DNA of 64,000 nt from contig CANGJJ010000002.1 of NCBI GenBank assembly GCA_947454485.1, positions 434,001-498,000 of the forward strand, given 5' to 3'. The translations under genes and the position numbers were made by a program. Positions 1 through 64,000 of the stretch are shown here, in pieces (the stretch's first letter is position 1; each line of letters starts with the position of its first letter). Under the pieces are notes generated by a model that made no database searches, had not been told where the DNA came from, and saw only the letters and a program-made list of their open reading frames with translations. Source of the DNA: Beijerinckiaceae bacterium (GTDB taxonomy: Bacteria > Pseudomonadota > Alphaproteobacteria > Rhizobiales > Beijerinckiaceae).

Positions 1-151
1 AGGCAGGATCAGCCTTGGCATCCGCATAGGCTTTCTCAAGTTCGAGCACCAAAGGCATCAGCGTTTCGGCGACAAAGCGCCCGCCGAAAATACCAAAATG
101 GCCCGTCTCATCGGGGCCGGTGCGGAATGAGTTGGGATTATCCTGCAGCAC
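1..151 (-). CDS. trpB: Tryptophan synthase beta subunit, N-terminal part (cut by window edge)
   Basis: The minus strand encodes the first 50 or so residues of TrpB, beginning [13 protein letters not shown] and continuing through [17 protein letters not shown], the characteristic N-terminus of the PLP-dependent beta subunit that joins indole and serine. The start is a GTG at 151-149, preceded by AGGAG eight bases upstream. The gene follows trpF by 27 bases on the same strand, so the two are probably co-transcribed. The rest lies left of the window. Its usual partner trpA is about 54 kb away on the other strand, which is unusual because the two subunits are normally adjacent. Confidence 0.92.
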
Positions 152-178
152 GGTGCGAACTCCTGAATGAGTGCCCTT

Positions 179-871
179 TTAGGCGCTCTTGGCCTGCGAA
201 CCAAGCGGTTCTGCAAGCTTGCCCGCCGCAGCGCGCGCGCGGGACATGAAGGTGGTGATGAGGGCCGGGTCTTTGACGCCGGGCGCGCTTTCAACGCCGG
301 AGGACACATCAATGCCCGGTGCGCGCGTTGCCAGTACGGCTTCTTCAACACTGTCGATGGTCAGACCACCCGACAGCATCCAAGGCTTGTTGAATTGCCG
401 ACCGGCCAGCAGGCTCCAGTCAAAGGCAAGGCCATTGCCGCCGGGGCGGGTCGCGTCTTTGGGGGGCTTGGCATCGAAGAGGAGCCGGTCGCAAACCGCC
501 TCATAGGCGGCGACGGTGGCAAAATCCTCCGGCCCGCTGACACCCAGCGCCTTCATGACCGGCAGTCCGAAGCGGGCGCGGATTTCAGCGACGCGCTGGG
601 GACTCTCCTTGCCGTGAAGTTGCAGAATTTTCGGGCGAAGGGCCTGCGTGACGCTCGTCAGAAAGGCATCATCCGCATCCACCACAAGCGCCACAGTTTG
701 CGCTCTTTCAGCTGCAATTTCAGATAGTTGGCGCGCCAGATCTAGGTCGATATTGCGCGGGCTGGGCGGGAAAAAGACAAAGCCGACCATATCCGCGCCA
801 GCCTCAAGGGCGGCGTTGAGCGTGGCTGGGGTGGAGAGCCCGCAGATCTTGATGAGAAACCGGTCGGCCAT
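179..871 (-). CDS. trpF: Phosphoribosylanthranilate isomerase
   Basis: TrpF converts N-(5-phosphoribosyl)anthranilate to the carboxyphenylamino-deoxyribulose phosphate in tryptophan synthesis. The N-terminal IKICGLS carries the catalytic cysteine, and the GFVFFPPSPR, LQLHG and LSGGL motifs of the (beta/alpha)8 barrel follow in order. I chose ATG 871 (MADRFLIKICGL, about 230 residues) because it fits the family N-terminus. A GTG at 907 would add 12 residues that do not look like the family, and neither start has a strong Shine-Dalgarno sequence. It lies between lapA and trpB on the same strand, the usual rhizobial order. Confidence 0.93.
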   Translation of the reverse strand: MADRFLIKICGLSTPATLNAALEAGADMVGFVFFPPSPRNIDLDLARQLSEIAAERAQTVALVVDADDAFLTSVTQALRPKILQLHGKESPQRVAEIRARFGLPVMKALGVSGPEDFATVAAYEAVCDRLLFDAKPPKDATRPGGNGLAFDWSLLAGRQFNKPWMLSGGLTIDSVEEAVLATRAPGIDVSSGVESAPGVKDPALITTFMSRARAAAGKLAEPLGSQAKSA

Positions 872-921
872 AGACTCTATATAGGGCGCAAGCGCGTCTC
901 CTGCCACCGCTGAGCTGAGCT

Positions 922-1251
922 TTATAGGGGCGGGTGGCGGGAGCCGGGCAGAGCCGCAAAACTGCGAGCGCGGTCAGCCTCTTCGCGCAGATGGGCAAGA
1001 TCGGAGCGGGCATCGCGCAAAGCGCGGCGATGGCGACCTTGAGCGGCCCAGGTGGCGAGCGAGCCCGCCACCACGCCGATCATGGCGCAGCCAAACATGA
1101 CGATGAACAGCGGCAGATCAATGGACATGCCGGAGAGCGTCGAGCCGAAAGGATCGAAACTCACCGACACGATCTGGCGGTTGACGATAGCAAAGGTGAC
1201 GATGATGACCGCAATCGGCGTCAGGATCAGCCATTTCAAAAGAGTCTTCAT
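922..1251 (-). CDS. lapA: LapA-domain (DUF1049) small membrane protein
   Basis: This 109-residue protein has two hydrophobic segments (about residues 6-24 and 46-70) followed by a charged, probably coiled tail rich in Arg and Glu. That is the layout of the lipopolysaccharide-assembly protein A (LapA/YciS) domain family of the inner membrane. In enterobacteria LapA works with LapB to regulate lipopolysaccharide synthesis through FtsH and LpxC; whether the short alphaproteobacterial version does so is not known from this sequence. It sits between ihfB and trpF, its typical position in Hyphomicrobiales. Confidence 0.82.
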   Translation of the reverse strand: MKTLLKWLILTPIAVIIVTFAIVNRQIVSVSFDPFGSTLSGMSIDLPLFIVMFGCAMIGVVAGSLATWAAQGRHRRALRDARSDLAHLREEADRARSFAALPGSRHPPL

Positions 1252-1279
1252 CGCGCCCTCCAGCCGGGCGTCCTGCGCG

Positions 1280-1570
1280 TCAGGACTGCGGCTGCTCGTT
1301 CAGTCGCTCGCGCAACTCTTTGCCGGTCTTGAAGAAGGGAACGGCCTTTTCATCAACGGACACATGCGCGCCCGTGCGTGGATTGCGGCCGACGCGCGCT
1401 TCGCGATGCTTGACGGCGAAGGCGCCAAAACCGCGCAGCTCCACACGGTCGCCACGTTCCAGCGCGTCAGTCATTTCATCAAGAATCGCATTCACGATAT
1501 TTTCGACGTCGCGCAAATAAAGATGCGGGTTACGTTCTGCGATGCGCTGAACGAGTTCAGATTTAATCAT
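1280..1570 (-). CDS. ihfB: Integration host factor beta subunit
   Basis: A 96-residue HU/IHF-fold DNA-bending protein starting [17 protein letters not shown]. It carries the conserved beta-arm region (RNPRTG, residues about 62-67), where the proline that intercalates into DNA is found, and the GFGAF turn. Length and motifs match the IHF beta subunit, which pairs with IhfA (not in this window) to bend DNA in replication, recombination and transcription. It follows sppA on the same strand by about 43 bases and precedes lapA. Confidence 0.93.
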
Positions 1571-1613
1571 TGTTCAAGATCCGGTTTTGGGGGCAAAAAG
1601 CCGTGAGAAACAA

Positions 1614-2582
1614 TCAATTGACGGGCGAAGCATGCCAAATGCTCATCAGACCGTCAAGAACGGCGCTCTGATGCATTTGCTCGGCACGCGCCAGACCCTG
1701 CGCAATCTCATGGAAGCCAAGTGCTTGAGCGCCAAGACTTGCCATGCCCAGAAGACCCAGATTGTCGATCCCGCGTCGGCGACGCCAGTCACGCACGGGC
1801 AAATCTTTTGCGATATTTTTCTCAGCTTCCAGCCAGGCAATGGCCTCTTTTTCTGAGCCCAATTCGTCGATCAGCTTGAGGCCAATGGCTTGGCGGCCGG
1901 TGAAGACGCGCCCATCAACGACTGCAGCAAGTGCGCTCCCATCAAGCTGGCGGCGCTCGCGCACGAGGGTTTTGAACCAGTCATAGGAATCTCTCACAAG
2001 ATCAGCCAAAGCCGCGCGCGCTTCAGGTGAGGCAGGCTCAAAAGGATTGGGGGCAGCTTTGAGCGGAGAGGATTTCACCTCCTCCATTTTCACCCCCACC
2101 GTGTCGAGCAATTTCGATGCATTGGGATATTGGAAGAGAACGCCGATGGAGCCGACCAAAGATGTTCCCTGCGCGACGATATGGTCTGTCCCCATGGCTG
2201 CGATATAGCCGCCCGAGGCAGCCATGCCGCCCACGACCGCCACGACAGGTTTTTTCTGCGAGAGGCGGCGCAGCGCATCATAGAGACGCTCAGATCCACT
2301 GGTTGAGCCGCCGGGGCTTTCGATGGATACGATGACTGCGCTCGCATGAGACTGGCTGATGTCGTCGATCAATTTGAGTGTGGCGCGATCACCCGTGATG
2401 ACGCCTTCAATATTCAGACGCGCAATATGGGGTTGTAGATGTGCGACCTGCCCGCCATCCATCATTCGCCATGTGGCTGTGCCTGCTGCGATGATGAGGC
2501 AGAGCACGGCGGCCACGCGCCAGAACGAAAGCTTGCGGCGCAGCTGGCGACGATCGAAGAGATAGTCCGTGATCGAATCCAT
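1614..2582 (-). CDS. sppA: Signal peptide peptidase SppA (S49 family)
   Basis: This membrane-anchored serine protease degrades signal peptides left after secretion. The protein is about 322 residues, the short single-domain form of the S49 family. After a charged N-terminus comes one hydrophobic anchor (about residues 20-38). The GGMAASGGYIAA motif holds the probable nucleophilic serine, GSIGVL follows, and the VVDGRVFTGRQA segment is typical of the C-terminal part. ATG 2582 was chosen because GAAGG lies eight to nine bases upstream; the frame also offers an upstream TTG without support. It lies downstream of rpsA, separated by a strong terminator. Confidence 0.9.
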   Translation of the reverse strand: MDSITDYLFDRRQLRRKLSFWRVAAVLCLIIAAGTATWRMMDGGQVAHLQPHIARLNIEGVITGDRATLKLIDDISQSHASAVIVSIESPGGSTSGSERLYDALRRLSQKKPVVAVVGGMAASGGYIAAMGTDHIVAQGTSLVGSIGVLFQYPNASKLLDTVGVKMEEVKSSPLKAAPNPFEPASPEARAALADLVRDSYDWFKTLVRERRQLDGSALAAVVDGRVFTGRQAIGLKLIDELGSEKEAIAWLEAEKNIAKDLPVRDWRRRRGIDNLGLLGMASLGAQALGFHEIAQGLARAEQMHQSAVLDGLMSIWHASPVN

Positions 2583-2656
2583 GGAACGAGCCTTCAAGTT
2601 TCGCAGGTACTGGACCTTAAGCCAGAGAACATGGGACCTGCAATGCTGGAATGAAA

Positions 2657-2683
2657 AAAGGCCCGCGTCAGACGCGGGCCTTT
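2657..2683 (-). terminator. Rho-independent terminator after rpsA
   Basis: A near-perfect inverted repeat (AAAGGCCCGCGTC / GACGCGGGCCTTT) lies just beyond the rpsA stop. On the minus strand it is followed by a run of six T. It separates rpsA from sppA, so the downstream genes probably have their own promoter or depend on read-through. Confidence 0.9.
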
Positions 2684-2705
2684 CCAGATTGTGAAGCTGT
2701 GAGGC

Positions 2706-4421
2706 TTACTTCTTGTCGCGAGCCTTGAGAGCAGCACCCAAGATGTCGCCGAGCGAAGCGCCCGAGTCGGCCGAGCCGTACTGAGCAATGGCTTCCTTCT
2801 CTTCAGCCACTTCAAGCGCCTTGATCGACACCGACACCTTGCGGGTCTTGCGATCAAAGACGGTGATGCGAGCATCAACCTTTTCGCCAACTGCAAAGCG
2901 GTCGGGGCGCTGATCGCCACGGTCGCGAGCCAGTTCGCTGCGCTTGATGAAGGCGATGAGGTCGGAACCGGCAATCTTCACATCGACGCCGCCTTCCTTC
3001 ACTTCGACGATCTCGCAGGTCACCACCGCGCCCTTGCGGAGGTTCTCTTCGCCTTCCACCTTCTGAGCGAAGGGGTCGCCGCCGAGCTGCTTGATGCCGA
3101 GCGAGATGCGCTCCTTCTCGACGTCAACGTCGAGAACCTGCGCCTTCACCATGTCGCCCTTCTTGTACTCTTCGATCACCTGCTCGCCAGGACGCTTCCA
3201 GTCGAGATCGGAGAGATGGACCATGCCATCGACATCGCCGTCGAGACCGATGAACAGACCGAATTCGGTCTTGTTCTTGACCTCGCCTTCGACTTCCGAA
3301 CCAACGGGATGCTTCTCAGCAAAGGCTTCCCAAGGATTCTGCAGGGTCTGCTTGAGACCGAGCGAGATGCGGCGCTTGGAGGGATCAACCTCGAGCACCT
3401 GCACGTCCACTTCCTGGCTCGTCGCAACGATCTTGCCGGGGTGAACATTCTTCTTGGTCCACGACATTTCGGAGACGTGGATGAGGCCTTCGATGCCGGG
3501 CTCCAGCTCAACGAATGCACCGTAGTCGGTGATATTCGTCACGCGGCCATGGAAGCGCGCGTTGAGCGGATATTTGGCTTCGATATTCTGCCACGGATCA
3601 TCCTGCAGCTGCTTCATACCCAGCGAGATGCGATGCGTGTCGTGATTGATCTTGATGATCTTCACGCGCACCGTCTGGCCGATGTTGAGCACTTCGGTGG
3701 GATGATTGACGCGGCGCCATGCGATGTCGGTGACATGCAGCAGGCCGTCGATACCACCCAGATCCACGAACGCGCCGTAGTCGGTGATGTTCTTGACGAC
3801 ACCGTCGATGACCTGACCTTCTTCGAGGTTGGCCACGATCTCATGACGCTGCTCGGCGCGGCTCTCTTCGAGAACGGTGCGGCGCGACACAACGATATTG
3901 CCACGACGACGATCCATCTTGAGGATCTCGAAAGGCTGCGGCACGCCCATGAGCGGGGTGACATCGCGGATCGGGCGAATATCGACCTGGCTGCGCGGCA
4001 AGAAGGCCACGGCACCGTCGAGATCGACCGTGAAGCCGCCCTTGACCTGATTGAAGATAACGCCGTCGACCTTTTCCTTGGCCTCGAACGCCTTCTCGAG
4101 CTTGACCCAGCTCTCTTCGCGGCGGGCCTTGTCGCGCGAGATGACAGCTTCGCCGAGCGCATTTTCAACGCGCTCCAGATAGACCTCAACCTCGTCGCCA
4201 ACATTGATGGCAACGTCACGGTTCGGGCCTGTGAATTCCTTGAGAGCGACGCGGCCTTCGGTCTTCAGACCGATGTCGATGACGGCAACGTCCTTTTCGA
4301 TGGCGACGACAATGCCCTTAACGACCGAGCCTTCATAGGCTTCGTTCTGCGAAAAGGACTCATCGAGCATAGCGGCAAAATCTTCGCGCGACGGCGCAAA
4401 GCTGGATGCAGAATTAGACAT
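2706..4421 (-). CDS. rpsA: 30S ribosomal protein S1
   Basis: S1 binds mRNA on the small ribosomal subunit and helps initiate translation of structured messages. The 571-residue protein contains six S1 (OB-fold) domains: about 30-95, 112-180, 200-268, 285-355, 372-442 and 458-530. The middle repeats show the clearest signatures, such as NITDYGAFVDLGGIDGLLHV. ATG 4421 (MSNSASSFAPS) is the start because CAGGAG sits six bases upstream; the longer open frame adds 18 unsupported residues. The lysine-rich C-terminus is typical. cmk, usually directly upstream, is about 23 kb away in this genome. Confidence 0.96.
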   Translation of the reverse strand: MSNSASSFAPSREDFAAMLDESFSQNEAYEGSVVKGIVVAIEKDVAVIDIGLKTEGRVALKEFTGPNRDVAINVGDEVEVYLERVENALGEAVISRDKARREESWVKLEKAFEAKEKVDGVIFNQVKGGFTVDLDGAVAFLPRSQVDIRPIRDVTPLMGVPQPFEILKMDRRRGNIVVSRRTVLEESRAEQRHEIVANLEEGQVIDGVVKNITDYGAFVDLGGIDGLLHVTDIAWRRVNHPTEVLNIGQTVRVKIIKINHDTHRISLGMKQLQDDPWQNIEAKYPLNARFHGRVTNITDYGAFVELEPGIEGLIHVSEMSWTKKNVHPGKIVATSQEVDVQVLEVDPSKRRISLGLKQTLQNPWEAFAEKHPVGSEVEGEVKNKTEFGLFIGLDGDVDGMVHLSDLDWKRPGEQVIEEYKKGDMVKAQVLDVDVEKERISLGIKQLGGDPFAQKVEGEENLRKGAVVTCEIVEVKEGGVDVKIAGSDLIAFIKRSELARDRGDQRPDRFAVGEKVDARITVFDRKTRKVSVSIKALEVAEEKEAIAQYGSADSGASLGDILGAALKARDKK

Positions 4422-4622
4422 TAGGACTCCTGAGCGCCCGTGGTCGGGCATGCGCCGGGGGTTCGAGTGATTCATGCTTCCTTCCGCTGGCGCCTGTCAC
4501 GTTGGACGAGGCCCCGCCTGAGGCGGGCCGGCGCAGACCGGCGGTCAGAAACAGCCTGTGGAGACCACAAGCGCCGCTCTCTTAACAGGCGCAGGCGGCC
4601 ACCACAAGCAAAACTGCGGTTT
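4422..4622. promoter_or_regulatory. rpsA leader with GC-rich hairpin
   Basis: This 200-base gap between rpsA and the cytochrome gene holds no convincing gene. Around 4510-4530 the minus strand can fold into a strong hairpin (GCCCGCC, short loop, GGCGGGG). A second GC-rich inverted segment (CCGGCG...CGCCGG type) lies next to it. Both are upstream of the rpsA start and could belong to its 5' untranslated region. E. coli rpsA is known to be autoregulated through its leader; whether this leader does the same is inference only. Confidence 0.35.
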
Positions 4623-5588
4623 TCAGGGCGTCAGGCTCGCTGCATAGGCCGCCAGCGCGATCATATCGGAGAGGGGGAGTTTCTCGACCACCCCCGCCAT
4701 CGAACCAGCCTGTTCGCCCGCCCTTTTGCCGATCTTGAAGTCGTTGAGCTGGCGCACGGTATAGCTGGTGTACTGGCCAGCCAGTCGCGGACCAATGCCA
4801 CCCTTCAGCCCCTCTCCATGGCAGGCCACGCAGCCCTCAGCAGCCAGAGCCTTGCCGCGCTCGATGCTGCCGCGCGGCACATAGGCGGTGAAGGTGGTGC
4901 GCGTGTCACGCAGCTCAAAGCGCTCAGGGTCATCCGGCATTTCGATGATGCGCTCGCCCAGCGGCTCGGTCTCCGCGCCCGTCAAGGCTGCGGTAAATAA
5001 GCCCATGTAATTGATTGTCTTTGGCACGATATCCGTCTCAACAACCTTGAGGGTGGAACGTGCTGGAAGGTCGGCAAAATAGCTCGCCCCGGCCTCGATC
5101 TCGTCGTCCGTCAAAGAGGCTGCCATCAGATGCTTGGTGATCATGCTGGCGCGCTGGTCACTGGCCGAGCGCCGAGCGGCTGAGCGGATCTCCTTCAATT
5201 GTCTGATGATATAGCCTTTATCCAGACCGCTGATATTGGCATTTTCCGCGCCGCCCTGTCCTTCCGCGCGGTGGCAGAATGCGCAGGCATGTGTATCTGG
5301 CCTGCGTCCATTCAGAACGATTTGCGGCATCGGCGGGTGACTGGCCGGATGCCAATCAGGCGCATTGAAGCGATCACGCGTCTGGCTCAAGGTCATGCTG
5401 ACCATACTGTCTGGCACCCGCCGCTGCGAGCCGTCATCCTTGGTTGCGGGGACCGGAGCCACGCCGGGCGCAGAGATCTGATAGGCCCAGTGAAGGGGGG
5501 AAGGCTCTTGCGCGGGAAGCTGGACGAAGCTGAGCGGCAGGAGAATGACTGCGAGGCCAAGGGGCTTGATCGCATCAAATAGTTTCAT
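4623..5588 (-). CDS. Exported di-haem cytochrome c
   Basis: A protein of about 321 residues with an N-terminal Sec signal peptide (hydrophobic stretch in the first 25 residues ending near LPAQ) and two c-type haem sites, CAFCH at about residue 105 and CVACH at about residue 250. Each lies in its own cytochrome c fold, like the c4/c553 diheme family. It should be periplasmic and carry electrons. ATG 5588 was chosen because AAGGAA lies seven bases upstream. It stands alone, with no oxidase or dehydrogenase next to it, so its redox partner is unknown. Confidence 0.85.
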   Translation of the reverse strand: MKLFDAIKPLGLAVILLPLSFVQLPAQEPSPLHWAYQISAPGVAPVPATKDDGSQRRVPDSMVSMTLSQTRDRFNAPDWHPASHPPMPQIVLNGRRPDTHACAFCHRAEGQGGAENANISGLDKGYIIRQLKEIRSAARRSASDQRASMITKHLMAASLTDDEIEAGASYFADLPARSTLKVVETDIVPKTINYMGLFTAALTGAETEPLGERIIEMPDDPERFELRDTRTTFTAYVPRGSIERGKALAAEGCVACHGEGLKGGIGPRLAGQYTSYTVRQLNDFKIGKRAGEQAGSMAGVVEKLPLSDMIALAAYAASLTP

Positions 5589-5794
5589 GACAAAATTCCT
5601 TAATTTCAATTATTTAAATCGATATAATTCAGGGGCTGATTGGCCACCCTGCTCAAACGCCACATATCAAACATCCAACACCTAGCGCCGCGCTTGTCGC
5701 CCCGCAACAGATGTTCACTTCAGCCATTGTCTTTCTTGACGAGCCTGAGATGATGGCGCACCGCTGCGTCGCAATGGCAGCGGGTGATAGGGAG

Positions 5795-6913
5795 ATGAGA
5801 GACTTGCCACAGCCGCCGTTCCGCGCCGACCACATTGGGTCTTTGTTGCGCCCCGCCAGCCTGCTCGAACTTCGCCGCAAGCATCGTTTTGGACAGATAT
5901 CCGATGCCCATATGCGTCAGGCCGAGGACGCTGCCATTGCGGAGGCCGTGGCCCTGCAGGAGAGGGTGGGTCTGCGTCTGGCCACCGATGGCGAGTTTCG
6001 TCGTGGCTCCTATCACAGCTATTTCTTCGCCCAACTGGGCGACATCGTGCCTGACTGGGTCCCGCCCGAAGAGCAGGGCCAGGCAGCAACCCCGCGTCGT
6101 GGCGTCCAGCCGCGCGCCCGTATTCGCGGGCCTTTGCGCTGGACCAAGCCCATTCATGTCGATGACTTCAAATTCCTCCAGTCGCTGACCAAGGCGACCC
6201 CCAAAATCACCATTCCCGGCCCTTGCGCCCTGCATTTCCGGGGGGGCGATGCGGCCATTCTGGAAGAGGCCTATAAGGACACCGATAGTTTCTGGGCCGA
6301 TACGGTCGATGCTTTCGTGAAAGAGCTGACCGCCCTTTACGAGGCTGGCTGCACCTATGTGCAGATGGATGAGACGGCTTTTGCCAAATTTGGCGACCCC
6401 CATGTGCAGCAGGAGCTGGCCGCGCGCGGGGATGATTGGTCGGCCCTGATCGACCGATATATCGACGTGACGAACCGCGTCCTGCGGCAGGTTCCCAAAG
6501 GCATGCGGGTGGGGATGCATCTGTGCCGTGGCAATCGCGCGGGCCAGTTCCACTCCGAAGGCAGCTATGACGATGTGGCCGACAGGCTCTTCAACAAGCT
6601 CGAAATCCCCTTCTACTTCCTCGAATATGACTCAGCCCGGGCCGGTACTTTTGAGCCCCTGCGCTTCGTGCCGAAGTCGAAAATGGTCGTCCTCGGCCTC
6701 ATCTCGACCAAGAGCGGGGCTTTGGAAGACAAGGATATGATCCGCCGCCGGGTGAATGACGCCACCGCTTTTGTCGATCTCGACCGGTTGGCGATCTCGC
6801 CCCAATGCGGCTTTGCCAGCGTTGACGAGGGCAATCCGATCACCCCGCAGGAGCAGGAAGCCAAACTGCGCCTCGTCGTGGAGATGGCCCGCGAGATCTG
6901 GCAGGACGCCTGA
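5795..6913 (+). CDS. MetE C-terminal-domain-like protein (cobalamin-independent methionine synthase family)
   Basis: The protein corresponds to the catalytic C-terminal barrel of MetE only, without the N-terminal folate domain. It opens with PPFRADHIGSLLRP, typical of the YxjG/short-MetE group. The zinc-site signatures follow: QMDE, GMHLCRGN (His and Cys ligands) and QCGFAS (final Cys ligand). Stand-alone proteins of this type probably transfer methyl groups to or from thiols, but their substrates are mostly unproven. The frame is open back to ATG 5711. I prefer ATG 5795 because the family homology begins just after it, but no start has an ideal ribosome site. It stands alone. Confidence 0.8.
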   Translation: MRDLPQPPFRADHIGSLLRPASLLELRRKHRFGQISDAHMRQAEDAAIAEAVALQERVGLRLATDGEFRRGSYHSYFFAQLGDIVPDWVPPEEQGQAATPRRGVQPRARIRGPLRWTKPIHVDDFKFLQSLTKATPKITIPGPCALHFRGGDAAILEEAYKDTDSFWADTVDAFVKELTALYEAGCTYVQMDETAFAKFGDPHVQQELAARGDDWSALIDRYIDVTNRVLRQVPKGMRVGMHLCRGNRAGQFHSEGSYDDVADRLFNKLEIPFYFLEYDSARAGTFEPLRFVPKSKMVVLGLISTKSGALEDKDMIRRRVNDATAFVDLDRLAISPQCGFASVDEGNPITPQEQEAKLRLVVEMAREIWQDA

Positions 6914-6934
6914 GACCCGCGACACGAGGTGAGG

Positions 6935-6964
6935 GCCGCGCTGGGAGAGACCCGCGCGGCTTTT
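6935..6964 (+). terminator. Rho-independent terminator after the MetE-like gene
   Basis: GCCGCGCTGGG and CCCGCGCGGC form a GC-rich stem with one bulge and a five-base loop, followed by TTTT. It lies 22 bases after the stop codon. Confidence 0.8.
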
Positions 6965-7040
6965 AACTTAAAGCATTGAAAATAATATCATTTTTAGCGG
7001 CATGCGACTTGCTACTCCCGCGCGGAGGAGTATTGCGTCT

Positions 7041-8792
7041 ATGACCACCACCGTCTTCAACCCGACCACGGGCCGCTATGTCACGACCGTGACCGCAGCT
7101 GCGGCCAAGCAGGTTGCGCAGGGAAGCCCCAAGACTGTGGCGGGGACCAAGGTTCCGTTGAGCGCCCTCAGCAACAATACCACCAAGGTTTCGATCTCGG
7201 CGCAGGCCCAGCAGATGGCGCTGGGTGGGCTGCCGATGAGCCTGAGCGAATTTGCCTCCAAATTGCCTTTGAGCAATGAGGCGCTGCGCCAATTGCCGCC
7301 CATTCGTCTGCTGCTCAATTCCAACTTGTCTGAACTCACCGTGCCGACCATCAGCGCTGGCGTGCAAACCGCCCTGCAGACTTTGGCCAGTGATGCGGGC
7401 GGGAAAAAGATCGCGGCCATTCAAATTGGCACGGGTACGACGCAGACGCTGGACCTCACGACGCTTGCGGCTGTGCCGCCCAATTTGTTGAAGATCGTCG
7501 CCAATCCTCTTTCAGTCGATCTGCCCGCCGCGCCTGATACGCTGATAACGCAGCTCCCAGCTGCAACTTTGAGCAAGCTGAAGACGCTGGGGCAGGCCAA
7601 TAAGATTGTGCGGGCCACGATCAATGGTGAAAATCCTGCGTTGAATGTTCAGGCCTCCAGTGTCTCGGCACTGGGTGCGAATATATTGGCGCGCCTCTCC
7701 AACAAAATCACGGTGGAGGCTCGACCCGCGACGCTGAAAGGCGCGTGGGAGGATATTCGTCTTCTCAATAATTTTTCCGATGTCACGCTCGAAGTCGACA
7801 ACAGCATCGATCCAACATCGGGCTTTCAGGCCTCCTTGCCGTCTGGCAGTGTCAGCTTGCGCTATGATCAATTCGTCGCGGGCTTTGGTGTGGCAAGTAA
7901 TATCGCAGCCAAGTCTGTTCCTTCTTCCTTCGGCACGACTGTTCAAGATCGCGCTGGTACGGCGACGCAAGGGGAGCGTCAATCAGCGCTCATCTTCGGC
8001 AGCTTCAATGATGGCGATGAGTTTGATCTGGCCATCGCTCCCCCCGGTGGTAATGTGATGCATGTCAAAGTCGGGCCTTTGAATGTTGGCGAAGGCGCTA
8101 GCCCCAAGGAACAGGCTGCGGCTTTTTTGAGCGCTGTGAAAGCGACACTCGCCGCCTCACCAGCCTTTAGCGAAGGCGCTGTGACAGCCTCGATGACGGG
8201 CAACAAAATCACATTCGACTGGCAGGTGCCTGCACCCGCCGACGGTAGCCTTGTGAGCTTCACCAAAGTGACAGCTGGTAAATCAACAGGGCCGCTGAAA
8301 ATTGATCTGACAGATGTGCCAGCCCATCGCGCCAAAGCGCTCACCAATTATGCGCAGGTGAAATCCCTGAGCATCACCGATACGTCGAGCGAAGTGATCA
8401 ACAATTCAGATGAGCTGACGCAGCTGACGAAAAACGGCTTCATCAAGGATGTTTTCTTTACCGACAGCAATGATCTCCAGCTCAGCAGCAGCGCGGTGAA
8501 GCGCTCAGTCAGTGTGCTGGGCCGCGTTGCAGGTCTGCAATTCTCACTGAAGGAAAGCCCGAAGGATCTTCTGTCCTATGGCAGCTTTACCCGCGAAGCG
8601 GCGATGAAACTGAAGGGCGGCGTCTCACTCAAAGGCTCTCTGTCAGATTTCATCACCGCCCGCGAAGGGTTGAAGGCGCTCGCTGCTGCGGGGCGCTTGC
8701 AAGAGCTCACCGTCACGCAAGAGGGCATCAAGAAGACAGTGAAAAATCCAACCGCCTATGATTTGGCGATCATGGCGTCTTATTTCTCGTAA
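7041..8792 (+). CDS. Large Cys-free protein with C-terminal beta-type repeats, function unknown
   Basis: A 583-residue protein with no signal peptide, rich in Ala, Ser, Thr and Leu. GGAGGAG ten bases upstream fixes ATG 7041. Near the C-terminus are two related segments, at about residues 440-485 (ITDTSSEVINNSDELTQL...) and 525-565 (LKGSLSDFITAREGLKAL...). They share a pattern of short beta strand, D/S-rich turn, a 'LxxLxxxG' helix and another strand. This pattern recalls the repeats in very large secreted proteins of alphaproteobacteria. Absence of a Sec signal and of cysteine would fit type I secretion, but no transporter genes are nearby. I do not recognise a specific family. Confidence 0.7.
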   Translation: MTTTVFNPTTGRYVTTVTAAAAKQVAQGSPKTVAGTKVPLSALSNNTTKVSISAQAQQMALGGLPMSLSEFASKLPLSNEALRQLPPIRLLLNSNLSELTVPTISAGVQTALQTLASDAGGKKIAAIQIGTGTTQTLDLTTLAAVPPNLLKIVANPLSVDLPAAPDTLITQLPAATLSKLKTLGQANKIVRATINGENPALNVQASSVSALGANILARLSNKITVEARPATLKGAWEDIRLLNNFSDVTLEVDNSIDPTSGFQASLPSGSVSLRYDQFVAGFGVASNIAAKSVPSSFGTTVQDRAGTATQGERQSALIFGSFNDGDEFDLAIAPPGGNVMHVKVGPLNVGEGASPKEQAAAFLSAVKATLAASPAFSEGAVTASMTGNKITFDWQVPAPADGSLVSFTKVTAGKSTGPLKIDLTDVPAHRAKALTNYAQVKSLSITDTSSEVINNSDELTQLTKNGFIKDVFFTDSNDLQLSSSAVKRSVSVLGRVAGLQFSLKESPKDLLSYGSFTREAAMKLKGGVSLKGSLSDFITAREGLKALAAAGRLQELTVTQEGIKKTVKNPTAYDLAIMASYFS

Positions 8793-8957
8793 AATAACCT
8801 GCCATCAGGGCTATACTGACAAAAATATGACAGACAATGTTCAGCGTGGCTTCTTTTTAAAAAAGGCACGTAATTGTCGATTTGTAAGATAGGCGTAATT
8901 TTCTGGCGCAAGCAATCAGCTAAGCCGTAGCGATAGGGCTGCGGAGAACATGCGGTT

Positions 8958-9839
8958 TTGCTGGGCGTTGTTCGACTTCTAAAAGACACAACACTTTATC
9001 TTGCCAAGGTAGATACAAAGTCACGCGCTCGGTTTTTTCTGCTGCGCGCTTTGTTCTATCCGCGCGAGATCGCGCGCTGGGTCGCCTTTATTGGTGATTA
9101 TGCGCGCACACTCGGTCTATTCGAAATCCCTTCTTATGTTTTACGCAAGCCTGTGCGTTCTTATGCGGCTTATGGATTGTCCATCCGCAAGCGCGTGGCT
9201 ATGGCTATGTCGCATCACCTCATCATGCGGGATGCCGCGCCCAGTTATATTCTGCAACAACTTTTCAGAGGGGACGCCATCGTCCTGAGCGCCCTGCAGG
9301 GGCGCAAATGCGCTTATGGTCTGCGTGCCATCATGGCGCATGAGACCTATCGTGAAGGCGAGATCGCTTTTCTGCTCAGCGATGCGAGTGGTGATCTTGC
9401 CAAGATCACCATGCTGGTTTTTGAGACGAGCCAAGGTGAACGTGCTCTGCTCATTGGTGGCTTGCAAGGACCGCGCGGAGATGATGCCAAGCAGCGTGTG
9501 ATTTTTTCAACGCGCGATCTTTTTGGGATGCGTCCCAAACAATTGGTTTTCGAAGCTGCAAAAGAATTCGCCCATTTACTGGGTTGCGAGACTCTCTTTG
9601 CTGTTTCCAATGCGCGCCATGTCTCCATTCAGGCTGATCGCTTGGCAGATAAGCTACATATTCGTGCAGACTATGATGTCTTCTGGAACGAACGTGGCTT
9701 GGAAATAGATCCGATCTATGGGTTCAGATTAAATCTTGCAAAGTTCCCCGCGCGCGACAGCGTCGCGGTCTCCAAAAAAGATCATCTGCGTCAGCAATTG
9801 CAGGTGGCTGTGTTAAAGCTAGTGGCGCATCCGCATTAA
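8958..9839 (+). CDS. VirK/YbjX (DUF535) family protein
   Basis: A protein of about 293 residues with the DUF535 hallmarks: a basic N-terminal region, a central IGGLQGP segment, then STRDLFGMRPKQLVFEAAKEFA and a SNARH segment. In enterobacteria VirK/YbjX proteins are linked to virulence and to resistance to membrane-active peptides, but their biochemical role is not settled. The best start in frame is TTG 8958, with GGAG about ten bases upstream. Its stop overlaps the stop of the convergent outer-membrane protein gene. It may have been paired functionally with the repeat protein upstream, 165 bases away. Confidence 0.75.
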   Translation: MLGVVRLLKDTTLYLAKVDTKSRARFFLLRALFYPREIARWVAFIGDYARTLGLFEIPSYVLRKPVRSYAAYGLSIRKRVAMAMSHHLIMRDAAPSYILQQLFRGDAIVLSALQGRKCAYGLRAIMAHETYREGEIAFLLSDASGDLAKITMLVFETSQGERALLIGGLQGPRGDDAKQRVIFSTRDLFGMRPKQLVFEAAKEFAHLLGCETLFAVSNARHVSIQADRLADKLHIRADYDVFWNERGLEIDPIYGFRLNLAKFPARDSVAVSKKDHLRQQLQVAVLKLVAHPH

Positions 9840-10840
9840 AAATGTAGTCCTATTTTTACCCGGATCTGATGCCGTTCGAAATGGGTGAGATCGAGCCCGT
9901 TGCTGAGACCTTTCTCATGTCCGCCGATCAGACCATTGTAAGCCAAACTCGCAAATGCGCCGTTCTTGGCGATTGTGAATGTTGGTCCAGCATAAAGCGC
10001 ATTGCCGCTATAGGTCGCCAGTGACAGGCCGTCATAGGCCCTCAGATAACGTGTCTCCGCGCCCAGAAAAACATTGGGTGCGATTTGATGTGTCAGTGCG
10101 AGAGCGAGGCCGATATTGGTGCCGCGCGACCAAGCCACCGTCCCGCGTTCGCGCACCACTTCCATATCATGCAGAAGATTGAGAGCGGCAAACCAGCGAT
10201 CAGGCACCAGCGTCCTGTCCAGAATGATCTTGTTTTCGGAGCCATATTTGCGCCCCTGAATGCCAGACAATTCATCTGAGACTGCAACGACCGGCTCGAC
10301 ATGAAGCGTCAGGCCAAAAGGTGATGTCGCACGGTTGAGCAGTCGATAGCGCAATTCGCCACCAAAGCCGTTGAACATGAATCGCGCCGTGACGGGCTCA
10401 ACATCTGCCTCATAACCCGAACGTGCATGGACCTTGTGATAGTCGCTGAGCAGGCTCACAGAGGCCGACAGATCATGCGTGAAAGCGTGAGCCAATTCGA
10501 GCTTTTGACCGATTCCGACATAATGCGAGCTGCGCTTGCCAAGCCGCCCCACTGTCTCAAAAGCAACTTTGCTTTCGCCAGATGGATGCGTGTCTGACCC
10601 CAAGGTGAAGCCAAAGATGATTTCGCTTTCGACGCCGTGATCATGCGCGCCGCCATGGGCGTGGCTGTGGCTATGGGTAGAGACGCTCTGCCGCTCGTTA
10701 GCGGCTGCTTCCACATCGCCATTGCGGAAGGCGCGCAGTTCGACCGCCTCCTGTCCAAAGGCAGGTTCAGCCTCTTGGGCCTGTGCTGTCATGAAAAGGG
10801 CCGCGCTCAGGACAAGCGCGGCCACCAATGCCGTCTTCAT
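9836..10840 (-). CDS. His-rich outer-membrane beta-barrel protein, probably zinc-linked
   Basis: The 334-residue protein has a clear Sec signal peptide (cleavage near AQAQ, residue 22). A short N-terminal extension holds six histidines between residues 56 and 68 (HSHSHAHGGAHDH). The rest alternates polar and hydrophobic residues and ends HQIRVKIGLHF, with the C-terminal phenylalanine typical of outer-membrane barrels. The His cluster suggests metal binding. AGGGA lies upstream of ATG 10840, and a Zur-type palindrome overlaps a good promoter 19-36 bases before the start. Together these suggest a zinc-responsive outer-membrane protein. I do not recognise a named family, and the transported or bound substrate is inference. 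Confidence 0.8.
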   Translation of the reverse strand: MKTALVAALVLSAALFMTAQAQEAEPAFGQEAVELRAFRNGDVEAAANERQSVSTHSHSHAHGGAHDHGVESEIIFGFTLGSDTHPSGESKVAFETVGRLGKRSSHYVGIGQKLELAHAFTHDLSASVSLLSDYHKVHARSGYEADVEPVTARFMFNGFGGELRYRLLNRATSPFGLTLHVEPVVAVSDELSGIQGRKYGSENKIILDRTLVPDRWFAALNLLHDMEVVRERGTVAWSRGTNIGLALALTHQIAPNVFLGAETRYLRAYDGLSLATYSGNALYAGPTFTIAKNGAFASLAYNGLIGGHEKGLSNGLDLTHFERHQIRVKIGLHF

Positions 10841-10856
10841 CGAAGATCCCTAGTCG

Positions 10857-10893
10857 ATGTAATATTATAACATTACGTCTTCTAGTGGATCAA
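10857..10893 (-). promoter_or_regulatory. Sigma70-type promoter overlapped by a Zur-like operator
   Basis: On the minus strand TTGATC (10893-10888) and TATAAT (10869-10864) are 18 bases apart and resemble -35 and -10 boxes. The -10 lies inside the 18-base imperfect palindrome at 10859-10876, which reads GTAATATTATAACATTAC on the plus strand. This is very close to the GTAATGTTATAACATTAC type of site described for Zur, the zinc-sensing Fur-family repressor, in alphaproteobacteria. Binding there would block the promoter of the His-rich outer-membrane protein. Confidence 0.7.
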
Positions 10894-10906
10894 CTCGACC
10901 GGAGCC

Positions 10907-11329
10907 TCAAGCGGCCTCGTCAGATGTGGGGGCCGCTGGCTTGGCCTGCATGGCATCCCAAGAATAGGCTCCAGCGCCCACGACCCCAAAGGCCATAAAG
11001 GCCCCGAGGATGGTGAGGTTTTTCAGGAAATGGGTCAGCTGGTTGAAGTCGCCAAAGGCTGTATGGGCCAATGAGGCGGCTGCGATAGAATAAAGGCCGA
11101 GCAAGACCGCAGCAGGACGGGTTTTGAAACCAAGGATAAGAGCCAAGGCGCCAGCCAGTTCGAAGACGCCGGCGGCATAGACGCTGGCATGTGCCATGGG
11201 GACGCCCAGTTTCTCAAAGAAGCCGACGTAAAAATCGTAGCGGACGAATTTGTAATAGCCCGACACGGCAAAGAGCACCGACGCCAAAAGGCGCCCGATT
11301 AAAAGCATGAGATTCTGCATGGCATTCAT
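10907..11329 (-). CDS. DoxX-family membrane protein
   Basis: A 140-residue integral membrane protein with four hydrophobic segments. It begins MNAMQNLMLLIGRLLASVLF and contains SGYYKF and the GAxELxGALALILGFKTR region typical of DoxX/DoxD-like proteins. These are small inner-membrane proteins, some implicated in thiosulfate:quinone oxidoreduction or redox-stress responses. ATG 11329 was chosen because GGGAGG lies just upstream. The frame is open for a further 86 codons, but that stretch is not membrane-like. Its stop is 14 bases from the -35 box of the next gene. Confidence 0.85.
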   Translation of the reverse strand: MNAMQNLMLLIGRLLASVLFAVSGYYKFVRYDFYVGFFEKLGVPMAHASVYAAGVFELAGALALILGFKTRPAAVLLGLYSIAAASLAHTAFGDFNQLTHFLKNLTILGAFMAFGVVGAGAYSWDAMQAKPAAPTSDEAA

Positions 11330-11657
11330 ATGATCCTCCCCCTTCACGCCGTGTTGGAGCGTGAAGCGCGAGGGTGATGACATTTTGAGCACTTGGCAAG
11401 ATGACCCGCGCTCGCCTTTCAGCTGCCGCAATCTCGAGCTTGACTGAAGCCGTGACAGAAAGCTGGGCCCGAGTTTTCCACGCGCCATCCTGAACTTAAG
11501 TATTAATGAAGCAAGAAATGAATTTAAGCTTGGCTTTGTCATAAATCCTTTGTCATATGTTCGCTCAGATAAATGCAATCTATTCAAATAATCGCAAAAT
11601 AAAGTACAACCAAACCACCTTTCGAAAAGCCATGCTTTTCACATCTTGGATATTCTG

Positions 11658-12440
11658 ATGCAGCACGCACTTTGGTTTCAAATTCCCAGATCGATCCGCT
11701 ATGTCTTTATGAGATACCTTTTTGGTATCTCGAAGGACTATCGCAAGACTGGCCGCGTTGTTCTGCACAATCGTCTGTTATTGGCGGCGCGTTATATTGA
11801 GGGTGATGGCATCGAGATCGGTGGCCTCAATCGCCCGCTCAAAGTCGGGCGCAATGCGCGTGTTAAATATGTGGACCGCTTTTCAGGCGAAGCGCTGAAG
11901 AAAAATTATTTCGGCACACGTGTGCGCATCCGCATTTTGCGCCCGGACATTGTCGCCAATGGCGAGACGCTCGACCCGATCGCAGATGGTAGCCAGTCTT
12001 TCGTCATCGCCAATCATGTCGTGGAGCATTTCGAAAATCCGATCCTCTTTTTCAAAAACGCCTTCCGCGTTCTGAAGGATGGCGGGATTTTGTTTCTCGC
12101 CGTGCCTGATAAGGAGAAGACTTTCGATCATCGTCGCCCCGTCACCCCTTATGACCATATCAAGCGGGATTTTCTGGACGGGCCAGAAGCGTCAAAGGCT
12201 GCACACTTTCTCGAATATGCGTCGCTGACGGGCGAAGAGGTTTTGGAAGGCGCGGCAGCGGTCGCCAAAGCTGATGAGCTGCTGCGTGAGGATCAGACGA
12301 TCCATTATCATGTGTGGGACATCGAGGCGATGGTCGAGATGATCACCAAGATCCGCGAAGACTTCGGCCTTACCTTCCGCATTCGCTGCATGCTCTCAAC
12401 AGGCAATGAATGCATCTTCATTCTGGAAAAGCAGGCTTGA
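11658..12440 (+). CDS. Class I SAM-dependent methyltransferase
   Basis: About 260 residues. Motif I appears as IEIGGLNRPL, the acidic loop as KYVDRF, and the post-I region as the segment SFVIANHVVEHFENP followed by FRVLKDGGILFLAVPD. These are characteristic of the methyltransferase-11 group often found among polysaccharide and cell-envelope genes. The substrate cannot be inferred. ATG 11658 is the first ATG of the frame; no clear ribosome site is visible, and a start at Met 18 (MRYLFG) is possible. A perfect 8-bp inverted repeat with a TTTTT loop lies within the first codons (11711-11731). The gene is divergent from doxX across a 328-base gap with no other gene. Confidence 0.8.
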   Translation: MQHALWFQIPRSIRYVFMRYLFGISKDYRKTGRVVLHNRLLLAARYIEGDGIEIGGLNRPLKVGRNARVKYVDRFSGEALKKNYFGTRVRIRILRPDIVANGETLDPIADGSQSFVIANHVVEHFENPILFFKNAFRVLKDGGILFLAVPDKEKTFDHRRPVTPYDHIKRDFLDGPEASKAAHFLEYASLTGEEVLEGAAAVAKADELLREDQTIHYHVWDIEAMVEMITKIREDFGLTFRIRCMLSTGNECIFILEKQA

Positions 12441-12444
12441 TGAC

Positions 12445-12463
12445 GGGCGGGTGACGCCCGCCC
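12445..12463. terminator. Hairpin between convergent genes
   Basis: GGGCGGG and CCCGCCC form a 7-bp GC stem between the stop of the methyltransferase gene and the stop of the ModA-like gene. There is no T-run, so it could be a weak or Rho-assisted terminator for both directions. Confidence 0.45.
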
Positions 12464-12469
12464 CTCTGA

Positions 12470-13228
12470 TCAGTGAGGGCGCTCCATGCCCTTGTCTTTC
12501 AAAATCGCGATTGCCTCAGGTCCGCTCATAGCGCTGATGAAAGCCTCTGCTGCTTGCACCTGCGAGCTCTTGGTTGATCGTGCGCCACGATAGACTGTGT
12601 AGTTTTGAATATCGGCGGGCAGTGGCCCAATCAATTTGGCGCCCGGCACAGCCAGAATTTCACTGATCTGATGAATGGCGATCTCAGCCTCACCCGTCAC
12701 GACTCGCGTGGCCACAAGGCCGCCTGGCACCAGAACGAGCTTGGGCTGCAACTGATCAGCGATCCCCCATGTCTGGAACAACTCAGCCAGATAAATGCCG
12801 CTGGAGCCGCCAGCTTTTGGGTCAATGACTCCAATGGATTTTGCTTTCAACAAAGTCGCCTTGAAAGCCTGCGTTGAGGATATGTCAGGGGCGGGCGCAC
12901 CCTCCTTCACCGCCACACCAATGGCAACGCGGGCGACATCGGCTTGCGGTTGCGCAGCGAGCAGGGATTTGTTGGTGAGGGATGCCACACCGGCGGGCGG
13001 CAAGAAGACCACATCGAAGGCCTCGCCACCCTCGATGCGCTTGGCCAAGGCGCCAGCCGTATCATTGTCGAGTGTCACTGTGTGGCCGGTGGTTTTTTCA
13101 AAATAAGGGACGAGCGCACTGACGACAGGCTTGAAGGCCCCGGCGGTCAGAATTTTTAGCTCAGCGCCTTGCGCTTGTACCAAGGCCAGCCCCATCCATG
13201 CGCTTATGCAGATCGCGAATCTCTTCAT
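12470..13228 (-). CDS. ModA-like periplasmic substrate-binding protein (orphan)
   Basis: This 252-residue protein has a Sec signal peptide (MKRFAICISAWMGLALVQAQG) followed directly by AELKILTAGAFKPVV, the opening of the molybdate/ModA-type periplasmic binding fold. Later come FDVVFLPP and GSSGIYLAELF. The key anion-binding serines of true ModA are not obvious, so the ligand is open. ATG 13228 is preceded by GGGGCGGA. No ABC permease or ATPase gene is adjacent. A related protein of almost identical length occurs at 28105-28857, also alone. The pair may serve sensing or an unlinked transporter. Confidence 0.8.
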   Translation of the reverse strand: MKRFAICISAWMGLALVQAQGAELKILTAGAFKPVVSALVPYFEKTTGHTVTLDNDTAGALAKRIEGGEAFDVVFLPPAGVASLTNKSLLAAQPQADVARVAIGVAVKEGAPAPDISSTQAFKATLLKAKSIGVIDPKAGGSSGIYLAELFQTWGIADQLQPKLVLVPGGLVATRVVTGEAEIAIHQISEILAVPGAKLIGPLPADIQNYTVYRGARSTKSSQVQAAEAFISAMSGPEAIAILKDKGMERPH

Positions 13229-13382
13229 AGTCCGCCCCGTCTCGTTGTGTCCGCAACTATAAGCCATTTGCTGCGGGCGAAAAGAGCGCCCGCCAAAGTC
13301 TGATCAGGCAGAGCTGGGCAAATAGGCAATGATTGGGCAGTATAACCAAACTGTGACCGACCAGTTTGAAAGATGAGGGGCA

Positions 13383-13856
13383 ATGACGAGAATGAAAGCA
13401 CTTCAAGTGTCGCTGGTTTGCAGCCTCGTCAGTTCTGTCTCTTGCGGGGCTGCTCAGGCGCAGGATGCACTTTTTTTCAGCGCCCCATCGAAGAACATCA
13501 ACTGCGTCTATGATCGCAATGATGATAACAAAGGCCAGCCCTATCTTCGCTGCGACATTGGCCAATTCACACCCAGCCTGACAGTTGTCCCGCAACAGTC
13601 GGCAGAAGAGATCGAAGTCATGGGCAAATGCACTCTGCCCAAAATGCGCGCCTTTGTGATTGGCAAAAATGCACCGACAACCTCAACTTATTGCCCGACC
13701 GATGCGCCCATTGGTGAACGCCAGACGGTGATCCCTTACGGTAGCACCTGGCAATATGATGGCTTTACGTGCATCTCTGAGACAAGCGGCATGACTTGCC
13801 GTAACAATTTGGGTCACGGCTTCTCACTCTCGCGTGCCTCACAGAAACTGTTCTGA
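13383..13856 (+). CDS. Exported DUF6636-type cysteine-rich protein
   Basis: A 157-residue protein with a signal peptide (cleavage near AQAQ, residue 27). The mature part begins FFSAPSKNINCVYD and ends MTCRNNLGHGFSLSRASQKLF. Those two framing motifs and six or so spaced cysteines match the DUF6636 family of small exported proteins of unknown function. GAGGGG just upstream supports ATG 13383. It is divergent from the ModA-like gene and convergent with the GST gene. Confidence 0.78.
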   Translation: MTRMKALQVSLVCSLVSSVSCGAAQAQDALFFSAPSKNINCVYDRNDDNKGQPYLRCDIGQFTPSLTVVPQQSAEEIEVMGKCTLPKMRAFVIGKNAPTTSTYCPTDAPIGERQTVIPYGSTWQYDGFTCISETSGMTCRNNLGHGFSLSRASQKLF

Positions 13857-13863
13857 CGCGCCC

Positions 13864-14667
13864 TCACATTGCCGCGACAATCGGCGCAAAGAGGGTCTTC
13901 ACTTCGCCCGAGAGGGGCGCAGAAATACGCTTATATTTTGCGTGATCCTCATCCGACACATAATCGAGGATCGCCGCTTTGAAACTCGGCCGCGCCTTGA
14001 TGGCCTGATACCAGCGTGAGACCTGAGGGAAATGCTCTTCCCATAGATGCGCAATTTCGAGCATTTCGAGCCGGTAGAAAAAGGATGCAAGGCCGGCATC
14101 GGCCAGTGAGAACTCATCACCCACCAGCCATTTGCTTGTGCCGAGCGCCTGTTCCATCTGCGCGAAGTGACGCGCAAAACGACCCAAAGCCTCTTTGGTG
14201 ATGGAAGAGTTAAGCCCCTCGTCCATCATCCGGCGCCATTTCTCGCGTTTGGCCAGATCCGGGATTTTGGAATAGCGCGCCAGCTGCTCTTCTTTGGATT
14301 TTTCCAAAAGCTCATGACGAAAGACCATAGAGGCCGTCATTGTATTGATCGCATCGTGGATGAGATCCTCCTTGCGCGTCCACAAATGCATCTGAGCGCG
14401 CGCAAAGGGCGAGATGGGACGTAGGGGATGATCCGCAAAAGCCTCGTCGAGATATTCGTTGATGACGGTTGATTCGATCAAAACCTGCCCGTCATGAATA
14501 AGGGCCGGCACAGCCGCATTGGGATTGATCTTCATATAGTCGGGATTGAATTGCTCGCCCTTGTGAAGATTGATCAGCCGCCCTTCAAAAGCGATCTGCT
14601 TCTCTGCCAAGACAACCCGCACTTTTGCAGCGCATACGGCGGTCGTGGCATGGTACAAAATAATCAT
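13864..14667 (-). CDS. Glutathione S-transferase family protein
   Basis: A 267-residue protein with an N-terminal thioredoxin-like domain (MIILYHATTAVCAAKVRVVL, then NPNAAVPALIHDGQVLIEST, which carries the cis-proline and the ES glutathione-binding turn) and a C-terminal helical domain ending in SLADAGLASFFYRLEML. It probably conjugates or reduces using glutathione; the substrate is unknown. GGGAGG seven bases upstream fixes ATG 14667. It is longer than the typical 200-230 residues of bacterial GSTs because of extra helices between about residues 115 and 165. Confidence 0.85.
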   Translation of the reverse strand: MIILYHATTAVCAAKVRVVLAEKQIAFEGRLINLHKGEQFNPDYMKINPNAAVPALIHDGQVLIESTVINEYLDEAFADHPLRPISPFARAQMHLWTRKEDLIHDAINTMTASMVFRHELLEKSKEEQLARYSKIPDLAKREKWRRMMDEGLNSSITKEALGRFARHFAQMEQALGTSKWLVGDEFSLADAGLASFFYRLEMLEIAHLWEEHFPQVSRWYQAIKARPSFKAAILDYVSDEDHAKYKRISAPLSGEVKTLFAPIVAAM

Positions 14668-14736
14668 CACAGAGCCTCCCGATGTTTTAAAGAGGCAAAC
14701 ATGGGAGGGACTTGAAGTCAAACGAGGGAGTTGCCC

Positions 14737-15033
14737 TCAATTGCGCAAGCAATAATTACCGCTGGTATTGTATCCGCTAGGACATGAGCCAGAGCGATGA
14801 ATGGCCGGTTTGCCGCCATCGCTCATCAAACAATAATTGCCGCTTGTGTTGTAACCGCTCGGGCAGGAGCCATTCCGCTCGATGACGGGTTTGGCATTGC
14901 TGGAGGGGACGCAGTAATTGCCGCTCGTATTATAGCCACTGGGGCATGAGCCATTGCGGATGATGGCCTGCTGCGCCGATGCATGTGCGATTGCTGAAAG
15001 GCTGATGATGCCAGCCAGAGTGATGATGCGCAT
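14737..15033 (-). CDS. Small exported protein with three SCPSGYNTSGNYC repeats
   Basis: This 98-residue protein has a Sec signal peptide (MRIITLAGIISLSAIAHASA) and then three near-identical repeats of about 24 residues. Each contains G-S-C-P-S-G-Y-N-T-S-G-N-Y-C, with two cysteines eleven residues apart, introduced by I-x-R-N/S-G. The repeats occupy nearly the whole mature protein. The even number of cysteines suggests one disulphide per repeat. AGGAG seven bases upstream supports ATG 15033. I know of no assigned function. The repeats are also close to identical at the DNA level, pointing to recent expansion or strong constraint. Confidence 0.75.
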   Translation of the reverse strand: MRIITLAGIISLSAIAHASAQQAIIRNGSCPSGYNTSGNYCVPSSNAKPVIERNGSCPSGYNTSGNYCLMSDGGKPAIHRSGSCPSGYNTSGNYCLRN

Positions 15034-15227
15034 CTCATATCTCCTGATCGGTGCGCCGATGATGACCCTAATGGCGATACGTTGAGCCATATCTCAAGGG
15101 TATATTATCTGAGCCCCTCGAAGAAACGCCTCTTCATAGATCAAATCAAAGATGAACTAAAATATATCTGCATTCGACCGTTTACTAGCCAGATGTCCTC
15201 AGGACTTGTGAGCGTGGGTGCGGTTCA

Positions 15228-17186
15228 ATGAGCGCCGTTATAGGGTTTTCGACCATCCGCGCCTTGAGGGCGGAGAGCCAGCTACAGCCCGCTATGAAGG
15301 CGTCTGCGTCGCTGCCGGTCAAAACCATCGCCTCCCCCACCAAGAGCGTTCTCATTCGCCTGTCGGCCGAGGCCGTTGCCAAAGCGCAGCCTATGGCGCC
15401 GGCCGCAGATGCGGGCGCGCCCACAGCACTGACTTTCGATGGGACCCGCGCCGGGATTTATGAGCAACAAGCGACCACGGGCCAGATCACACAGGCGAGC
15501 GGCAATAGCGCACAAGCGACGATCACACTGACTGCGGGCAAAACCTATAAGCTCGATTCAGCCTTCGGTTATTCTTATGCCGGCACAAAGCCGACGCTGA
15601 AATTGAGTTTGATCGACGCGAATGGAAAAGTGGTTGCTACCAGCACAACCCCTGACAAGGCCCTGCAGGTCGCGATCAAAACAACTGGCACCTATACGTT
15701 GCAACTAGAGGTCTCCAACGCGAAGGGAAAAGTCGCCAACAATGCGACCCTGACGGCCTATCAGATGAATGTGCATGAGCTTAAACCAAAGCTGCCTGCA
15801 TCATCTGGCAACACCAATGTCAACGCGGTACTCAGTGGCAGTTGGTGGCATGATTTGGGTGCGGTTGCCTCTGCCCCCGTCGACCCCACCAAGAAAATCA
15901 CTGATGGTCTTTATTCGCTGACAACCAGCAGCGCGAAACACACCGTGACTTATAGCTTCCTCGATAGTTCCAGCTATTCCTGGCTGAGCGCGACGGACAA
16001 AAATGGATTTGCTGCGCTCGATGCGGATCAGGAAAGCGCGGTCAAAAAAGCCTTCGATTATCTCTCGACCTTGATCAATGTGACATTTGAAGAAGCGACC
16101 TCCGTCGACAGTGCGGACATTAGTTTTGGCATGAATGATCAAACAGCCAGTGCGGGCTATGCGCTCTATCCGCATGCCAATGGCTCCAATCCCTCCGTGC
16201 TGATGCTGGATAACAGCAACAATCCGGGCAATGCAGGTGCAAGTCTCGGGACAGCAGGAACTTATGGCTGGGAAACCCTCGTCCATGAAGTTGGGCACAC
16301 ATTGGGCCTCAAACATCCGGGAAATTACAATGCAGGCGGCGGAACAACGCCGGGGCCATATTTGCCTGCAGCAACGGACAACCGTCGCATGTCACTCATG
16401 TCCTACAATAATCCGACCGATGGTTATCAAATCAACGCCACGGCTACGAGCGCGACGGGTTACAGCTATTCTGCATCGCCGGTAAATCCCTTAACTCTTG
16501 GGGTCTATGACATTGCGGCCCTGCAGTATTTATATGGCGCCAAGACTGACACGACGACATCGACAGCTCTTACCCTCGCCGACGGATATCAGAATATCCA
16601 GACGATATGGGCGCCCAAGGGTATTGCTGTGGATGCCAGCAGCACGACGCGGTCAAACATTTTTGACTTGCGAGGAGGCGCCTATAGTTCCGTGGCGATC
16701 CGCACCTCTGCAGATGCCCTCGCCGATGTCACTCAACAACTCACCGGTACAATGTCTGCGGCGACCGCTGGTGTCGCAGCCAAGTCGATCATGTCAGCCA
16801 AGTCGACCATTGGCACTGCGACAGGTGGCACCAAGCAAGTCGCAAACAGTGCACTTTATTACACCGGCAAAAATGATCTTGGTCTCGCCTATGGAAGCTC
16901 CATGACCAGCGTGACAGGCGGTAAGGCAGCGGACAGTTTTTATGCCAGCCGATATTCAACGACCTTGGATGGTGGAGATGGAGCCGACACAGTCTATCTG
17001 ACAGGCGCAGCGGCTGACTGGAAAATTGGAACCAAGGCTTTGACCGGCACAAAAGGTAGTTTCAACTATGGTTCCGACGCCAGTGTGACTTTGACCAATG
17101 CGAAAACCAATGCACAGATCACGGTCAAACAAATCGAGGCCTATGCTTTTTATAATGATCTGACCCTGTCTGTGACGCGGAGCTGA
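15228..17186 (+). CDS. Serralysin-like secreted zinc metalloprotease (M10 family)
   Basis: The 652-residue protein carries the extended zinc motif HEVGHTLGLKHPG at about residues 353-365 and the Met-turn SLMSYN at about 388-393, the hallmarks of serralysins. An N-terminal part of about 200 residues contains a pre-peptidase-C-like beta domain (TITLTAGKTYKLDSAF...). The C-terminus has only one weak RTX-like nonapeptide segment (LDGGDGADTVYL, about 577-590). It has no Sec signal, as usual for type I secreted proteases, but no type I exporter or inhibitor gene lies nearby. ATG 15228 lacks a strong ribosome site. Confidence 0.85.
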   Translation: MSAVIGFSTIRALRAESQLQPAMKASASLPVKTIASPTKSVLIRLSAEAVAKAQPMAPAADAGAPTALTFDGTRAGIYEQQATTGQITQASGNSAQATITLTAGKTYKLDSAFGYSYAGTKPTLKLSLIDANGKVVATSTTPDKALQVAIKTTGTYTLQLEVSNAKGKVANNATLTAYQMNVHELKPKLPASSGNTNVNAVLSGSWWHDLGAVASAPVDPTKKITDGLYSLTTSSAKHTVTYSFLDSSSYSWLSATDKNGFAALDADQESAVKKAFDYLSTLINVTFEEATSVDSADISFGMNDQTASAGYALYPHANGSNPSVLMLDNSNNPGNAGASLGTAGTYGWETLVHEVGHTLGLKHPGNYNAGGGTTPGPYLPAATDNRRMSLMSYNNPTDGYQINATATSATGYSYSASPVNPLTLGVYDIAALQYLYGAKTDTTTSTALTLADGYQNIQTIWAPKGIAVDASSTTRSNIFDLRGGAYSSVAIRTSADALADVTQQLTGTMSAATAGVAAKSIMSAKSTIGTATGGTKQVANSALYYTGKNDLGLAYGSSMTSVTGGKAADSFYASRYSTTLDGGDGADTVYLTGAAADWKIGTKALTGTKGSFNYGSDASVTLTNAKTNAQITVKQIEAYAFYNDLTLSVTRS

Positions 17187-17307
17187 GGCATTTAGGGGTC
17201 AATCTGGCCCTCGCAGGCATCGTCACCCTAAAAAACACCGATGAGCCCGCAATCCAATCGCCTTTTGCTGCGTAGACATTAAAGACACGCGCAAAAGAGT
17301 GGGCTTT

Positions 17308-17526
17308 ATGCAGCAGGCTTCCCAAGACAATCCTTTGGTGACTGATTATCGCAAGGCCCTGATGTTTGCGTCAGAGCTTAGGTCTGTCGGCGCCCATGAA
17401 GAGGCGCTGGTCTGGGCGCAGCTGGCCGCTTTCCTGCAGCAAAGCGAGACCTACATCTTTGATAGCTTCGATCACCAATCGTCGCTGGCGCAGTGGCAAC
17501 CCTCACCCGATCAGCTCGAACAATAG
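17308..17526 (+). CDS. Small hypothetical protein
   Basis: A 72-residue acidic, mostly helical protein (MQQASQDNPLVTDYRKALMF...) with no signal peptide or membrane segment and no family I recognise. AAGAG lies about nine bases before ATG 17308. A long hairpin resembling a terminator follows its stop by 22 bases, which supports it being a transcribed gene. Confidence 0.5.
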   Translation: MQQASQDNPLVTDYRKALMFASELRSVGAHEEALVWAQLAAFLQQSETYIFDSFDHQSSLAQWQPSPDQLEQ

Positions 17527-17548
17527 CCTCCGCTTGCCCTCGAGCCAT

Positions 17549-17591
17549 CATGCCATCAATTCAGGTGAAGCTGGATTGGTGGCATGTTCAT
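17549..17591 (+). terminator. Long hairpin terminator after the small gene
   Basis: CATGCCATCAATTCAG (17549-17564) pairs with CTGGATTGGTGGCATG (17571-17586) over 16 bp, using two G-U pairs, around a six-base loop. It is followed by TTCATTTTGA. The same fold on the other strand would contain mismatches, so it is best read as a plus-strand terminator. Confidence 0.65.
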
Positions 17592-17663
17592 TTTGAGATG
17601 ATGATTGGGCGCTGTTTGAGTTTTTTTAAGCGATAGTATGCGGGGCATCTGTTGGGCTGGCAG

Positions 17664-19097
17664 TTATTGCCGCGAACATAGCTCAAGGATTTTTGGACGA
17701 TTGAATTTGCCCATACTGTTTTTGGGGAGATCCGGAAGACTCACTTTTCGATCAATTCTGGCCGAGCGCAATTCGCCCACCAAACGGCCTGCGAGCCATT
17801 GATTGACCTCCTCCAGACGAAGTGGGTTTCGCTCAACAACTGCCAACCACAACTCGGTCTCTGCGGACATATTGGTTATCCTGACGACTGCCGCCTCGAT
17901 AATGTGTGGATGTTCAGCAAGGTGGGCTTCGATGCGTTCGGGAGCAAATTTCACGCCTCCCAAATTGACGGTGTCGTCGGCGCGTCCGGTCAAAACAAGG
18001 AGGCCACGGTCGTTTAAAAATCCGGTGTCCCCGGGAAAAAACCAACCCCCGTTGGTGATTTTCTCTTCGTCCAGATTTCCCTCGAATGACCAACCCATCA
18101 TATGGGATTGAATTTTCAAACGTCCCTCTTCGTTCGGAGGCAGCCTGTTTCCAGCTGCATCAACAATCTCCACATTGACGAGAGGCACAAAGCAATGACC
18201 AGCAGACCGCCTCAGCTCCAATATGTCGCCTGAAGCAAAGCCGGTCTGACCAGCTTCCGTTGAAATCAGAATATCAATGACCTCAGCACGGAAGCGATGT
18301 TTGAGTTCATCTGCAACTGTCGTGGAGAGTATGCCACCCGTTACGATGAATTTGGTCAGATGAAGAGGGATACGCTTTACATGATGATCTTCAAGAAAAA
18401 GACGAGCTTGTAAGCTGGATGCATGAACTTCATTGACACCATATTGCTGGATCAGCTCCAGGGCGAACTGTTGCGGAGCAAAGATGATTGTCTTCCCGCT
18501 ATTAATGACTTTGAGAGCGAGCAGAAGGCCCCCCGAACTTAATCCCATTGTCGTCAAGAAGCGGTTGCTGTCGGCGACACCAGACAAGGAATAGTCGTTC
18601 ATTCGCCTGTGAATTGTGCGATACGACCATCCGATAGCCTTGGGGAAGCCGGTCGATCCAGATGTAAAAGTGATGCGCATGATACGATGGGGTGGAGGCT
18701 CAATCTCATCGAGAGTTATTGTGAGCTTATTGGCGAACCAATCATCTTCCACGTCGTGATATTGGGCGCCGGACGCGAGTGAAAGATTTTTCAGATCCGT
18801 CATGACGTGACGAATGTTGAAAGATTTCGTCAAGCCTAAATGCTCGACGCTGAGTGATGCCACAGTGAAACCGCTTCGCACCAGCGCAAGACATACAATT
18901 AAGTGTCGAACAGGATTATCGACCAAAAGTCCGATTGGCTCAGCTTTGTTCAAAGCCAGTTTGGCAAGCTTTATCTGTACGGATTGAATGCCAGCCCAAA
19001 GCATTTCGTAGGTTACAATTCGATCAGGTAAAATAATCGCTGCCTGTTTAGGGCAAACATTCGAAAAGAGACGGATTTGAGTGAATATGCTCCGCAT
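17664..19097 (-). CDS. AMP-binding adenylate-forming enzyme (acyl/aryl-CoA ligase-like), copy 1
   Basis: A 477-residue ANL-superfamily protein. The phosphate-binding motif is TFTSGSTGFPKAIG, the A5 region LISTEAGQTG, A7 GDTGFLNDRGLLVLTGR, A8 DDTVNLGGVKFAPERIE, and the A10 lysine region PKNSMGKFNR. All core motifs are present, so it should adenylate a carboxylic acid; the acceptor (CoA or a carrier) is unknown. ATG 19097 has AAGGAGA eight bases upstream; a GTG one codon earlier is possible. It is clearly paralogous to the enzyme at 22973-24394 and shares the DNPxRHLI and AIILPDR segments. Its base composition is visibly AT-richer than the housekeeping genes. Confidence 0.85.
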   Translation of the reverse strand: MRSIFTQIRLFSNVCPKQAAIILPDRIVTYEMLWAGIQSVQIKLAKLALNKAEPIGLLVDNPVRHLIVCLALVRSGFTVASLSVEHLGLTKSFNIRHVMTDLKNLSLASGAQYHDVEDDWFANKLTITLDEIEPPPHRIMRITFTSGSTGFPKAIGWSYRTIHRRMNDYSLSGVADSNRFLTTMGLSSGGLLLALKVINSGKTIIFAPQQFALELIQQYGVNEVHASSLQARLFLEDHHVKRIPLHLTKFIVTGGILSTTVADELKHRFRAEVIDILISTEAGQTGFASGDILELRRSAGHCFVPLVNVEIVDAAGNRLPPNEEGRLKIQSHMMGWSFEGNLDEEKITNGGWFFPGDTGFLNDRGLLVLTGRADDTVNLGGVKFAPERIEAHLAEHPHIIEAAVVRITNMSAETELWLAVVERNPLRLEEVNQWLAGRLVGELRSARIDRKVSLPDLPKNSMGKFNRPKILELCSRQ

Positions 19098-19163
19098 CAC
19101 ACCGTCTCCTTTGTAGTCGACATTTAGTCTTCGTATATTCGAGTAGAATGATTTTCACGAAAA

Positions 19164-19185
19164 AAGGCCCGCCATAGCGGGCCTT
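19164..19185 (-). terminator. Rho-independent terminator after the first Omp25/31-like gene
   Basis: A perfect 9-bp stem (AAGGCCCGC / GCGGGCCTT) with a four-base loop is followed on the minus strand by six T. It ends the outer-membrane protein transcript and insulates the adenylating enzyme gene. Confidence 0.9.
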
Positions 19186-19212
19186 AAAATTGAGAGCAAA
19201 GATCAGCGCCGA

Positions 19213-19935
19213 TCAGAACTTGTAAGCAAGGCCGACAGTTGCGCGATTGTCATTCAGTTTGCTCTTGTAGGGGTCGATATTGCTGCCCACGCCCTTACCA
19301 TTGTCATAGGTTCCGGACTTGGAACCATAATCGGTGTAGCGATATTCGCCGCGCAGGCTGACATTCTTGGTCAGCGCCTGCTGAAGGCCAGCGCCGATTG
19401 TCCAGCCCGTGCGGGTCTTGTTTTCGGTCAGCAAGCCTTCTGCGTCATTGAGGCGGAATTTGTAATTCGCCCAAGCAAAACCACCGGTTGCATAAATGAG
19501 GGTCTGGTTGGTTGCGAGCAGACCCAGACGCAGGCGCAAGCTGGCATCCCAGGTGGATTCTGACTTCCAAGTGACGGGACCATAGTACCAATTGAAGGAT
19601 GCCTCACCCGTCTTGCTGCTCGTGCGCGCATTGGCATCGGCTTCAATACCAACGACCAAGGATCCGATCTGGTAGTCATAGCCAGCGAAACCGCCCAGCA
19701 AATAGGAATTCAGGCTCTGCGAGCCATTGAAGGCCGTGCCTTCGTTCTCGCCTGAGACCGACAGATGTGAGCCTGCCCAACCAAGCTGGCCGCCGACATA
19801 AAAGCCAGTCCAGCTGAACGGATTGGCCGCCACAACGGGTGCCACAGCGGACTTGCGAGCCGGAAGATCAGCAGCCATAGCAGCCGTCGAGAGGGCGCAC
19901 ACTGCAGCCCCAGTCAGAAAACGCTTCATCATCAT
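19213..19935 (-). CDS. Omp25/Omp31-type outer-membrane beta-barrel protein
   Basis: A 240-residue protein with a signal peptide (MMMKRFLTGAAVCALSTAAMA) followed by ADLPARKS, the classic start of the mature Hyphomicrobiales Omp25/31 group. It then has PFSWTGFYVGGQLGWA and ends RATVGLAYKF with a terminal phenylalanine. It should form an eight-stranded outer-membrane barrel anchoring envelope integrity; no specific transport role is implied. A related protein lies 200 bases upstream on the same strand. The intervening 198 bases hold only a terminator and an AT-rich leader. Confidence 0.9.
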   Translation of the reverse strand: MMMKRFLTGAAVCALSTAAMAADLPARKSAVAPVVAANPFSWTGFYVGGQLGWAGSHLSVSGENEGTAFNGSQSLNSYLLGGFAGYDYQIGSLVVGIEADANARTSSKTGEASFNWYYGPVTWKSESTWDASLRLRLGLLATNQTLIYATGGFAWANYKFRLNDAEGLLTENKTRTGWTIGAGLQQALTKNVSLRGEYRYTDYGSKSGTYDNGKGVGSNIDPYKSKLNDNRATVGLAYKF

Positions 19936-20087
19936 GGTGGAGGAACCTTCAAGTTACCGAATAATGCTTTTAGCATAGTTCATTATGCGTCTCAAAAAAC
20001 GTTACATTTTTGAAAAAAGGCGCCTGTTGCACATCGTCAACAGCGGGCCCCTGCACAAACAAAAGCGTGACATTGCCTCTCAACAAA

Positions 20088-20112
20088 AAAGCGCCGCATG
20101 TCTGCGACGCTC
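20088..20112 (-). terminator. Hairpin terminator after the second Omp25/31-like gene
   Basis: GCGCCGCA and TGCGACGC form a stem with one mismatch and a short loop just beyond the stop. On the minus strand it is followed by a run of six T. Confidence 0.65.
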
Positions 20113-20133
20113 TTCTTGTTTCTTCGGCCTCAC

Positions 20134-20850
20134 TCAGAAGCGATAGTTCAGGCCAGCACGGATCGACTGGGTCTTAAACTTGCTGTCGAATGTGAGGTCG
20201 CTCCCCAGAGGACCGGGCATGAAGACCGACTTTTCACCCAAATCGACATACATATATTCAAGCTTGGCGCTGATATTCTGCGAAAGCGCATATTCGGTGC
20301 CAGCACCGACAGCCCAGCCAGTGCGGGTCTGGGTCGCGGTGCGATTGTCGGAGTCACCGATCTCCGTCACATTCGTCAGCGAACCCTTGATGCTGCCAAA
20401 AGCATAGCCCGCCGTGCCATAGACGAAGAAGCGATCCATGCTAAGGCCTGCGCGAGCGCGCACGGTGCTCAACCAGTTAACCGTGGCACTTGGAATGGAA
20501 GGATAATTGCTGGTCGGGTCGAGCGCTGCGCCAGAGCCATTCGCATTGCCACCGACAATATCGGCTTCGAGACCGACGATCCAATTGCCTGACTGGACAT
20601 TATATCCAGCCGTCCCACCAGCCATCACACCATCGACGTCGAACTCGGTGAGAGTGACGCCGGAGATCGAATTCTTCGTCTTGCCAAAGCTATAAGCGCC
20701 CACAACGCCGATATAAAAGCCATTCCAGCTGAAGGGCGCGGCCACGATTGCGGGAACTGCAGCCCCCTTCTTGGAGGGCAAATCAGCCGCAAAAGCGCAG
20801 GTGGACGCTGCAACAGCAGTCGCGATGGTGAGAAGCTTCTTGATCATCAT
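20134..20850 (-). CDS. Omp25/Omp31-type outer-membrane beta-barrel protein
   Basis: A 238-residue protein with a signal peptide (MMIKKLLTIATAVAASTCAFA), then ADLPSKKG, PFSWNGFYIGVVGAYSFG and a C-terminal SIRAGLNYRF. It belongs to the same family as its neighbour at 19213-19935; the N-terminal processing region and barrel signatures match, while the loops differ. The start ATG 20850 agrees with the signal peptide; a second ATG follows at once and ribosome binding is weak. It probably has its own promoter and terminator rather than sharing an operon with its neighbour. Confidence 0.9.
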   Translation of the reverse strand: MMIKKLLTIATAVAASTCAFAADLPSKKGAAVPAIVAAPFSWNGFYIGVVGAYSFGKTKNSISGVTLTEFDVDGVMAGGTAGYNVQSGNWIVGLEADIVGGNANGSGAALDPTSNYPSIPSATVNWLSTVRARAGLSMDRFFVYGTAGYAFGSIKGSLTNVTEIGDSDNRTATQTRTGWAVGAGTEYALSQNISAKLEYMYVDLGEKSVFMPGPLGSDLTFDSKFKTQSIRAGLNYRF

Positions 20851-20978
20851 GGGAAAGATACTCAGAGTTGAGGAAACTATGCGCTTTGCATAATCTATCT
20901 TTCCTCTCAAATACTGTTACATTTTCGAAAGCATTCTCCCTGTTGCCAAATTCCAACACCTGCGCGCGGCAATCAGGC

Positions 20979-22334
20979 CTATGGGGCCTGGCAGAGGAAC
21001 AGATGCTTTTTGCTTGCCGCGCCCCAATCAATCTGTGCGCAAAACTTGATCATCACAGTGAATTGAGGCCCGCAAATACCTTCCAGATAGGTCTGCAGCC
21101 TCTCGGCGGTGTCGGGTTCTGGCACGGGGGCCACAATCTCAACTGTGACTGTATCGCTGGATATTTGGCGCACCCGGAGGTCCTCATATCGGACGATCTC
21201 TTGGAGAAGCTGTGCTGCCAGAAAGAAGGGGCGACGGCGCCCGTCAGGAAGTTTGAGGGTCGCGGCAACGCGTCCATGAAGATGGGTGATCACCGTCCCT
21301 TCGTGGCCGCAAGGGCATCGATCCTTGAGCTCGCCAAGGTCTCCGACATCATAACGGATGAAGGGTGTTGCATAAGTGTGTAGCCCTGTAACGAGAAGAT
21401 TGCGGCACTCTCGCCCATCAATCTCAACCGCCAGATCCCCCGCCTCTACGAGAACGTTGCTCTCGGCAACATGGAAGAAACCTTTGTGGTGGCGGCATTC
21501 CGAACCAATCAAACCGACCTCTTCACATGAATAACTTGACGTATGGTCGATGCCGCTTTGCGCGAGAGCTTCAATCACCGCTGGCGACGTCGCTTGCCCA
21601 TAAGTGACGACGAGTCTGGTGTCGAATTGCTTGAAAATGCTGGCACCTTTGAGCGAAACCATCGCTTCAAGGAACTGTGGCAAGCACACAATATAATGCG
21701 CTTTATAGGACGATAGTTTTGTAATGATCCGGTCAAAATCTAAACTGAAATAGTGAAGCTCCGCATTTTTGCCCGTTTGAAAAATACGAGAGAGCGAACC
21801 GGCAAAAGTTTTTTCGTCCGTAAAAGAAAAACGCGGCTTGCGGGGGTCATAGTGAAAGCGGCAACGGTTGAGAGAAATATCCCGATCTTCGATTAAATAC
21901 TGCGCAAAGGCTCTGACCTCATTAAAGATCGCATTGGCGCTTGTAGCGTGAAAATTGACGGGCTCTCCGGTCGAGCCAGACGTTGCGCGGGAGAGAAGCT
22001 GGATTTGATCTTTGGCGGAAAGAAGCGAGCCTTCGTCCGCAATTTGCTGGTTCACTTCGGTACGGGTTAGCGCGGGCAATTTGTCGAAGGAGGATGCAGA
22101 AATCTTGCGAGCCTCAAGTCGCTCACGCCAAAATTTTGAACGTTGCTTGGCATGATTGAGAAGATTGTTGAGTTGCGCCTTTTGCCATTGCCTTCTGGCA
22201 GAACGAGGCCCCGTCTCCAGAAAAATAATCTCCATGAGAAGATGAAAGGCAGGCTTGTCTTCAGGCTTGATAATGTTGAACGGCAATGAAGAAAAAGCAT
22301 CTGATGTGGTGGGAAAGTGAAGAAACGAAACCAT
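20979..22334 (-). CDS. PaaK/CapK-like adenylate-forming enzyme
   Basis: A 451-residue protein of the phenylacetate-CoA-ligase-like group. It has SRATSGSTGEPVNF (phosphate loop), YSCEEVGLIGSE (adenine/acid pocket), TPFIRYDVGDLGEL and the HGR hinge segment, plus CPCGH, which resembles the Cys pair often seen in this family. It probably activates an aromatic or other acid as an acyl-AMP; the product is unknown. GAGGGGCG seven bases upstream supports ATG 22334. It stands on the minus strand between two other adenylating enzymes and has no carrier protein, thioesterase or condensing enzyme beside it. Confidence 0.82.
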   Translation of the reverse strand: MVSFLHFPTTSDAFSSLPFNIIKPEDKPAFHLLMEIIFLETGPRSARRQWQKAQLNNLLNHAKQRSKFWRERLEARKISASSFDKLPALTRTEVNQQIADEGSLLSAKDQIQLLSRATSGSTGEPVNFHATSANAIFNEVRAFAQYLIEDRDISLNRCRFHYDPRKPRFSFTDEKTFAGSLSRIFQTGKNAELHYFSLDFDRIITKLSSYKAHYIVCLPQFLEAMVSLKGASIFKQFDTRLVVTYGQATSPAVIEALAQSGIDHTSSYSCEEVGLIGSECRHHKGFFHVAESNVLVEAGDLAVEIDGRECRNLLVTGLHTYATPFIRYDVGDLGELKDRCPCGHEGTVITHLHGRVAATLKLPDGRRRPFFLAAQLLQEIVRYEDLRVRQISSDTVTVEIVAPVPEPDTAERLQTYLEGICGPQFTVMIKFCAQIDWGAASKKHLFLCQAP

Positions 22335-22957
22335 CGCCAGCGCCCCTCTAAGTAGGGCTGAACTATAGGCCGCAGCAAAGGGTCAGGCTAGATAATCTAT
22401 TCAAATCGAATTAAATTCTATGCTAATTGTGTCTCTAGTTCCTTTGTTCCCTCGAAGAAGCACCAAAGTAACGCTCATGAAACAATTCTCGATCGTTCTT
22501 TCTGTTCCTGCATCAGGGAATCAGTCTCGCTGCCTGCTTGCCGTCTCAAAGGCTCTGAGTGGCTGAGTGACCCCCCAAGTCATGGCACTGGTTTGGTGCG
22601 TGACCTTGGGATCTTTCATGACCAGACGAGTGTATCCAGTGGATAGGCCATTGCCGTCCCATCTTGCGATCACGATAGAACCGGCGGGCGACATGCTCCT
22701 CGCAGGCGCAGCCTCTGCTCTTCCAATGCGCAATAGGTCAGTCCATTTTGCTGCGGCAACTTAAACGGGTCTTACCGCCACGCGAGACTGTTGCGAGCTT
22801 GTCCTTGAGAAGAGCTGCCTATCGAGTGCCATTGAACCCTCCATCAATGGAGAGGTGTCGCCTGAGATTTGCGCGAGACAACGACTTGAATGTTCAATAT
22901 TTTATTCGTCTCGACGTGATATTAAAAAAACTTCTCATGTGTATCGGGTGAGGCTGG
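22335..22957. other. 623-base segment without a recognisable gene
   Basis: The segment separates the divergent PaaK-like and AMP-binding genes. Its flanks are AT-rich while the middle (about 22520-22860) is GC-richer. Short open frames of 65-70 codons exist in both directions. The minus-strand one at 22521-22733 (containing VIARWDGNGLSTGYTRLV) has protein-like composition but no recognised family, so it may be a gene remnant. Promoters for both flanking genes must lie here. Confidence 0.4.
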
Positions 22958-22972
22958 GTGAGGCAAAGTGCA

Positions 22973-24394
22973 ATGGTCAATACGATTCTCAAACGGATTG
23001 AGGCAAGCGCCAAGTTTTTCCCCAAGCGACCAGCGATCATTTTGCCTGACAGGATGATCAACTATGAAATGCTTTTAGGCGGCATCTTCTCTGTTCAGGC
23101 CATCATCCATGAGCTTCGTCTCACACGAGATTTACCAGTTGGACTGCTGGTTGATAATCCGATTCGTCACATCATTATATTTTTGGCGCTTATGCGCAGT
23201 GGGATTACCGTCACATCGATGCGTAGAGAGCATATTGACGAAAATAACGTCAATAATCAGATCGTCATCACTGATCACGACCATGTCTTTGGACCTGTCA
23301 AAGTGGTATCGGTTCGTGATGATTGGTTTACAAAAAGCAATGTCGACACGTTCGGTGAACTTCCTTTTGAGAACAACAGAATTGCTCGAATTTATTTTAC
23401 CTCCGGCTCAACCGGTTATCCAAAGGCGATTGGTTGTTCATTCGCTGCAATTCATAAGCGGATCGAGGAAATTCAGTTTGCAGGGATTGGCAGTGGGGAC
23501 AGGTTTCTTATTACCTATGGTCTCAGCAATGCTGCTCTTAAATATGCTTTAAAAACGCTCGCTGATGCTAAGACCCTGGTTTTTTCAAAGATTGAAGATG
23601 CACTCGACATGGTGCTGACTTACGGCATTGATGAAATAAGGTGTTCTGCTGTTCAGGCAGAGGCGCTTATTAAAGTTCAAAAAGAATTTCGCTATCCAGT
23701 GTCAATCAAAACCATATCAACTGGTGGGGGCCGATTGCTGTTTGAAACGGCGAATATGTTGCGCCAACTATTTGGTTGCGAAATCATCAACACGTTGATT
23801 TCCACAGAGGGCGGCTTGGTCGCTCTTGCCAGAGGAGATGTGTTGAGTGATCGACAGATAAAGGGAAATTGTTTTTTGCCGATGGCAACTGTCGAGGTTC
23901 TTCCCCTATCAGATCGTCCAGACGAAAGTGAAGGCCGCATCCGCATCCAATCCAACTCAATGGCTTGGCCTTTTACAGGCAACTTGACTGAAACGGATGA
24001 AGTCAAAGGCGATGGTTGGTTTTATCCGGGTGATCTTGGATATATCGATCATGATGGCCTATTAATACTTACAGGGCGCATCGACGAAGTGATCAATATC
24101 GGTGGTGTGAAATTCGCCCCCGAAGTGGTTGAAGAAAAACTGAAGGCTCATCCAGAGCTAGATGATGTAGCTGTGGTGCGTGTCACTTTTGACGGCAATA
24201 TCACGCATCCATGTATTGCCATTGTCAGCGCGGCCAATATCACTTTGGACGAACTCAACAATTGGCTGCCCAATCAACTGACTGGCGAACTCAGAACCGT
24301 TCAATTTCACAAGATGATAAAAGTAGACGCGATCCCAAAAACCGGAACGGGTAAGATCGCCAGAAACGAAATCCGAAAGCTTTTCCAGCAGTAA
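22973..24394 (+). CDS. AMP-binding adenylate-forming enzyme (acyl/aryl-CoA ligase-like), copy 2
   Basis: A 473-residue ANL-superfamily enzyme with YFTSGSTGYPKAIG, LISTEGGLVA, GDLGYIDHDGLLILTGR, DEVINIGGVKFAPE and the A10 segment PKTGTGKIARNEI. It is a paralogue of copy 1 over its whole length. ATG 22973 is preferred over GTG 22958 because it aligns with the start of copy 1 and has GAGG eight bases upstream. The coding DNA is strikingly AT-rich: a hand count of bases 23221-23280 gives 24 G+C of 60, against 36 of 60 at 26041-26100 in aroA. This suggests acquisition from elsewhere. The substrate is unknown. Confidence 0.85.
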   Translation: MVNTILKRIEASAKFFPKRPAIILPDRMINYEMLLGGIFSVQAIIHELRLTRDLPVGLLVDNPIRHIIIFLALMRSGITVTSMRREHIDENNVNNQIVITDHDHVFGPVKVVSVRDDWFTKSNVDTFGELPFENNRIARIYFTSGSTGYPKAIGCSFAAIHKRIEEIQFAGIGSGDRFLITYGLSNAALKYALKTLADAKTLVFSKIEDALDMVLTYGIDEIRCSAVQAEALIKVQKEFRYPVSIKTISTGGGRLLFETANMLRQLFGCEIINTLISTEGGLVALARGDVLSDRQIKGNCFLPMATVEVLPLSDRPDESEGRIRIQSNSMAWPFTGNLTETDEVKGDGWFYPGDLGYIDHDGLLILTGRIDEVINIGGVKFAPEVVEEKLKAHPELDDVAVVRVTFDGNITHPCIAIVSAANITLDELNNWLPNQLTGELRTVQFHKMIKVDAIPKTGTGKIARNEIRKLFQQ

Positions 24395-24479
24395 CGCCCG
24401 ACGATCATACATGCAGAGCGGCGGCCGCAGCAGCTTGCGGTTGCAAGCGTGAGGGCTGACATCAAGAGCTGGAGAAATT

Positions 24480-24555
<76 letters not shown>

Positions 24556-24719
24556 ACTTTGGTGCCTCAAGCGGTGACGCTTGAGGTCTTTGCTGTCCTT
24601 TTGGGGAGGGCAGCAGCCATCTGGCTATAAACGCCGATGCGGGCGGGTGTATAGCCGGAACGTTTTCGCTTCACAAGCCCGTCACGCAGAAAAAGAGCGC
24701 TGGGGCCTGAAAAGGAGGC

Positions 24720-25091
24720 TCACGCCTCCTCGTCATCCTCAAGATCGCCGTCGATCAGGCCTGTGACATCGTCCGAATCGCCTTCTTCTTCTTCGAGGAA
24801 GGTCTCATCGCCGGCATCATCTTCGATCTCGATATCGTCATCGGGAACGACAACAGCCTTTTCATCGGCCGCATCGGCGTCTTCCAGCGAGACGAGTTCG
24901 ACATTGGCCGTATCGACTTCAACCTCGTCGTCATCATCAGCGACGGCGGCGCGTGCCGGAGCACGGCTGAGCGCTGTCACCTGAAACGTCGTGCCGCATT
25001 TGGGGCAGACGATGGGATCACGATTGAGGTCGAAAAATTTTGCGCCGCAATTCTGGCATTGGCGCTTCATGCCGAGTTCGGGTTTCGCCAC
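24720..25091 (-). CDS. FYDLN-acid (TIGR02300) zinc-ribbon protein
   Basis: A 123-residue protein whose first 40 residues (VAKPELGMKRQCQNCGAKFF...DPIVCPKCGT) hold two CxxC pairs forming a probable zinc ribbon. The rest is a very acidic tail of Asp and Glu. This is the FYDLN-acid family of unknown function, conserved in alphaproteobacteria and usually divergent from aroA, as here. GTG 25091 is the start because it gives the family N-terminus and AGAGG lies eight bases upstream; the longer frame adds 15 unsupported residues. Confidence 0.9.
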   Translation of the reverse strand: MAKPELGMKRQCQNCGAKFFDLNRDPIVCPKCGTTFQVTALSRAPARAAVADDDDEVEVDTANVELVSLEDADAADEKAVVVPDDDIEIEDDAGDETFLEEEEGDSDDVTGLIDGDLEDDEEA

Positions 25092-25169
25092 GTCAAAGAC
25101 CTCTACAAGACCAGCCGCGCAGCTGCGCTGCCTCATGCGCGCAAGGTTGCGGTTGGAAGCTGGGGTTAG

Positions 25170-27246
<2,077 letters not shown>

Positions 27247-27250
<4 letters not shown>

Positions 27251-27978
27251 ATCTTGTCCGCAAAAGCATCGGCGATGAACATCTGCGCCAGCGCATAGCC
27301 ATAGCGCGTCGTGCTCTCGCTATAGGCGACGAAGGGCGGCTGATTGGCCTGCGGATCAGTGAAGCTGTGATAGACATTGCCAACACAGAAGATCGCCCAG
27401 CGCGCGCCAGCTTGGCGCATCTCCTCTTCCAATTGATCGCGTTCTTTTTTGGGAGCAATCGGATCATCCGCACCATGGATCGCCAGAACGGCGGCCTTCA
27501 CTTCGCCCGGCTTCGCGGGCGCCGATGTCTGCAGCGATCCATGCATACTCACCACGGCCGCGACATCTGCGCCTGAACGTGCCAGATCAATCACATTGGC
27601 GCCGCCGAAACAGTAGCCCATTGCTGCGCGACGCGATGCATCACCTATGCCGCGCGCTTTGGCAGCAGCGGTCATTGTGTCAAACGCAACATTGATACGC
27701 GCGCGAGTCTCTTCTGGTTGGCTCAACAAAGGCGCCAAAAATTCCATCGGTACTTCGTCGCCCTTTGGTCCTTTGCCCGCGCCATACATATCCGCGAGAA
27801 AGACGACATAGCCGCGCTGTGCAAAATCCTGCGCGACGTCGATGGCCGCAGAGGTGATGCCGAGCCAATTGGGCGCCATTAACAAGAGCGGCGCGCTGGC
27901 AGCTTTGGTCTCGTCATAAGCGAGCACACCCTCATAGGCCGCACCTTGGATGGAATAAGCGATCTTTTCCGTTTTCAA
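27247..27978 (-). CDS. Dienelactone-hydrolase-family alpha/beta hydrolase
   Basis: A protein of about 243 residues with the GYCFGG nucleophile elbow (cysteine in place of the usual serine), the HGADDPIAP acid loop and the VYHSFTD histidine. This is the Cys-Asp-His arrangement of dienelactone hydrolases. The true substrate may be other than a dienelactone, as these genes are common outside aromatic pathways. The preferred start is TTG 27978, with GGGGAG just upstream; a GTG at 28014 would lengthen it by 12 residues. It converges on cmk and is divergent from the second ModA-like gene. Confidence 0.85.
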
Positions 27979-28104
27979 GTCAGTCTCCCCAAAAGCTTTG
28001 CCGCATATTGCCACGCGGGCGTGAGAGAGACCAGACGGTGCCTTGGCAATGGCTTGTCTTTCGGCGCGCAGCGCTTCATGGTCGCATCATCAAGGGGGGA
28101 TGTG

Positions 28105-28857
28105 ATGATCACCAATATTCTTCGGCCTCTGGCCGTCCTGCTGGCGCTGTGCACCATGGCAAGCGCAGCCGAACTCAAGATTCTCAGCGGCAATGGTGGC
28201 CGCGCAGCGGTTGCCGAATTGAGCGCGCGCTTTGAGCGCGAGACCGGCGTCAAAGTCACCACGGATTTTGCGGTCAATCCGACGGTGCGCAAACGCGTCC
28301 TCGAGGGCGAGGATTTCGACATCGCCGTGCTCAATCCCCCGGTGCTTGATGAGTTGATCAAGGCTGGCAAAGTGCTGGGCGAGACGCGCTCGGTCATTGG
28401 CCGGATCGGCCTTGGCGTTGGCATCAAGGAGGGCGCGCCCAAGCCCGATATTTCGACCCCCGAGGCCTTCAAAAAGGCTCTTCTGGCCGCCAAATCGGTC
28501 GCTTATCCCGAAGAAGGGGCGAGCGGTATTTATTTTGCCAATCTGGTGAAGCGGCTCGGCATCGAGGCCGAGATGAAGTCCCGCCTGCGTCCCATGCCGG
28601 GCGAATATAATGTCGAAGTGCTGGCCACCGGCGAGGTCGAGATGGTCGTCGTTGTCGCCTCCCGGATCTATGGGGTGAAGGGGGCTCAGCTCGTGGGCCT
28701 GATCCCGGCTGAATTGCAGACCTGGATTGGCTTTGCCGCTGGCGTCAGTGCCAAGGCCAAGGACCCCGAACAGGCCCGAAAGCTCGTCCGCTATATGACC
28801 TCCCCGGCCGCCGAGCCCTTCCTGCGCCAGATGGGTTTGGAGCCTTTTGTGGAGTGA
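28105..28857 (+). CDS. ModA-like periplasmic substrate-binding protein (orphan), second copy
   Basis: A 250-residue protein with a Sec signal peptide (MITNILRPLAVLLALCTMASA) and then AELKILSGNGGRAAVAELSARFERETG, the ModA-type opening. FDIAVLNPPVL and GASGIYFANLVKRLGI follow. It resembles the protein at 12470-13228 along its length, with shared spacing of the IGxGVxIKEGAPxPDIS segment. AAGGGGGG five bases upstream supports ATG 28105. Again there is no permease or ATPase gene alongside, so the ligand and partner are unknown. Confidence 0.82.
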   Translation: MITNILRPLAVLLALCTMASAAELKILSGNGGRAAVAELSARFERETGVKVTTDFAVNPTVRKRVLEGEDFDIAVLNPPVLDELIKAGKVLGETRSVIGRIGLGVGIKEGAPKPDISTPEAFKKALLAAKSVAYPEEGASGIYFANLVKRLGIEAEMKSRLRPMPGEYNVEVLATGEVEMVVVVASRIYGVKGAQLVGLIPAELQTWIGFAAGVSAKAKDPEQARKLVRYMTSPAAEPFLRQMGLEPFVE

Positions 28858-28941
28858 GTGCTTAAAAACTGCTGGCCGGGCGGTTTCCCCTTTTGTAAAC
28901 ACAGGCTTGAGCCAAGCCAGTGTGAGCGAGGGGAGCCGTCC

Positions 28942-29256
28942 ATGGCCCGATCCGTGATTCGTACAACCATTGTCCGCGCTGCTGTGGCAGCTAGTCTTTT
29001 TGCCGCCTGCCTGCCAGTGACCAGCGCCAGCGCCTATACGGTGAAGGGCATGGGCGAATGCAGCAAATGGGTCGGGGGCATCGAAGACCGTTTCTGGTTG
29101 CTGGGCTTCATCTCCGGCTACAACTACGCCAACAATGCCAATGTCGGCGAAGGCGTGAATGCCGATGAGATCTATCGCTTCGTCACGCGCTTTTGTCGCG
29201 AACGTCGCGGTGATGATCTGGCTGATGCGATCAGCGCCTTCATCAAAATTAACTGA
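28942..29256 (+). CDS. Small exported hypothetical protein
   Basis: A 104-residue protein with a signal peptide ending near SASA (residue 31) and a mature part of about 73 residues. The mature part holds two cysteines (GECSKW and RFCRERRGDD) probably joined by a disulphide, and the pattern WLLGFISGYNYANN. The layout recalls the small Rap1a/Tai-type periplasmic proteins, but the match is by pattern only. GAGGGGAG upstream supports ATG 28942. It is 85 bases after the ModA-like gene, possibly in the same transcript. Confidence 0.7.
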   Translation: MARSVIRTTIVRAAVAASLFAACLPVTSASAYTVKGMGECSKWVGGIEDRFWLLGFISGYNYANNANVGEGVNADEIYRFVTRFCRERRGDDLADAISAFIKIN

Positions 29257-29333
29257 AGACAAGCGGCGCGCCATCTTGCCTTGCCGCGCGCAACCGGCAC
29301 AGGTTGCGCTGACATCAGGGACGGGGTAGCGGC

Positions 29334-31499
29334 GTGGCGAGCTCAAAGCGGGTGGAGCAATTGCTCGGCGAGATGACTCTCGTCGAGAAGCTTGGTCAGA
29401 TGACCATGCTGGCGGCCTCGCTTGTTGTGACAGGCCCACCCGGTCCAGATAATCCGGCCACCAAAGTGCGACAGGGCCGCGTCGGCGGCCTGCTTAATAC
29501 ATGGGGCCATGACGAGATCCGCGAAGCCCAACGCGTCGCGCTCGAAGAAACGCGCCTCAAGATCCCGCTCTATTTTGGTGTCGATGTGCTGCACGGCCAT
29601 CGCACCATCTATCCAATTCCGCTTGCAGAGGCTTGCGCCTTTGATCGCGATTTGTGGCGCCGCACTGCGCGCGAATCTGCCGATGAAGCGACGCGCGATG
29701 GCATTCAAATGACCTTCGCGCCCATGCTTGATGTCTGCCGCGATCCACGTTGGGGCCGGATCAGCGAATGCGCGGGCGAGGATGGCTATATCAATGCCGA
29801 ATATGCACGCGCCAAAGTGCTCGGCTTTCAAAGCGACAATGATCATCCCCACCGCCGCATGATGGGCGTTGCCAAACATTTCGTTGCTTATGGCGCGGTG
29901 ATGCAGGGCCGCGATTATGCGCAGGTCGATGTGTCAGAGCGCGCCTTGGCCGAGATTTATCTGCCGCCCTTTAAAGCCGCTGTTGAGGCAGGCGTTGGCG
30001 GCATCATGCCCTCTTTCACGGATCTCGCCGGTGTGGCGATGAGCGCGCATCGCGCTTTGCTGCATGATTTGCTGCGTGTCCAATGGGGCTTCAACGGCGT
30101 CATCATCTCTGACTACAACGCCATTGCTGAACTCATTCACCATGGCGTCGCTGCTGATTTGATGGATGCTGCTGTGCTTGCCCTGCGGGCGGGTATCGAC
30201 ATCGACATGATGGCGGGCGCTTATGAAGAGGGCCTGCCGCTCGCGCTGGAGCGCGGTCTCGTTCATATCGACGAGATCGACAGCTGCGTGCGCCGTGTGC
30301 TCATGATGAAAGAGGCGATGGGCCTTTTTGAAGATCCTTATCGTGGCCTTGAAAAACAATCTCCCGGCCCCGACACACTGCCCCATCATCGCGCCAGTGC
30401 GCGTGACGCTGCGCGCCGCTCGCTCGTCCTCATCAAGAATGACAGCGATCTGTTGCCGCTACCACGGAGCACGAAACGCATCGCCGCGATTGGCCCTCTG
30501 GCTGATAAGCAAAGCGAGTTGATGGGTCCCTGGTGCATGGCCGGTGATGAGCGCGAGGCGATCGGCTTCTTGCAAGGTCTGCGCGAAGTCTTTGCGCAGA
30601 GCGACATCTCTCATGTACAAGGCGCGGTGGTTGACGGCCCGAGTGATGCGCAAATGATAGCTGCGGCGGTCACGACCACGCAGGCCAGCGATGTTGTGAT
30701 CCTGTGCTTGGGCGAAGATCGCCAGCATTGCGGGGAAGCTGCCAGCCGCACCAAGCCTGAGCCGCCTGAGTGCCAGCTTGAGCTTGCACGCGCAATTGTC
30801 GCCACTGGCACACCCCTTGTGTTGGTGCTTGCCACCAGTCGCCCGTGGATCATTCCGCAATGGCTGATTGATGGATCGCAATCCATCCTGCTCGCCATGT
30901 TTGGTGGCACGGAGGCGGGTCGTGCCACAGCCGATATTTTGATCGGCGATTACAATCCCTCTGCGCGCTTGTCGATTTCATGGCCGGTGAATACGGGCCA
31001 GATCCCGGTGTTCTACAATATGCGCAACACCGGCCGCCCGCATGATCCCAACAATGGCTTTTCGACGAATTTTCTCGACGCGCCTATCAATGCCAATTGG
31101 CTGTTTGGTGATGGCCTGTCTTACAGCCGCTATGAGCTTGGCGATCTGCGTGTCGATGTGGCCACAATGGATGAGACCAGCACGATCCATCTGGCCATTG
31201 ATGTCGTGAATGCTGGCAAGCAGGCTGGTGAAGCGACGGTGTTCTTGTTCATCCATGATCCGGTGGCGCAGGTGACGCGCCCTCTTATCGAGATCAAGGA
31301 TTTCGTAAAAACCATGCTCAATGCGGGTCAGTCGAAGACACTGCGCTTTACACTGAATGCGGATCAGCTGCGCTATCCCGGGCTAGATCTTCAGCCGCGT
31401 CTGGATGATGGGCGCATTGATGTGATCGTCGGCACAAGCGCGCGCGCTGGCGACCAAAAGCGCGTGAGCATTGAGATGCGGCGCAAGATGCGCGTCTGA
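29334..31499 (+). CDS. Glycoside hydrolase family 3 beta-glucosidase-like enzyme
   Basis: A 721-residue GH3 protein with the N-terminal barrel (GVDVLHGHRTIYPIP, PMLDVCRDPRWGR, KHFVAYG), the nucleophile segment GVIISDYNAI with Asp near residue 260, the alpha/beta sandwich domain and a C-terminal fibronectin-III-like domain (from about residue 610). This is the BglX layout. Unlike BglX it has no signal peptide, so it is probably cytoplasmic and acts on imported glycosides. The start is GTG 29334 with a GGGG ribosome site. It precedes, on the same strand, the cupin and reductase genes, but a 530-base gap with operators separates them. Confidence 0.9.
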   Translation: MASSKRVEQLLGEMTLVEKLGQMTMLAASLVVTGPPGPDNPATKVRQGRVGGLLNTWGHDEIREAQRVALEETRLKIPLYFGVDVLHGHRTIYPIPLAEACAFDRDLWRRTARESADEATRDGIQMTFAPMLDVCRDPRWGRISECAGEDGYINAEYARAKVLGFQSDNDHPHRRMMGVAKHFVAYGAVMQGRDYAQVDVSERALAEIYLPPFKAAVEAGVGGIMPSFTDLAGVAMSAHRALLHDLLRVQWGFNGVIISDYNAIAELIHHGVAADLMDAAVLALRAGIDIDMMAGAYEEGLPLALERGLVHIDEIDSCVRRVLMMKEAMGLFEDPYRGLEKQSPGPDTLPHHRASARDAARRSLVLIKNDSDLLPLPRSTKRIAAIGPLADKQSELMGPWCMAGDEREAIGFLQGLREVFAQSDISHVQGAVVDGPSDAQMIAAAVTTTQASDVVILCLGEDRQHCGEAASRTKPEPPECQLELARAIVATGTPLVLVLATSRPWIIPQWLIDGSQSILLAMFGGTEAGRATADILIGDYNPSARLSISWPVNTGQIPVFYNMRNTGRPHDPNNGFSTNFLDAPINANWLFGDGLSYSRYELGDLRVDVATMDETSTIHLAIDVVNAGKQAGEATVFLFIHDPVAQVTRPLIEIKDFVKTMLNAGQSKTLRFTLNADQLRYPGLDLQPRLDDGRIDVIVGTSARAGDQKRVSIEMRRKMRV

Positions 31500-31808
31500 T
31501 CAGCTTGCTTTGGACAGAGCGCGTCGACCCGGCTTGATACCGCGTGCAGCCTGCAAAGCAGCTTCAAGCTCGTCCGGGGTGAGCAGGGTGCTGCCCTCAG
31601 GCGCGGGGGCCTTGGGCTCGCCCGTCAGATTTTGCAGGGCGGCCTGCTGCTCCTGCAACAGAAGCTGAAGGCGACGCACCTCCTCCTGCAGACGCAGAAC
31701 CTCATCCCGGGGATCCCGGGCCGGGGTGGGCGTAGAGGGGGCGAATTTGCGGAGCATCAGCGCCAGCTTTCGAATCAACCAGTGATCAGCAATTAACATA
31801 TGAGTCAT
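31500..31808 (-). CDS. Small coiled-coil hypothetical protein
   Basis: A 102-residue protein with a central helix (about residues 33-62, EVLRLQEEVRRLQLLLQEQQ) that has a heptad pattern of leucines, indicating a coiled coil. A Pro-rich stretch and a DELEAALQAARG segment follow. No membrane segment, signal or known domain is visible. The start at 31808 (or Met at 31799) has no clear ribosome site. It converges on the GH3 gene, with adjoining stop codons. Confidence 0.55.
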   Translation of the reverse strand: MTHMLIADHWLIRKLALMLRKFAPSTPTPARDPRDEVLRLQEEVRRLQLLLQEQQAALQNLTGEPKAPAPEGSTLLTPDELEAALQAARGIKPGRRALSKAS

Positions 31809-31860
31809 TTTGTTTAAAATTTGGCTAACAATGATCTTTTTCTAGCGCAGGGGCGCCCCA

Positions 31861-31909
31861 ATTGTAAAGCTAATGCTGCGCGGCTTCTCCTGAGCTTGAA
31901 CTTTACAAT
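31861..31909. promoter_or_regulatory. ATTGTAAAG inverted pair upstream of the cupin gene
   Basis: ATTGTAAAG (31861-31869) and its exact reverse complement CTTTACAAT (31901-31909) are separated by 31 bases, with centres 40 bases apart, about four helical turns. They lie in the divergent gap between the coiled-coil gene and the cupin gene. Paired half-sites on the same helix face suggest binding sites for a dimeric or looping regulator. Confidence 0.4.
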
Positions 31910-31936
31910 AAGGTTGCGCCATCGATCGTCACTTGC

Positions 31937-31953
31937 GTATGAATTTCTCATAC
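31937..31953. promoter_or_regulatory. GTATGA-N5-TCATAC palindrome upstream of the cupin gene
   Basis: A perfect 6-bp inverted repeat with a 5-base spacer sits 84-100 bases before the cupin start. Directly overlapping it is TACAAT (31951-31956), a -10-like box. It is a plausible repressor operator for the cupin-reductase-hydrolase gene group. The regulator is not identified. Confidence 0.45.
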
Positions 31954-32036
31954 AATAGGACGAGCCACGAAGAGGTGAACCGGGCATGCGCGCCGATTGC
32001 GCTAGACTGCGGTCAACCCATCGACAGGAGGAACAT

Positions 32037-33107
32037 ATGACCGAGATCCGCAAGACACGCGAGTTCATGACCACATGGCATCGCTCTGAGCGGTCCTATC
32101 TTCCTCACTGGGCCGAGCGCGACAAGGGCAGCATCATCAATTGCGGCACCAGCACCAAGGCGCTGCCGCTGTTCCGTGCTTTTGATCTCATCGCCAAGCC
32201 GAATGATCAGGTCACATTGCTCGTCAATCACGATCATCGCATCGGTGTTGAGAGCGTCTGCGGTGCGCAACAAGAATTCGTCCGCCATGTCGATTTCGAC
32301 ACCGTGCTGTTTCAGTTCTCGGGCCAGTCGGTGGTCGAGACTGAGTTTGGCGAATATGTGATGGCCGAAGGCGACATCATGCATATTCCTGAAGGCATCG
32401 CGCATCGCTCCAATGGCACGGCCGACAGTCTGCGCTGGTTTGCTTATGTCAATTCGCCCTTCACCCAGTTCATGACGAATGAGGATGAAGTCAGCGAGAC
32501 CAAGTTCAAAGTCACGCGCGTCAATGGCCCGCAATGGACCATTCCGGCTGATCGCGTCAGCGCGCCCAAAGACATCGTCACCGAGCGCATGATCTGCTGG
32601 GACGATCGTCCTGATGATCTGTCACTGTTTCGACGCGACTATGCCAGCATGGTGCCAGCTTCCAGCACGAGTCCGCGCGAGAAGAAGAGCGGCATCACCA
32701 AGCTGCGCGCTTTCGATCTGTTCAAGGAGATCGCGGGCACAAGCGGCGAGCCCAAGCCCATCATGCGTGGCAAACATCTCGAGATCAAAGTCTACAATAT
32801 CATTGGCGAGCAATTTGCCTTCCACCGCGCATTGCGCTCGGAAGAAGTGCGCATTCAATATCGCGGTGAAGCCCTCGACATGTCGGAAACAGGCAATGCC
32901 GATACAAAACCCGGCACGGTCACGGTCATTCCGCGCGGCATTGGTCATAGCGTCATCACCACGCCGCCCGATTGCCCGAACTTCTTGCGCATGAATTTCT
33001 ACAGCGAACTGCCGTGGTCTTATCCGACCGATGTCACCAAGCATCATTTCGACTCGCAATTCGTGATCGAAACGCAAGTGGTGACACCGGCTGCTTGGCG
33101 TAAGTAA
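32037..33107 (+). CDS. Two-domain cupin-fold protein, dioxygenase-like
   Basis: A 356-residue protein with a strong ribosome site (ACAGGAGG) before ATG 32037. The N-terminal half has a cupin segment (TVLFQFSGQSVVETEFGEYVMAEGDIMHIPEG-type arrangement around residues 85-125), and the C-terminal half a second one (IQYRGEALD ... GTVTVIPRGIGHSV). The general layout resembles homogentisate-dioxygenase-like bicupins, but the full iron-ligand set of a named enzyme could not be confirmed. It is the first gene of a plus-strand series: cupin, aldo/keto reductase, alpha/beta hydrolase, flavoprotein. A role in degrading aromatic or sugar-derived compounds is inference. Confidence 0.75.
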   Translation: MTEIRKTREFMTTWHRSERSYLPHWAERDKGSIINCGTSTKALPLFRAFDLIAKPNDQVTLLVNHDHRIGVESVCGAQQEFVRHVDFDTVLFQFSGQSVVETEFGEYVMAEGDIMHIPEGIAHRSNGTADSLRWFAYVNSPFTQFMTNEDEVSETKFKVTRVNGPQWTIPADRVSAPKDIVTERMICWDDRPDDLSLFRRDYASMVPASSTSPREKKSGITKLRAFDLFKEIAGTSGEPKPIMRGKHLEIKVYNIIGEQFAFHRALRSEEVRIQYRGEALDMSETGNADTKPGTVTVIPRGIGHSVITTPPDCPNFLRMNFYSELPWSYPTDVTKHHFDSQFVIETQVVTPAAWRK

Positions 33108-33117
33108 TCCATGATAC

Positions 33118-33145
33118 AGCGCCGGGCCTAGGACCCGGCGCTTTT
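33118..33145 (+). terminator. Rho-independent terminator after the cupin gene
   Basis: AGCGCCGGG and CCCGGCGCT form a 9-bp GC-rich stem followed by TTTTGTTT, ten bases after the stop. The next gene starts 15 bases later, so part of the signal from the cupin promoter is probably stopped here. Confidence 0.85.
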
Positions 33146-33159
33146 GTTTGGGGATGAGT

Positions 33160-34149
33160 ATGACGCCTGCCGCGCTGCGCAAGATTGGTCGTTTGGAAAC
33201 CGCTGTTTTTCCGATCGGTCTGGGCTGCGCCTCGCTGTCGGGCTCTTATGGTCCTGCTGATGAGGCAGAGGCCATTCGCCTCATTCATGCCGCCATGGAT
33301 ATTGGCGTTACCTTCTTCGATACATCCGACAAATATGGCAATGGCCATAACGAAGAGCTGCTGTCACGCGCTTTCGCAGGCAAGCGCGATCAGGTGGTGA
33401 TCGCATCCAAATTCGGCAATGTGAGTGGCAAGGGCGATGGGCGCATTGCCGACGGTCGTCCTGAATTTGTGATCGCGTCATGCGAGGCCAGTTTGAAGCG
33501 TCTGCGCACCGATCATATCGATCTTTATTATCAGCACCGTCTTGATCCGCAGGTGCCGATTGAAGAGACGGTGGGCGCGATGGCTCAACTCGTGGCGCAA
33601 GGCAAAGTGCGCGCGATTGGTCTGTGCGAAGTCAATCCATCGACTTTGCGCCGCGCCCATGCCACTCACCCGATCAGCGCGGTCCAGAGCGAATATTCCA
33701 TCATGTATCGCGAACAGGCCGAGGATGTGCGCGTCACGACGCGTGAGCTTGGCGTCACTTTCGTGCCTTATGCGCCTTTGGGACGCGGCCTGTTGACGGG
33801 CTCGGTCAATCAGTCATCGCTGCGCGAAGGCGATGAGCGTTTGCGTCATCCCCGCTTTCAGCCCGAAAATCTTGATCGGAATCTTGATCTGGTGCGCAAT
33901 CTCGAAGCGGTGGCCAAGGCCCATGACAGTAGCGCGGGTCAGATCGCGCTGGCTTGGTTGCTTGCGCAAGGAGATGACATCATCCCCATTCCTGGCACCA
34001 AGACGCTCTCGCGCATGGTTGAGAATACGAACGCAGCGCAGATCACTCTGTCGCAAGCCGATCTGGATTTTCTGGCTGAGGCTTTCCCCCATGGCGTCGC
34101 AGCAGGTACGCGTTACCGCAGCGAGCATATGAAGAATATGTATCTGTAA
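33160..34149 (+). CDS. Aldo/keto reductase
   Basis: A 329-residue NADPH-dependent reductase of the AKR superfamily. FFDTSDKYGNGHNEELL carries the catalytic Asp and Tyr, VIASKFG the Lys, and DLYYQHRLDP the His of the tetrad. The C-terminal IPIPGTKTLSRMVEN segment is the NADPH-binding loop. It resembles the AKR11/13 group that acts on small carbonyl compounds. ATG 33160 follows GGGGA; an ATG at 33154 is also possible. It lies 40 bases before the alpha/beta hydrolase gene on the same strand, so the two probably form one operon. Confidence 0.9.
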   Translation: MTPAALRKIGRLETAVFPIGLGCASLSGSYGPADEAEAIRLIHAAMDIGVTFFDTSDKYGNGHNEELLSRAFAGKRDQVVIASKFGNVSGKGDGRIADGRPEFVIASCEASLKRLRTDHIDLYYQHRLDPQVPIEETVGAMAQLVAQGKVRAIGLCEVNPSTLRRAHATHPISAVQSEYSIMYREQAEDVRVTTRELGVTFVPYAPLGRGLLTGSVNQSSLREGDERLRHPRFQPENLDRNLDLVRNLEAVAKAHDSSAGQIALAWLLAQGDDIIPIPGTKTLSRMVENTNAAQITLSQADLDFLAEAFPHGVAAGTRYRSEHMKNMYL

Positions 34150-34188
34150 GAGCAGATACGAATCCTTACTTCCCTTTAGGAGACCACA

Positions 34189-35079
34189 GTGGAACAGGCC
34201 GTTACCTTCAATGTCGATGGATTGAAATTGTCAGGCGTCATCAGCGTGCCCGATGGTCTGGCAGCTCATGAAAAGCGTCCCGCTTTCATCATTCTGCATG
34301 GTTTTGGCAGCACCAAAAATGCCGGCAATGTGCTCACTCCTTCGGCCATGCTGAACAAGCTCGGCTATGTGACGATGCGCTTTGATTTCCCCGGTTGCGG
34401 CGACAGCGAGGGCGAGCGCGGCCTGTTGATTTGTTTGCAGCAGGTGGCAGCAACGCGCGAAGCGCTGACCACTTTGGCAGCTCACGCCAATGTCGATGGC
34501 AAGCGCATCGCTGTGATGGGTTCGAGCTTTGGCGCAGCAGTGGCTGTCTATACCGCCGGCACGGATGAGCGCTTTGCCGCCTGTATCTCAGCATCTGGCT
34601 GGGGCAATGGAGCCAAGAAGTTCAAGGATCAGCACGGCGCGGGCTATGAGCGTTTCAAGGCCATGCTGGAAGAGGGTCGCGCCTATCATGCAAAGCATGG
34701 CAAGAGCATGATGGTCTCGCGCTATGACATTGTGCCGATCCCCGAGAAGCTGCGTGGTCATGTGCTCGAAGGTTCGATTGTGCAGATGCCCGTTGAAACG
34801 GCGCAGAGCATGAATGATTTTTGTGCTGAGGAGATGATCGGCAAGATCGCGCCGCGTCCCGTTCTGCTTCTCCATAGCGCGGTCGATTCTGTCACCCCGA
34901 CCGATCAGACGATCTCGATGTTCAACCGATCGAGCCATCCTTGCGAGATGCATCTCTTCTCAGGCACGGATCACTTCATGTTTGCCGAGCGCAATCAGCG
35001 CGTCCATGAAGTCGTAACAGCCTGGTTGAAGGAGTTCTTCCCCGCCCAAGGCGAGGCGAAGGTCCATGAGGCGCATTAA
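34189..35079 (+). CDS. Alpha/beta hydrolase
   Basis: A 296-residue hydrolase with an HGFGSTKN oxyanion-hole region near residue 38, the nucleophile elbow GSSFGAAVAV (Ser near residue 110), the acid loop HSAVDSVTP and the histidine GTDHFMFAE. It resembles the acyl-peptidase/dienelactone-type hydrolases. The start is GTG 34189, preceded by AGGAG seven bases upstream. It has no signal peptide, so it is cytoplasmic. It ends with a clear terminator and is probably co-transcribed with the aldo/keto reductase. Confidence 0.88.
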   Translation: MEQAVTFNVDGLKLSGVISVPDGLAAHEKRPAFIILHGFGSTKNAGNVLTPSAMLNKLGYVTMRFDFPGCGDSEGERGLLICLQQVAATREALTTLAAHANVDGKRIAVMGSSFGAAVAVYTAGTDERFAACISASGWGNGAKKFKDQHGAGYERFKAMLEEGRAYHAKHGKSMMVSRYDIVPIPEKLRGHVLEGSIVQMPVETAQSMNDFCAEEMIGKIAPRPVLLLHSAVDSVTPTDQTISMFNRSSHPCEMHLFSGTDHFMFAERNQRVHEVVTAWLKEFFPAQGEAKVHEAH

Positions 35080-35102
35080 GCGCATCTGATCTGCAAATAA
35101 GG

Positions 35103-35131
35103 CGGCCCCTGACCCAGCGCAGGGGCCGTTT
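35103..35131 (+). terminator. Rho-independent terminator after the hydrolase gene
   Basis: CGGCCCCTG and CAGGGGCCG form a perfect 9-bp stem with an eight-base loop, followed by TTTCATTG. Confidence 0.8.
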
Positions 35132-35252
35132 CATTGTCGCGAACAAATCTTATTCGGCCAAAGATCCGGCTTTTTCGCGCTTGCTAGCAAAGCCCCAAAG
35201 GTCCAACATTCGCTCCAGTCTGCGGATCACACGCAGAGACAGGGGGGATGCT

Positions 35253-36950
35253 ATGTCTGTTCGCTCGAACGGTCCTGCGACCGAATCCGATCCAATTCTC
35301 AGCCGCCGTCGTTTTCTGGGCGCTGGTGCGGCCACAGCCGCCAGCGCAGTGGCAGTGGCGCCTGCCGCTGCAGCCTCAGGTGCCAAAGAGATCGTCTGGG
35401 ACCGCGAGGTCGATGTCATCGTGATTGGTGCAGGCGCGTCCGGTCTTCCTGCTGCCATTGCTGCGCGCGATGGGGGTGCCTCAGTCATTTGCGTTGACCA
35501 CCATTTCGAGACCGGTGGTATTGCGGTCATGAGCGGCGGCGATATTCGTATCGGCGGCGGCAACCGCATTCAAAAGGCAGCGGGCAGCAAAGAAACAGCT
35601 GACGATATTTTCAAGCGCTGGACCGATCCGCTGCAACATCGCTTCGCCGATGCCGATATTGTGCGCCGCTTTGCCGATGAGAATGTCGCAACCTTTGATT
35701 TTCTCGAAGCCAATGGCGTCAACTTTGATCGTCATGGCAGCAATGTACCGCGCCAGTTCCGCCCCGGCATTACCAGCACGCCCGGCATTCGCCCCAATGA
35801 ATGGCCTGTGCGCACGGACAATATTGCGCTTGATCAGGGCCGCAATGGCTCTGGCATTGTGCGCCCGCTGGAACTGAGTGCGCGCGACAAAGGCGTTGAG
35901 TTTTTGCTCTCCTGGACGCTGAATACGATTCATCGTGAAGAGCAATTCGCAGGTCGCGTTCTTGGTGTGCGGATTGAACAAGTGGACCGTTGGTTCCAGC
36001 CGCAGCATCGCTTCCTCAATCTGCGCGCGCGCAAGGCCGTCATTCTGTGCAATGGTGGTCATGGTGCGAATGTGCATTTCCGCCGCATGTTTGATCCGCG
36101 CCTGACGGATGAATATCAGCACCACGGCCAAGCCACCGCCAAAGCCAATGCGGCCGGTGAGATTGCCGCTTTGCAGATCGGTGCAGCGCTAGGCTCTGTC
36201 GGCAATGAAACGGATACAGGAACGGGACAGGCTATCGACAAGGGTCGCCTTGCGGTGCGCGACAATTATGTGCGCGGCAAGATTGGGCCTGAAAGTTCGG
36301 TCTTTTTCCGTCATCGAGCGCTGGGTCTTGATGTCGCCGATTGGCAAGATCTCATTCTCGTCAAAGAAAATGGCCAGCGTTTCTGGAACGAGATTGATGA
36401 TTCCAATGATGGCTATTTTGCCAATGCGCTGAAGCCGACGGGCGATCCCAAAAAGCTCAATGGTGGTGGGCCGATCTGGGCAATCTTTGATTCAGCTGCG
36501 GTCGAGCGCGAGAAATGGCAAACGACCTATCCGCATGTGGATCGTGGTGGCGGCTATTTCTTCAGCGGCGCAACCTTGGAAGAACTCGCAGCTCAGCTGA
36601 AGCGCAATATCTATCAGTGGCGACCTATGCCGGGCGATGCCTTGCGCAAGACGGTCGAGCGATTCAACAGTTTTGTCGTGTCGGGCAAAGATACGGATTT
36701 CAACCGCCCCGCGCCGCCGCACAAGATTGAAAAGCCGCCCTTCTTCGCAGCTTGGGCCACGCCGTGTTTGCATGATTCCTATACGGGCTTGCGTACCGAT
36801 GCCAATTGTCAGGTCATGGATATGCAGGGCAAGCTCATTCCGGGTCTCTTCTGCGCAGGTGAATCGCAGGGCGGCATCAAAAGCCATGGCCTTGGACGCT
36901 GCATCGTCACCGGCCGCGTGGCAGGTATGGAAGCAGCGCGTGCCTCTTGA
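35253..36950 (+). CDS. Tat-exported FAD-dependent oxidoreductase (fumarate-reductase/urocanate-reductase-like flavoprotein)
   Basis: A 565-residue flavoprotein with a twin-arginine signal: SRRRFLGAG at residues 17-25, a hydrophobic Ala-rich stretch and a likely cut near residue 42. The FAD-binding VIVIGAGASGLPAA follows at about residue 57, then GGIAVMSGGDIRIGG, and the closing GLFCAGESQGGIKSHGLGRC. It belongs to the FAD_binding_2 family with succinate dehydrogenase/fumarate reductase flavoproteins and ketosteroid dehydrogenases. AGGGGGG upstream supports ATG 35253. Downstream lie an unknown protein and a c-type cytochrome, likely its electron acceptor. Export with bound FAD through Tat fits this. 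The substrate is unknown. Confidence 0.85.
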   Translation: MSVRSNGPATESDPILSRRRFLGAGAATAASAVAVAPAAAASGAKEIVWDREVDVIVIGAGASGLPAAIAARDGGASVICVDHHFETGGIAVMSGGDIRIGGGNRIQKAAGSKETADDIFKRWTDPLQHRFADADIVRRFADENVATFDFLEANGVNFDRHGSNVPRQFRPGITSTPGIRPNEWPVRTDNIALDQGRNGSGIVRPLELSARDKGVEFLLSWTLNTIHREEQFAGRVLGVRIEQVDRWFQPQHRFLNLRARKAVILCNGGHGANVHFRRMFDPRLTDEYQHHGQATAKANAAGEIAALQIGAALGSVGNETDTGTGQAIDKGRLAVRDNYVRGKIGPESSVFFRHRALGLDVADWQDLILVKENGQRFWNEIDDSNDGYFANALKPTGDPKKLNGGGPIWAIFDSAAVEREKWQTTYPHVDRGGGYFFSGATLEELAAQLKRNIYQWRPMPGDALRKTVERFNSFVVSGKDTDFNRPAPPHKIEKPPFFAAWATPCLHDSYTGLRTDANCQVMDMQGKLIPGLFCAGESQGGIKSHGLGRCIVTGRVAGMEAARAS

Positions 36951-36983
36951 TCATTATGCGCCGTCCTCCGGGGCGGCGCATCC

Positions 36984-37973
36984 ATGGTTGATCCGATGAA
37001 AGATACGGCGTCCTTTCCTCTCGTACTCGATCTTGTATCCCCGCCGACGCAAGTCGATGCGGATTGCCTCTTCACGCTTGCTGTCGCGCTTGAATGTGAC
37101 GCGCCTTGTGATCTGTCGAGCGTGACCTATGAGCTGCACAGCGGCGAGAATCTCATCGGACAAGGTGTGCTTGGACCCATCCTGCGATTTGATCCTGACT
37201 CGCCTGATTATGATCCGCGCAACGGGCCTGTCGAAAAACGTGATCAGATTTTTCTCTCAGCGCGCGCACCCAAAGCGCTGGGTCATTTTGAATGGCACAT
37301 CGTCATTCCGGCTCAGTCTGTAGGTGATATTGCGATTGAGGCGACGCAGATTGATTTTGCGGCCACGACCTCCATTCATCAAACAAGTCTCGCGGTCTGG
37401 GATGTACCGGCGCCCGTTCAGCCCGGACAAAAAATGCGCATTTCAATTGGAGCCAAATGTTCGGCAGGCTGCGATCTTGGTGGCCTTTCCATGCGCATTT
37501 TAAATCAAGGAGCAGGTGTTGCGACCGGCACATTGAGCGCGCTTCATCCCCAGATGGAGGGTCTGTGGTGCGGCGAGGTGGAACTTGATGCACCCATCAC
37601 GCTTGGCCTCGCAGAATTTGATGTGAGCTTTGCGCCGGGTGATCCGCGCGGTCTGCCGCATAGTGCTGCGCAAGCCAGCTTTAGCACGATCGTTGATGCA
37701 CCGCCCGATCATGATGTGGCTGTGGCGATAGTCGATCGTGAAACTGGTGCACCTGTCGAAGAGGCTCATATACGCCTTGGACTGCAACGTGTCTCCACCG
37801 ATATGACAGGGCGTGTCATCATTCCCGCACCGCGCGGCGAACATCGTTTGTTTGTCTGGAAAGCGGGTTTCGAAATCCCCGAACAAATGATTTTGGTTGA
37901 TCAAGATCTCAATATCACTGTGCAAGCCAAAGCGCTGCCCGTCAAAAATCCTTACGACAGATGGCAAGGATAA
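36984..37973 (+). CDS. Unknown beta-rich protein with C-terminal carboxypeptidase-regulatory-like domain
   Basis: A 329-residue protein of mostly beta-strand character. Two immunoglobulin-like stretches (about 10-130 and 135-235) precede a short domain (about 245-310, VAIVDRETGAPVEEAHIRLGLQRVSTDMTGRV) that has the pattern of a carboxypeptidase regulatory-like or transthyretin-like fold. No signal peptide is seen, which is odd for a partner of two exported proteins; it may be cytoplasmic or its start may lie elsewhere. It is encoded 33 bases after the flavoprotein and 9 bases before the cytochrome, so it should belong to the same operon. I recognise no named family. Confidence 0.7.
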   Translation: MVDPMKDTASFPLVLDLVSPPTQVDADCLFTLAVALECDAPCDLSSVTYELHSGENLIGQGVLGPILRFDPDSPDYDPRNGPVEKRDQIFLSARAPKALGHFEWHIVIPAQSVGDIAIEATQIDFAATTSIHQTSLAVWDVPAPVQPGQKMRISIGAKCSAGCDLGGLSMRILNQGAGVATGTLSALHPQMEGLWCGEVELDAPITLGLAEFDVSFAPGDPRGLPHSAAQASFSTIVDAPPDHDVAVAIVDRETGAPVEEAHIRLGLQRVSTDMTGRVIIPAPRGEHRLFVWKAGFEIPEQMILVDQDLNITVQAKALPVKNPYDRWQG

Positions 37974-37982
37974 GGAGACCTC

Positions 37983-38372
37983 ATGTATTTTAAGACAGGA
38001 CTTTTTATAACACTCTTCATGACGGGAAGCGCATTGGCGAATCCCACTTTTACGAGTGAAGAAGCCAAGCGCGGTGAAGCGCTCTACAATTCCAAATGCT
38101 CGTCTTGTCACGGCCGCGAATTAATCGCCAAAGGTGATCCGCCAAGTCTGACGGGCGAGCAATTTGGCAATGGCTGGTTTAACAAGAGCCTTGCGGATCG
38201 CTTCTCGGCGATCAAAGAATCCATGCCGCCCAATGATGCTGGCAATCTGCCCGACCGTGATGTGCTCGACATCATCGCCTATATTTTGAAGTTCAATGGC
38301 TATGCGGCAGGCGCGACGCCATTGCCGACACAACCTGCTGCCATGGATGGCGTGAAGATTTCGCCGAAATAA
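37983..38372 (+). CDS. Exported mono-haem cytochrome c
   Basis: A 129-residue protein with a signal peptide (cleavage near SALA, residue 19) and one haem site CSSCHGR at about residue 39. A probable axial methionine lies in SMPPND (about residue 80), the class I cytochrome c layout. AAGGAG upstream gives ATG 37983. It ends the flavoprotein operon and faces a second cytochrome gene of the opposite operon across a terminator. Confidence 0.9.
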   Translation: MYFKTGLFITLFMTGSALANPTFTSEEAKRGEALYNSKCSSCHGRELIAKGDPPSLTGEQFGNGWFNKSLADRFSAIKESMPPNDAGNLPDRDVLDIIAYILKFNGYAAGATPLPTQPAAMDGVKISPK

Positions 38373-38392
38373 AAATCAAATCACTCAAACAA

Positions 38393-38420
38393 AAACCCTC
38401 CGGCGTGAACCGGAGGGTTT
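38393..38420. terminator. Bidirectional terminator between two cytochrome operons
   Basis: AAACCCTCCGG and CCGGAGGGTTT form a perfect 11-bp stem with a six-base loop, placed between two convergent genes. On the minus strand it is followed by TTTTTGTTTG. Confidence 0.9.
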
Positions 38421-38441
38421 CTGTGTGTGAGGCTATCTCAA

Positions 38442-38786
38442 TCAGGGATTGAGCAGCTTGATCGTCTTGGGGTCTGCAGGTGCCGGGATCGACTGGAGAT
38501 AGGCATAGATATCTTCCAGATCGCCGTCTGACAGAATCTTCTTTGAGAAGGGCGGCATGGCACCGCTGGTTTCACGAACGAAGTTGTTCAACGCTTCATA
38601 GGGCAACTGCGTACGTTGCAGAACAGGCCCTGCGACGCCGCCTTGTCCCTGATAGCCGTGGCACTGCCAGCAGCCATTCTTTTCGAAAGCGACTTTACCC
38701 TTCTTCGCATCGCCTGCCGCATAAGCAGCAGAGGAGAGAGCAAGAAGGCTGATCGCAGCGGCGGTGATGATCTTGGTCATGCGCAT
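38442..38786 (-). CDS. Exported mono-haem cytochrome c, partner of the ThDP enzyme
   Basis: A 114-residue protein with a signal peptide (cleavage near AYAA, residue 23), haem site CWQCHGYQGQG at about residue 39 and a probable methionine ligand in GAMPPFS. AAGGAG upstream supports ATG 38786. Its start lies 12 bases after the stop of the Tat-exported thiamine-diphosphate enzyme on the same strand, so the two are almost certainly co-transcribed. It is the likely electron acceptor of that enzyme. Confidence 0.9.
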   Translation of the reverse strand: MRMTKIITAAAISLLALSSAAYAAGDAKKGKVAFEKNGCWQCHGYQGQGGVAGPVLQRTQLPYEALNNFVRETSGAMPPFSKKILSDGDLEDIYAYLQSIPAPADPKTIKLLNP

Positions 38787-38798
38787 TGTTGCGTCTCC

Positions 38799-40751
38799 TT
38801 AGCGCGGCTGCGTCCAAACATTGAGAAGGGCAGGCTGGCCTGACTTCACGACAGCAATGGCTTCGCGAATAGCGGGGCCAAGCTGTGCAGGATCCTTGAT
38901 CGGACCCTTCGCCCACCAGCCCATGGACTCTGCGAGCTTGTGATATTCGACATCCGGATTCTGGATCATAGTGCCGACCGGGCCGTCATCGCCGCCATAG
39001 TTGGACGGACGATTGCGGAAGCTGGCCATGCGCTGGATATGCATGACCTCCTGATGCCATGCACGGTTGTTGTGCATGATGGAGAGCATCGGGATCTTGT
39101 GCTTGGCGGCTGTCCAAAGAACGCCCGGAGCAAACATCAAGTCACCATCCGATTGGATCGAGACTGAGAAGCGGCCAAGATCGCGATTGGCGAGCGCAGC
39201 GCCCACAGATGCCGGTGCGCCATAACCAACGCCATAGCCGCCTGAGCGGCCGAGCCAGTGATGGTGCTTATCCATCTTCCACAAACGGTTCGGCCAGTTG
39301 CTGACATTGCCTTCAGAGGCAACAAGTGACCAGTCGAGATCCTTGATCTGCGCATAAAGCTCCATGCACATACGCGCGGTGGAAATGGGGCTTGCGTCCC
39401 ATGCGAGGCTTGCAGCAGCAAGCTCGCGCGCGCGGATATCTTCACGAACCTTCTTGGCGCGCTCGCCGCGCTGGGCAATCGCATTTTTGCGATCAGCGGT
39501 CAGTTCCGACTTCACTGCCTCGATAAGCGCAGGCAAGGTCGCCTCCGCATCGGCTGGCATCGAAATATCGACTGACTGGAAGCGCTGGAAGTCCTGGTAA
39601 TTAGACTTGGTCAGCAGTTCGACAGAGGAGATGCTAATCAGCTTCGCAGTGGCCTTGGCGCGTGTGCCATTGATGCCAATGCCGTGAACGCCGTTATCTG
39701 TATAAGTGTTCACGACACCCCAGAAGTCGGACAATTCAAGACCCATGATGACGTCAGCCTGCGCCACCGCTCCAAGTGGGCGCGCAAGATGATGCATATT
39801 GGGGAAGTTCATGCGATTGCCCTGATCGACAACCGAGCATTGCAGCAGTTCAGCCAGCTCAACGAGCAGGCCAACACCCTTGGGCGTGCGAGCTGCACGA
39901 TCAGCGACGATGACCGGATTTTCTGCATTCACCAACATGCGCGCTGCATCTTTCACCGCGCCCATTTCGCCAGCAGGCGGCGAGGGCATGGTGAATTTGG
40001 GAATGTAGAGATTCTTGCCAGCAGCAATCGGCTCTTGCTGCAAGCCAGCATCGAGCGAGATCGAGACCGGGCCATAGGGCGGGGTCATCGCGATCTTGTA
40101 GCCACGCACCATGGTCTGCGCGAAAGCTTGCAAGGTCGTGGGCGTATCATCCCACTTCGTATAGTCGCGCACGATGGCATTGATGTCTTGCGCGGAATGG
40201 AAGGTCGGCACGCCGGGAGGGCGCGTCGCTGCATCCATATCATTGCCGCCGATGATGATGACGGGCACGCGATCGCAATAGGCGTTGTAGATCGCCATGG
40301 TCGCATGCTGCAGACCCACCGTGCCATGCACCATGGTCATCAGCGGCTTGCCGGTGATCTTGAAATAGCCATGCGCCATGCCGACGCCCGACTCTTCATG
40401 CATGCAACTCAGATATTCCGGCGCTTTGTTCTCGCCGTAATTGATCAGAGACTCATGCAGAGCGCGGAATGAGGATGCGCAGTTCGAGGGCGTATATTTG
40501 AAGTCGAGTGTCTTCATCACATCGACCATGAAGTCCGACCCGGGCTTGCCGCCCAAGCGGTTGATCTCGCCGGGCGTACCAGTCTCGGCGGCGATCTGCG
40601 TCACGGTCGGCGGCAGGGCCGAAGGGACTTGACGGGGTGCTGCGCCCTGAGCGGCTGCAGGCGTGGCAATGGCGGGGGCGACGCCGGCGATGGCGGCCCC
40701 GGTCAGAAATTTACGGCGGTTCGGGCCGTCCTTGGCTGTGTCTTCACTCAT
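38799..40751 (-). CDS. Tat-exported thiamine-diphosphate-dependent enzyme (acetolactate-synthase-like)
   Basis: A 650-residue protein with a twin-arginine signal (NRRKFLTGAAIAG at residues 11-23; likely cut near AAAQG, residue 35). It has the three domains of the acetolactate synthase/benzoylformate decarboxylase superfamily. HEESGVGMAHGY carries the cofactor-activating Glu (about residue 119), and QSDGDLMFAPGVLWTA...HNN is the cofactor-binding motif, with Ser where the first Gly of GDG is usual. Family members are cytoplasmic, so export is unusual; ThDP would be loaded before Tat transport. GGGAGGA upstream supports ATG 40751. With the cytochrome gene behind it, it may oxidise or decarboxylate a 2-oxo acid or aldehyde in the periplasm. 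Confidence 0.85.
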   Translation of the reverse strand: MSEDTAKDGPNRRKFLTGAAIAGVAPAIATPAAAQGAAPRQVPSALPPTVTQIAAETGTPGEINRLGGKPGSDFMVDVMKTLDFKYTPSNCASSFRALHESLINYGENKAPEYLSCMHEESGVGMAHGYFKITGKPLMTMVHGTVGLQHATMAIYNAYCDRVPVIIIGGNDMDAATRPPGVPTFHSAQDINAIVRDYTKWDDTPTTLQAFAQTMVRGYKIAMTPPYGPVSISLDAGLQQEPIAAGKNLYIPKFTMPSPPAGEMGAVKDAARMLVNAENPVIVADRAARTPKGVGLLVELAELLQCSVVDQGNRMNFPNMHHLARPLGAVAQADVIMGLELSDFWGVVNTYTDNGVHGIGINGTRAKATAKLISISSVELLTKSNYQDFQRFQSVDISMPADAEATLPALIEAVKSELTADRKNAIAQRGERAKKVREDIRARELAAASLAWDASPISTARMCMELYAQIKDLDWSLVASEGNVSNWPNRLWKMDKHHHWLGRSGGYGVGYGAPASVGAALANRDLGRFSVSIQSDGDLMFAPGVLWTAAKHKIPMLSIMHNNRAWHQEVMHIQRMASFRNRPSNYGGDDGPVGTMIQNPDVEYHKLAESMGWWAKGPIKDPAQLGPAIREAIAVVKSGQPALLNVWTQPR

Positions 40752-41077
40752 AGGGCTTCCTCCCTTAGGTTTTGCAAGCAGGTAGAACAGATCCAAGTCA
40801 TTGAATCTGTTCGATATTTTAGTTTTCTTGATGATGCGATCTCTGGTGGTCACAAGCCAGGAGAGCCGATGCCGCTCTTATCTCTGTGAGGGCGTTACCC
40901 TCGCGGTGGCGTTGATCCTGCTGGCGCAATGGCCGTCCTCCCCGGTGGTCTTTTCACGACCACTTGAAGGTCATGTTATACGCGGCCGACGCAGAGGCAA
41001 GCCGCATTTGGATCACATGCAGGGCTTGCCGCATCAACATAAGCTTTGCAATGAAGCGACGCATCTCAGGAGACCGC
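40752..41077. promoter_or_regulatory. Intergenic region between the ThDP-enzyme and queC genes
   Basis: This 326-base gap between divergent genes contains no convincing gene; open frames in it are extensions or shadows. It should hold two promoters. No preQ1-type aptamer or clear palindrome was recognised. Confidence 0.4.
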
Positions 41078-41782
41078 ATGGACCCCAATGGCGCACTTGT
41101 TCTGTTTTCCGGCGGGCAGGATTCGGCCACATGTCTGGCTTGGGCCTTGGAGCGTTATGCGCGTGTCGAAACTGTGGGTTTTGACTATGGCCAGCGTCAT
41201 CGTATTGAGCTTGATTGTCGCGCAACGGTTCGCGATGGGCTGAGCGCGATCAAGCCCCTATGGGGCGAGCGTTTGGGCGAGGACCATATGATCGATCTGG
41301 CGGTGCTCGGCCAGATCTCGCAAACCTCGCTGACCAAAGAGATCGCTTTCGAGATGGAGGGCGATGGTCTGCCGAACACATTCGTGCCAGGTCGCAATCT
41401 GCTCTTTCTGACTTTTGCAGCAGCGATCGCCTATCGGCGCGGGCTTAAAGTCATTGTGGGTGGCATGTGCGAGACGGATTTTTCCGGCTATCCCGATTGC
41501 CGGGATGATACGATCAAGGCGCTTCAAGTGGCGCTCAATCTTGGCATGGATCGGCGCTTTGCGCTGGAAACGCCATTGATGTGGATCGACAAGGCCGCCA
41601 CCTGGCGCTTGGCGCGGGATCTGGGCGGTGAGCCGCTCGTCGATCTCATCCGGCATGAAACACACACCTGTTATCTGGGTGATCGCAAAAGCTTTCATCC
41701 ATGGGGCTTTGGCTGTCGTACCTGTCCTGCATGTGAGTTACGTGCCAAGGGCTATGAGGCCTTTGTGGCTGAAGAGGTGTGA
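41078..41782 (+). CDS. queC: 7-cyano-7-deazaguanine synthase
   Basis: QueC converts 7-carboxy-7-deazaguanine to preQ0 for queuosine in tRNA. The 234-residue protein has the PP-loop [12 protein letters not shown], the GFDYGQRH segment, a [15 protein letters not shown] region and C-terminal zinc ligands in [24 protein letters not shown] six bases upstream fixes ATG 41078; the open frame extends further but without support. No other queuosine gene lies nearby. The start of the FAD oxidoreductase follows after a few bases on the same strand. Confidence 0.95.
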
Positions 41783-41788
41783 GTGGCA

Positions 41789-42721
41789 ATGACGAGCGTA
41801 GCGGTGATTGGTGCGGGATTGGCGGGTCTGGCAGCAGCCGACCATTTGCGTACCGCTGGCATCGACTGCACGCTCTTCGATAAGAGCCGCAGCTTTGGTG
41901 GCCGCATGTCAACGCGCCGCGTGGATGAGTGGCAGTTCGACCATGGCGCGCAATATTTCACGGCGCGCGGTGACGCCTTTCAGGCGCAGGTGCAGCGCTG
42001 GATCAGCGAGGGCGTTGTCGCCCCTTGGTTTGATGACTCTTATGTCGGCACGCCGGGCATGACTGCGCCCGCGCGCGCTTTGGCAGCCGGCATGAAAGTC
42101 GTCACCGGCTGTGAAGTCGCCCAATTGCGCAAGCTCGCAACAGGCTGGAGCATAGACTCAACAGCTGGTCTTGTTGATGCGCCCGGCAATGGGAAATTCG
42201 ACGCGGTGATTGTCGCTGTGCCGGCTCCCCAGGCGCAGGCAATCTTTGCGCGCAGCGCTGTGCATTTTTCAGCTTTATCGCAGGTGCGCTACGCGCCTTG
42301 TTGGGCACTGATGCTGGCGCTCGATGCGCCGCTGTCTGCGCAGCAATTGTGGTGGCGACCAGAGGGCGGCGACATTGCATGGATCGCGCGCAACGGCTCC
42401 AAGCCGCAGCGCAGTGGCGACACTTTGGTTGTGCATGCAAGCCCGTCATGGTCGCGTGAGCATCTCGAAGAGATGCCCGACGATGTCTTGAAACGCCTCA
42501 TTCCGAAAGTCAGCGCGCTGATCGGCGCGCCCGTGAAGCCCATCTATGCAACAGCGCATCGCTGGCGCTTTGCGCTGGTCGAACAGGCTGTGGGTGAGGC
42601 CTGTTTGTGGAATGATGAGCTGAGTCTGGGCGCTTGTGGTGACTGGTGTTTGGGCCCGCGTGTCGAATGCGCTTATGACAGCGGCCTTGCCATGGCGCAG
42701 AAGATTGTGGGTCGCGCATGA
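41789..42721 (+). CDS. Renalase-like FAD/NAD(P)-dependent amine-oxidase-family protein
   Basis: A 310-residue protein with an N-terminal FAD site (VAVIGAGLAGLAAADHL), then SRSFGGRMSTRR and the DHGAQYFTARG motif characteristic of the renalase-like group of NAD(P)-binding amine oxidases. The C-terminal GDWCLGPRVECAYDSGLAMA binds the cofactor. Its reaction in bacteria is not established for most members. ATG 41789 begins seven bases after the queC stop. It overlaps the next gene by four bases (ATGA), so it belongs to a tightly packed group with the DCC, SDR and DUF2256 genes. Confidence 0.85.
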   Translation: MTSVAVIGAGLAGLAAADHLRTAGIDCTLFDKSRSFGGRMSTRRVDEWQFDHGAQYFTARGDAFQAQVQRWISEGVVAPWFDDSYVGTPGMTAPARALAAGMKVVTGCEVAQLRKLATGWSIDSTAGLVDAPGNGKFDAVIVAVPAPQAQAIFARSAVHFSALSQVRYAPCWALMLALDAPLSAQQLWWRPEGGDIAWIARNGSKPQRSGDTLVVHASPSWSREHLEEMPDDVLKRLIPKVSALIGAPVKPIYATAHRWRFALVEQAVGEACLWNDELSLGACGDWCLGPRVECAYDSGLAMAQKIVGRA

Positions 42722-43101
42722 CGCAGCAAGAGCCGCTCACCATCTATTATGATGGCGCTTGCCCCTTGTGCCGCGCCGAGATCAATCACTATCAAACACT
42801 CGAAGGGGCGCAGGCCATTTGCTTTCGCGATGTCGCGAGCAATGATGTTGAGCTGCCCGAAAATTTGACCCGCGACGCGGCATTGTCGCGCTTTCACATT
42901 CGCCGCACAGATGGAACCCTTGTGTCGGGCGCTGAGGCTTTCGTGACGGTATGGGAGAGCCTGCCACAATGGCACTGGGCTGCGCAGATCGCGCGCTTGC
43001 CGGGCATGATGTGGCTGCTCGAAATTGGCTACCGCATGACGCTCATCATTCGCCCCACTCTGTCGCGCTGGTTTGGTCGTTGGCAGGCACGTCATGATTG
43101 A
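42718..43101 (+). CDS. DCC-family (DUF393) thiol-disulphide oxidoreductase-like protein
   Basis: A 127-residue protein opening LTIYYDGACPLCRAEINHY, the DxxCxxC signature of the DCC family, which is predicted to act on thiols or disulphides. A short hydrophobic stretch near residue 105 may associate with the membrane. It overlaps the preceding FAD gene by four bases and the following SDR gene by eight, implying translational coupling. Confidence 0.88.
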   Translation: MTQQEPLTIYYDGACPLCRAEINHYQTLEGAQAICFRDVASNDVELPENLTRDAALSRFHIRRTDGTLVSGAEAFVTVWESLPQWHWAAQIARLPGMMWLLEIGYRMTLIIRPTLSRWFGRWQARHD

Positions 43102-43804
43102 CCTGACAAGTTTTGAGCGCGACGGCGTCGCATTGGTCTTTGGTGCGAGCGGCGGCGTTGGCGCTGCGCTCTGTCATGAGATCGAGATGAGCGGCCATTT
43201 CGCGCATCTATGCGCTATGTCACGTCGCAGCTCGCCCAGCTTCGACCTCACAGATCAAGAGAGCATTCGCCATGCAGTTGAACATGCTGCTGCACAAGGC
43301 CCATTGCGTTTGGTGATTGACGCCACCGGCTTTCTGCATGACGACCAACAAGGTCCTGAGAAGAGCCTGCGCGATCTTGATGCCGCCAAGCTCGCGCGCA
43401 GCTTCGCGCTCAATGCCATTGGTCCGGCGCTCATCATGAAACATGTGCTGCCGATTTTGCCAGCGCAGGGCAAAAGCCTCTTTGCGACTTTGTCCGCGCG
43501 TGTCGGCAGTATCGGCGACAATCATTTGGGTGGCTGGTATGGCTATCGCGCCTCCAAAGCTGCGCTCAATCAATTGATGCGCACAGCTGCCATTGAACTG
43601 CGTCGCCGTCGCCCGCAGGCCATCTGTGTGTCTTTGCATCCAGGCACCGTACAGAGTGATCTGTCCTCGCCCTTTGCCAAAGACGGGCTTGAGGTGCAGA
43701 CGCCGCAACAATCGGCGCAGTCACTCTTGGGTGTGATGAATGCTCTCAACGTGTCGCAGACGGGTGGCTTCTTTGATCATCACGGCAAGCCGATCGTCTG
43801 GTGA
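43094..43804 (+). CDS. Short-chain dehydrogenase/reductase (CsgA-like)
   Basis: A 236-residue SDR with a nucleotide-binding [13 protein letters not shown], the catalytic [13 protein letters not shown] (Tyr and Lys) and an [14 protein letters not shown] segment. Those features match the C-factor/CsgA-like group of cytoplasmic reductases. ATG 43094 lies inside the end of the DCC gene, giving an 8-base overlap. The substrate is unknown; its companions suggest a small redox cluster. Confidence 0.88.
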
Positions 43805-43817
43805 GCGGGGTCTGATC

Positions 43818-43991
43818 GTGGCGAAGATGCAAAAGAAATCGCAGCTGCCCAGCAAGCCCTGCCTCACATGCGGGCGTCCCTTTGTGTGGCGCAAGAAATG
43901 GGAGCGCGTCTGGGACGAGGTGAAATATTGTTCGGATCGCTGCCGCGCGGGCCGACCAAAATCTGATGCTCGTGACTTGCCCGCATCCTGA
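43818..43991 (+). CDS. DUF2256 zinc-finger small protein
   Basis: A 57-residue protein with the DUF2256 signature: [20 protein letters not shown] followed by YCSDRCR. Two CxxC/CxxxC pairs should bind zinc, around a cluster of aromatic and basic residues. GTG 43818 has GCGGGG about eight bases upstream; the first ATG is three codons on. It follows the SDR stop by 13 bases. DUF2256 genes often sit near cryptochrome/photolyase or FAD-oxidoreductase genes; no photolyase is present here. Confidence 0.88.
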
Positions 43992-44034
43992 TCGCCGATT
44001 AGGCTTGCCTCAACAATAAAGGGAGGCCTGCTGC

Positions 44035-44808
44035 ATGACCATCAATCCGCGTTTTGATCTCACCGGCCGCGTTGTCATCGTGACAGGTGGCGGCAAGGGT
44101 ATCGGCAAAGTCTATGCGCAGGAATTTGCGCGCGCAGGCGCTCGCATTGTCGCCGCCGATATTGATGGCGAGGCTACCAAAGCGGTCGCAGCGGGGATTG
44201 AAGCAGAGGGCGGTCAAGCGCTCGGCCTTCACACGGATGTTTCGGATGAGGCCTCGACGCAGCAGATGGTGGCAGCGACGATTGAGCGTTTCGGTACGGT
44301 CGATGTGTTGATCAACAATGCTTCACTGATGAGCGTTCTTGAGCGCCGCAACTGGATGGAAATTCCAGTTGAGGAATGGGACCGCGTGATGGGCGTGAAT
44401 GTGCGCGGCATTTTCTTGTGCTGCAAAGCGGTCTTCCCGACAATGCGCGACAAGAAATATGGCAAGATCGTCAATATATCGTCGAGCCGCTTTTGGGAGG
44501 GCGCGCCCAATCGCCTGCATTACACAACATCCAAAGCTGGCGTGATTGGCCTGACCCGCGCTTTGTCACGTGAAGTGGGCGAGCATGGCATCACGGTCAA
44601 TGCGATCACGCCCGGCTATACGCTGAGTGAGACGCAGCAGGCGACCTCATCGGGCAATTATCTGGCTGTTCATTCGCAAGGCCGCGCCATGGGCCGCGAA
44701 CAATATCCCGAAGATCTTGTGGGGGCCGTGATGTTCTTGTCATCAGCGGCGAGCGATTACATGACCGGCCAAACCGTCAATGTGGACGGTGGTAAAAGCA
44801 TGCATTGA
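44035..44808 (+). CDS. SDR-family oxidoreductase
   Basis: A 257-residue classical SDR: VTGGGKGIGKVYA for NAD(P) binding, LINNAS, the serine in NISSSRFW, and the catalytic LHYTTSKAGVIGL with Tyr and Lys. The C-terminal TGQTVNVDGGKSMH is the usual dimer-contact end. AAAGGGAGG upstream supports ATG 44035. It may act on a 3-oxoacyl or sugar alcohol substrate. It converges on recR, with stops three bases apart. Confidence 0.9.
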   Translation: MTINPRFDLTGRVVIVTGGGKGIGKVYAQEFARAGARIVAADIDGEATKAVAAGIEAEGGQALGLHTDVSDEASTQQMVAATIERFGTVDVLINNASLMSVLERRNWMEIPVEEWDRVMGVNVRGIFLCCKAVFPTMRDKKYGKIVNISSSRFWEGAPNRLHYTTSKAGVIGLTRALSREVGEHGITVNAITPGYTLSETQQATSSGNYLAVHSQGRAMGREQYPEDLVGAVMFLSSAASDYMTGQTVNVDGGKSMH

Positions 44809-44811
44809 TGA

Positions 44812-45417
44812 TCAGAAATTGGTGCGCTGGCGGATCGCAGCTGCCAGCGTACCTTCATCGAGATAATCAAGCTCACCGCCCACCGGTACGCCATGGGCGA
44901 GGCGAGTGATCTTCACATCAAGATGAGCAAGGCGGTCAGTGATATAATGGGCCGTCGTCTGCCCATCGACAGTGGCATTCACCGCCAGAATGATTTCGCG
45001 GATCTCGCCCTCACCCACGCGCGTGATCAGGCTTTCGATATTGATGTCTTTGGGGCCAACGCCGTCGAGTGGCGACAAAGTGCCGCCCAGAACATGATAG
45101 CGCGCGCGTAAAGCGCTGGCGCGTTCAAGCGCCCATAGATCGGCGACAGTCTCAACAACAACGAGCGTGCCCTGATCGCGGCGGTTATCGCAGCAAATGG
45201 TGCAAGGGTCGATCGTATCGACATTGCCGCAGGTCGTGCAGGTGAGAATACGCTCGCGCGCTGTCTGCATGGCATCAGACAAAGGTGCGAGCAGCTCTTC
45301 GCGCTTGCGGATGAGATGCAAAGCCGCACGCCGTGCAGAGCGCGGCCCCAAGCCAGGCAGCTTCGAGAGCAGCTGGATCAGGCGTTCAATCTCTGGACCC
45401 GCGACGCGTTCAGCCAT
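44812..45417 (-). CDS. recR: Recombination protein RecR
   Basis: RecR works with RecF and RecO to load RecA on gapped DNA. The 201-residue protein shows an N-terminal helix-hairpin-helix ([14 protein letters not shown]), a four-cysteine zinc finger ([18 protein letters not shown]) and a Toprim domain ([16 protein letters not shown]). Its ATG overlaps the ybaB stop. Order dnaX-ybaB-recR is conserved in bacteria. Confidence 0.96.
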
Positions 45418-45740
45418 CAGAAGGGCAGCTTCATACCCGGTGGCAGGGGCATACCTGCCGTCACAGCCTTCATCTTCTCTTCAATCAGGCGCTCGCCCTT
45501 CTTGCGCGCGTCTTCATGGGCCGTGACGATGAGATCTTCGACGATCTCTTTTTCATCAGCCTTGAGCAGTGAGGCATCAATCACAAGGCCGCGCATCGCG
45601 CCTTTGGCGGTGAGCGTTACACGCACGAGACCGCCGCCCGACTGGCCCTCGACTTCGATATTTTCAAGCTCGGCCTGCATCTCCTGCATACGCGACTGCA
45701 TCGCCTGCGCCTGCTTCATGATGCCCATAATGTCTTTCAT
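45417..45740 (-). CDS. ybaB: YbaB/EbfC nucleoid-associated protein
   Basis: A 107-residue DNA-binding protein starting [22 protein letters not shown], with the central [21 protein letters not shown] and a C-terminal [18 protein letters not shown], typical of YbaB/EbfC. It forms dimers that bind DNA and affect nucleoid organisation. It lies between dnaX and recR and overlaps recR by one base pair at the ATGA junction. Confidence 0.94.
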
Positions 45741-45749
45741 GACAGTGCC

Positions 45750-47630
45750 TCAAAGGTCGTCTTCAGTGTAGATCTGATCTGCATAGCCGATGTCATCGCT
45801 GGCATCGACGGTCTCTGGTGCGATGGCCGCCGTTGTCGGCTGCTCTTCCATCTCGGGCGCGCGGATTGCGATGATCTCTGCGCCGGGGAAGTGATCGAGC
45901 ACTTTGCGCACAAGCGGCAGAGCCCGCACGCCTGTCATTTGCACTTCAGCCTTGGCGTCGGCCTGTTCCTTGAGAGTGGGCGCGCCCTCTTCACGCGAGA
46001 TCACCACCATCCAGCGAATGCCGGTCCATTCCTGCAAGCGACGCTGCAAAGTCTGCGCAAGTTGCGGCGAGGAACCGGGAGCCAGCGAAAATTCAATCGA
46101 GCCTTCGTCGAAACGCACCAGCCGCACATCACGTTCAAGCGCGATCTTGAGCTGAATGTCGCGATTGACCTGCGCTAAGGTGACAACATCTTCAAACCGC
46201 GCCAGGCGCACACGCGGCTGCGCATCAGTTTGGGCTTGCGCGCGCGGGGCTTGATGGGCCGCAGGCGAGGCACTCAGCGGGCGCGCAACGGCGGCTGCAG
46301 ACGCGCCACCACCACCGCCCCCGCCACGCGGAGCAGGCGCGCGCGGCTCACCAGCAGGTGCGCTTTGCAGGCGGCGAATGACATCATCGGGCGTTGGCAA
46401 ATCGGCTGCATAGGTCAGGCGCACGATCACCATATCAGCAGCTGCGAGAGGACGCGCGGCGTCCTTCATATCGTGAATGCCTTTGGTGAGTAGCTGCCAG
46501 CTGCGCGTCAGCACAGGCATGCTCAAAGTGGCAGCAAATTCACTGCCGCGCTTGGCCTCTTCAGGGCTCACGGAGGAATCATTGCGGTCGCTTGGGACGA
46601 GCTTGAGCCGCGTGACGAAATGCACGAATTCAGCAAGCGAGGTCAGCACATGGGCAGGGTCAGCACCCATGTCATATTGATCTTTCAAAATGCCGAGCGC
46701 TGTGGCCGCATCGCCCTTCATGACAGATTCGAACAGATCAATGACACGCGAGCGATCAGCAACGCCCAGCATTTCGCGCAGACTATTGGCGGCGATCATT
46801 TCAGCGCCGGCATTCAACCCATGCGCAATGGCCTGATCGAGGATCGACAGAGAATCGCGCACCGAGCCTTCAGCAGCGCGGGCAATGAGCACCAGCGCCT
46901 CGCGCTCGATCTTCACATTCTCCTTCTCGCAGATCATCGCGAGATGGTTGATGAGAACATCAGGTTCGATACGGCGCAGATCAAAGCGCTGGCAGCGCGA
47001 GCGCACCGTTACGGGCACTTTGTCGATCTCGGTCGTTGCGAAGAGAAACTTTACATGTTCGGGCGGCTCTTCCAGCGTTTTCAGCAGCGCGTTGAAGGCG
47101 CTTTTGGAGAGCATATGCACTTCGTCGATGATGAAGACTTTGGTGCGCGCCATGACGGGGCGGAAGCGCGCATTCTCGATGATCTCGCGCACATCATCGA
47201 CACCTGTATGCGAGGCAGCGTCCATTTCGATCACATCGATATGGCGGCTCTCGATAATGGCCTGACAATGATTGCCAAGCTCGGGCATGTGAATCGTGGG
47301 GCGCGTGATGGCGGGCTTGCCGCCCTGCGCGGGCATTTCGTAGTTGAAGGCGCGCGCCAGAATACGGGCGGTCGTTGTCTTGCCCACACCGCGCACGCCG
47401 GTCAGCAGATAGGCCTGATGGATGCGGTCCATGTCGAACGCATTCGACAGGGTGCGCACCATGGCCTCCTGACCGATCAGGTCATCGAAATTGGAGGGGC
47501 GATATTTGCGCGCGAGGACGCGATAGGCACCGGGCTTTTCAGCGGGGGCAGGGGCTGCGCCAAGATCGAGGCCCAGCGAGGGCTCGTCCCCGCCGGTGGC
47601 GGAGGCGTCCGGCTTGCGGTCATCACTCAT
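45750..47630 (-). CDS. dnaX: DNA polymerase III subunits gamma/tau
   Basis: A 626-residue clamp-loader ATPase. LARKYRPSNFDDLIGQ opens it, then Walker A GVRGVGKTTTAR, Walker B FIIDEVHMLS and the sensor region LFATTEIDKVP. The zinc-binding cysteines of E. coli DnaX are mostly missing, with only HCQAI remaining. A Pro/Ala/Gly-rich linker (GGGGGGGAS near residue 445) joins the C-terminal tau part. No A-rich slippery site was found, so gamma, if made, is not through an E. coli-type frameshift. It lies directly downstream of ffs. Confidence 0.95.
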   Translation of the reverse strand: MSDDRKPDASATGGDEPSLGLDLGAAPAPAEKPGAYRVLARKYRPSNFDDLIGQEAMVRTLSNAFDMDRIHQAYLLTGVRGVGKTTTARILARAFNYEMPAQGGKPAITRPTIHMPELGNHCQAIIESRHIDVIEMDAASHTGVDDVREIIENARFRPVMARTKVFIIDEVHMLSKSAFNALLKTLEEPPEHVKFLFATTEIDKVPVTVRSRCQRFDLRRIEPDVLINHLAMICEKENVKIEREALVLIARAAEGSVRDSLSILDQAIAHGLNAGAEMIAANSLREMLGVADRSRVIDLFESVMKGDAATALGILKDQYDMGADPAHVLTSLAEFVHFVTRLKLVPSDRNDSSVSPEEAKRGSEFAATLSMPVLTRSWQLLTKGIHDMKDAARPLAAADMVIVRLTYAADLPTPDDVIRRLQSAPAGEPRAPAPRGGGGGGGASAAAVARPLSASPAAHQAPRAQAQTDAQPRVRLARFEDVVTLAQVNRDIQLKIALERDVRLVRFDEGSIEFSLAPGSSPQLAQTLQRRLQEWTGIRWMVVISREEGAPTLKEQADAKAEVQMTGVRALPLVRKVLDHFPGAEIIAIRAPEMEEQPTTAAIAPETVDASDDIGYADQIYTEDDL

Positions 47631-47675
47631 CTGGCGCCGTCCTGAGGGCTGCGCCTTTGGCGCACGCAGTCGAAA

Positions 47676-47775
47676 GGTGGGAGGCTGGACAGAGACCCGC
47701 CCGGTCTCGTTAGGGCTGCTTCCTTCCGGACCTGACCCAGTTGGCGAGTGGTGCGTCCACCGCCAACCTCCCGCC
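47676..47775 (-). ncRNA. ffs: Signal recognition particle RNA (4.5S type)
   Basis: The minus strand contains GGTCAGGTCCGGAAGGAAGC (about 47732-47713), the nearly invariant SRP RNA loop that binds Ffh. The terminal segments GGGAGGTTGG and CCAGCCTCCC pair perfectly over 10 bp (47772-47763 with 47688-47679), so a molecule of about 100 bases forms the expected long hairpin. It lies upstream of dnaX, as in many bacteria. Ends are accurate to a few bases. Confidence 0.93.
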
Positions 47776-47835
47776 CCTTATGTGGACCAGACGCTGGGCT
47801 TGTGCAAGGCGCGAGCAAGGGTTTTCGACTCTCAG

Positions 47836-48879
47836 CTACACGCCGTAATAGTCGCGATACCAAGCTACAAAGCGGGCGATGCCCTCTTGGAGGGGGGTTG
47901 AGGGCGTAAAGCCGACCGCCTGTTTCAGGGCCTCGACATCGGCATAGGTCGACAGAACATCGCCCGGCTGCAGCGGCCGCAGGATGGTCTTGGCCTTGCG
48001 GCCGAGCGCTGCCTCCAGCATGGCGATCATATCCAGAAGGGCGACCGGCTGGTGATTGCCGATATTATAGATCCGCCATGGCGCATGGCTGGAGGCGGGG
48101 TTGGGCTCATCGCCATTCCAGTGGGGATCTGGCGCGGCCACATGGGCCAGCGTGCGGATCACGCCTTCCACAATATCGTCGATATAAGTGAAATCACGCT
48201 GCATCTGGCCATTGTTGAAGACCTCGATGGGCTCGCCCGCCAGAATGGCACGGGTGAAAATAAACAGCGCCATATCGGGCCGACCCCAAGGCCCATAGAC
48301 CGTGAAAAAGCGCAGGCCCGTCGTGGGGAGGCGATAGAGATGGCTGTAGCTATGGGCCATCAGCTCATTGCTCTTTTTCGTCGCCGCATAGAGCGAGACG
48401 GGATGGTCCACCGACTGCGTCACGGATGAGGGCTGGCGCGTTTGCGCGCCATAGACAGAGCTTGATGAGGCATAGACGAGATGGCGCACCGATGCGCTGC
48501 GGCAGGCCTCCAGAATATGGAAGAAACCAACGAGATTGGCCGCGACATAATCTTGCGGGGCTTGCAGCGAATAGCGCACGCCCGCTTGGGCAGCCAGATG
48601 GGCCACATGCAGCGGTTTGGCCTGCGCAAAGACCTGCGCGACGCTGTGCTGGTCGGCCAGATCGCCTTTCACGAAGCTGAAATTGGGATGCTGGCGCAAT
48701 TGCGCGAGCCGGTCCTCTTTCAGACGCACATCGTAATAGGCATTCACATTGTCGAAACCCACGACCTGGCAACCAGCCTCCAGCAGGCGGCGCGCCACAT
48801 GAAAGCCGATGAAGCCGGCCGTGCCGGTGACGAGCACAGGGCCTTGTTTCAAGCTTTCAATGGCGTCTTCGCTGGTCAT
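47836..48879 (-). CDS. NAD-dependent epimerase, UDP-glucuronate 4-epimerase-like
   Basis: A 347-residue SDR-extended enzyme: VTGTAGFIGFHVARRL for NAD, GFDNVNAYYDVRLKEDRL, ASSSSVYG, and the catalytic YAATKKSNE. This pattern is typical of UDP-glucuronate 4-epimerases (Cap1J/LspL type), which provide UDP-galacturonate for surface polysaccharide. I placed the start at ATG 48879 because homology begins there; the frame stays open further upstream but runs antisense into nudC. It is divergent from nudC. Confidence 0.88.
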   Translation of the reverse strand: MTSEDAIESLKQGPVLVTGTAGFIGFHVARRLLEAGCQVVGFDNVNAYYDVRLKEDRLAQLRQHPNFSFVKGDLADQHSVAQVFAQAKPLHVAHLAAQAGVRYSLQAPQDYVAANLVGFFHILEACRSASVRHLVYASSSSVYGAQTRQPSSVTQSVDHPVSLYAATKKSNELMAHSYSHLYRLPTTGLRFFTVYGPWGRPDMALFIFTRAILAGEPIEVFNNGQMQRDFTYIDDIVEGVIRTLAHVAAPDPHWNGDEPNPASSHAPWRIYNIGNHQPVALLDMIAMLEAALGRKAKTILRPLQPGDVLSTYADVEALKQAVGFTPSTPLQEGIARFVAWYRDYYGV

Positions 48880-48960
48880 CCCATCCGTCCGCTGGCGGGC
48901 CCCGCGCGGGGGCGCTGTGACTGTGCTAGATAGCACAGGACTGCTGCGGAGCCTTATACG

Positions 48961-49908
48961 ATGAGCAATCTGTTTGTTGACGACCTGTCGGCCCTTGTCG
49001 GCTTTTCCGGCAATCCGCTGGACCGGCTGTCGAATCTGCGCGACCAGCCCGATCAGATCGCCGCTTTTGCTGCCGATCCCAAGGCCCGCAGCCTCGTTTT
49101 TGCAGGCGATATTCCGGTTTTGAAGGCCGATCCGCTCGACCCCCATTTCACCCTCGCTCAGACCCGCGATTTTGGCCCCTCGCGGGAAATTGCCCTTCTG
49201 GGGCAGGACGAGAAAGGCCCGCTCTTTGCCACTCTCTTTGAGGCCACTCTGGCCTCTGGCGATCCGCTCGCCATCCCCGGCCGCCCCGAGCTGCTCTTGC
49301 AGGATCTGCGGAGCCTTGCCGTGCAGCGGCGCCTGCCGCGTGAGGTGCTGGCAACCTTGGCGCAGGCCAAGAGCTTGCTCTTCTGGCATATGCGCCATCG
49401 TTTTTGCTCGACCTGTGGCCAGCCCACTGAGGTCAAAAGTGCAGGCTGGAAGCGCGAATGTAACGCCTGTAAGGCGCAGCATTTTCCGCGCACAGATCCG
49501 GTGGTGATCATGCTGGCCCTGCGGGGCGATCGCTGTTTGCTGGGTCGGCAGGCGCGTTTCACCACCGGCATGTATTCAGCACTCGCGGGCTTTGTGGAGC
49601 CGGGCGAAACTCTCGAAGAGGCGGTGCGCCGCGAGATCATGGAAGAGTCCGGCGTGAAGATTGGCCGTGTCAAATATCTTGCATCTCAACCTTGGCCATT
49701 TCCTGCGACACTTATGGTGGGTTGCTTTGCCGAAGCTTTATCGGATGAGGTTATTGTTGACCGAACCGAGCTTGAAGATGCGCGTTGGTTCTCGCGGGAT
49801 GAAGTGCGGCAGATGTTGAATGGTGAACATCCGCAACAACTTGGTGCAGCGCAACCGATCGCCATTGCACGGACCTTGTTGCACACATGGGTCAATGCCA
49901 ACAGTTAA
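48961..49908 (+). CDS. nudC: NAD+ diphosphatase
   Basis: NudC hydrolyses NADH and NAD+ and can remove NAD caps from RNA. The 315-residue protein has the zinc ribbon CSTCG...CNACK (two cysteine pairs), the Nudix box GFVEPGETLEEAVRREIMEESGV and the SQPWPFPATLM signature that defines the NudC group. It starts at ATG 48961 and is divergent from the epimerase gene; a 216-base gap follows that contains no clear gene. Confidence 0.95.
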   Translation: MSNLFVDDLSALVGFSGNPLDRLSNLRDQPDQIAAFAADPKARSLVFAGDIPVLKADPLDPHFTLAQTRDFGPSREIALLGQDEKGPLFATLFEATLASGDPLAIPGRPELLLQDLRSLAVQRRLPREVLATLAQAKSLLFWHMRHRFCSTCGQPTEVKSAGWKRECNACKAQHFPRTDPVVIMLALRGDRCLLGRQARFTTGMYSALAGFVEPGETLEEAVRREIMEESGVKIGRVKYLASQPWPFPATLMVGCFAEALSDEVIVDRTELEDARWFSRDEVRQMLNGEHPQQLGAAQPIAIARTLLHTWVNANS

Positions 49909-50124
49909 GTTGCAGCTATTGCAGACACGAGACAAGCATTCGACCAATTCGAAAAGGCGCGTCGCTAGTGATCGCAGGCTAAACTGGAATCAATAAAATA
50001 TAAGCTTTACCGCAAACCTTTGTTGCGACGCCTCTGCCACAGATGGTACTAGCCATTTTGTGCAATAAGGAATTTAGCCCCTTATTTGCGCTCATATGCA
50101 GCACTAGGCGTCTGGATCAAATAT

Positions 50125-50865
50125 ATGACCTCTGATCAGCCGGACTCGTCAGCGATGAACGGCAATCTTGAAGAGCAGGAAATGGCGCCGCAGCGTTTGC
50201 GCGCACGCCGTTTGCCCGCCGGCGAACGTCGCGCAACCATTCTCAACGAAGCCTCTGTTTTCTTTGCCGAGCAAGGTTTCTCTGCCTCGACCCGTGACCT
50301 CGCGGATCGTCTGGGTGTGCGCCAAGCTCTGCTGTACAAATACTACGAGTCGAAAGAAGCTTTGCTTCAAGCCATTTTCGACAAAGTCTTTGCCGACCGT
50401 TTGCAGATGGATTTTGCCGATGGGCTAAGTGACCGCACCCGCTCGCTCGAAGATCGGCTGGTCGCTTTCTACCAGCGCTACAACCAGGACGAGAATGGCA
50501 TCAGCCTGCGCTTGTTCTTGCGTGCAGCGCTTGATGGTTGGCCGCTCCCCACGCAGCTCGTCAATGTGTTGTTGACGCGGGTTGTGGGCCCGGTGGTGGA
50601 TGCATTACGCACCCAATCAAGCCTGCCCGCTCTGGCGCAAAAGCCGGTGATGGTCGGCGAGCGCGAAATGGTGCTGGGCCTTCACGCTGCTATCTTGTTC
50701 CATAGTCTGCGGTCCGAGATCCTCCACGTCCATGCCAGCGAAGATGCAGCCTCTGCCATTCGTCTGCATGTGAGCAGCTTCCTGCGCGGCGCAAGCTCCA
50801 CCATGGAGTCGCTGCATAGCGATCAAGCCCCGCAGGCTTTGAGCGCGACGGCCCAAGCAGGCTGA
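50125..50865 (+). CDS. TetR-family transcriptional regulator
   Basis: A protein of about 246 residues with an N-terminal TetR helix-turn-helix: ILNEASVFFAEQGFSASTRDLADRLGVRQALLYKYYESKEALLQAIF. The C-terminal half is helical and should bind a ligand. ATG 50125 has no strong ribosome site; Met at 50155 is possible. The nickel/cobalt transporter gene lies 145 bases downstream on the same strand, but no operator could be assigned, so regulation of that transporter is not shown. Confidence 0.88.
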   Translation: MTSDQPDSSAMNGNLEEQEMAPQRLRARRLPAGERRATILNEASVFFAEQGFSASTRDLADRLGVRQALLYKYYESKEALLQAIFDKVFADRLQMDFADGLSDRTRSLEDRLVAFYQRYNQDENGISLRLFLRAALDGWPLPTQLVNVLLTRVVGPVVDALRTQSSLPALAQKPVMVGEREMVLGLHAAILFHSLRSEILHVHASEDAASAIRLHVSSFLRGASSTMESLHSDQAPQALSATAQAG

Positions 50866-51010
50866 GGGCCTCTGTGTTGTGCGGTCGCGGCCGCGCCTCA
50901 GTCGTTATGCAAAAACTTCCAAAAGTGATTATTTTCATTGCGCCCGCTGGTCGGGCCGCATTAAAGTCAAGCCGCCTGCCTTGCGGGTTTTCAACGGCTA
51001 TGAGGATATG

Positions 51011-52054
51011 ATGTCGGCTGTGACAGGCCTGCCCGCGGCCCTTTCAGGGCGCATCAAAAGCCTTTCGATTGCTCTGCTCGCCGCCAATCTTCTGGCTTGG
51101 CTCTGGGCACTCGCGGCTTTTCACAATCAGCCTGTTCTGCTTGGCACGGCCTTTCTGGCTTGGGTTCTGGGCCTGCGTCACGCCATCGACCCTGACCATA
51201 TCGCTGCCATCGACAATGTGACCCGCAAACTGATGCAGGATGGCCAGCAGCCACTGAGCGTTGGTCTGTGGTTCGCGCTCGGCCATTCCACCATCGTGAT
51301 TCTGGCAGCCGCCCTGCTCGCCGCCTCGGCGGCAGCTTTGAAAGACCAGTTCGAGAGCTTTGCCGAAGTGGGCGGCATCATTGGACCTGCGGTCTCCACC
51401 GGCTTTCTCATTCTGATCGGCCTGTTCAATCTTGCCGTGCTGGTGAATGTGTGGACCGCGCATCGTCATGCGCGCCGCCATGGCCTGCCCGATGATGAAG
51501 CAACCCAGCGTCATCTTGCCAAGCGTGGCTTTCTTGCGCGTTTGTTGCGCCCGCTCTTCGGCCTCATCAGCAAGCCGTGGCATATGTATCCGCTCGGCTT
51601 CTTGTTTGCCCTTGGTTTTGATACGGCAACCACCATCAGCCTGTTTGGCGTGTCAGCTGCCAATATGTCGGACAGTGTGGCGCTGTGGCAGATCATGAGC
51701 TTTCCGCTGCTCTTCACCGCCGGCATGGTGCTCGCAGATGCAGCTGATGGTGTGATGATGGTGGGCGCTTATGGCTGGGCCTTTGTCGATCCTGCGCGCA
51801 AGCTCACCTATAATCTCGTCATCACCGCGATTTCTGTTCTCGTCGCTTTTGTGATTGGCGGCTTGCAGGCTTTCGCGCTGCTCAGCGAGCAACTGGCGCT
51901 GAGTGGTGGCATCTGGGATGTCATGGCGCGCGCCAATGACGCAATGGCCTTGCTCGGCTTCGTCATGGTCGGCGTGTTCGCGCTGGGCTGGCTCGGCTCT
52001 GCACTCTTGGCGCGGCGAGGGGCTGCCGCGCTTGAGGTCAAAGCCGAGGCCTGA
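51011..52054 (+). CDS. HoxN/NixA-family nickel/cobalt transporter
   Basis: A 347-residue NiCoT protein with about eight membrane segments. The signature RHAIDPDHIAAIDN (HX4DH) lies in helix II, LGHSTIVIL in the next helix, and LGFDTATTISLF further on, all diagnostic for this family that brings Ni2+ or Co2+ across the inner membrane. ATG 51011 has GAGG five bases upstream. No urease, hydrogenase or cobalamin gene is in the window, so the metal it serves is open. Confidence 0.92.
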   Translation: MSAVTGLPAALSGRIKSLSIALLAANLLAWLWALAAFHNQPVLLGTAFLAWVLGLRHAIDPDHIAAIDNVTRKLMQDGQQPLSVGLWFALGHSTIVILAAALLAASAAALKDQFESFAEVGGIIGPAVSTGFLILIGLFNLAVLVNVWTAHRHARRHGLPDDEATQRHLAKRGFLARLLRPLFGLISKPWHMYPLGFLFALGFDTATTISLFGVSAANMSDSVALWQIMSFPLLFTAGMVLADAADGVMMVGAYGWAFVDPARKLTYNLVITAISVLVAFVIGGLQAFALLSEQLALSGGIWDVMARANDAMALLGFVMVGVFALGWLGSALLARRGAAALEVKAEA

Positions 52055-52909
52055 TTATTCGGCGGCCTTCTGCGTTTCGATGCGGAAGGGATGCGCGGGA
52101 TAAACGCCCAAGATCTTCACTTCGCGCGAGAAGAAAGCGAGCTCCTCAAGAGCATTGCGCATGGCCGGATCATCAGGATGGCCATCGACATCAGCAAGGA
52201 ACTGGGTGGCGGCGAATTCACCGTTCACCATATAGCTTTCGATCTTCGTCATATTGACGCCATTGGTGGCAAAACCACCCAGCGACTTATAGAGCGCGGC
52301 AGGAACATTGCGCACGCGGAAGAGGAAGGTCGTGACAATATTGGTCGTGCCTTGCGGCGCCCATTGTGGTGTGCGTGAGAGAATGATGAAGCGCGTTGTA
52401 TTGTGCTTCTCATCTTCGACATCTGTTGCCAGTGTCTTCAAACCATAAATATCAGCGGCGAGTGCGGGAGCGAGCGAGGCGCGCGTTACATCTTTCCACT
52501 CAGCCACTTCGCGCGCTGAACCAGCTGTGTCGCCTGTCACAACTGGCTTGAGATGCAGCTCGCGGATGATCTTGCGGCATTGGCCCAGCGCATGCACATG
52601 GCTATAGACCGATTTAATGGTCGACAAATCAGCCTGCGGCAGAGCGAGCAGCTGAAAATGGATCGGCAGAAAATATTCGCCGATAATGTGCAGCCCTGCT
52701 TCGGGCAGGAAGTGGTGAATGTCAGCAACGCGGCCTGCAATCGAATTCTCGATCGGGATCATGCCCAGATCCGCTGTGCCATCGCAGATCGCAGTGAAGG
52801 CATCTTCAAAGCTCGCGCAGGGCAAAGGCTCCCAGTCCGGATAAACATCGCGGCACGCAATATGCGAATTGGCGCCGGGTTCTCCCTGATAGGCGATGAG
52901 CTTTTTCAC
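52055..52909 (-). CDS. pheA: Prephenate dehydratase
   Basis: A monofunctional prephenate dehydratase of 284 residues. The catalytic domain begins KKLIAYQGEPGANSH and shows NSIAGRV and the TRFIILSR segment. A C-terminal ACT domain (SLGGFATNGVNMTKIESYM) binds phenylalanine for feedback control. It lacks a chorismate mutase domain. The start is GTG 52909 with AGGAG seven bases upstream. It follows kdsB by about ten bases on the same strand, the usual Hyphomicrobiales arrangement. Confidence 0.95.
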   Translation of the reverse strand: MKKLIAYQGEPGANSHIACRDVYPDWEPLPCASFEDAFTAICDGTADLGMIPIENSIAGRVADIHHFLPEAGLHIIGEYFLPIHFQLLALPQADLSTIKSVYSHVHALGQCRKIIRELHLKPVVTGDTAGSAREVAEWKDVTRASLAPALAADIYGLKTLATDVEDEKHNTTRFIILSRTPQWAPQGTTNIVTTFLFRVRNVPAALYKSLGGFATNGVNMTKIESYMVNGEFAATQFLADVDGHPDDPAMRNALEELAFFSREVKILGVYPAHPFRIETQKAAE

Positions 52910-52920
52910 GGATGGTCTCC

Positions 52921-53652
52921 TCAGCGAACCGCCAGCATGGCGCGGGCGCGGTCCAAATCATGGGGCGTATCTACACCAAGCGGCACTTCGCCCACTTGTG
53001 CAACGTCGATTCGCATCCCCGCTTCCAGCGCGCGCAGCTGCTCGAGCTTTTCGCGCTGTTCCAGAGTGGACGGCGGCAGGCTGACGAAGCGCTTAAGCGC
53101 GGCACGGCGATAGGCATAAAGGCCGATATGGTGCCACAGCGGGCCATCCCCATGGGGGGCGGTGGCGCGGGTGAAATAGAGCGCGCGCATCAGGCCGGGG
53201 CCGATGGGCGTGCCCACCACTTTCACCACATTGGGGTCGGTGCGCTCTTCAGCGCGGCTGATCTCAGCGCAGACCGTGGCGATATCCACAGAGGCGTCCT
53301 GGAGCGGGCGGGCAGCGGCGCGGACCGTTTCGGGCTCAACGGTGGGCAGATCGCCCTGCACATTGACGACGACATCATGGCGATGCTCGGGATCGACCAG
53401 ATTCAGCGCCTCAAAAATTCGGTCAGAGCCCGACTGGTGATGCTGGCCAGTCAGGACCGCCCGGCCCCCGGCGGCCTCAACGGCGGCAATGATTTCCGGG
53501 GAATCTGCGGCCACGACGACCTCGCCAATCTTGGCTTCCATGGCGCGCCGCCAGACCTGAACGATCATGGGGGCGCCCGCAATATCGGCCAAGGGCTTGT
53601 TCGGCAGGCGGGTGGAGGCCATGCGGGCAGGGATAAGAACTATGGCGCTCAT
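52921..53652 (-). CDS. kdsB: 3-deoxy-manno-octulosonate cytidylyltransferase (CMP-KDO synthetase)
   Basis: KdsB activates KDO with CTP for lipopolysaccharide core synthesis. The 243-residue enzyme opens [20 protein letters not shown] and contains [14 protein letters not shown] and the [15 protein letters not shown] segment of the family. ATG 53652 gives the family N-terminus; the longer frame adds 12 residues. It is upstream of pheA and divergent from cycM across a 195-base gap. Confidence 0.95.
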
Positions 53653-53847
53653 GGTCGTCTCGAAGGGCTCGCGGAGATCCGGCGTCAAAAAGTAGCAAGT
53701 GGCCGCCGCTTATACGTGTTGCCAAGCGGGGCGCAAAGCGGGTAATCAGACGCCGTCCTGCAGATGAGCCCATGAGGCTTGCCTGCGCGGGTTGGCGCGA
53801 CCAGCATATGTTGGGCGCGGAAATGGCTGACAGCGGAGCCCAGAGGC

Positions 53848-54387
53848 ATGGATTCCTTCGAATTTAACAAAATGGCTGGCGCCGTGCTCGGCACGCTGCT
53901 TTTCGTGATGGGCCTTGGCATCTTCTCTGACGCCTTGTTTGCCACCCATCGCCCCGCCAAGCCCGGCTATGACCTGCCGGCGGCTGAAGAGGCCAAGGCT
54001 GGCGCTCCCGCCGCTGCGGCGACCTCTGAGCCCCTCCCGGTGCTGCTCGCCAAGGCAGACGCCAAGAAGGGCGAGAACCTCATCAAGGCCTGCGCTACCT
54101 GCCACACTTTTGATGCTGGCGGCTCGGTGAAGCCCACCGGCCCGAACCTCTATGGCGTTGTGAACCGCAAGATCGGCTCCACCGGCTATGGCTATTCGGA
54201 CTCGATGAAGGGCCATGGCGGCAATTGGGACTATGAGTCCCTGAACAAATTCATCACTAATCCCAAGGGCTTCGTGGCTAACACCAAGATGTCCTATGCG
54301 GGTGAGAAGGATCCGGCCAAGCGCGCCGACATCATCGCTTATCTGCGCTCGCTGGCCTCCAGCCCCGCGCCCCTGCCCAATCCGTAA
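53848..54387 (+). CDS. cycM: Membrane-anchored cytochrome c (CycM type)
   Basis: A 179-residue protein starting MDSFEFNKMAGAVLGTLLFVM, an uncleaved N-terminal anchor. A Pro/Ala-rich linker (about residues 40-65) follows, then a cytochrome c domain with haem site CATCHTF (about residue 88) and a methionine ligand in NTKMSYAG. This is the CycM/c552 type that links the bc1 complex to the aa3 oxidase in rhizobia. AGAGG lies close upstream. Its divergent pairing with kdsB-pheA is conserved. Confidence 0.93.
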   Translation: MDSFEFNKMAGAVLGTLLFVMGLGIFSDALFATHRPAKPGYDLPAAEEAKAGAPAAAATSEPLPVLLAKADAKKGENLIKACATCHTFDAGGSVKPTGPNLYGVVNRKIGSTGYGYSDSMKGHGGNWDYESLNKFITNPKGFVANTKMSYAGEKDPAKRADIIAYLRSLASSPAPLPNP

Positions 54388-54407
54388 CGGGTCAGGCACC
54401 CCCTATC

Positions 54408-54433
54408 AGGCCGGGCTTTGCGCCCGGCCTTTT
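54408..54433 (+). terminator. Rho-independent terminator after cycM
   Basis: AGGCCGGGC and GCCCGGCCT form a perfect 9-bp stem with a five-base loop followed by TTTGCTTT. Confidence 0.9.
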
Positions 54434-54492
54434 GCTTTCTGGGCCTCTGGCGCTTTCCCCTTTCTGCCATTTCGTGGTAACGGCTGCCCATC

Positions 54493-55332
54493 ATGACAAC
54501 ACGCATCGACCGCCGTTTCGCCGATCTGCGCATTGAGGGCCGCGCGGCCCTCGTGACCTTCCTCATGGCAGGGGACCCCGATCCGCAGACCTCGCTCCAG
54601 CTCATTGCCGCCCTGCCGGGCGCGGGGGCGGATGTGATCGAAGTCGGCATGCCCTTCACCGACCCGATGGCCGATGGCCCCTCCATTCAGGCGGCCGGCC
54701 TGCGCGCGCTCAAAGCCGGCATGACGCTGAAGAAGACGCTGAAGCTCGTGGCCGACTTCCGCAGCGGCAATGCTGATACGCCCATCGTTCTCATGGGCTA
54801 CTACAATCCGATCTATGTTTATGGCGTCGAGCGCTTCCTCGAAGATGCCAAAAAAGCTGGCGTCGATGGTTTGATCGTTGTCGATTTGCCGCCTGAAGAA
54901 GATGCGGAGCTGTGCGTGCCTGCGATGAAGGCGGGCCTCAATTTCATTCGTCTGGCAACGCCCACGACGGATGATAAGCGCTTGCCCAAAGTGCTCACCA
55001 ACACATCGGGCTTTGTCTATTACGTCTCGATCACCGGCATCACCGGTGCAGCAACGCCCGACTATTCAAAGGTCGCCTCTGCAGTTGCACGTATCAAGGG
55101 CCATACGCAATTGCCCGTCGCAGTTGGCTTTGGCGTGAAGAATGCCGCCAGCGCGCAAGAGATCGCACAACATGCCGATGGTGTCGTGGTTGGCACCGCG
55201 CTTGTTGACGCGTTGAAGCGCTCGCTCGATGCCCATGACCAAGCAACCGCGACCACGGTTGCAGCCGTCACCGCACTTGTCTCTGACATTGCCAGCGGCG
55301 TTGCTGCGGCACGCAAGGGAGCTGCCAAATGA
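54493..55332 (+). CDS. trpA: Tryptophan synthase alpha subunit
   Basis: TrpA cleaves indole-3-glycerol phosphate to indole. The 279-residue protein has [16 protein letters not shown] near the N-terminus, the catalytic Glu in [17 protein letters not shown] and the catalytic Asp in [11 protein letters not shown]. It begins 60 bases after the cycM terminator and overlaps accD by four bases (ATGA). Its partner trpB is at the far left of the window on the opposite strand. Confidence 0.96.
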
Positions 55333-56225
55333 ACGATGATCAGGACAGCGGCAACTTTGCCATGAACTGGATGTCGAATGTCGTCCCGCCAAAGATCCGC
55401 TCCTTTCTGCGGCGCGAGACGCCTGAAAATCTTTGGGTGAAATGCCCCGAGAGCGGCGAGCTCGTCTTCCACAAAGATCTCGAGTCCAATCTCTATGTGG
55501 TGCCAAGCTCTGGTCATCACATGCGCATGCCAGTGAAGCTGCGTCTTGATACGCTCTTTGATGGCGCAAAATATGACTCCATCGCCACGCCAGACGTGCC
55601 GCTCGATCCGCTGAAGTTTCGCGATGTGAAGCGCTATACGGACCGCCTGAAAGACTATCGCGCCAAGACCAACAGTGTTGATGCTGTGAAGCTCGCCGCT
55701 GGCAAGCTCGATGGTATGGCGGTTGTGGCGGGTGTGCAGGATTTTGATTTCATGGGCGGCTCGCTGGGCATGGCCGCAGGTGAAGCCATCATCACCGGTA
55801 TGAATGAAGCTGTGGCGCGCAAAGCCCCCTTCATCATGTTCACCGCCTCGGGTGGTGCGCGCATGCAAGAGGGTATGTTCTCTTTGATGCAGATGCCGCG
55901 CACGACCGTTGCCGTCCAGCGTCTGCGCGCAGCCAAGCTGCCTTATATCGTTGTTCTCACCAATCCCACGACCGGTGGTGTGACCGCTTCTTATGCGATG
56001 CTCGGCGACATCCATATTGCAGAGCCCGGCGCCGTGATTGGCTTTGCCGGCGCCCGCGTCATTGAGCAGACCATTCGTGAGCGTCTGCCCGAAGGCTTCC
56101 AGCGCGCCGAATATCTGAAAGAACATGGCATGGTCGATATGGTCGTGCCGCGTGTGCAGATGCGCGATACGCTTGCTCGTCTGTGCAATCTTCTCATGAA
56201 GACGCGCACGGATAAGGCCGCCTGA
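55329..56225 (+). CDS. accD: Acetyl-CoA carboxylase carboxyltransferase beta subunit
   Basis: AccD forms the carboxyltransferase with AccA in fatty-acid synthesis. The 298-residue protein has the crotonase-like core [25 protein letters not shown] and [14 protein letters not shown]. The N-terminal zinc finger of E. coli AccD is degenerate: only one Cys remains in WVKCPESG, and the second pair is replaced in [11 protein letters not shown]. Such loss is also seen in other alphaproteobacterial AccD proteins. It overlaps trpA and precedes folC by six bases. Confidence 0.96.
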
Positions 56226-56231
56226 TCCTCC

Positions 56232-57536
56232 ATGTCTGAATCAGAGCAGATTCTCGAACGCCTGCTCTCGCTTCACCCGAAGAAGATTGACCTGTCGCTC
56301 GGGCGGCTCGAGGCCTTGCTGGCGCGCATGGGCAATCCACATCTGGCATTGCCCCCGGTCATCCATATTGCGGGCACCAATGGCAAAGGCTCCACGACAG
56401 CCTTTCTGCGCGCCATGCTCGAGGCCATGGGCAAGCGCGTTCATGTCTATACATCCCCGCATCTGTGCCGCTATCACGAGCGCTATCGTCTTGCCGGTCG
56501 CCTTGTTAGTGAAGAGCAACTGGTTGAGGCTTTGAACGAGGTCGTGCGCATCAATGATGATGCGCCCATCACCGTCTTTGAAGTCATCACTGCTGTCGGC
56601 TTCAAACTCTTTCACGAGACGCCTGCCGATGTGCTCTTGCTGGAAGTGGGCCTCGGCGGTCGCTTTGATGCGACCAATGTCATTCAAGCCCCTGCGCTGA
56701 GTATCATCACGCCGGTCTCCATCGACCACGTCGAATTTCTAGGGCCTAGCGTCGACAAGATCGCCTTCGAGAAAGCGGGCATCATCAAGCCGCATGTGCC
56801 GGTGGTCGTGAGTGAACAGGTCGAGGCTGCGCGCGATGTGATTGAAGAGGTCGCGCGCCAAAAACAGGCGCCCGCCTTTTTTGCCGGGCAAGACTTTCAA
56901 GGACGCGAAGAGCGCGGACGCTTTGTCTTTGAAGATGGCGCGGGGCTTCTTGATTTGCCACTGCCGCGTTTGCTCGGCGCGCATCAAATCAGCAATGCAG
57001 CAACCGCGATCGCTGCCTTGCGCCAATTCGCGCCCGCGATCACAGCGCAGCAGATCGAAGCGGGACTGCGCAGCGTCTCATGGCCTGCGCGTATGCAGCA
57101 TCTGACCCACGGACATTTGCTCTCGCTTCTGCCAGACGGCGCAGAGCTCTGGCTCGACGGTGGTCACAATGCAGCAGGTGGGGCTGTTCTGGCTGCTGCC
57201 ATGCGCGATCTGGCACGCCGCGCACCGCGCCCCTTTGTCATGATTTGCGGGACGCTTTCCACCAAAGACACAGCAGGATTTTTGAGCCCCTTTGCAGGGC
57301 TTGTGGATGAGGTGGTGGCTGTGCCGGTTCCCGGTGAGCAAGCCTCGCGCCCCGCTGCAGATGTGGCAGAGGCTGCACGCAGTGTGGGACTGCAGGCGCA
57401 GGTGGCAGCAGACTTTCGTTCAGCACTCGAAAATCTGGGGCGCAGACAGGCCAAGACGCCGCTGCGTGTGCTCATTGCAGGCTCGCTTTACCTTGCAGGT
57501 CAGGTACTTACCGAAAACGGTACGCTACCCGACTGA
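56232..57536 (+). CDS. folC: Bifunctional dihydrofolate synthase/folylpolyglutamate synthase
   Basis: FolC adds glutamates to folates and, in many bacteria, joins dihydropteroate with glutamate. The 434-residue Mur-ligase-type enzyme shows HIAGTNGKGSTTAFLRAML (P-loop), the YTSPHLCRYHERYRL loop, the LEVGLGGRFDATNVI motif and the LLGAHQISNAATAIAAL segment, with the final domain WLDGGHNAAGG. It completes the trpA-accD-folC operon. Confidence 0.95.
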   Translation: MSESEQILERLLSLHPKKIDLSLGRLEALLARMGNPHLALPPVIHIAGTNGKGSTTAFLRAMLEAMGKRVHVYTSPHLCRYHERYRLAGRLVSEEQLVEALNEVVRINDDAPITVFEVITAVGFKLFHETPADVLLLEVGLGGRFDATNVIQAPALSIITPVSIDHVEFLGPSVDKIAFEKAGIIKPHVPVVVSEQVEAARDVIEEVARQKQAPAFFAGQDFQGREERGRFVFEDGAGLLDLPLPRLLGAHQISNAATAIAALRQFAPAITAQQIEAGLRSVSWPARMQHLTHGHLLSLLPDGAELWLDGGHNAAGGAVLAAAMRDLARRAPRPFVMICGTLSTKDTAGFLSPFAGLVDEVVAVPVPGEQASRPAADVAEAARSVGLQAQVAADFRSALENLGRRQAKTPLRVLIAGSLYLAGQVLTENGTLPD

Positions 57537-57603
57537 AAAAGCGTGAAAGCCTTGCACGCGCGGTCTATGCTTTGCTCATTGATTGCGACCCAAAGGCTTT
57601 TTC

Positions 57604-58365
57604 ATGTCCTCTTTTCAACAGGCGCCCGCGCTGCAATTGCGCGCACTCACCAAAACATTTGAAGGCAAAAGAGCTGTCAGCGCGCTCGATCTGACCATCC
57701 AGCCCGGCGAATTTTATGCGCTCCTCGGCCCCAATGGCGCGGGCAAGACAACCACCTTGCGCATGATCGCCGGATTGCTGTCGCCTGACGAAGGCGAGCT
57801 TTCCATCTTTGGTGTCGATGCGCGCCAAGATCCGATCGCTGCCAAACGCATCACCGCATGGCTACCTGATGAGCCCATGCTCTATGGTAAACTCGATCCG
57901 ATGGAATATCTGGAATTCGTCGCAGGTCTGTGGGGCGTGGAGCCTGAGGAGGCGATGCGCCGCGCGCGTGAGCTACTCGAAGTTTTGGAGATGTGGCCGC
58001 ATCGCCATATGCGCTGCGAGAGTTTTTCGCGCGGTATGAAGCAGAAAGTCTGTCTCGCCGGGGCGCTCATTCACGATCCGATGTTGCTCCTGCTCGATGA
58101 GCCTTTGACAGGGCTTGATGCGGCCATTGCGCGGCAGGTGAAAGATCTTCTCGTTGCGCGCGTCAAAAATGGTCGCACTGTCATTCTCACCACCCATATT
58201 CTGGAGGTTGCCGAGCGCCTCGCCTCACGCATTGGCATCATCCATAAGGGTGAACTTTGCGCCGAAGGCACGTTCGAGGAGTTGAAAGCGCGCACAGGTC
58301 AGGCTGGCCAGTCGTTGGAAGATGTGTTCCTGACATTGACCGGTACATTGGAGCCGCAGCCATGA
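57604..58365 (+). CDS. ABC transporter ATP-binding protein
   Basis: A 253-residue ATPase with Walker A LLGPNGAGKTTT, a Q-loop near LPDEPM, the signature SFSRGMKQKV, Walker B LLLLDEPLTGLD and the H-loop ILTTHILE. It belongs to the ABC-2 exporter group (multidrug or bacitracin type). ATG 57604 is chosen as the first codon of the homologous region. Its stop overlaps the permease start (ATGA), so the two form one exporter. Confidence 0.93.
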   Translation: MSSFQQAPALQLRALTKTFEGKRAVSALDLTIQPGEFYALLGPNGAGKTTTLRMIAGLLSPDEGELSIFGVDARQDPIAAKRITAWLPDEPMLYGKLDPMEYLEFVAGLWGVEPEEAMRRARELLEVLEMWPHRHMRCESFSRGMKQKVCLAGALIHDPMLLLLDEPLTGLDAAIARQVKDLLVARVKNGRTVILTTHILEVAERLASRIGIIHKGELCAEGTFEELKARTGQAGQSLEDVFLTLTGTLEPQP

Positions 58366-59894
58366 CGCTCGCACCCGGCTCTCTGCTCTGGCTCGTGCGC
58401 CATGATCTTGTTTTGATGTGGCGGCGCGCGCGTTCTTTCTTCGGCAATCGCTCACCAGTCAAAATCGCACTCATCATGGTGTCGATTTTTGCCGGACTGC
58501 ATCTGCTTGCAGCACCCTTGGGCTTCAGCATCATGCGCGATGTGGGTGTGGGCGGTATTGCATTGGCGGTCGCCAATGGCGTGATGTTCGTCATTCCCTG
58601 GCAGATCTCGCAAGGCATCAGCCAATCAGCGCGCTTGCTTTATTCCTCCGGCGATCTTGATCTCTTGCTCTCGTCGCCAACATCCGCGCGCCGGATTGCA
58701 GCCTCCCATAGTCTGGCCATGACGATTGAATCGACCATCTCCATCGGCATTTTTCTGACCCCCATCGCCAATATTCTGGCATGGCAAGCGGGTGTTGGCT
58801 GGCTTGCCATCTATGTCGTGATTTTCACCTCAGCTTTGCTTGCAACCGCGATTGGTCTTGCGATGACCATCGGGCTCTTTGCCATTTTTGGCCCGCGCCG
58901 TACGCATTTTGTCGCGCAGATCGTGTCCACCATCACTGCCTCGATTTTTATTCTCGGCTTGCAGTTGTTGCAGATCATCCCCGAGCGTCACCGCATCAAA
59001 ATCATGTCCGTCATTCGCGTGCCGGGCTGGGGCGAGTTTCTCGATGATCGCGACAGCTGGATGTGGCTGCCCGTGCGCGCAGCCTCCGGCAATTGGCAAG
59101 ATCTCCTGCTGTGGTCGCTTGTCTGCATCGCGGGCTATTTGCTGGTAGCGGTTGCGCTGGGTCCGATGTTTTTGCGCAGTGCTGTTTTGTCAGCGGGCCA
59201 TGCGACATCGCTCGGCAGTGCCAATCAATCGCGCCGCGATGCGGCTTTTCGGGTGGGCGTTGCCTCTGCCATTCGCCGCAAAGAACTGCAGCTTCTGGGC
59301 CGCGACCATGCGGCCATGTCGCAACTCTTTTTGCAGATGGCCTATACGGCGCCGATCAGCTTCATCATCTGGGCGGGTGGGCCAGATGATCAGCCCATGG
59401 CGGTCGCCATCGCGCCGACCGTGGTGATGATCGCTTGCCATCTCTCGGCCGCACTCAGCTGGCTTGCTTTGTCGAGTGAAGATGCGCCCGATTTGATGGC
59501 GAGTGCGCCCGTGCCACGCCAGCAACTCGAGCGCCACAAGCTGGAGGCCATCGCCATGCCTTTGGCGATCGTTCTGCTGGTACCCATCATCTGGCTTGGC
59601 CTTTATGAGCCCAAAAACGCCCTTCTGACGGCGGTCTTTGCCTGCGCGGCGGCAGCCTCCACCGCCATGCTGAATGTCTGGAATCCCCTGCCGGGGCGGC
59701 GTGAGGATCTCATGCGCCGCCATGCGCCCTCCAAACTGGTTGCCCTCTTCGAGCATCTCTTCGCTTTGTGCTGGGCGGTGGCGGTCACATCGAGCGTTCT
59801 GGGCCAGCGCGGGGCCTTTATCCCTGTCATTCCCGCCTTGCTTCTTCTGTGGCTGGCGCGTCGGCGCGCACGGAAACGGTTGGTGGCGCCCTAG
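58362..59894 (+). CDS. ABC-2-type permease
   Basis: A 510-residue integral membrane protein with roughly ten to twelve hydrophobic segments starting about residue 30 (KIALIMVSIFAGLHLL...). Charged loops such as RRTHF and ERHRIK alternate with them. It is the membrane partner of the adjacent ATP-binding protein and lacks an ATPase domain of its own. The exported substrate is unknown. It overlaps the ATPase by four bases, and polA follows after 63 bases. Confidence 0.85.
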   Translation: MTLAPGSLLWLVRHDLVLMWRRARSFFGNRSPVKIALIMVSIFAGLHLLAAPLGFSIMRDVGVGGIALAVANGVMFVIPWQISQGISQSARLLYSSGDLDLLLSSPTSARRIAASHSLAMTIESTISIGIFLTPIANILAWQAGVGWLAIYVVIFTSALLATAIGLAMTIGLFAIFGPRRTHFVAQIVSTITASIFILGLQLLQIIPERHRIKIMSVIRVPGWGEFLDDRDSWMWLPVRAASGNWQDLLLWSLVCIAGYLLVAVALGPMFLRSAVLSAGHATSLGSANQSRRDAAFRVGVASAIRRKELQLLGRDHAAMSQLFLQMAYTAPISFIIWAGGPDDQPMAVAIAPTVVMIACHLSAALSWLALSSEDAPDLMASAPVPRQQLERHKLEAIAMPLAIVLLVPIIWLGLYEPKNALLTAVFACAAAASTAMLNVWNPLPGRREDLMRRHAPSKLVALFEHLFALCWAVAVTSSVLGQRGAFIPVIPALLLLWLARRRARKRLVAP

Positions 59895-59957
59895 AGGCCA
59901 TGGCATTCAGTCTTGCGGGGCAGTAAGGTCGGCCCGCTTGCAAACCTATGTGGACCC

Positions 59958-62957
59958 ATGAGCCTGACACCTCGCACCGTGAAGCCCGGCGACCATGTTT
60001 TTCTGGTCGATGCGTCGAATTTCGTATTCCGCGCTTATTTCCAGTCGATCCGTCAGGACCAGAAATACAACTACCGCAGTGACCGCCTGCCAACGGGCGC
60101 AGTGCGTTTGTTTTGCACGAAGCTGTTTCAGTTCATTCGCGAAGGCGCTGCGGGCATCAAGCCCACCCATCTGGCGATCATCTTCGATAAATCCGAGAAC
60201 TCCTTTCGCAAGGAGCTCTATCCTGCTTACAAAGCCAATCGCAGCGAGCCGCCTGAAGATCTGATCCCGCAATTTCCGCTGATGCGCGAAACAGTGCGCG
60301 CCTTCGGCCTCATCCCCGTCGAGCAAGATCGCTATGAGGCGGATGATCTCATCGCCACTTATGCGAAAGAAGCGCGTGCGCGCGGCGCTGATGTGCTGAT
60401 CATCTCGGCCGATAAAGATCTCATGCAGCTCATCGGTCCGGGCGTTGCGATGTTTGATCCGGCCTCCGGCACAGCCGGCAATGCGGGGGCGCGCGAAGAG
60501 CGGCGCATTAGTGAGGCTGAAGTCGTCGATTATTTTGGCGTGACGCCGGACAAAGTCGTCGATGTGCAGGCGCTGGCGGGTGACTCGACTGATAATGTCC
60601 CCGGCGCTCCGGGCATCGGCATTAAAACCGCTGCGCAGCTCATCAATGAATATGGCGATCTTGATACATTGCTGGCGCGTGCTGGTGAGATCAAACAGCC
60701 CAAGCGCCGCGAGACTTTGACGAGCCCCGACAGTGTCGAACTGATCCGCGTCTCGAAAAAGCTCGTTGAGCTCTGCACCGATGTGCCGCTCGCTGTGCCG
60801 CTGGATGATTTGGGTCTGCATCAACCAGAGCCGCGCGATCTCATCGCCTTTTTGAAAGCGATGGAATTCAGCACGATCACCAAACGCGCTGCCGACATCT
60901 ATGAGATGGATGCATCGCAGATTGATCCTGATCCTGCTTTGCTGGGCCCCGGTGGATGGCGCAGTCGCAATGGCGAATTGCGCACTGATCTGCCCGAGCC
61001 AGTCGTGCAGGCAGAAGCAAGCTCTGCGCCCGCTGGTACCGATCCCGTATCATCGCCTGCAGCCCTTGCAGCCGCGCGTCTCAAAGAGGCCGCTGCAACC
61101 AAGATCGAGCGGGCGCAATATGAGATCATCACCACGCTTGATGCGCTTGATGCCTGTATCGCAAAAGCGATGGAGGCGGGTGTCGTTGCAGTGGATACGG
61201 AGACAACGGGTCTGGACCCGATGACAGCCGAACTTGTCGGCGTCTCAATCTCCCATTCCATCGGTCATGGTTGCTACATTCCGCTTGGCCATCGCTCGCA
61301 AGGATCGGGTGATTTATTTGGCGGCGATGCTTTGGCGCCCAATCAGCTGCCGTTGCAGCCTGTCATCGACAAACTCAAAGTGCTGCTGGAATCACCCGGC
61401 GTGTTGAAGATTTTGCAGAATGCCAAATTCGATTGGCAGATCTTTCGCCAGCATGGAATTGTTCTGCATCCTTTCGATGACACGATGCTCATGTCTTATG
61501 TGCTTGATGCAGGGCGCAATGGCCACGGCATGGATGAATTGGCGCAAAAATTCTTCGGCCATAGCTGTATTCCTTTTGGCGAAGTTGCTGGCACAGGTAA
61601 AAACTTTATCGGATTTGCGCGTGTGCCTGTCGATAAAGCTGCCGAATATGCGGCCGAAGATGCAGATATCACCCATCGCCTGTGGCGCGTGCTGAAGCCG
61701 CGTCTGGCAGCCGAACATATGACCCATGTCTATGAGGCACTCGAGCGCCCCTTGGTTGATGTGCTGGCAAGAATGGAACAGCGCGGCATCGCGATTGACC
61801 GACAGATTCTCTCGCGCCTGTCGGGTGAATTTGCGCAAAGCATGGCGCGTCTTGAAGCTGAGATCTATGAGCTTGCTGGCGAGAGTTTCAATCTGGGTTC
61901 GCCCAAACAGCTCGGCGATATTCTGTTTGGTAAAATGGGACTGCCCGGCGGCAAAAAGACAGCGACCGGGGCATGGTCAACCTCGGCCAGCGTGCTCGAT
62001 GAATTGGCTGAACAGGGCCATGATCTGCCCGCGCGTATTCTGGATTGGCGTCAGCTGCAAAAGCTGAAGTCGACTTATACGGATGCGCTACCCAATCATG
62101 TCAATCCGCGCACCAAGCGCGTGCATACATGCTTCTCGCTTGCAGCAACGACCACAGGCCGCTTGTCATCTTCTGAGCCCAATCTACAAAACATCCCCGT
62201 GCGCAATGAAGAGGGGCGCAAGATCCGCGCAGCCTTTGTGCCCACCTCTGGCCACAAGCTGATGTCAGCGGATTATTCGCAGATTGAATTGCGCGTTCTT
62301 GCGCATATCGCCGATATTCCGCAGCTGCGCAAAGCTTTCGAAGACGGGCTCGATATTCACGCCATGACAGCCTCTGAAATGTTCAATGTGCCGATCAAAG
62401 ATATGCCCTCTGAAGTGCGTCGCAGAGCCAAGGCGATCAACTTCGGCATCATCTATGGCATTTCAGCTTTCGGTCTTGCCAATCAGCTCGGCATTCCGCG
62501 TGAAGAAGCTGGCGCCTATATCAAGAAATATTTCGAGCGCTTCCCCGGTATTCGCGACTATATGGAAAGCACCAAGAAAGCCTGTCGCGATCAGGGGTAT
62601 GTGACGACGATCTTCGGGCGCAAATGCCATTATCCGCGCATCAATGCATCCAATCCCTCAGAACGTGCCTTCAATGAACGTGCCGCCATCAATGCACCGA
62701 TTCAAGGCTCGGCCTCTGACATCATCCGCCGCGCCATGGTGCGCATGGATGAGGCTTTGATGCGCGCCAAATTGAATGCGCAAATGCTGCTGCAGGTGCA
62801 TGACGAATTGGTGTTCGAAGTGCCTGAGACAGAGATTGAACAGACAATCGCAGTTGTGCGTCAGGTCATGGTCGATGCGCCTCATCCTGCGATCCAGCTC
62901 AAAGTGCCGCTACAAGTGGATGCGCGTGCTGCCAATAACTGGGACGAGGCGCATTAA
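59958..62957 (+). CDS. polA: DNA polymerase I
   Basis: A 999-residue repair polymerase. The N-terminal 5' nuclease (about 1-295) shows VFLVDASNFVFRAYF and ADDLIATYAK. A 3'-5' exonuclease domain (about 395-600) retains VAVDTETTGLD and the YAAEDADITH motif. The polymerase domain holds DYSQIELRVLAHIA, RRRAKAINFGIIYGIS and QVHDELVFEVPE. All domains look intact. ATG 59958 is preferred for the family N-terminus. Its stop overlaps that of the convergent addA by three bases. Confidence 0.95.
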   Translation: MSLTPRTVKPGDHVFLVDASNFVFRAYFQSIRQDQKYNYRSDRLPTGAVRLFCTKLFQFIREGAAGIKPTHLAIIFDKSENSFRKELYPAYKANRSEPPEDLIPQFPLMRETVRAFGLIPVEQDRYEADDLIATYAKEARARGADVLIISADKDLMQLIGPGVAMFDPASGTAGNAGAREERRISEAEVVDYFGVTPDKVVDVQALAGDSTDNVPGAPGIGIKTAAQLINEYGDLDTLLARAGEIKQPKRRETLTSPDSVELIRVSKKLVELCTDVPLAVPLDDLGLHQPEPRDLIAFLKAMEFSTITKRAADIYEMDASQIDPDPALLGPGGWRSRNGELRTDLPEPVVQAEASSAPAGTDPVSSPAALAAARLKEAAATKIERAQYEIITTLDALDACIAKAMEAGVVAVDTETTGLDPMTAELVGVSISHSIGHGCYIPLGHRSQGSGDLFGGDALAPNQLPLQPVIDKLKVLLESPGVLKILQNAKFDWQIFRQHGIVLHPFDDTMLMSYVLDAGRNGHGMDELAQKFFGHSCIPFGEVAGTGKNFIGFARVPVDKAAEYAAEDADITHRLWRVLKPRLAAEHMTHVYEALERPLVDVLARMEQRGIAIDRQILSRLSGEFAQSMARLEAEIYELAGESFNLGSPKQLGDILFGKMGLPGGKKTATGAWSTSASVLDELAEQGHDLPARILDWRQLQKLKSTYTDALPNHVNPRTKRVHTCFSLAATTTGRLSSSEPNLQNIPVRNEEGRKIRAAFVPTSGHKLMSADYSQIELRVLAHIADIPQLRKAFEDGLDIHAMTASEMFNVPIKDMPSEVRRRAKAINFGIIYGISAFGLANQLGIPREEAGAYIKKYFERFPGIRDYMESTKKACRDQGYVTTIFGRKCHYPRINASNPSERAFNERAAINAPIQGSASDIIRRAMVRMDEALMRAKLNAQMLLQVHDELVFEVPETEIEQTIAVVRQVMVDAPHPAIQLKVPLQVDARAANNWDEAH

Positions 62958-64000
62958 AGCGCAGCGAGCGCAGCCTCGGCCATTTCTGGCGTGATCTCGT
63001 CAATGCGCGGCCCTGCCGTCCAAACCAAAAAGGCGCGCACTGTTTTGGTGGGATCGATCTGCTGCAAGGCGAGGCGATAGAGCGCGAGCTGCGCGGCATA
63101 AGCCACGGGTAGCGCGCCTTCAGCCACTTTGCCGGTTTTGAAATCTGCAATCAGGACGCAGTCCTCACTCTGCGCCAGACGGTCGATCTGGCCAAGGATA
63201 GGCCGTGCCTTGCCCCGAATGACGATATCCCCGCCAAGCGAAACCTCTGCGCGTGAGCCCGGCGCAAAGAGTGGCGCAAGCGTCGGCTCCTCCAATACAT
63301 CGAACACTTCACGCAAGACGCGCGCGCGCAAATCCTCCGGCAGACTCATGCCGCGCCGCGCGATATAGCGTTGCGCAGCGCCCATACGTTGGGCTGCAGG
63401 CAGACCGCCCAGATGCTGCAGCAATTCATGCGTCATACGGCCCGCTTGCAGCGCATGGGCACGGAACGCGCGAGCATCTTCGCTTTGCGGATCCATGTCG
63501 GCAGCATCAAGCGCAGAAGACGGACGAATGGGCGCGACAACGGGCGCTTCGCGCGGAGCTGCGCTCAGCAACCATTTGGGCGCTGCGGGCTGTGCTGCTG
63601 GGGCAATGTGATCATCATCTGCTTCAATCAGCGGCGCGCCATCAGTCAGCCGTAGTACATCCTCGGTTTGATCCCAAAGTGACGGAACGCTTTGCATCAG
63701 CTCTGACAGAGTGCGCTGCGCCATAAAATACCACGAATCTTGTTCAGGCTGTTTCGTGCCGTGATAGCCCATGATGTAAAGGCGCTCTTCTGCACGGGTC
63801 ATCGCGACATAGAACAGGCGCCGATATTCTTCGGCCTCCCGATCGCGTTCGGCCTCGCGCAGAATGCTCACCGGTGCAGGATCTGCACTGCTCGAAGGGC
63901 TCCAGACGATCAGGGGTTCGGGATTGGCCTCGAGTGAATAGAGCTTGGGTTCATGCTGCGCATTCTTAATCCGGCAGGTGTCAGGCAGCAGAACAATTTT
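62954..64000 (-). CDS. addA: ATP-dependent nuclease subunit AddA, C-terminal part (cut by window edge)
   Basis: AddA is the helicase-nuclease subunit of AddAB, which resects double-strand breaks. The visible 348 residues begin inside KIVLLPDTCRIK and contain the helicase end EEYRRLFYVAMTRAEERLYI. After a Pro/Ala-rich linker the C-terminal RecB-type nuclease shows GRMTHELLQHLGGLP and VLIADFKTGKVAEGALPVAYAAQLALYRLALQ, with the Asp, Lys and Gln-Tyr residues of the active site. The frame stays open to the window edge at 64000, so the start is outside. It converges on polA. Confidence 0.92.
   Translation of the reverse strand, partial: KIVLLPDTCRIKNAQHEPKLYSLEANPEPLIVWSPSSSADPAPVSILREAERDREAEEYRRLFYVAMTRAEERLYIMGYHGTKQPEQDSWYFMAQRTLSELMQSVPSLWDQTEDVLRLTDGAPLIEADDDHIAPAAQPAAPKWLLSAAPREAPVVAPIRPSSALDAADMDPQSEDARAFRAHALQAGRMTHELLQHLGGLPAAQRMGAAQRYIARRGMSLPEDLRARVLREVFDVLEEPTLAPLFAPGSRAEVSLGGDIVIRGKARPILGQIDRLAQSEDCVLIADFKTGKVAEGALPVAYAAQLALYRLALQQIDPTKTVRAFLVWTAGPRIDEITPEMAEAALAAL

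Follow-up and report, generated by a model that had tools for sequence, protein, structure and literature searches.

A gene pair for the apparent export of a thiamine-diphosphate enzyme along with a small cytochrome c

To our knowledge, the thiamine-diphosphate (ThDP) enzymes that act on 2-oxo acids are all cytoplasmic, with lipoate/NAD, flavin/quinone or ferredoxin as electron acceptors. A locus in the genome of a Beijerinckiaceae bacterium (3.29 Mb, 20 contigs) raises the question of whether such an enzyme can also work outside the cytoplasm with a cytochrome c as its acceptor. The locus lies in a 64,000-nucleotide stretch of this genome, here called the window, and a preliminary description made from its letters had reported a ThDP enzyme with an RRKFLT twin-arginine (Tat) signal whose stop codon lies 12 bases from the start of an exported haem c protein. 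Both reading frames were found at those positions with Pfam domains above cut-off (TPP_enzyme_N, M and C in the enzyme; Cytochrome_CBB3 and Cytochrom_C in its partner), and the motif and the 12-base gap are as described (Table 1).

Table 1. Features of the gene pair, in positions of the window
Feature	Position	Strand	Details
ThDP-dependent enzyme, benzoylformate decarboxylase / acetolactate synthase fold, Tat signal	38799..40751	-	650 aa; ATG at 40751, TAA at 38801-38799
Tat signal peptide, ~35-40 residues	40632..40751	-	RRKFLT, then a hydrophobic Ala-rich stretch with AxA sites; end placed by eye
Class I cytochrome c, 114 aa	38442..38786	-	ATG at 38786, end at 38442; CWQCH, conserved Met in MPPF, Sec signal by eye
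12-base gap with Shine-Dalgarno-like AAGGAGA	38787..38798	-	AAGGAGA begins inside the ThDP-gene stop codon
D535-G536-D537 of the ThDP/Mg2+ motif	39141..39149	-	codons counted from 40751
N561-N562 of the ThDP/Mg2+ motif	39066-39071	-	codons counted from 40751

The start codon of the enzyme gene is preceded by GGGAGG and places RRKFLT at residues 12-17; an alternative longer frame begins with a GTG at 40853. The residues that follow RRKFLT form, by eye, an uncharged Ala-rich stretch with AxA sites, and the features of a Tat substrate (an SRRxFLK-like motif, a hydrophobic stretch and a cleavage site) are all present; export of the enzyme by Tat is well supported at the level of predicted signals. 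Since cells make their ThDP in the cytoplasm, any ThDP enzyme bound for export has to cross the membrane in a folded state, as Tat allows. The host genome encodes TatC and CcmF.

Whether this arrangement extends beyond one genome was addressed in a scan of genome contigs using peptide patterns, with a query alignment made of the window protein, its paralogue and one relative; at least 283 relatives were found and the best 80 were kept. Among these best 80 of at least 283 relatives, the N-terminal twin-arginine motif is present in 80/80, and one small cytochrome family is encoded directly behind the enzyme on the same strand in 75/80 (74 within 700 bases, together with L064, where the match starts 16 bases before the enzyme ends; L numbers denote loci and G numbers genomes). 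The combination of Tat signal and adjoining cytochrome that the preliminary description had noted is thus found again in nearly all of these homologues. Among the other genes of these loci that reach 600 bases, by comparison, just 6/435 are followed by an open frame with a CXXCH motif, and the same cruder filter recovers 68/80 members of the family in this best-80 set of at least 283. Because the motif occurs in 80/80 and the cytochrome in 75/80 against 6/435 in the controls, the pairing is by these counts far beyond chance. The median gap between the two genes is 12 bases (range -23 to 147; 68 pairs with script-chosen start codons), and four of the 68 measured cytochromes carry two CXXCH motifs.

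The same counts bear on the reading that the enzyme is cytoplasmic and its twin arginine a coincidence. A motif alone is no proof of export, but its presence in every member of the best 80 of at least 283 relatives, its absence from all 23 more distant relatives described below, and its pattern of conservation make this reading very improbable: R12, R13 and F15 are invariant in 61/61 rows of an alignment (A2), with L, M or I as the next residue, while the remainder of the N-terminal region is mostly variable.

The five loci of the best 80 (of at least 283 relatives) at which no cytochrome of the family lies behind the enzyme are L081, L082, L089, L092 and L105. At L081, L082 and L089, an open frame of ~500 aa with a signal-like start stands in the cytochrome's place behind the ThDP gene.

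A second sample was drawn by whole-genome searches without patterns, in which the best few candidates per genome were scored, and comprised 24 loci (L111-L134). At 22 of these, with 44-84% identity, the Tat motif is present in 22/22 and the cytochrome in 20/22. The preliminary description had named the lack of both in most close homologues as evidence that would count against it; this is not what was seen, the great majority above 44% identity carrying both. Apparent repeats of the first sample account for 12 of the 22 genes (four of them by construction and eight because their identity values match), and the ten new genes have the motif in 10/10 and the cytochrome in 9/10. The two loci without a cytochrome, L117 and L125, are both in genome G1036, and L125 is identical with L092, which is already among the five listed above. 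G1036 contains three Tat ThDP copies (L117, L125 and L127), only L127 being backed by a cytochrome of this family; the single cytochrome is perhaps shared by the other two copies. The remaining two loci of the second sample, at 37-39% identity, have neither Tat motif nor cytochrome.

The same division appears in 27 further loci. All four at 41-52% identity (the paralogue L002, L009, L107 on a Caballeronia plasmid and L108 on a Novosphingobium plasmid) have both Tat motif and cytochrome, and all 23 at 26-38% identity lack both. Export signal and cytochrome are, as far as the genes indicate, present or absent together, and there is good support for regarding Tat export of the ThDP enzyme, with a cytochrome c of its own, as a predicted trait of the family. 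The genome of the window itself encodes two Tat ThDP genes, and a search for the cytochrome at E 1e-3 returns two matches, one behind each.

This bears on a further reading, in which the cytochrome is co-transcribed with the enzyme yet is no electron partner of it and may instead be a general periplasmic carrier. Its ordinary class I fold and its absence behind 5/80 enzymes (the best 80 of at least 283 relatives) would fit such a role, but the placing of the window genome's two cytochromes, each behind one enzyme, and the retention of the pairing in both Proteobacteria and Acidobacteriota argue for a dedicated partner, and we regard a general carrier as improbable.

Phylogenetic evidence is consistent with a single exported group. 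A 57-row maximum-likelihood tree, for which 30 of the 80 kept relatives were taken, places the 35 exported rows (L108 included) together behind a branch with support 97/90. Distances among the ThDP enzymes and among the cytochromes correlate with r 0.80 over 75 pairs, with 0/2000 permutations as high (maximum 0.21); a high correlation is also expected from linked inheritance alone, and part of it must stem from that source. The enzyme has its nearest relatives in metagenome-assembled Beijerinckiaceae, and carriers of the pair also include metagenome-assembled Comamonadaceae and Acidobacteriota, the pairing having been seen in the phyla Proteobacteria and Acidobacteriota. One carrier, Limnohabitans sp. 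15K (L041), is apparently a cultured isolate. Few genomes match per class, phylum or order sample, and the distribution of the module is therefore sporadic. In the window's class, 10/385 genomes match at E 1e-100 (best few candidates per genome scored), and among those ten, exported members were found only in the window's genome and G140; the other eight hold 16 matches of 34-39% identity with neither motif nor cytochrome. In the phylum of the window, 1/398 genomes matches at E 1e-180, namely the window's own. Counting the centre genome in each case, 11/297 genomes match at E 1e-150 in the Acidobacteriota (the phylum of L075) and 6/300 in the order of a Limnohabitans locus.

The enzyme belongs to the known superfamily of ThDP decarboxylases and oxidases, and its domains and motifs identify it as a ThDP-dependent protein of the TPP_enzyme N-M-C type, with the predicted cofactor residues Glu119 (60/61 rows of alignment A2), DGD (61/61) and NN (60/61). 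Its best sequence-profile matches are to benzoylformate decarboxylase (BFD), and its nearest solved relatives by sequence are BFD and benzaldehyde lyase, both non-oxidative enzymes. Ser93, Glu119 and His142 align with the active-site residues Ser26, Glu47 and His70 of BFD, of which Ser26 and His70 have a role in decarboxylation. Ser93 is kept in 59/61 rows, Glu119 in 60/61 and His142 in 61/61 (alignment A2), while at L009, outside that alignment, His142 is replaced by Gln. The preliminary description had called the enzyme acetolactate-synthase-like, which fits only loosely: acetohydroxyacid synthases score equally with BFD in fold comparison, but both the leading profile matches and the active-site alignment point to benzoylformate decarboxylase. 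The BFD-like active site suggests a 2-oxo acid as the substrate.

Identity to BFD of Pseudomonas putida (PDB 1bfd and variants) is only ~21%, and the enzyme here differs from BFD in its Tat signal, its cytochrome c partner and the family-specific residues 566-573. The scores against four NCBIfam models lie below the cut-offs: the BFD model PRK07092 gave 140.1 bits (cut-off 493), the acetolactate / acetohydroxyacid synthase model TIGR00118 106.9 bits (538.35), the pyruvate oxidase model PRK08611 64.0 bits (742) and PRK08327, a 'thiamine pyrophosphate-requiring protein', 222.1 bits (456). PRK08327 and a set of cytosolic relatives at ~31-39% identity are the closest sequence relatives outside the exported group. 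These cytosolic relatives differ from it in having no Tat motif and no cytochrome behind the gene (21 of 23 rows; the other two rows are more distant and likewise lack them), and in 16/20 cytosolic sisters Ala occupies the position of Ser93 of the exported rows. Beside the Mg-binding NN, residues 566-568, 570 and 573 are conserved to 95% or more across 85 exported rows, and none of 20 cytosolic sisters has them, as though the exported group had re-tuned its active site. Pyruvate:quinone oxidoreductase, or pyruvate oxidase, differs from the enzyme here in that it works on the cytoplasmic side with FAD and a quinone acceptor. The acetohydroxyacid synthases are flavin-containing.

The active site and the fold also bear on what kind of reaction the enzyme would catalyse. 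Cyclohexane-1,2-dione hydrolase and acetoin cleavage are models of oxidative C-C cleavage, and the enzyme could in the same way cleave an alpha-hydroxyketone or a 1,2-diketone, with cytochrome c as the acceptor in place of flavin or NAD. The general ThDP machinery kept in the active site and the tied scores of the acetohydroxyacid synthase fold and BFD would allow this. Ser93 and His142 nevertheless align with BFD residues that have a role in decarboxylation, and no neighbouring gene points to diketones, so that such a cleavage is an unlikely alternative to the oxidation of a 2-oxo acid.

The partner protein has the marks of a class I cytochrome c: a CXXCH motif, Met as sixth ligand and a small helical fold. 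All 56 aligned rows keep Cys39, Cys42, His43 and Met77. When the single sequence is compared with the PDB, the top match is to the cytochrome subunit of p-cresol methylhydroxylase (E 6.4e-7), an enzyme in which a dehydrogenase hands electrons to its bound cytochrome. Because the family profile ranks cytochrome bc1-type domains first and p-cresol methylhydroxylase only eleventh, and because the predicted model (pLDDT 75.3) has a general class I cytochrome fold that does not favour p-cresol methylhydroxylase over others, the resemblance is only a hint. Dehydrogenases of the p-cresol methylhydroxylase type likewise own a small His/Met cytochrome c subunit, but their cofactor is FAD and their catalytic subunit is unrelated, whereas the catalytic protein here is a ThDP-dependent TPP_enzyme protein.

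The genes around the pair were compared by clustering 2702 frames of at least 110 aa from 81 loci, with the identity of each neighbour taken from a Pfam scan of one representative and UbiX recognised by eye. One neighbour is common, the cytochrome itself, at 62/81 loci in this length-limited count. TctC/Bug binding proteins come next (77 members in 34 loci) and were rejected as a substrate lead, being background: a search of just the window genome gives 118 matches to TctC. With most of these TctC/Bug matches over cut-off in a genome of 3.29 Mb, solute-binding proteins of this family are strongly expanded. UbiD-UbiX, amidohydrolase, aldolase, YkuD, TonB receptor, altronate-dehydratase-type and second ThDP neighbours each occur at only some of the loci, and since neighbours vary by lineage, no substrate is indicated. 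At L042, L043, L046, L048, L053 and L054, UbiD-/UbiX-like genes lie upstream of the pair on the same strand (UbiD assigned by a Pfam scan of the L053 copy only, UbiX by eye). At L045, L049, L050 and L052, a second ThDP enzyme of 558 aa with no sign of export, assigned by a Pfam scan of the L045 copy only, lies directly behind the pair on the same strand.

The neighbourhoods also bear on the strongest rival account, in which the enzyme is a non-oxidative periplasmic decarboxylase or lyase that makes an aldehyde, and the cytochrome serves another periplasmic dehydrogenase that oxidises the product. The non-oxidative chemistry of the nearest solved relatives speaks for such a division of labour, but clustering of the neighbouring frames (at least 110 aa) revealed no second dehydrogenase that recurs beside the pair from locus to locus, and only the cytochrome is nearly constant (75/80 in the best 80 of at least 283 relatives). 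We consider this account unlikely, though less so than the other alternatives.

The predicted export of a ThDP enzyme by Tat together with a near-constant cytochrome c points to the periplasmic oxidation of 2-oxo acids or related compounds. We think it rather probable that the pair is a periplasmic ThDP dehydrogenase for 2-oxo acids (or related substrates) that passes two electrons to its own cytochrome c. The basis of this proposal is what can be read in the sequence, namely the Tat signal, the ThDP motifs, the cytochrome and the fixed pairing; from these we infer actual export, an oxidative reaction, direct transfer to haem and the class of substrate. The enzyme would fold and load ThDP/Mg2+ in the cytoplasm and cross the membrane via Tat, while the cytochrome would cross unfolded by Sec and be supplied with haem by the Ccm system. 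Once in the periplasm, the enzyme would bind a 2-oxo acid, or else a ketone or aldehyde of related structure, which would be decarboxylated or cleaved on ThDP in the BFD-like site formed by Ser93, Glu119 and His142. Two one-electron oxidations would convert the enamine to acyl-ThDP, from which water would free the acid, and the electrons would pass to the enzyme's own docked cytochrome c and on to a terminal oxidase. Decarboxylation of a 2-oxo acid would in this way yield an acid, CO2 and two reduced cytochromes. In pyruvate:ferredoxin oxidoreductase, electrons pass from a ThDP intermediate to an iron centre, and we know of no precedent for the direct oxidation of a ThDP enamine by haem c. The further step, that the pair represents a new class of respiratory dehydrogenase in which an exocytoplasmic ThDP enamine is oxidised directly by a dedicated haem c without flavin, NAD, lipoate, quinone or iron-sulfur cluster, is accordingly put forward as a tentative possibility.

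Among the matches listed in an open-access library, no description was found of an exported ThDP enzyme or of a ThDP enzyme with a cytochrome partner. A 2018 review of oxidoreductases with cytochrome domains or subunits gives their cofactors as flavins, PQQ, haem, iron-sulfur and molybdenum, and names p-cresol methylhydroxylase as a cytochrome-carrying flavoenzyme; thiamine does not occur in the main text of that review (PMC6472588). A two-gene unit found in at least two bacterial phyla appears to export a ThDP enzyme along with a small cytochrome c and suggests an undescribed route of electrons from organic acids straight into respiration. Direct reduction of the haem, if true, would establish a new class of respiratory dehydrogenase and widen the set of cofactors that feed cytochrome c, and cells could then oxidise 2-oxo acids without importing them. 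The pair offers a named, testable enzyme system for uncultured bacteria and a way to learn whether haem can be reduced directly by a ThDP enamine. For annotation, genes labelled 'thiamine pyrophosphate-binding protein' can be separated into exported and cytosolic forms by their N-terminus and neighbour.

Convergent to the pair, at 35253-38372 (+), lie genes for another Tat-type oxidoreductase (FAD_binding_2, SRRRFLGAG), for a protein of 329 aa and for a further small cytochrome c (CSSCH); these three are not companions of the pair in the 80 other loci, where only weak matches were seen (L093, L099 and L078). A protein encoded at 15228-17186 (+) contains HEVGHTLGLKHPG, the zinc motif known from serralysin-like metalloproteases. 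At 4623-5609 (-), a 328-aa protein with two CXXCH motifs is probably a two-haem cytochrome c.
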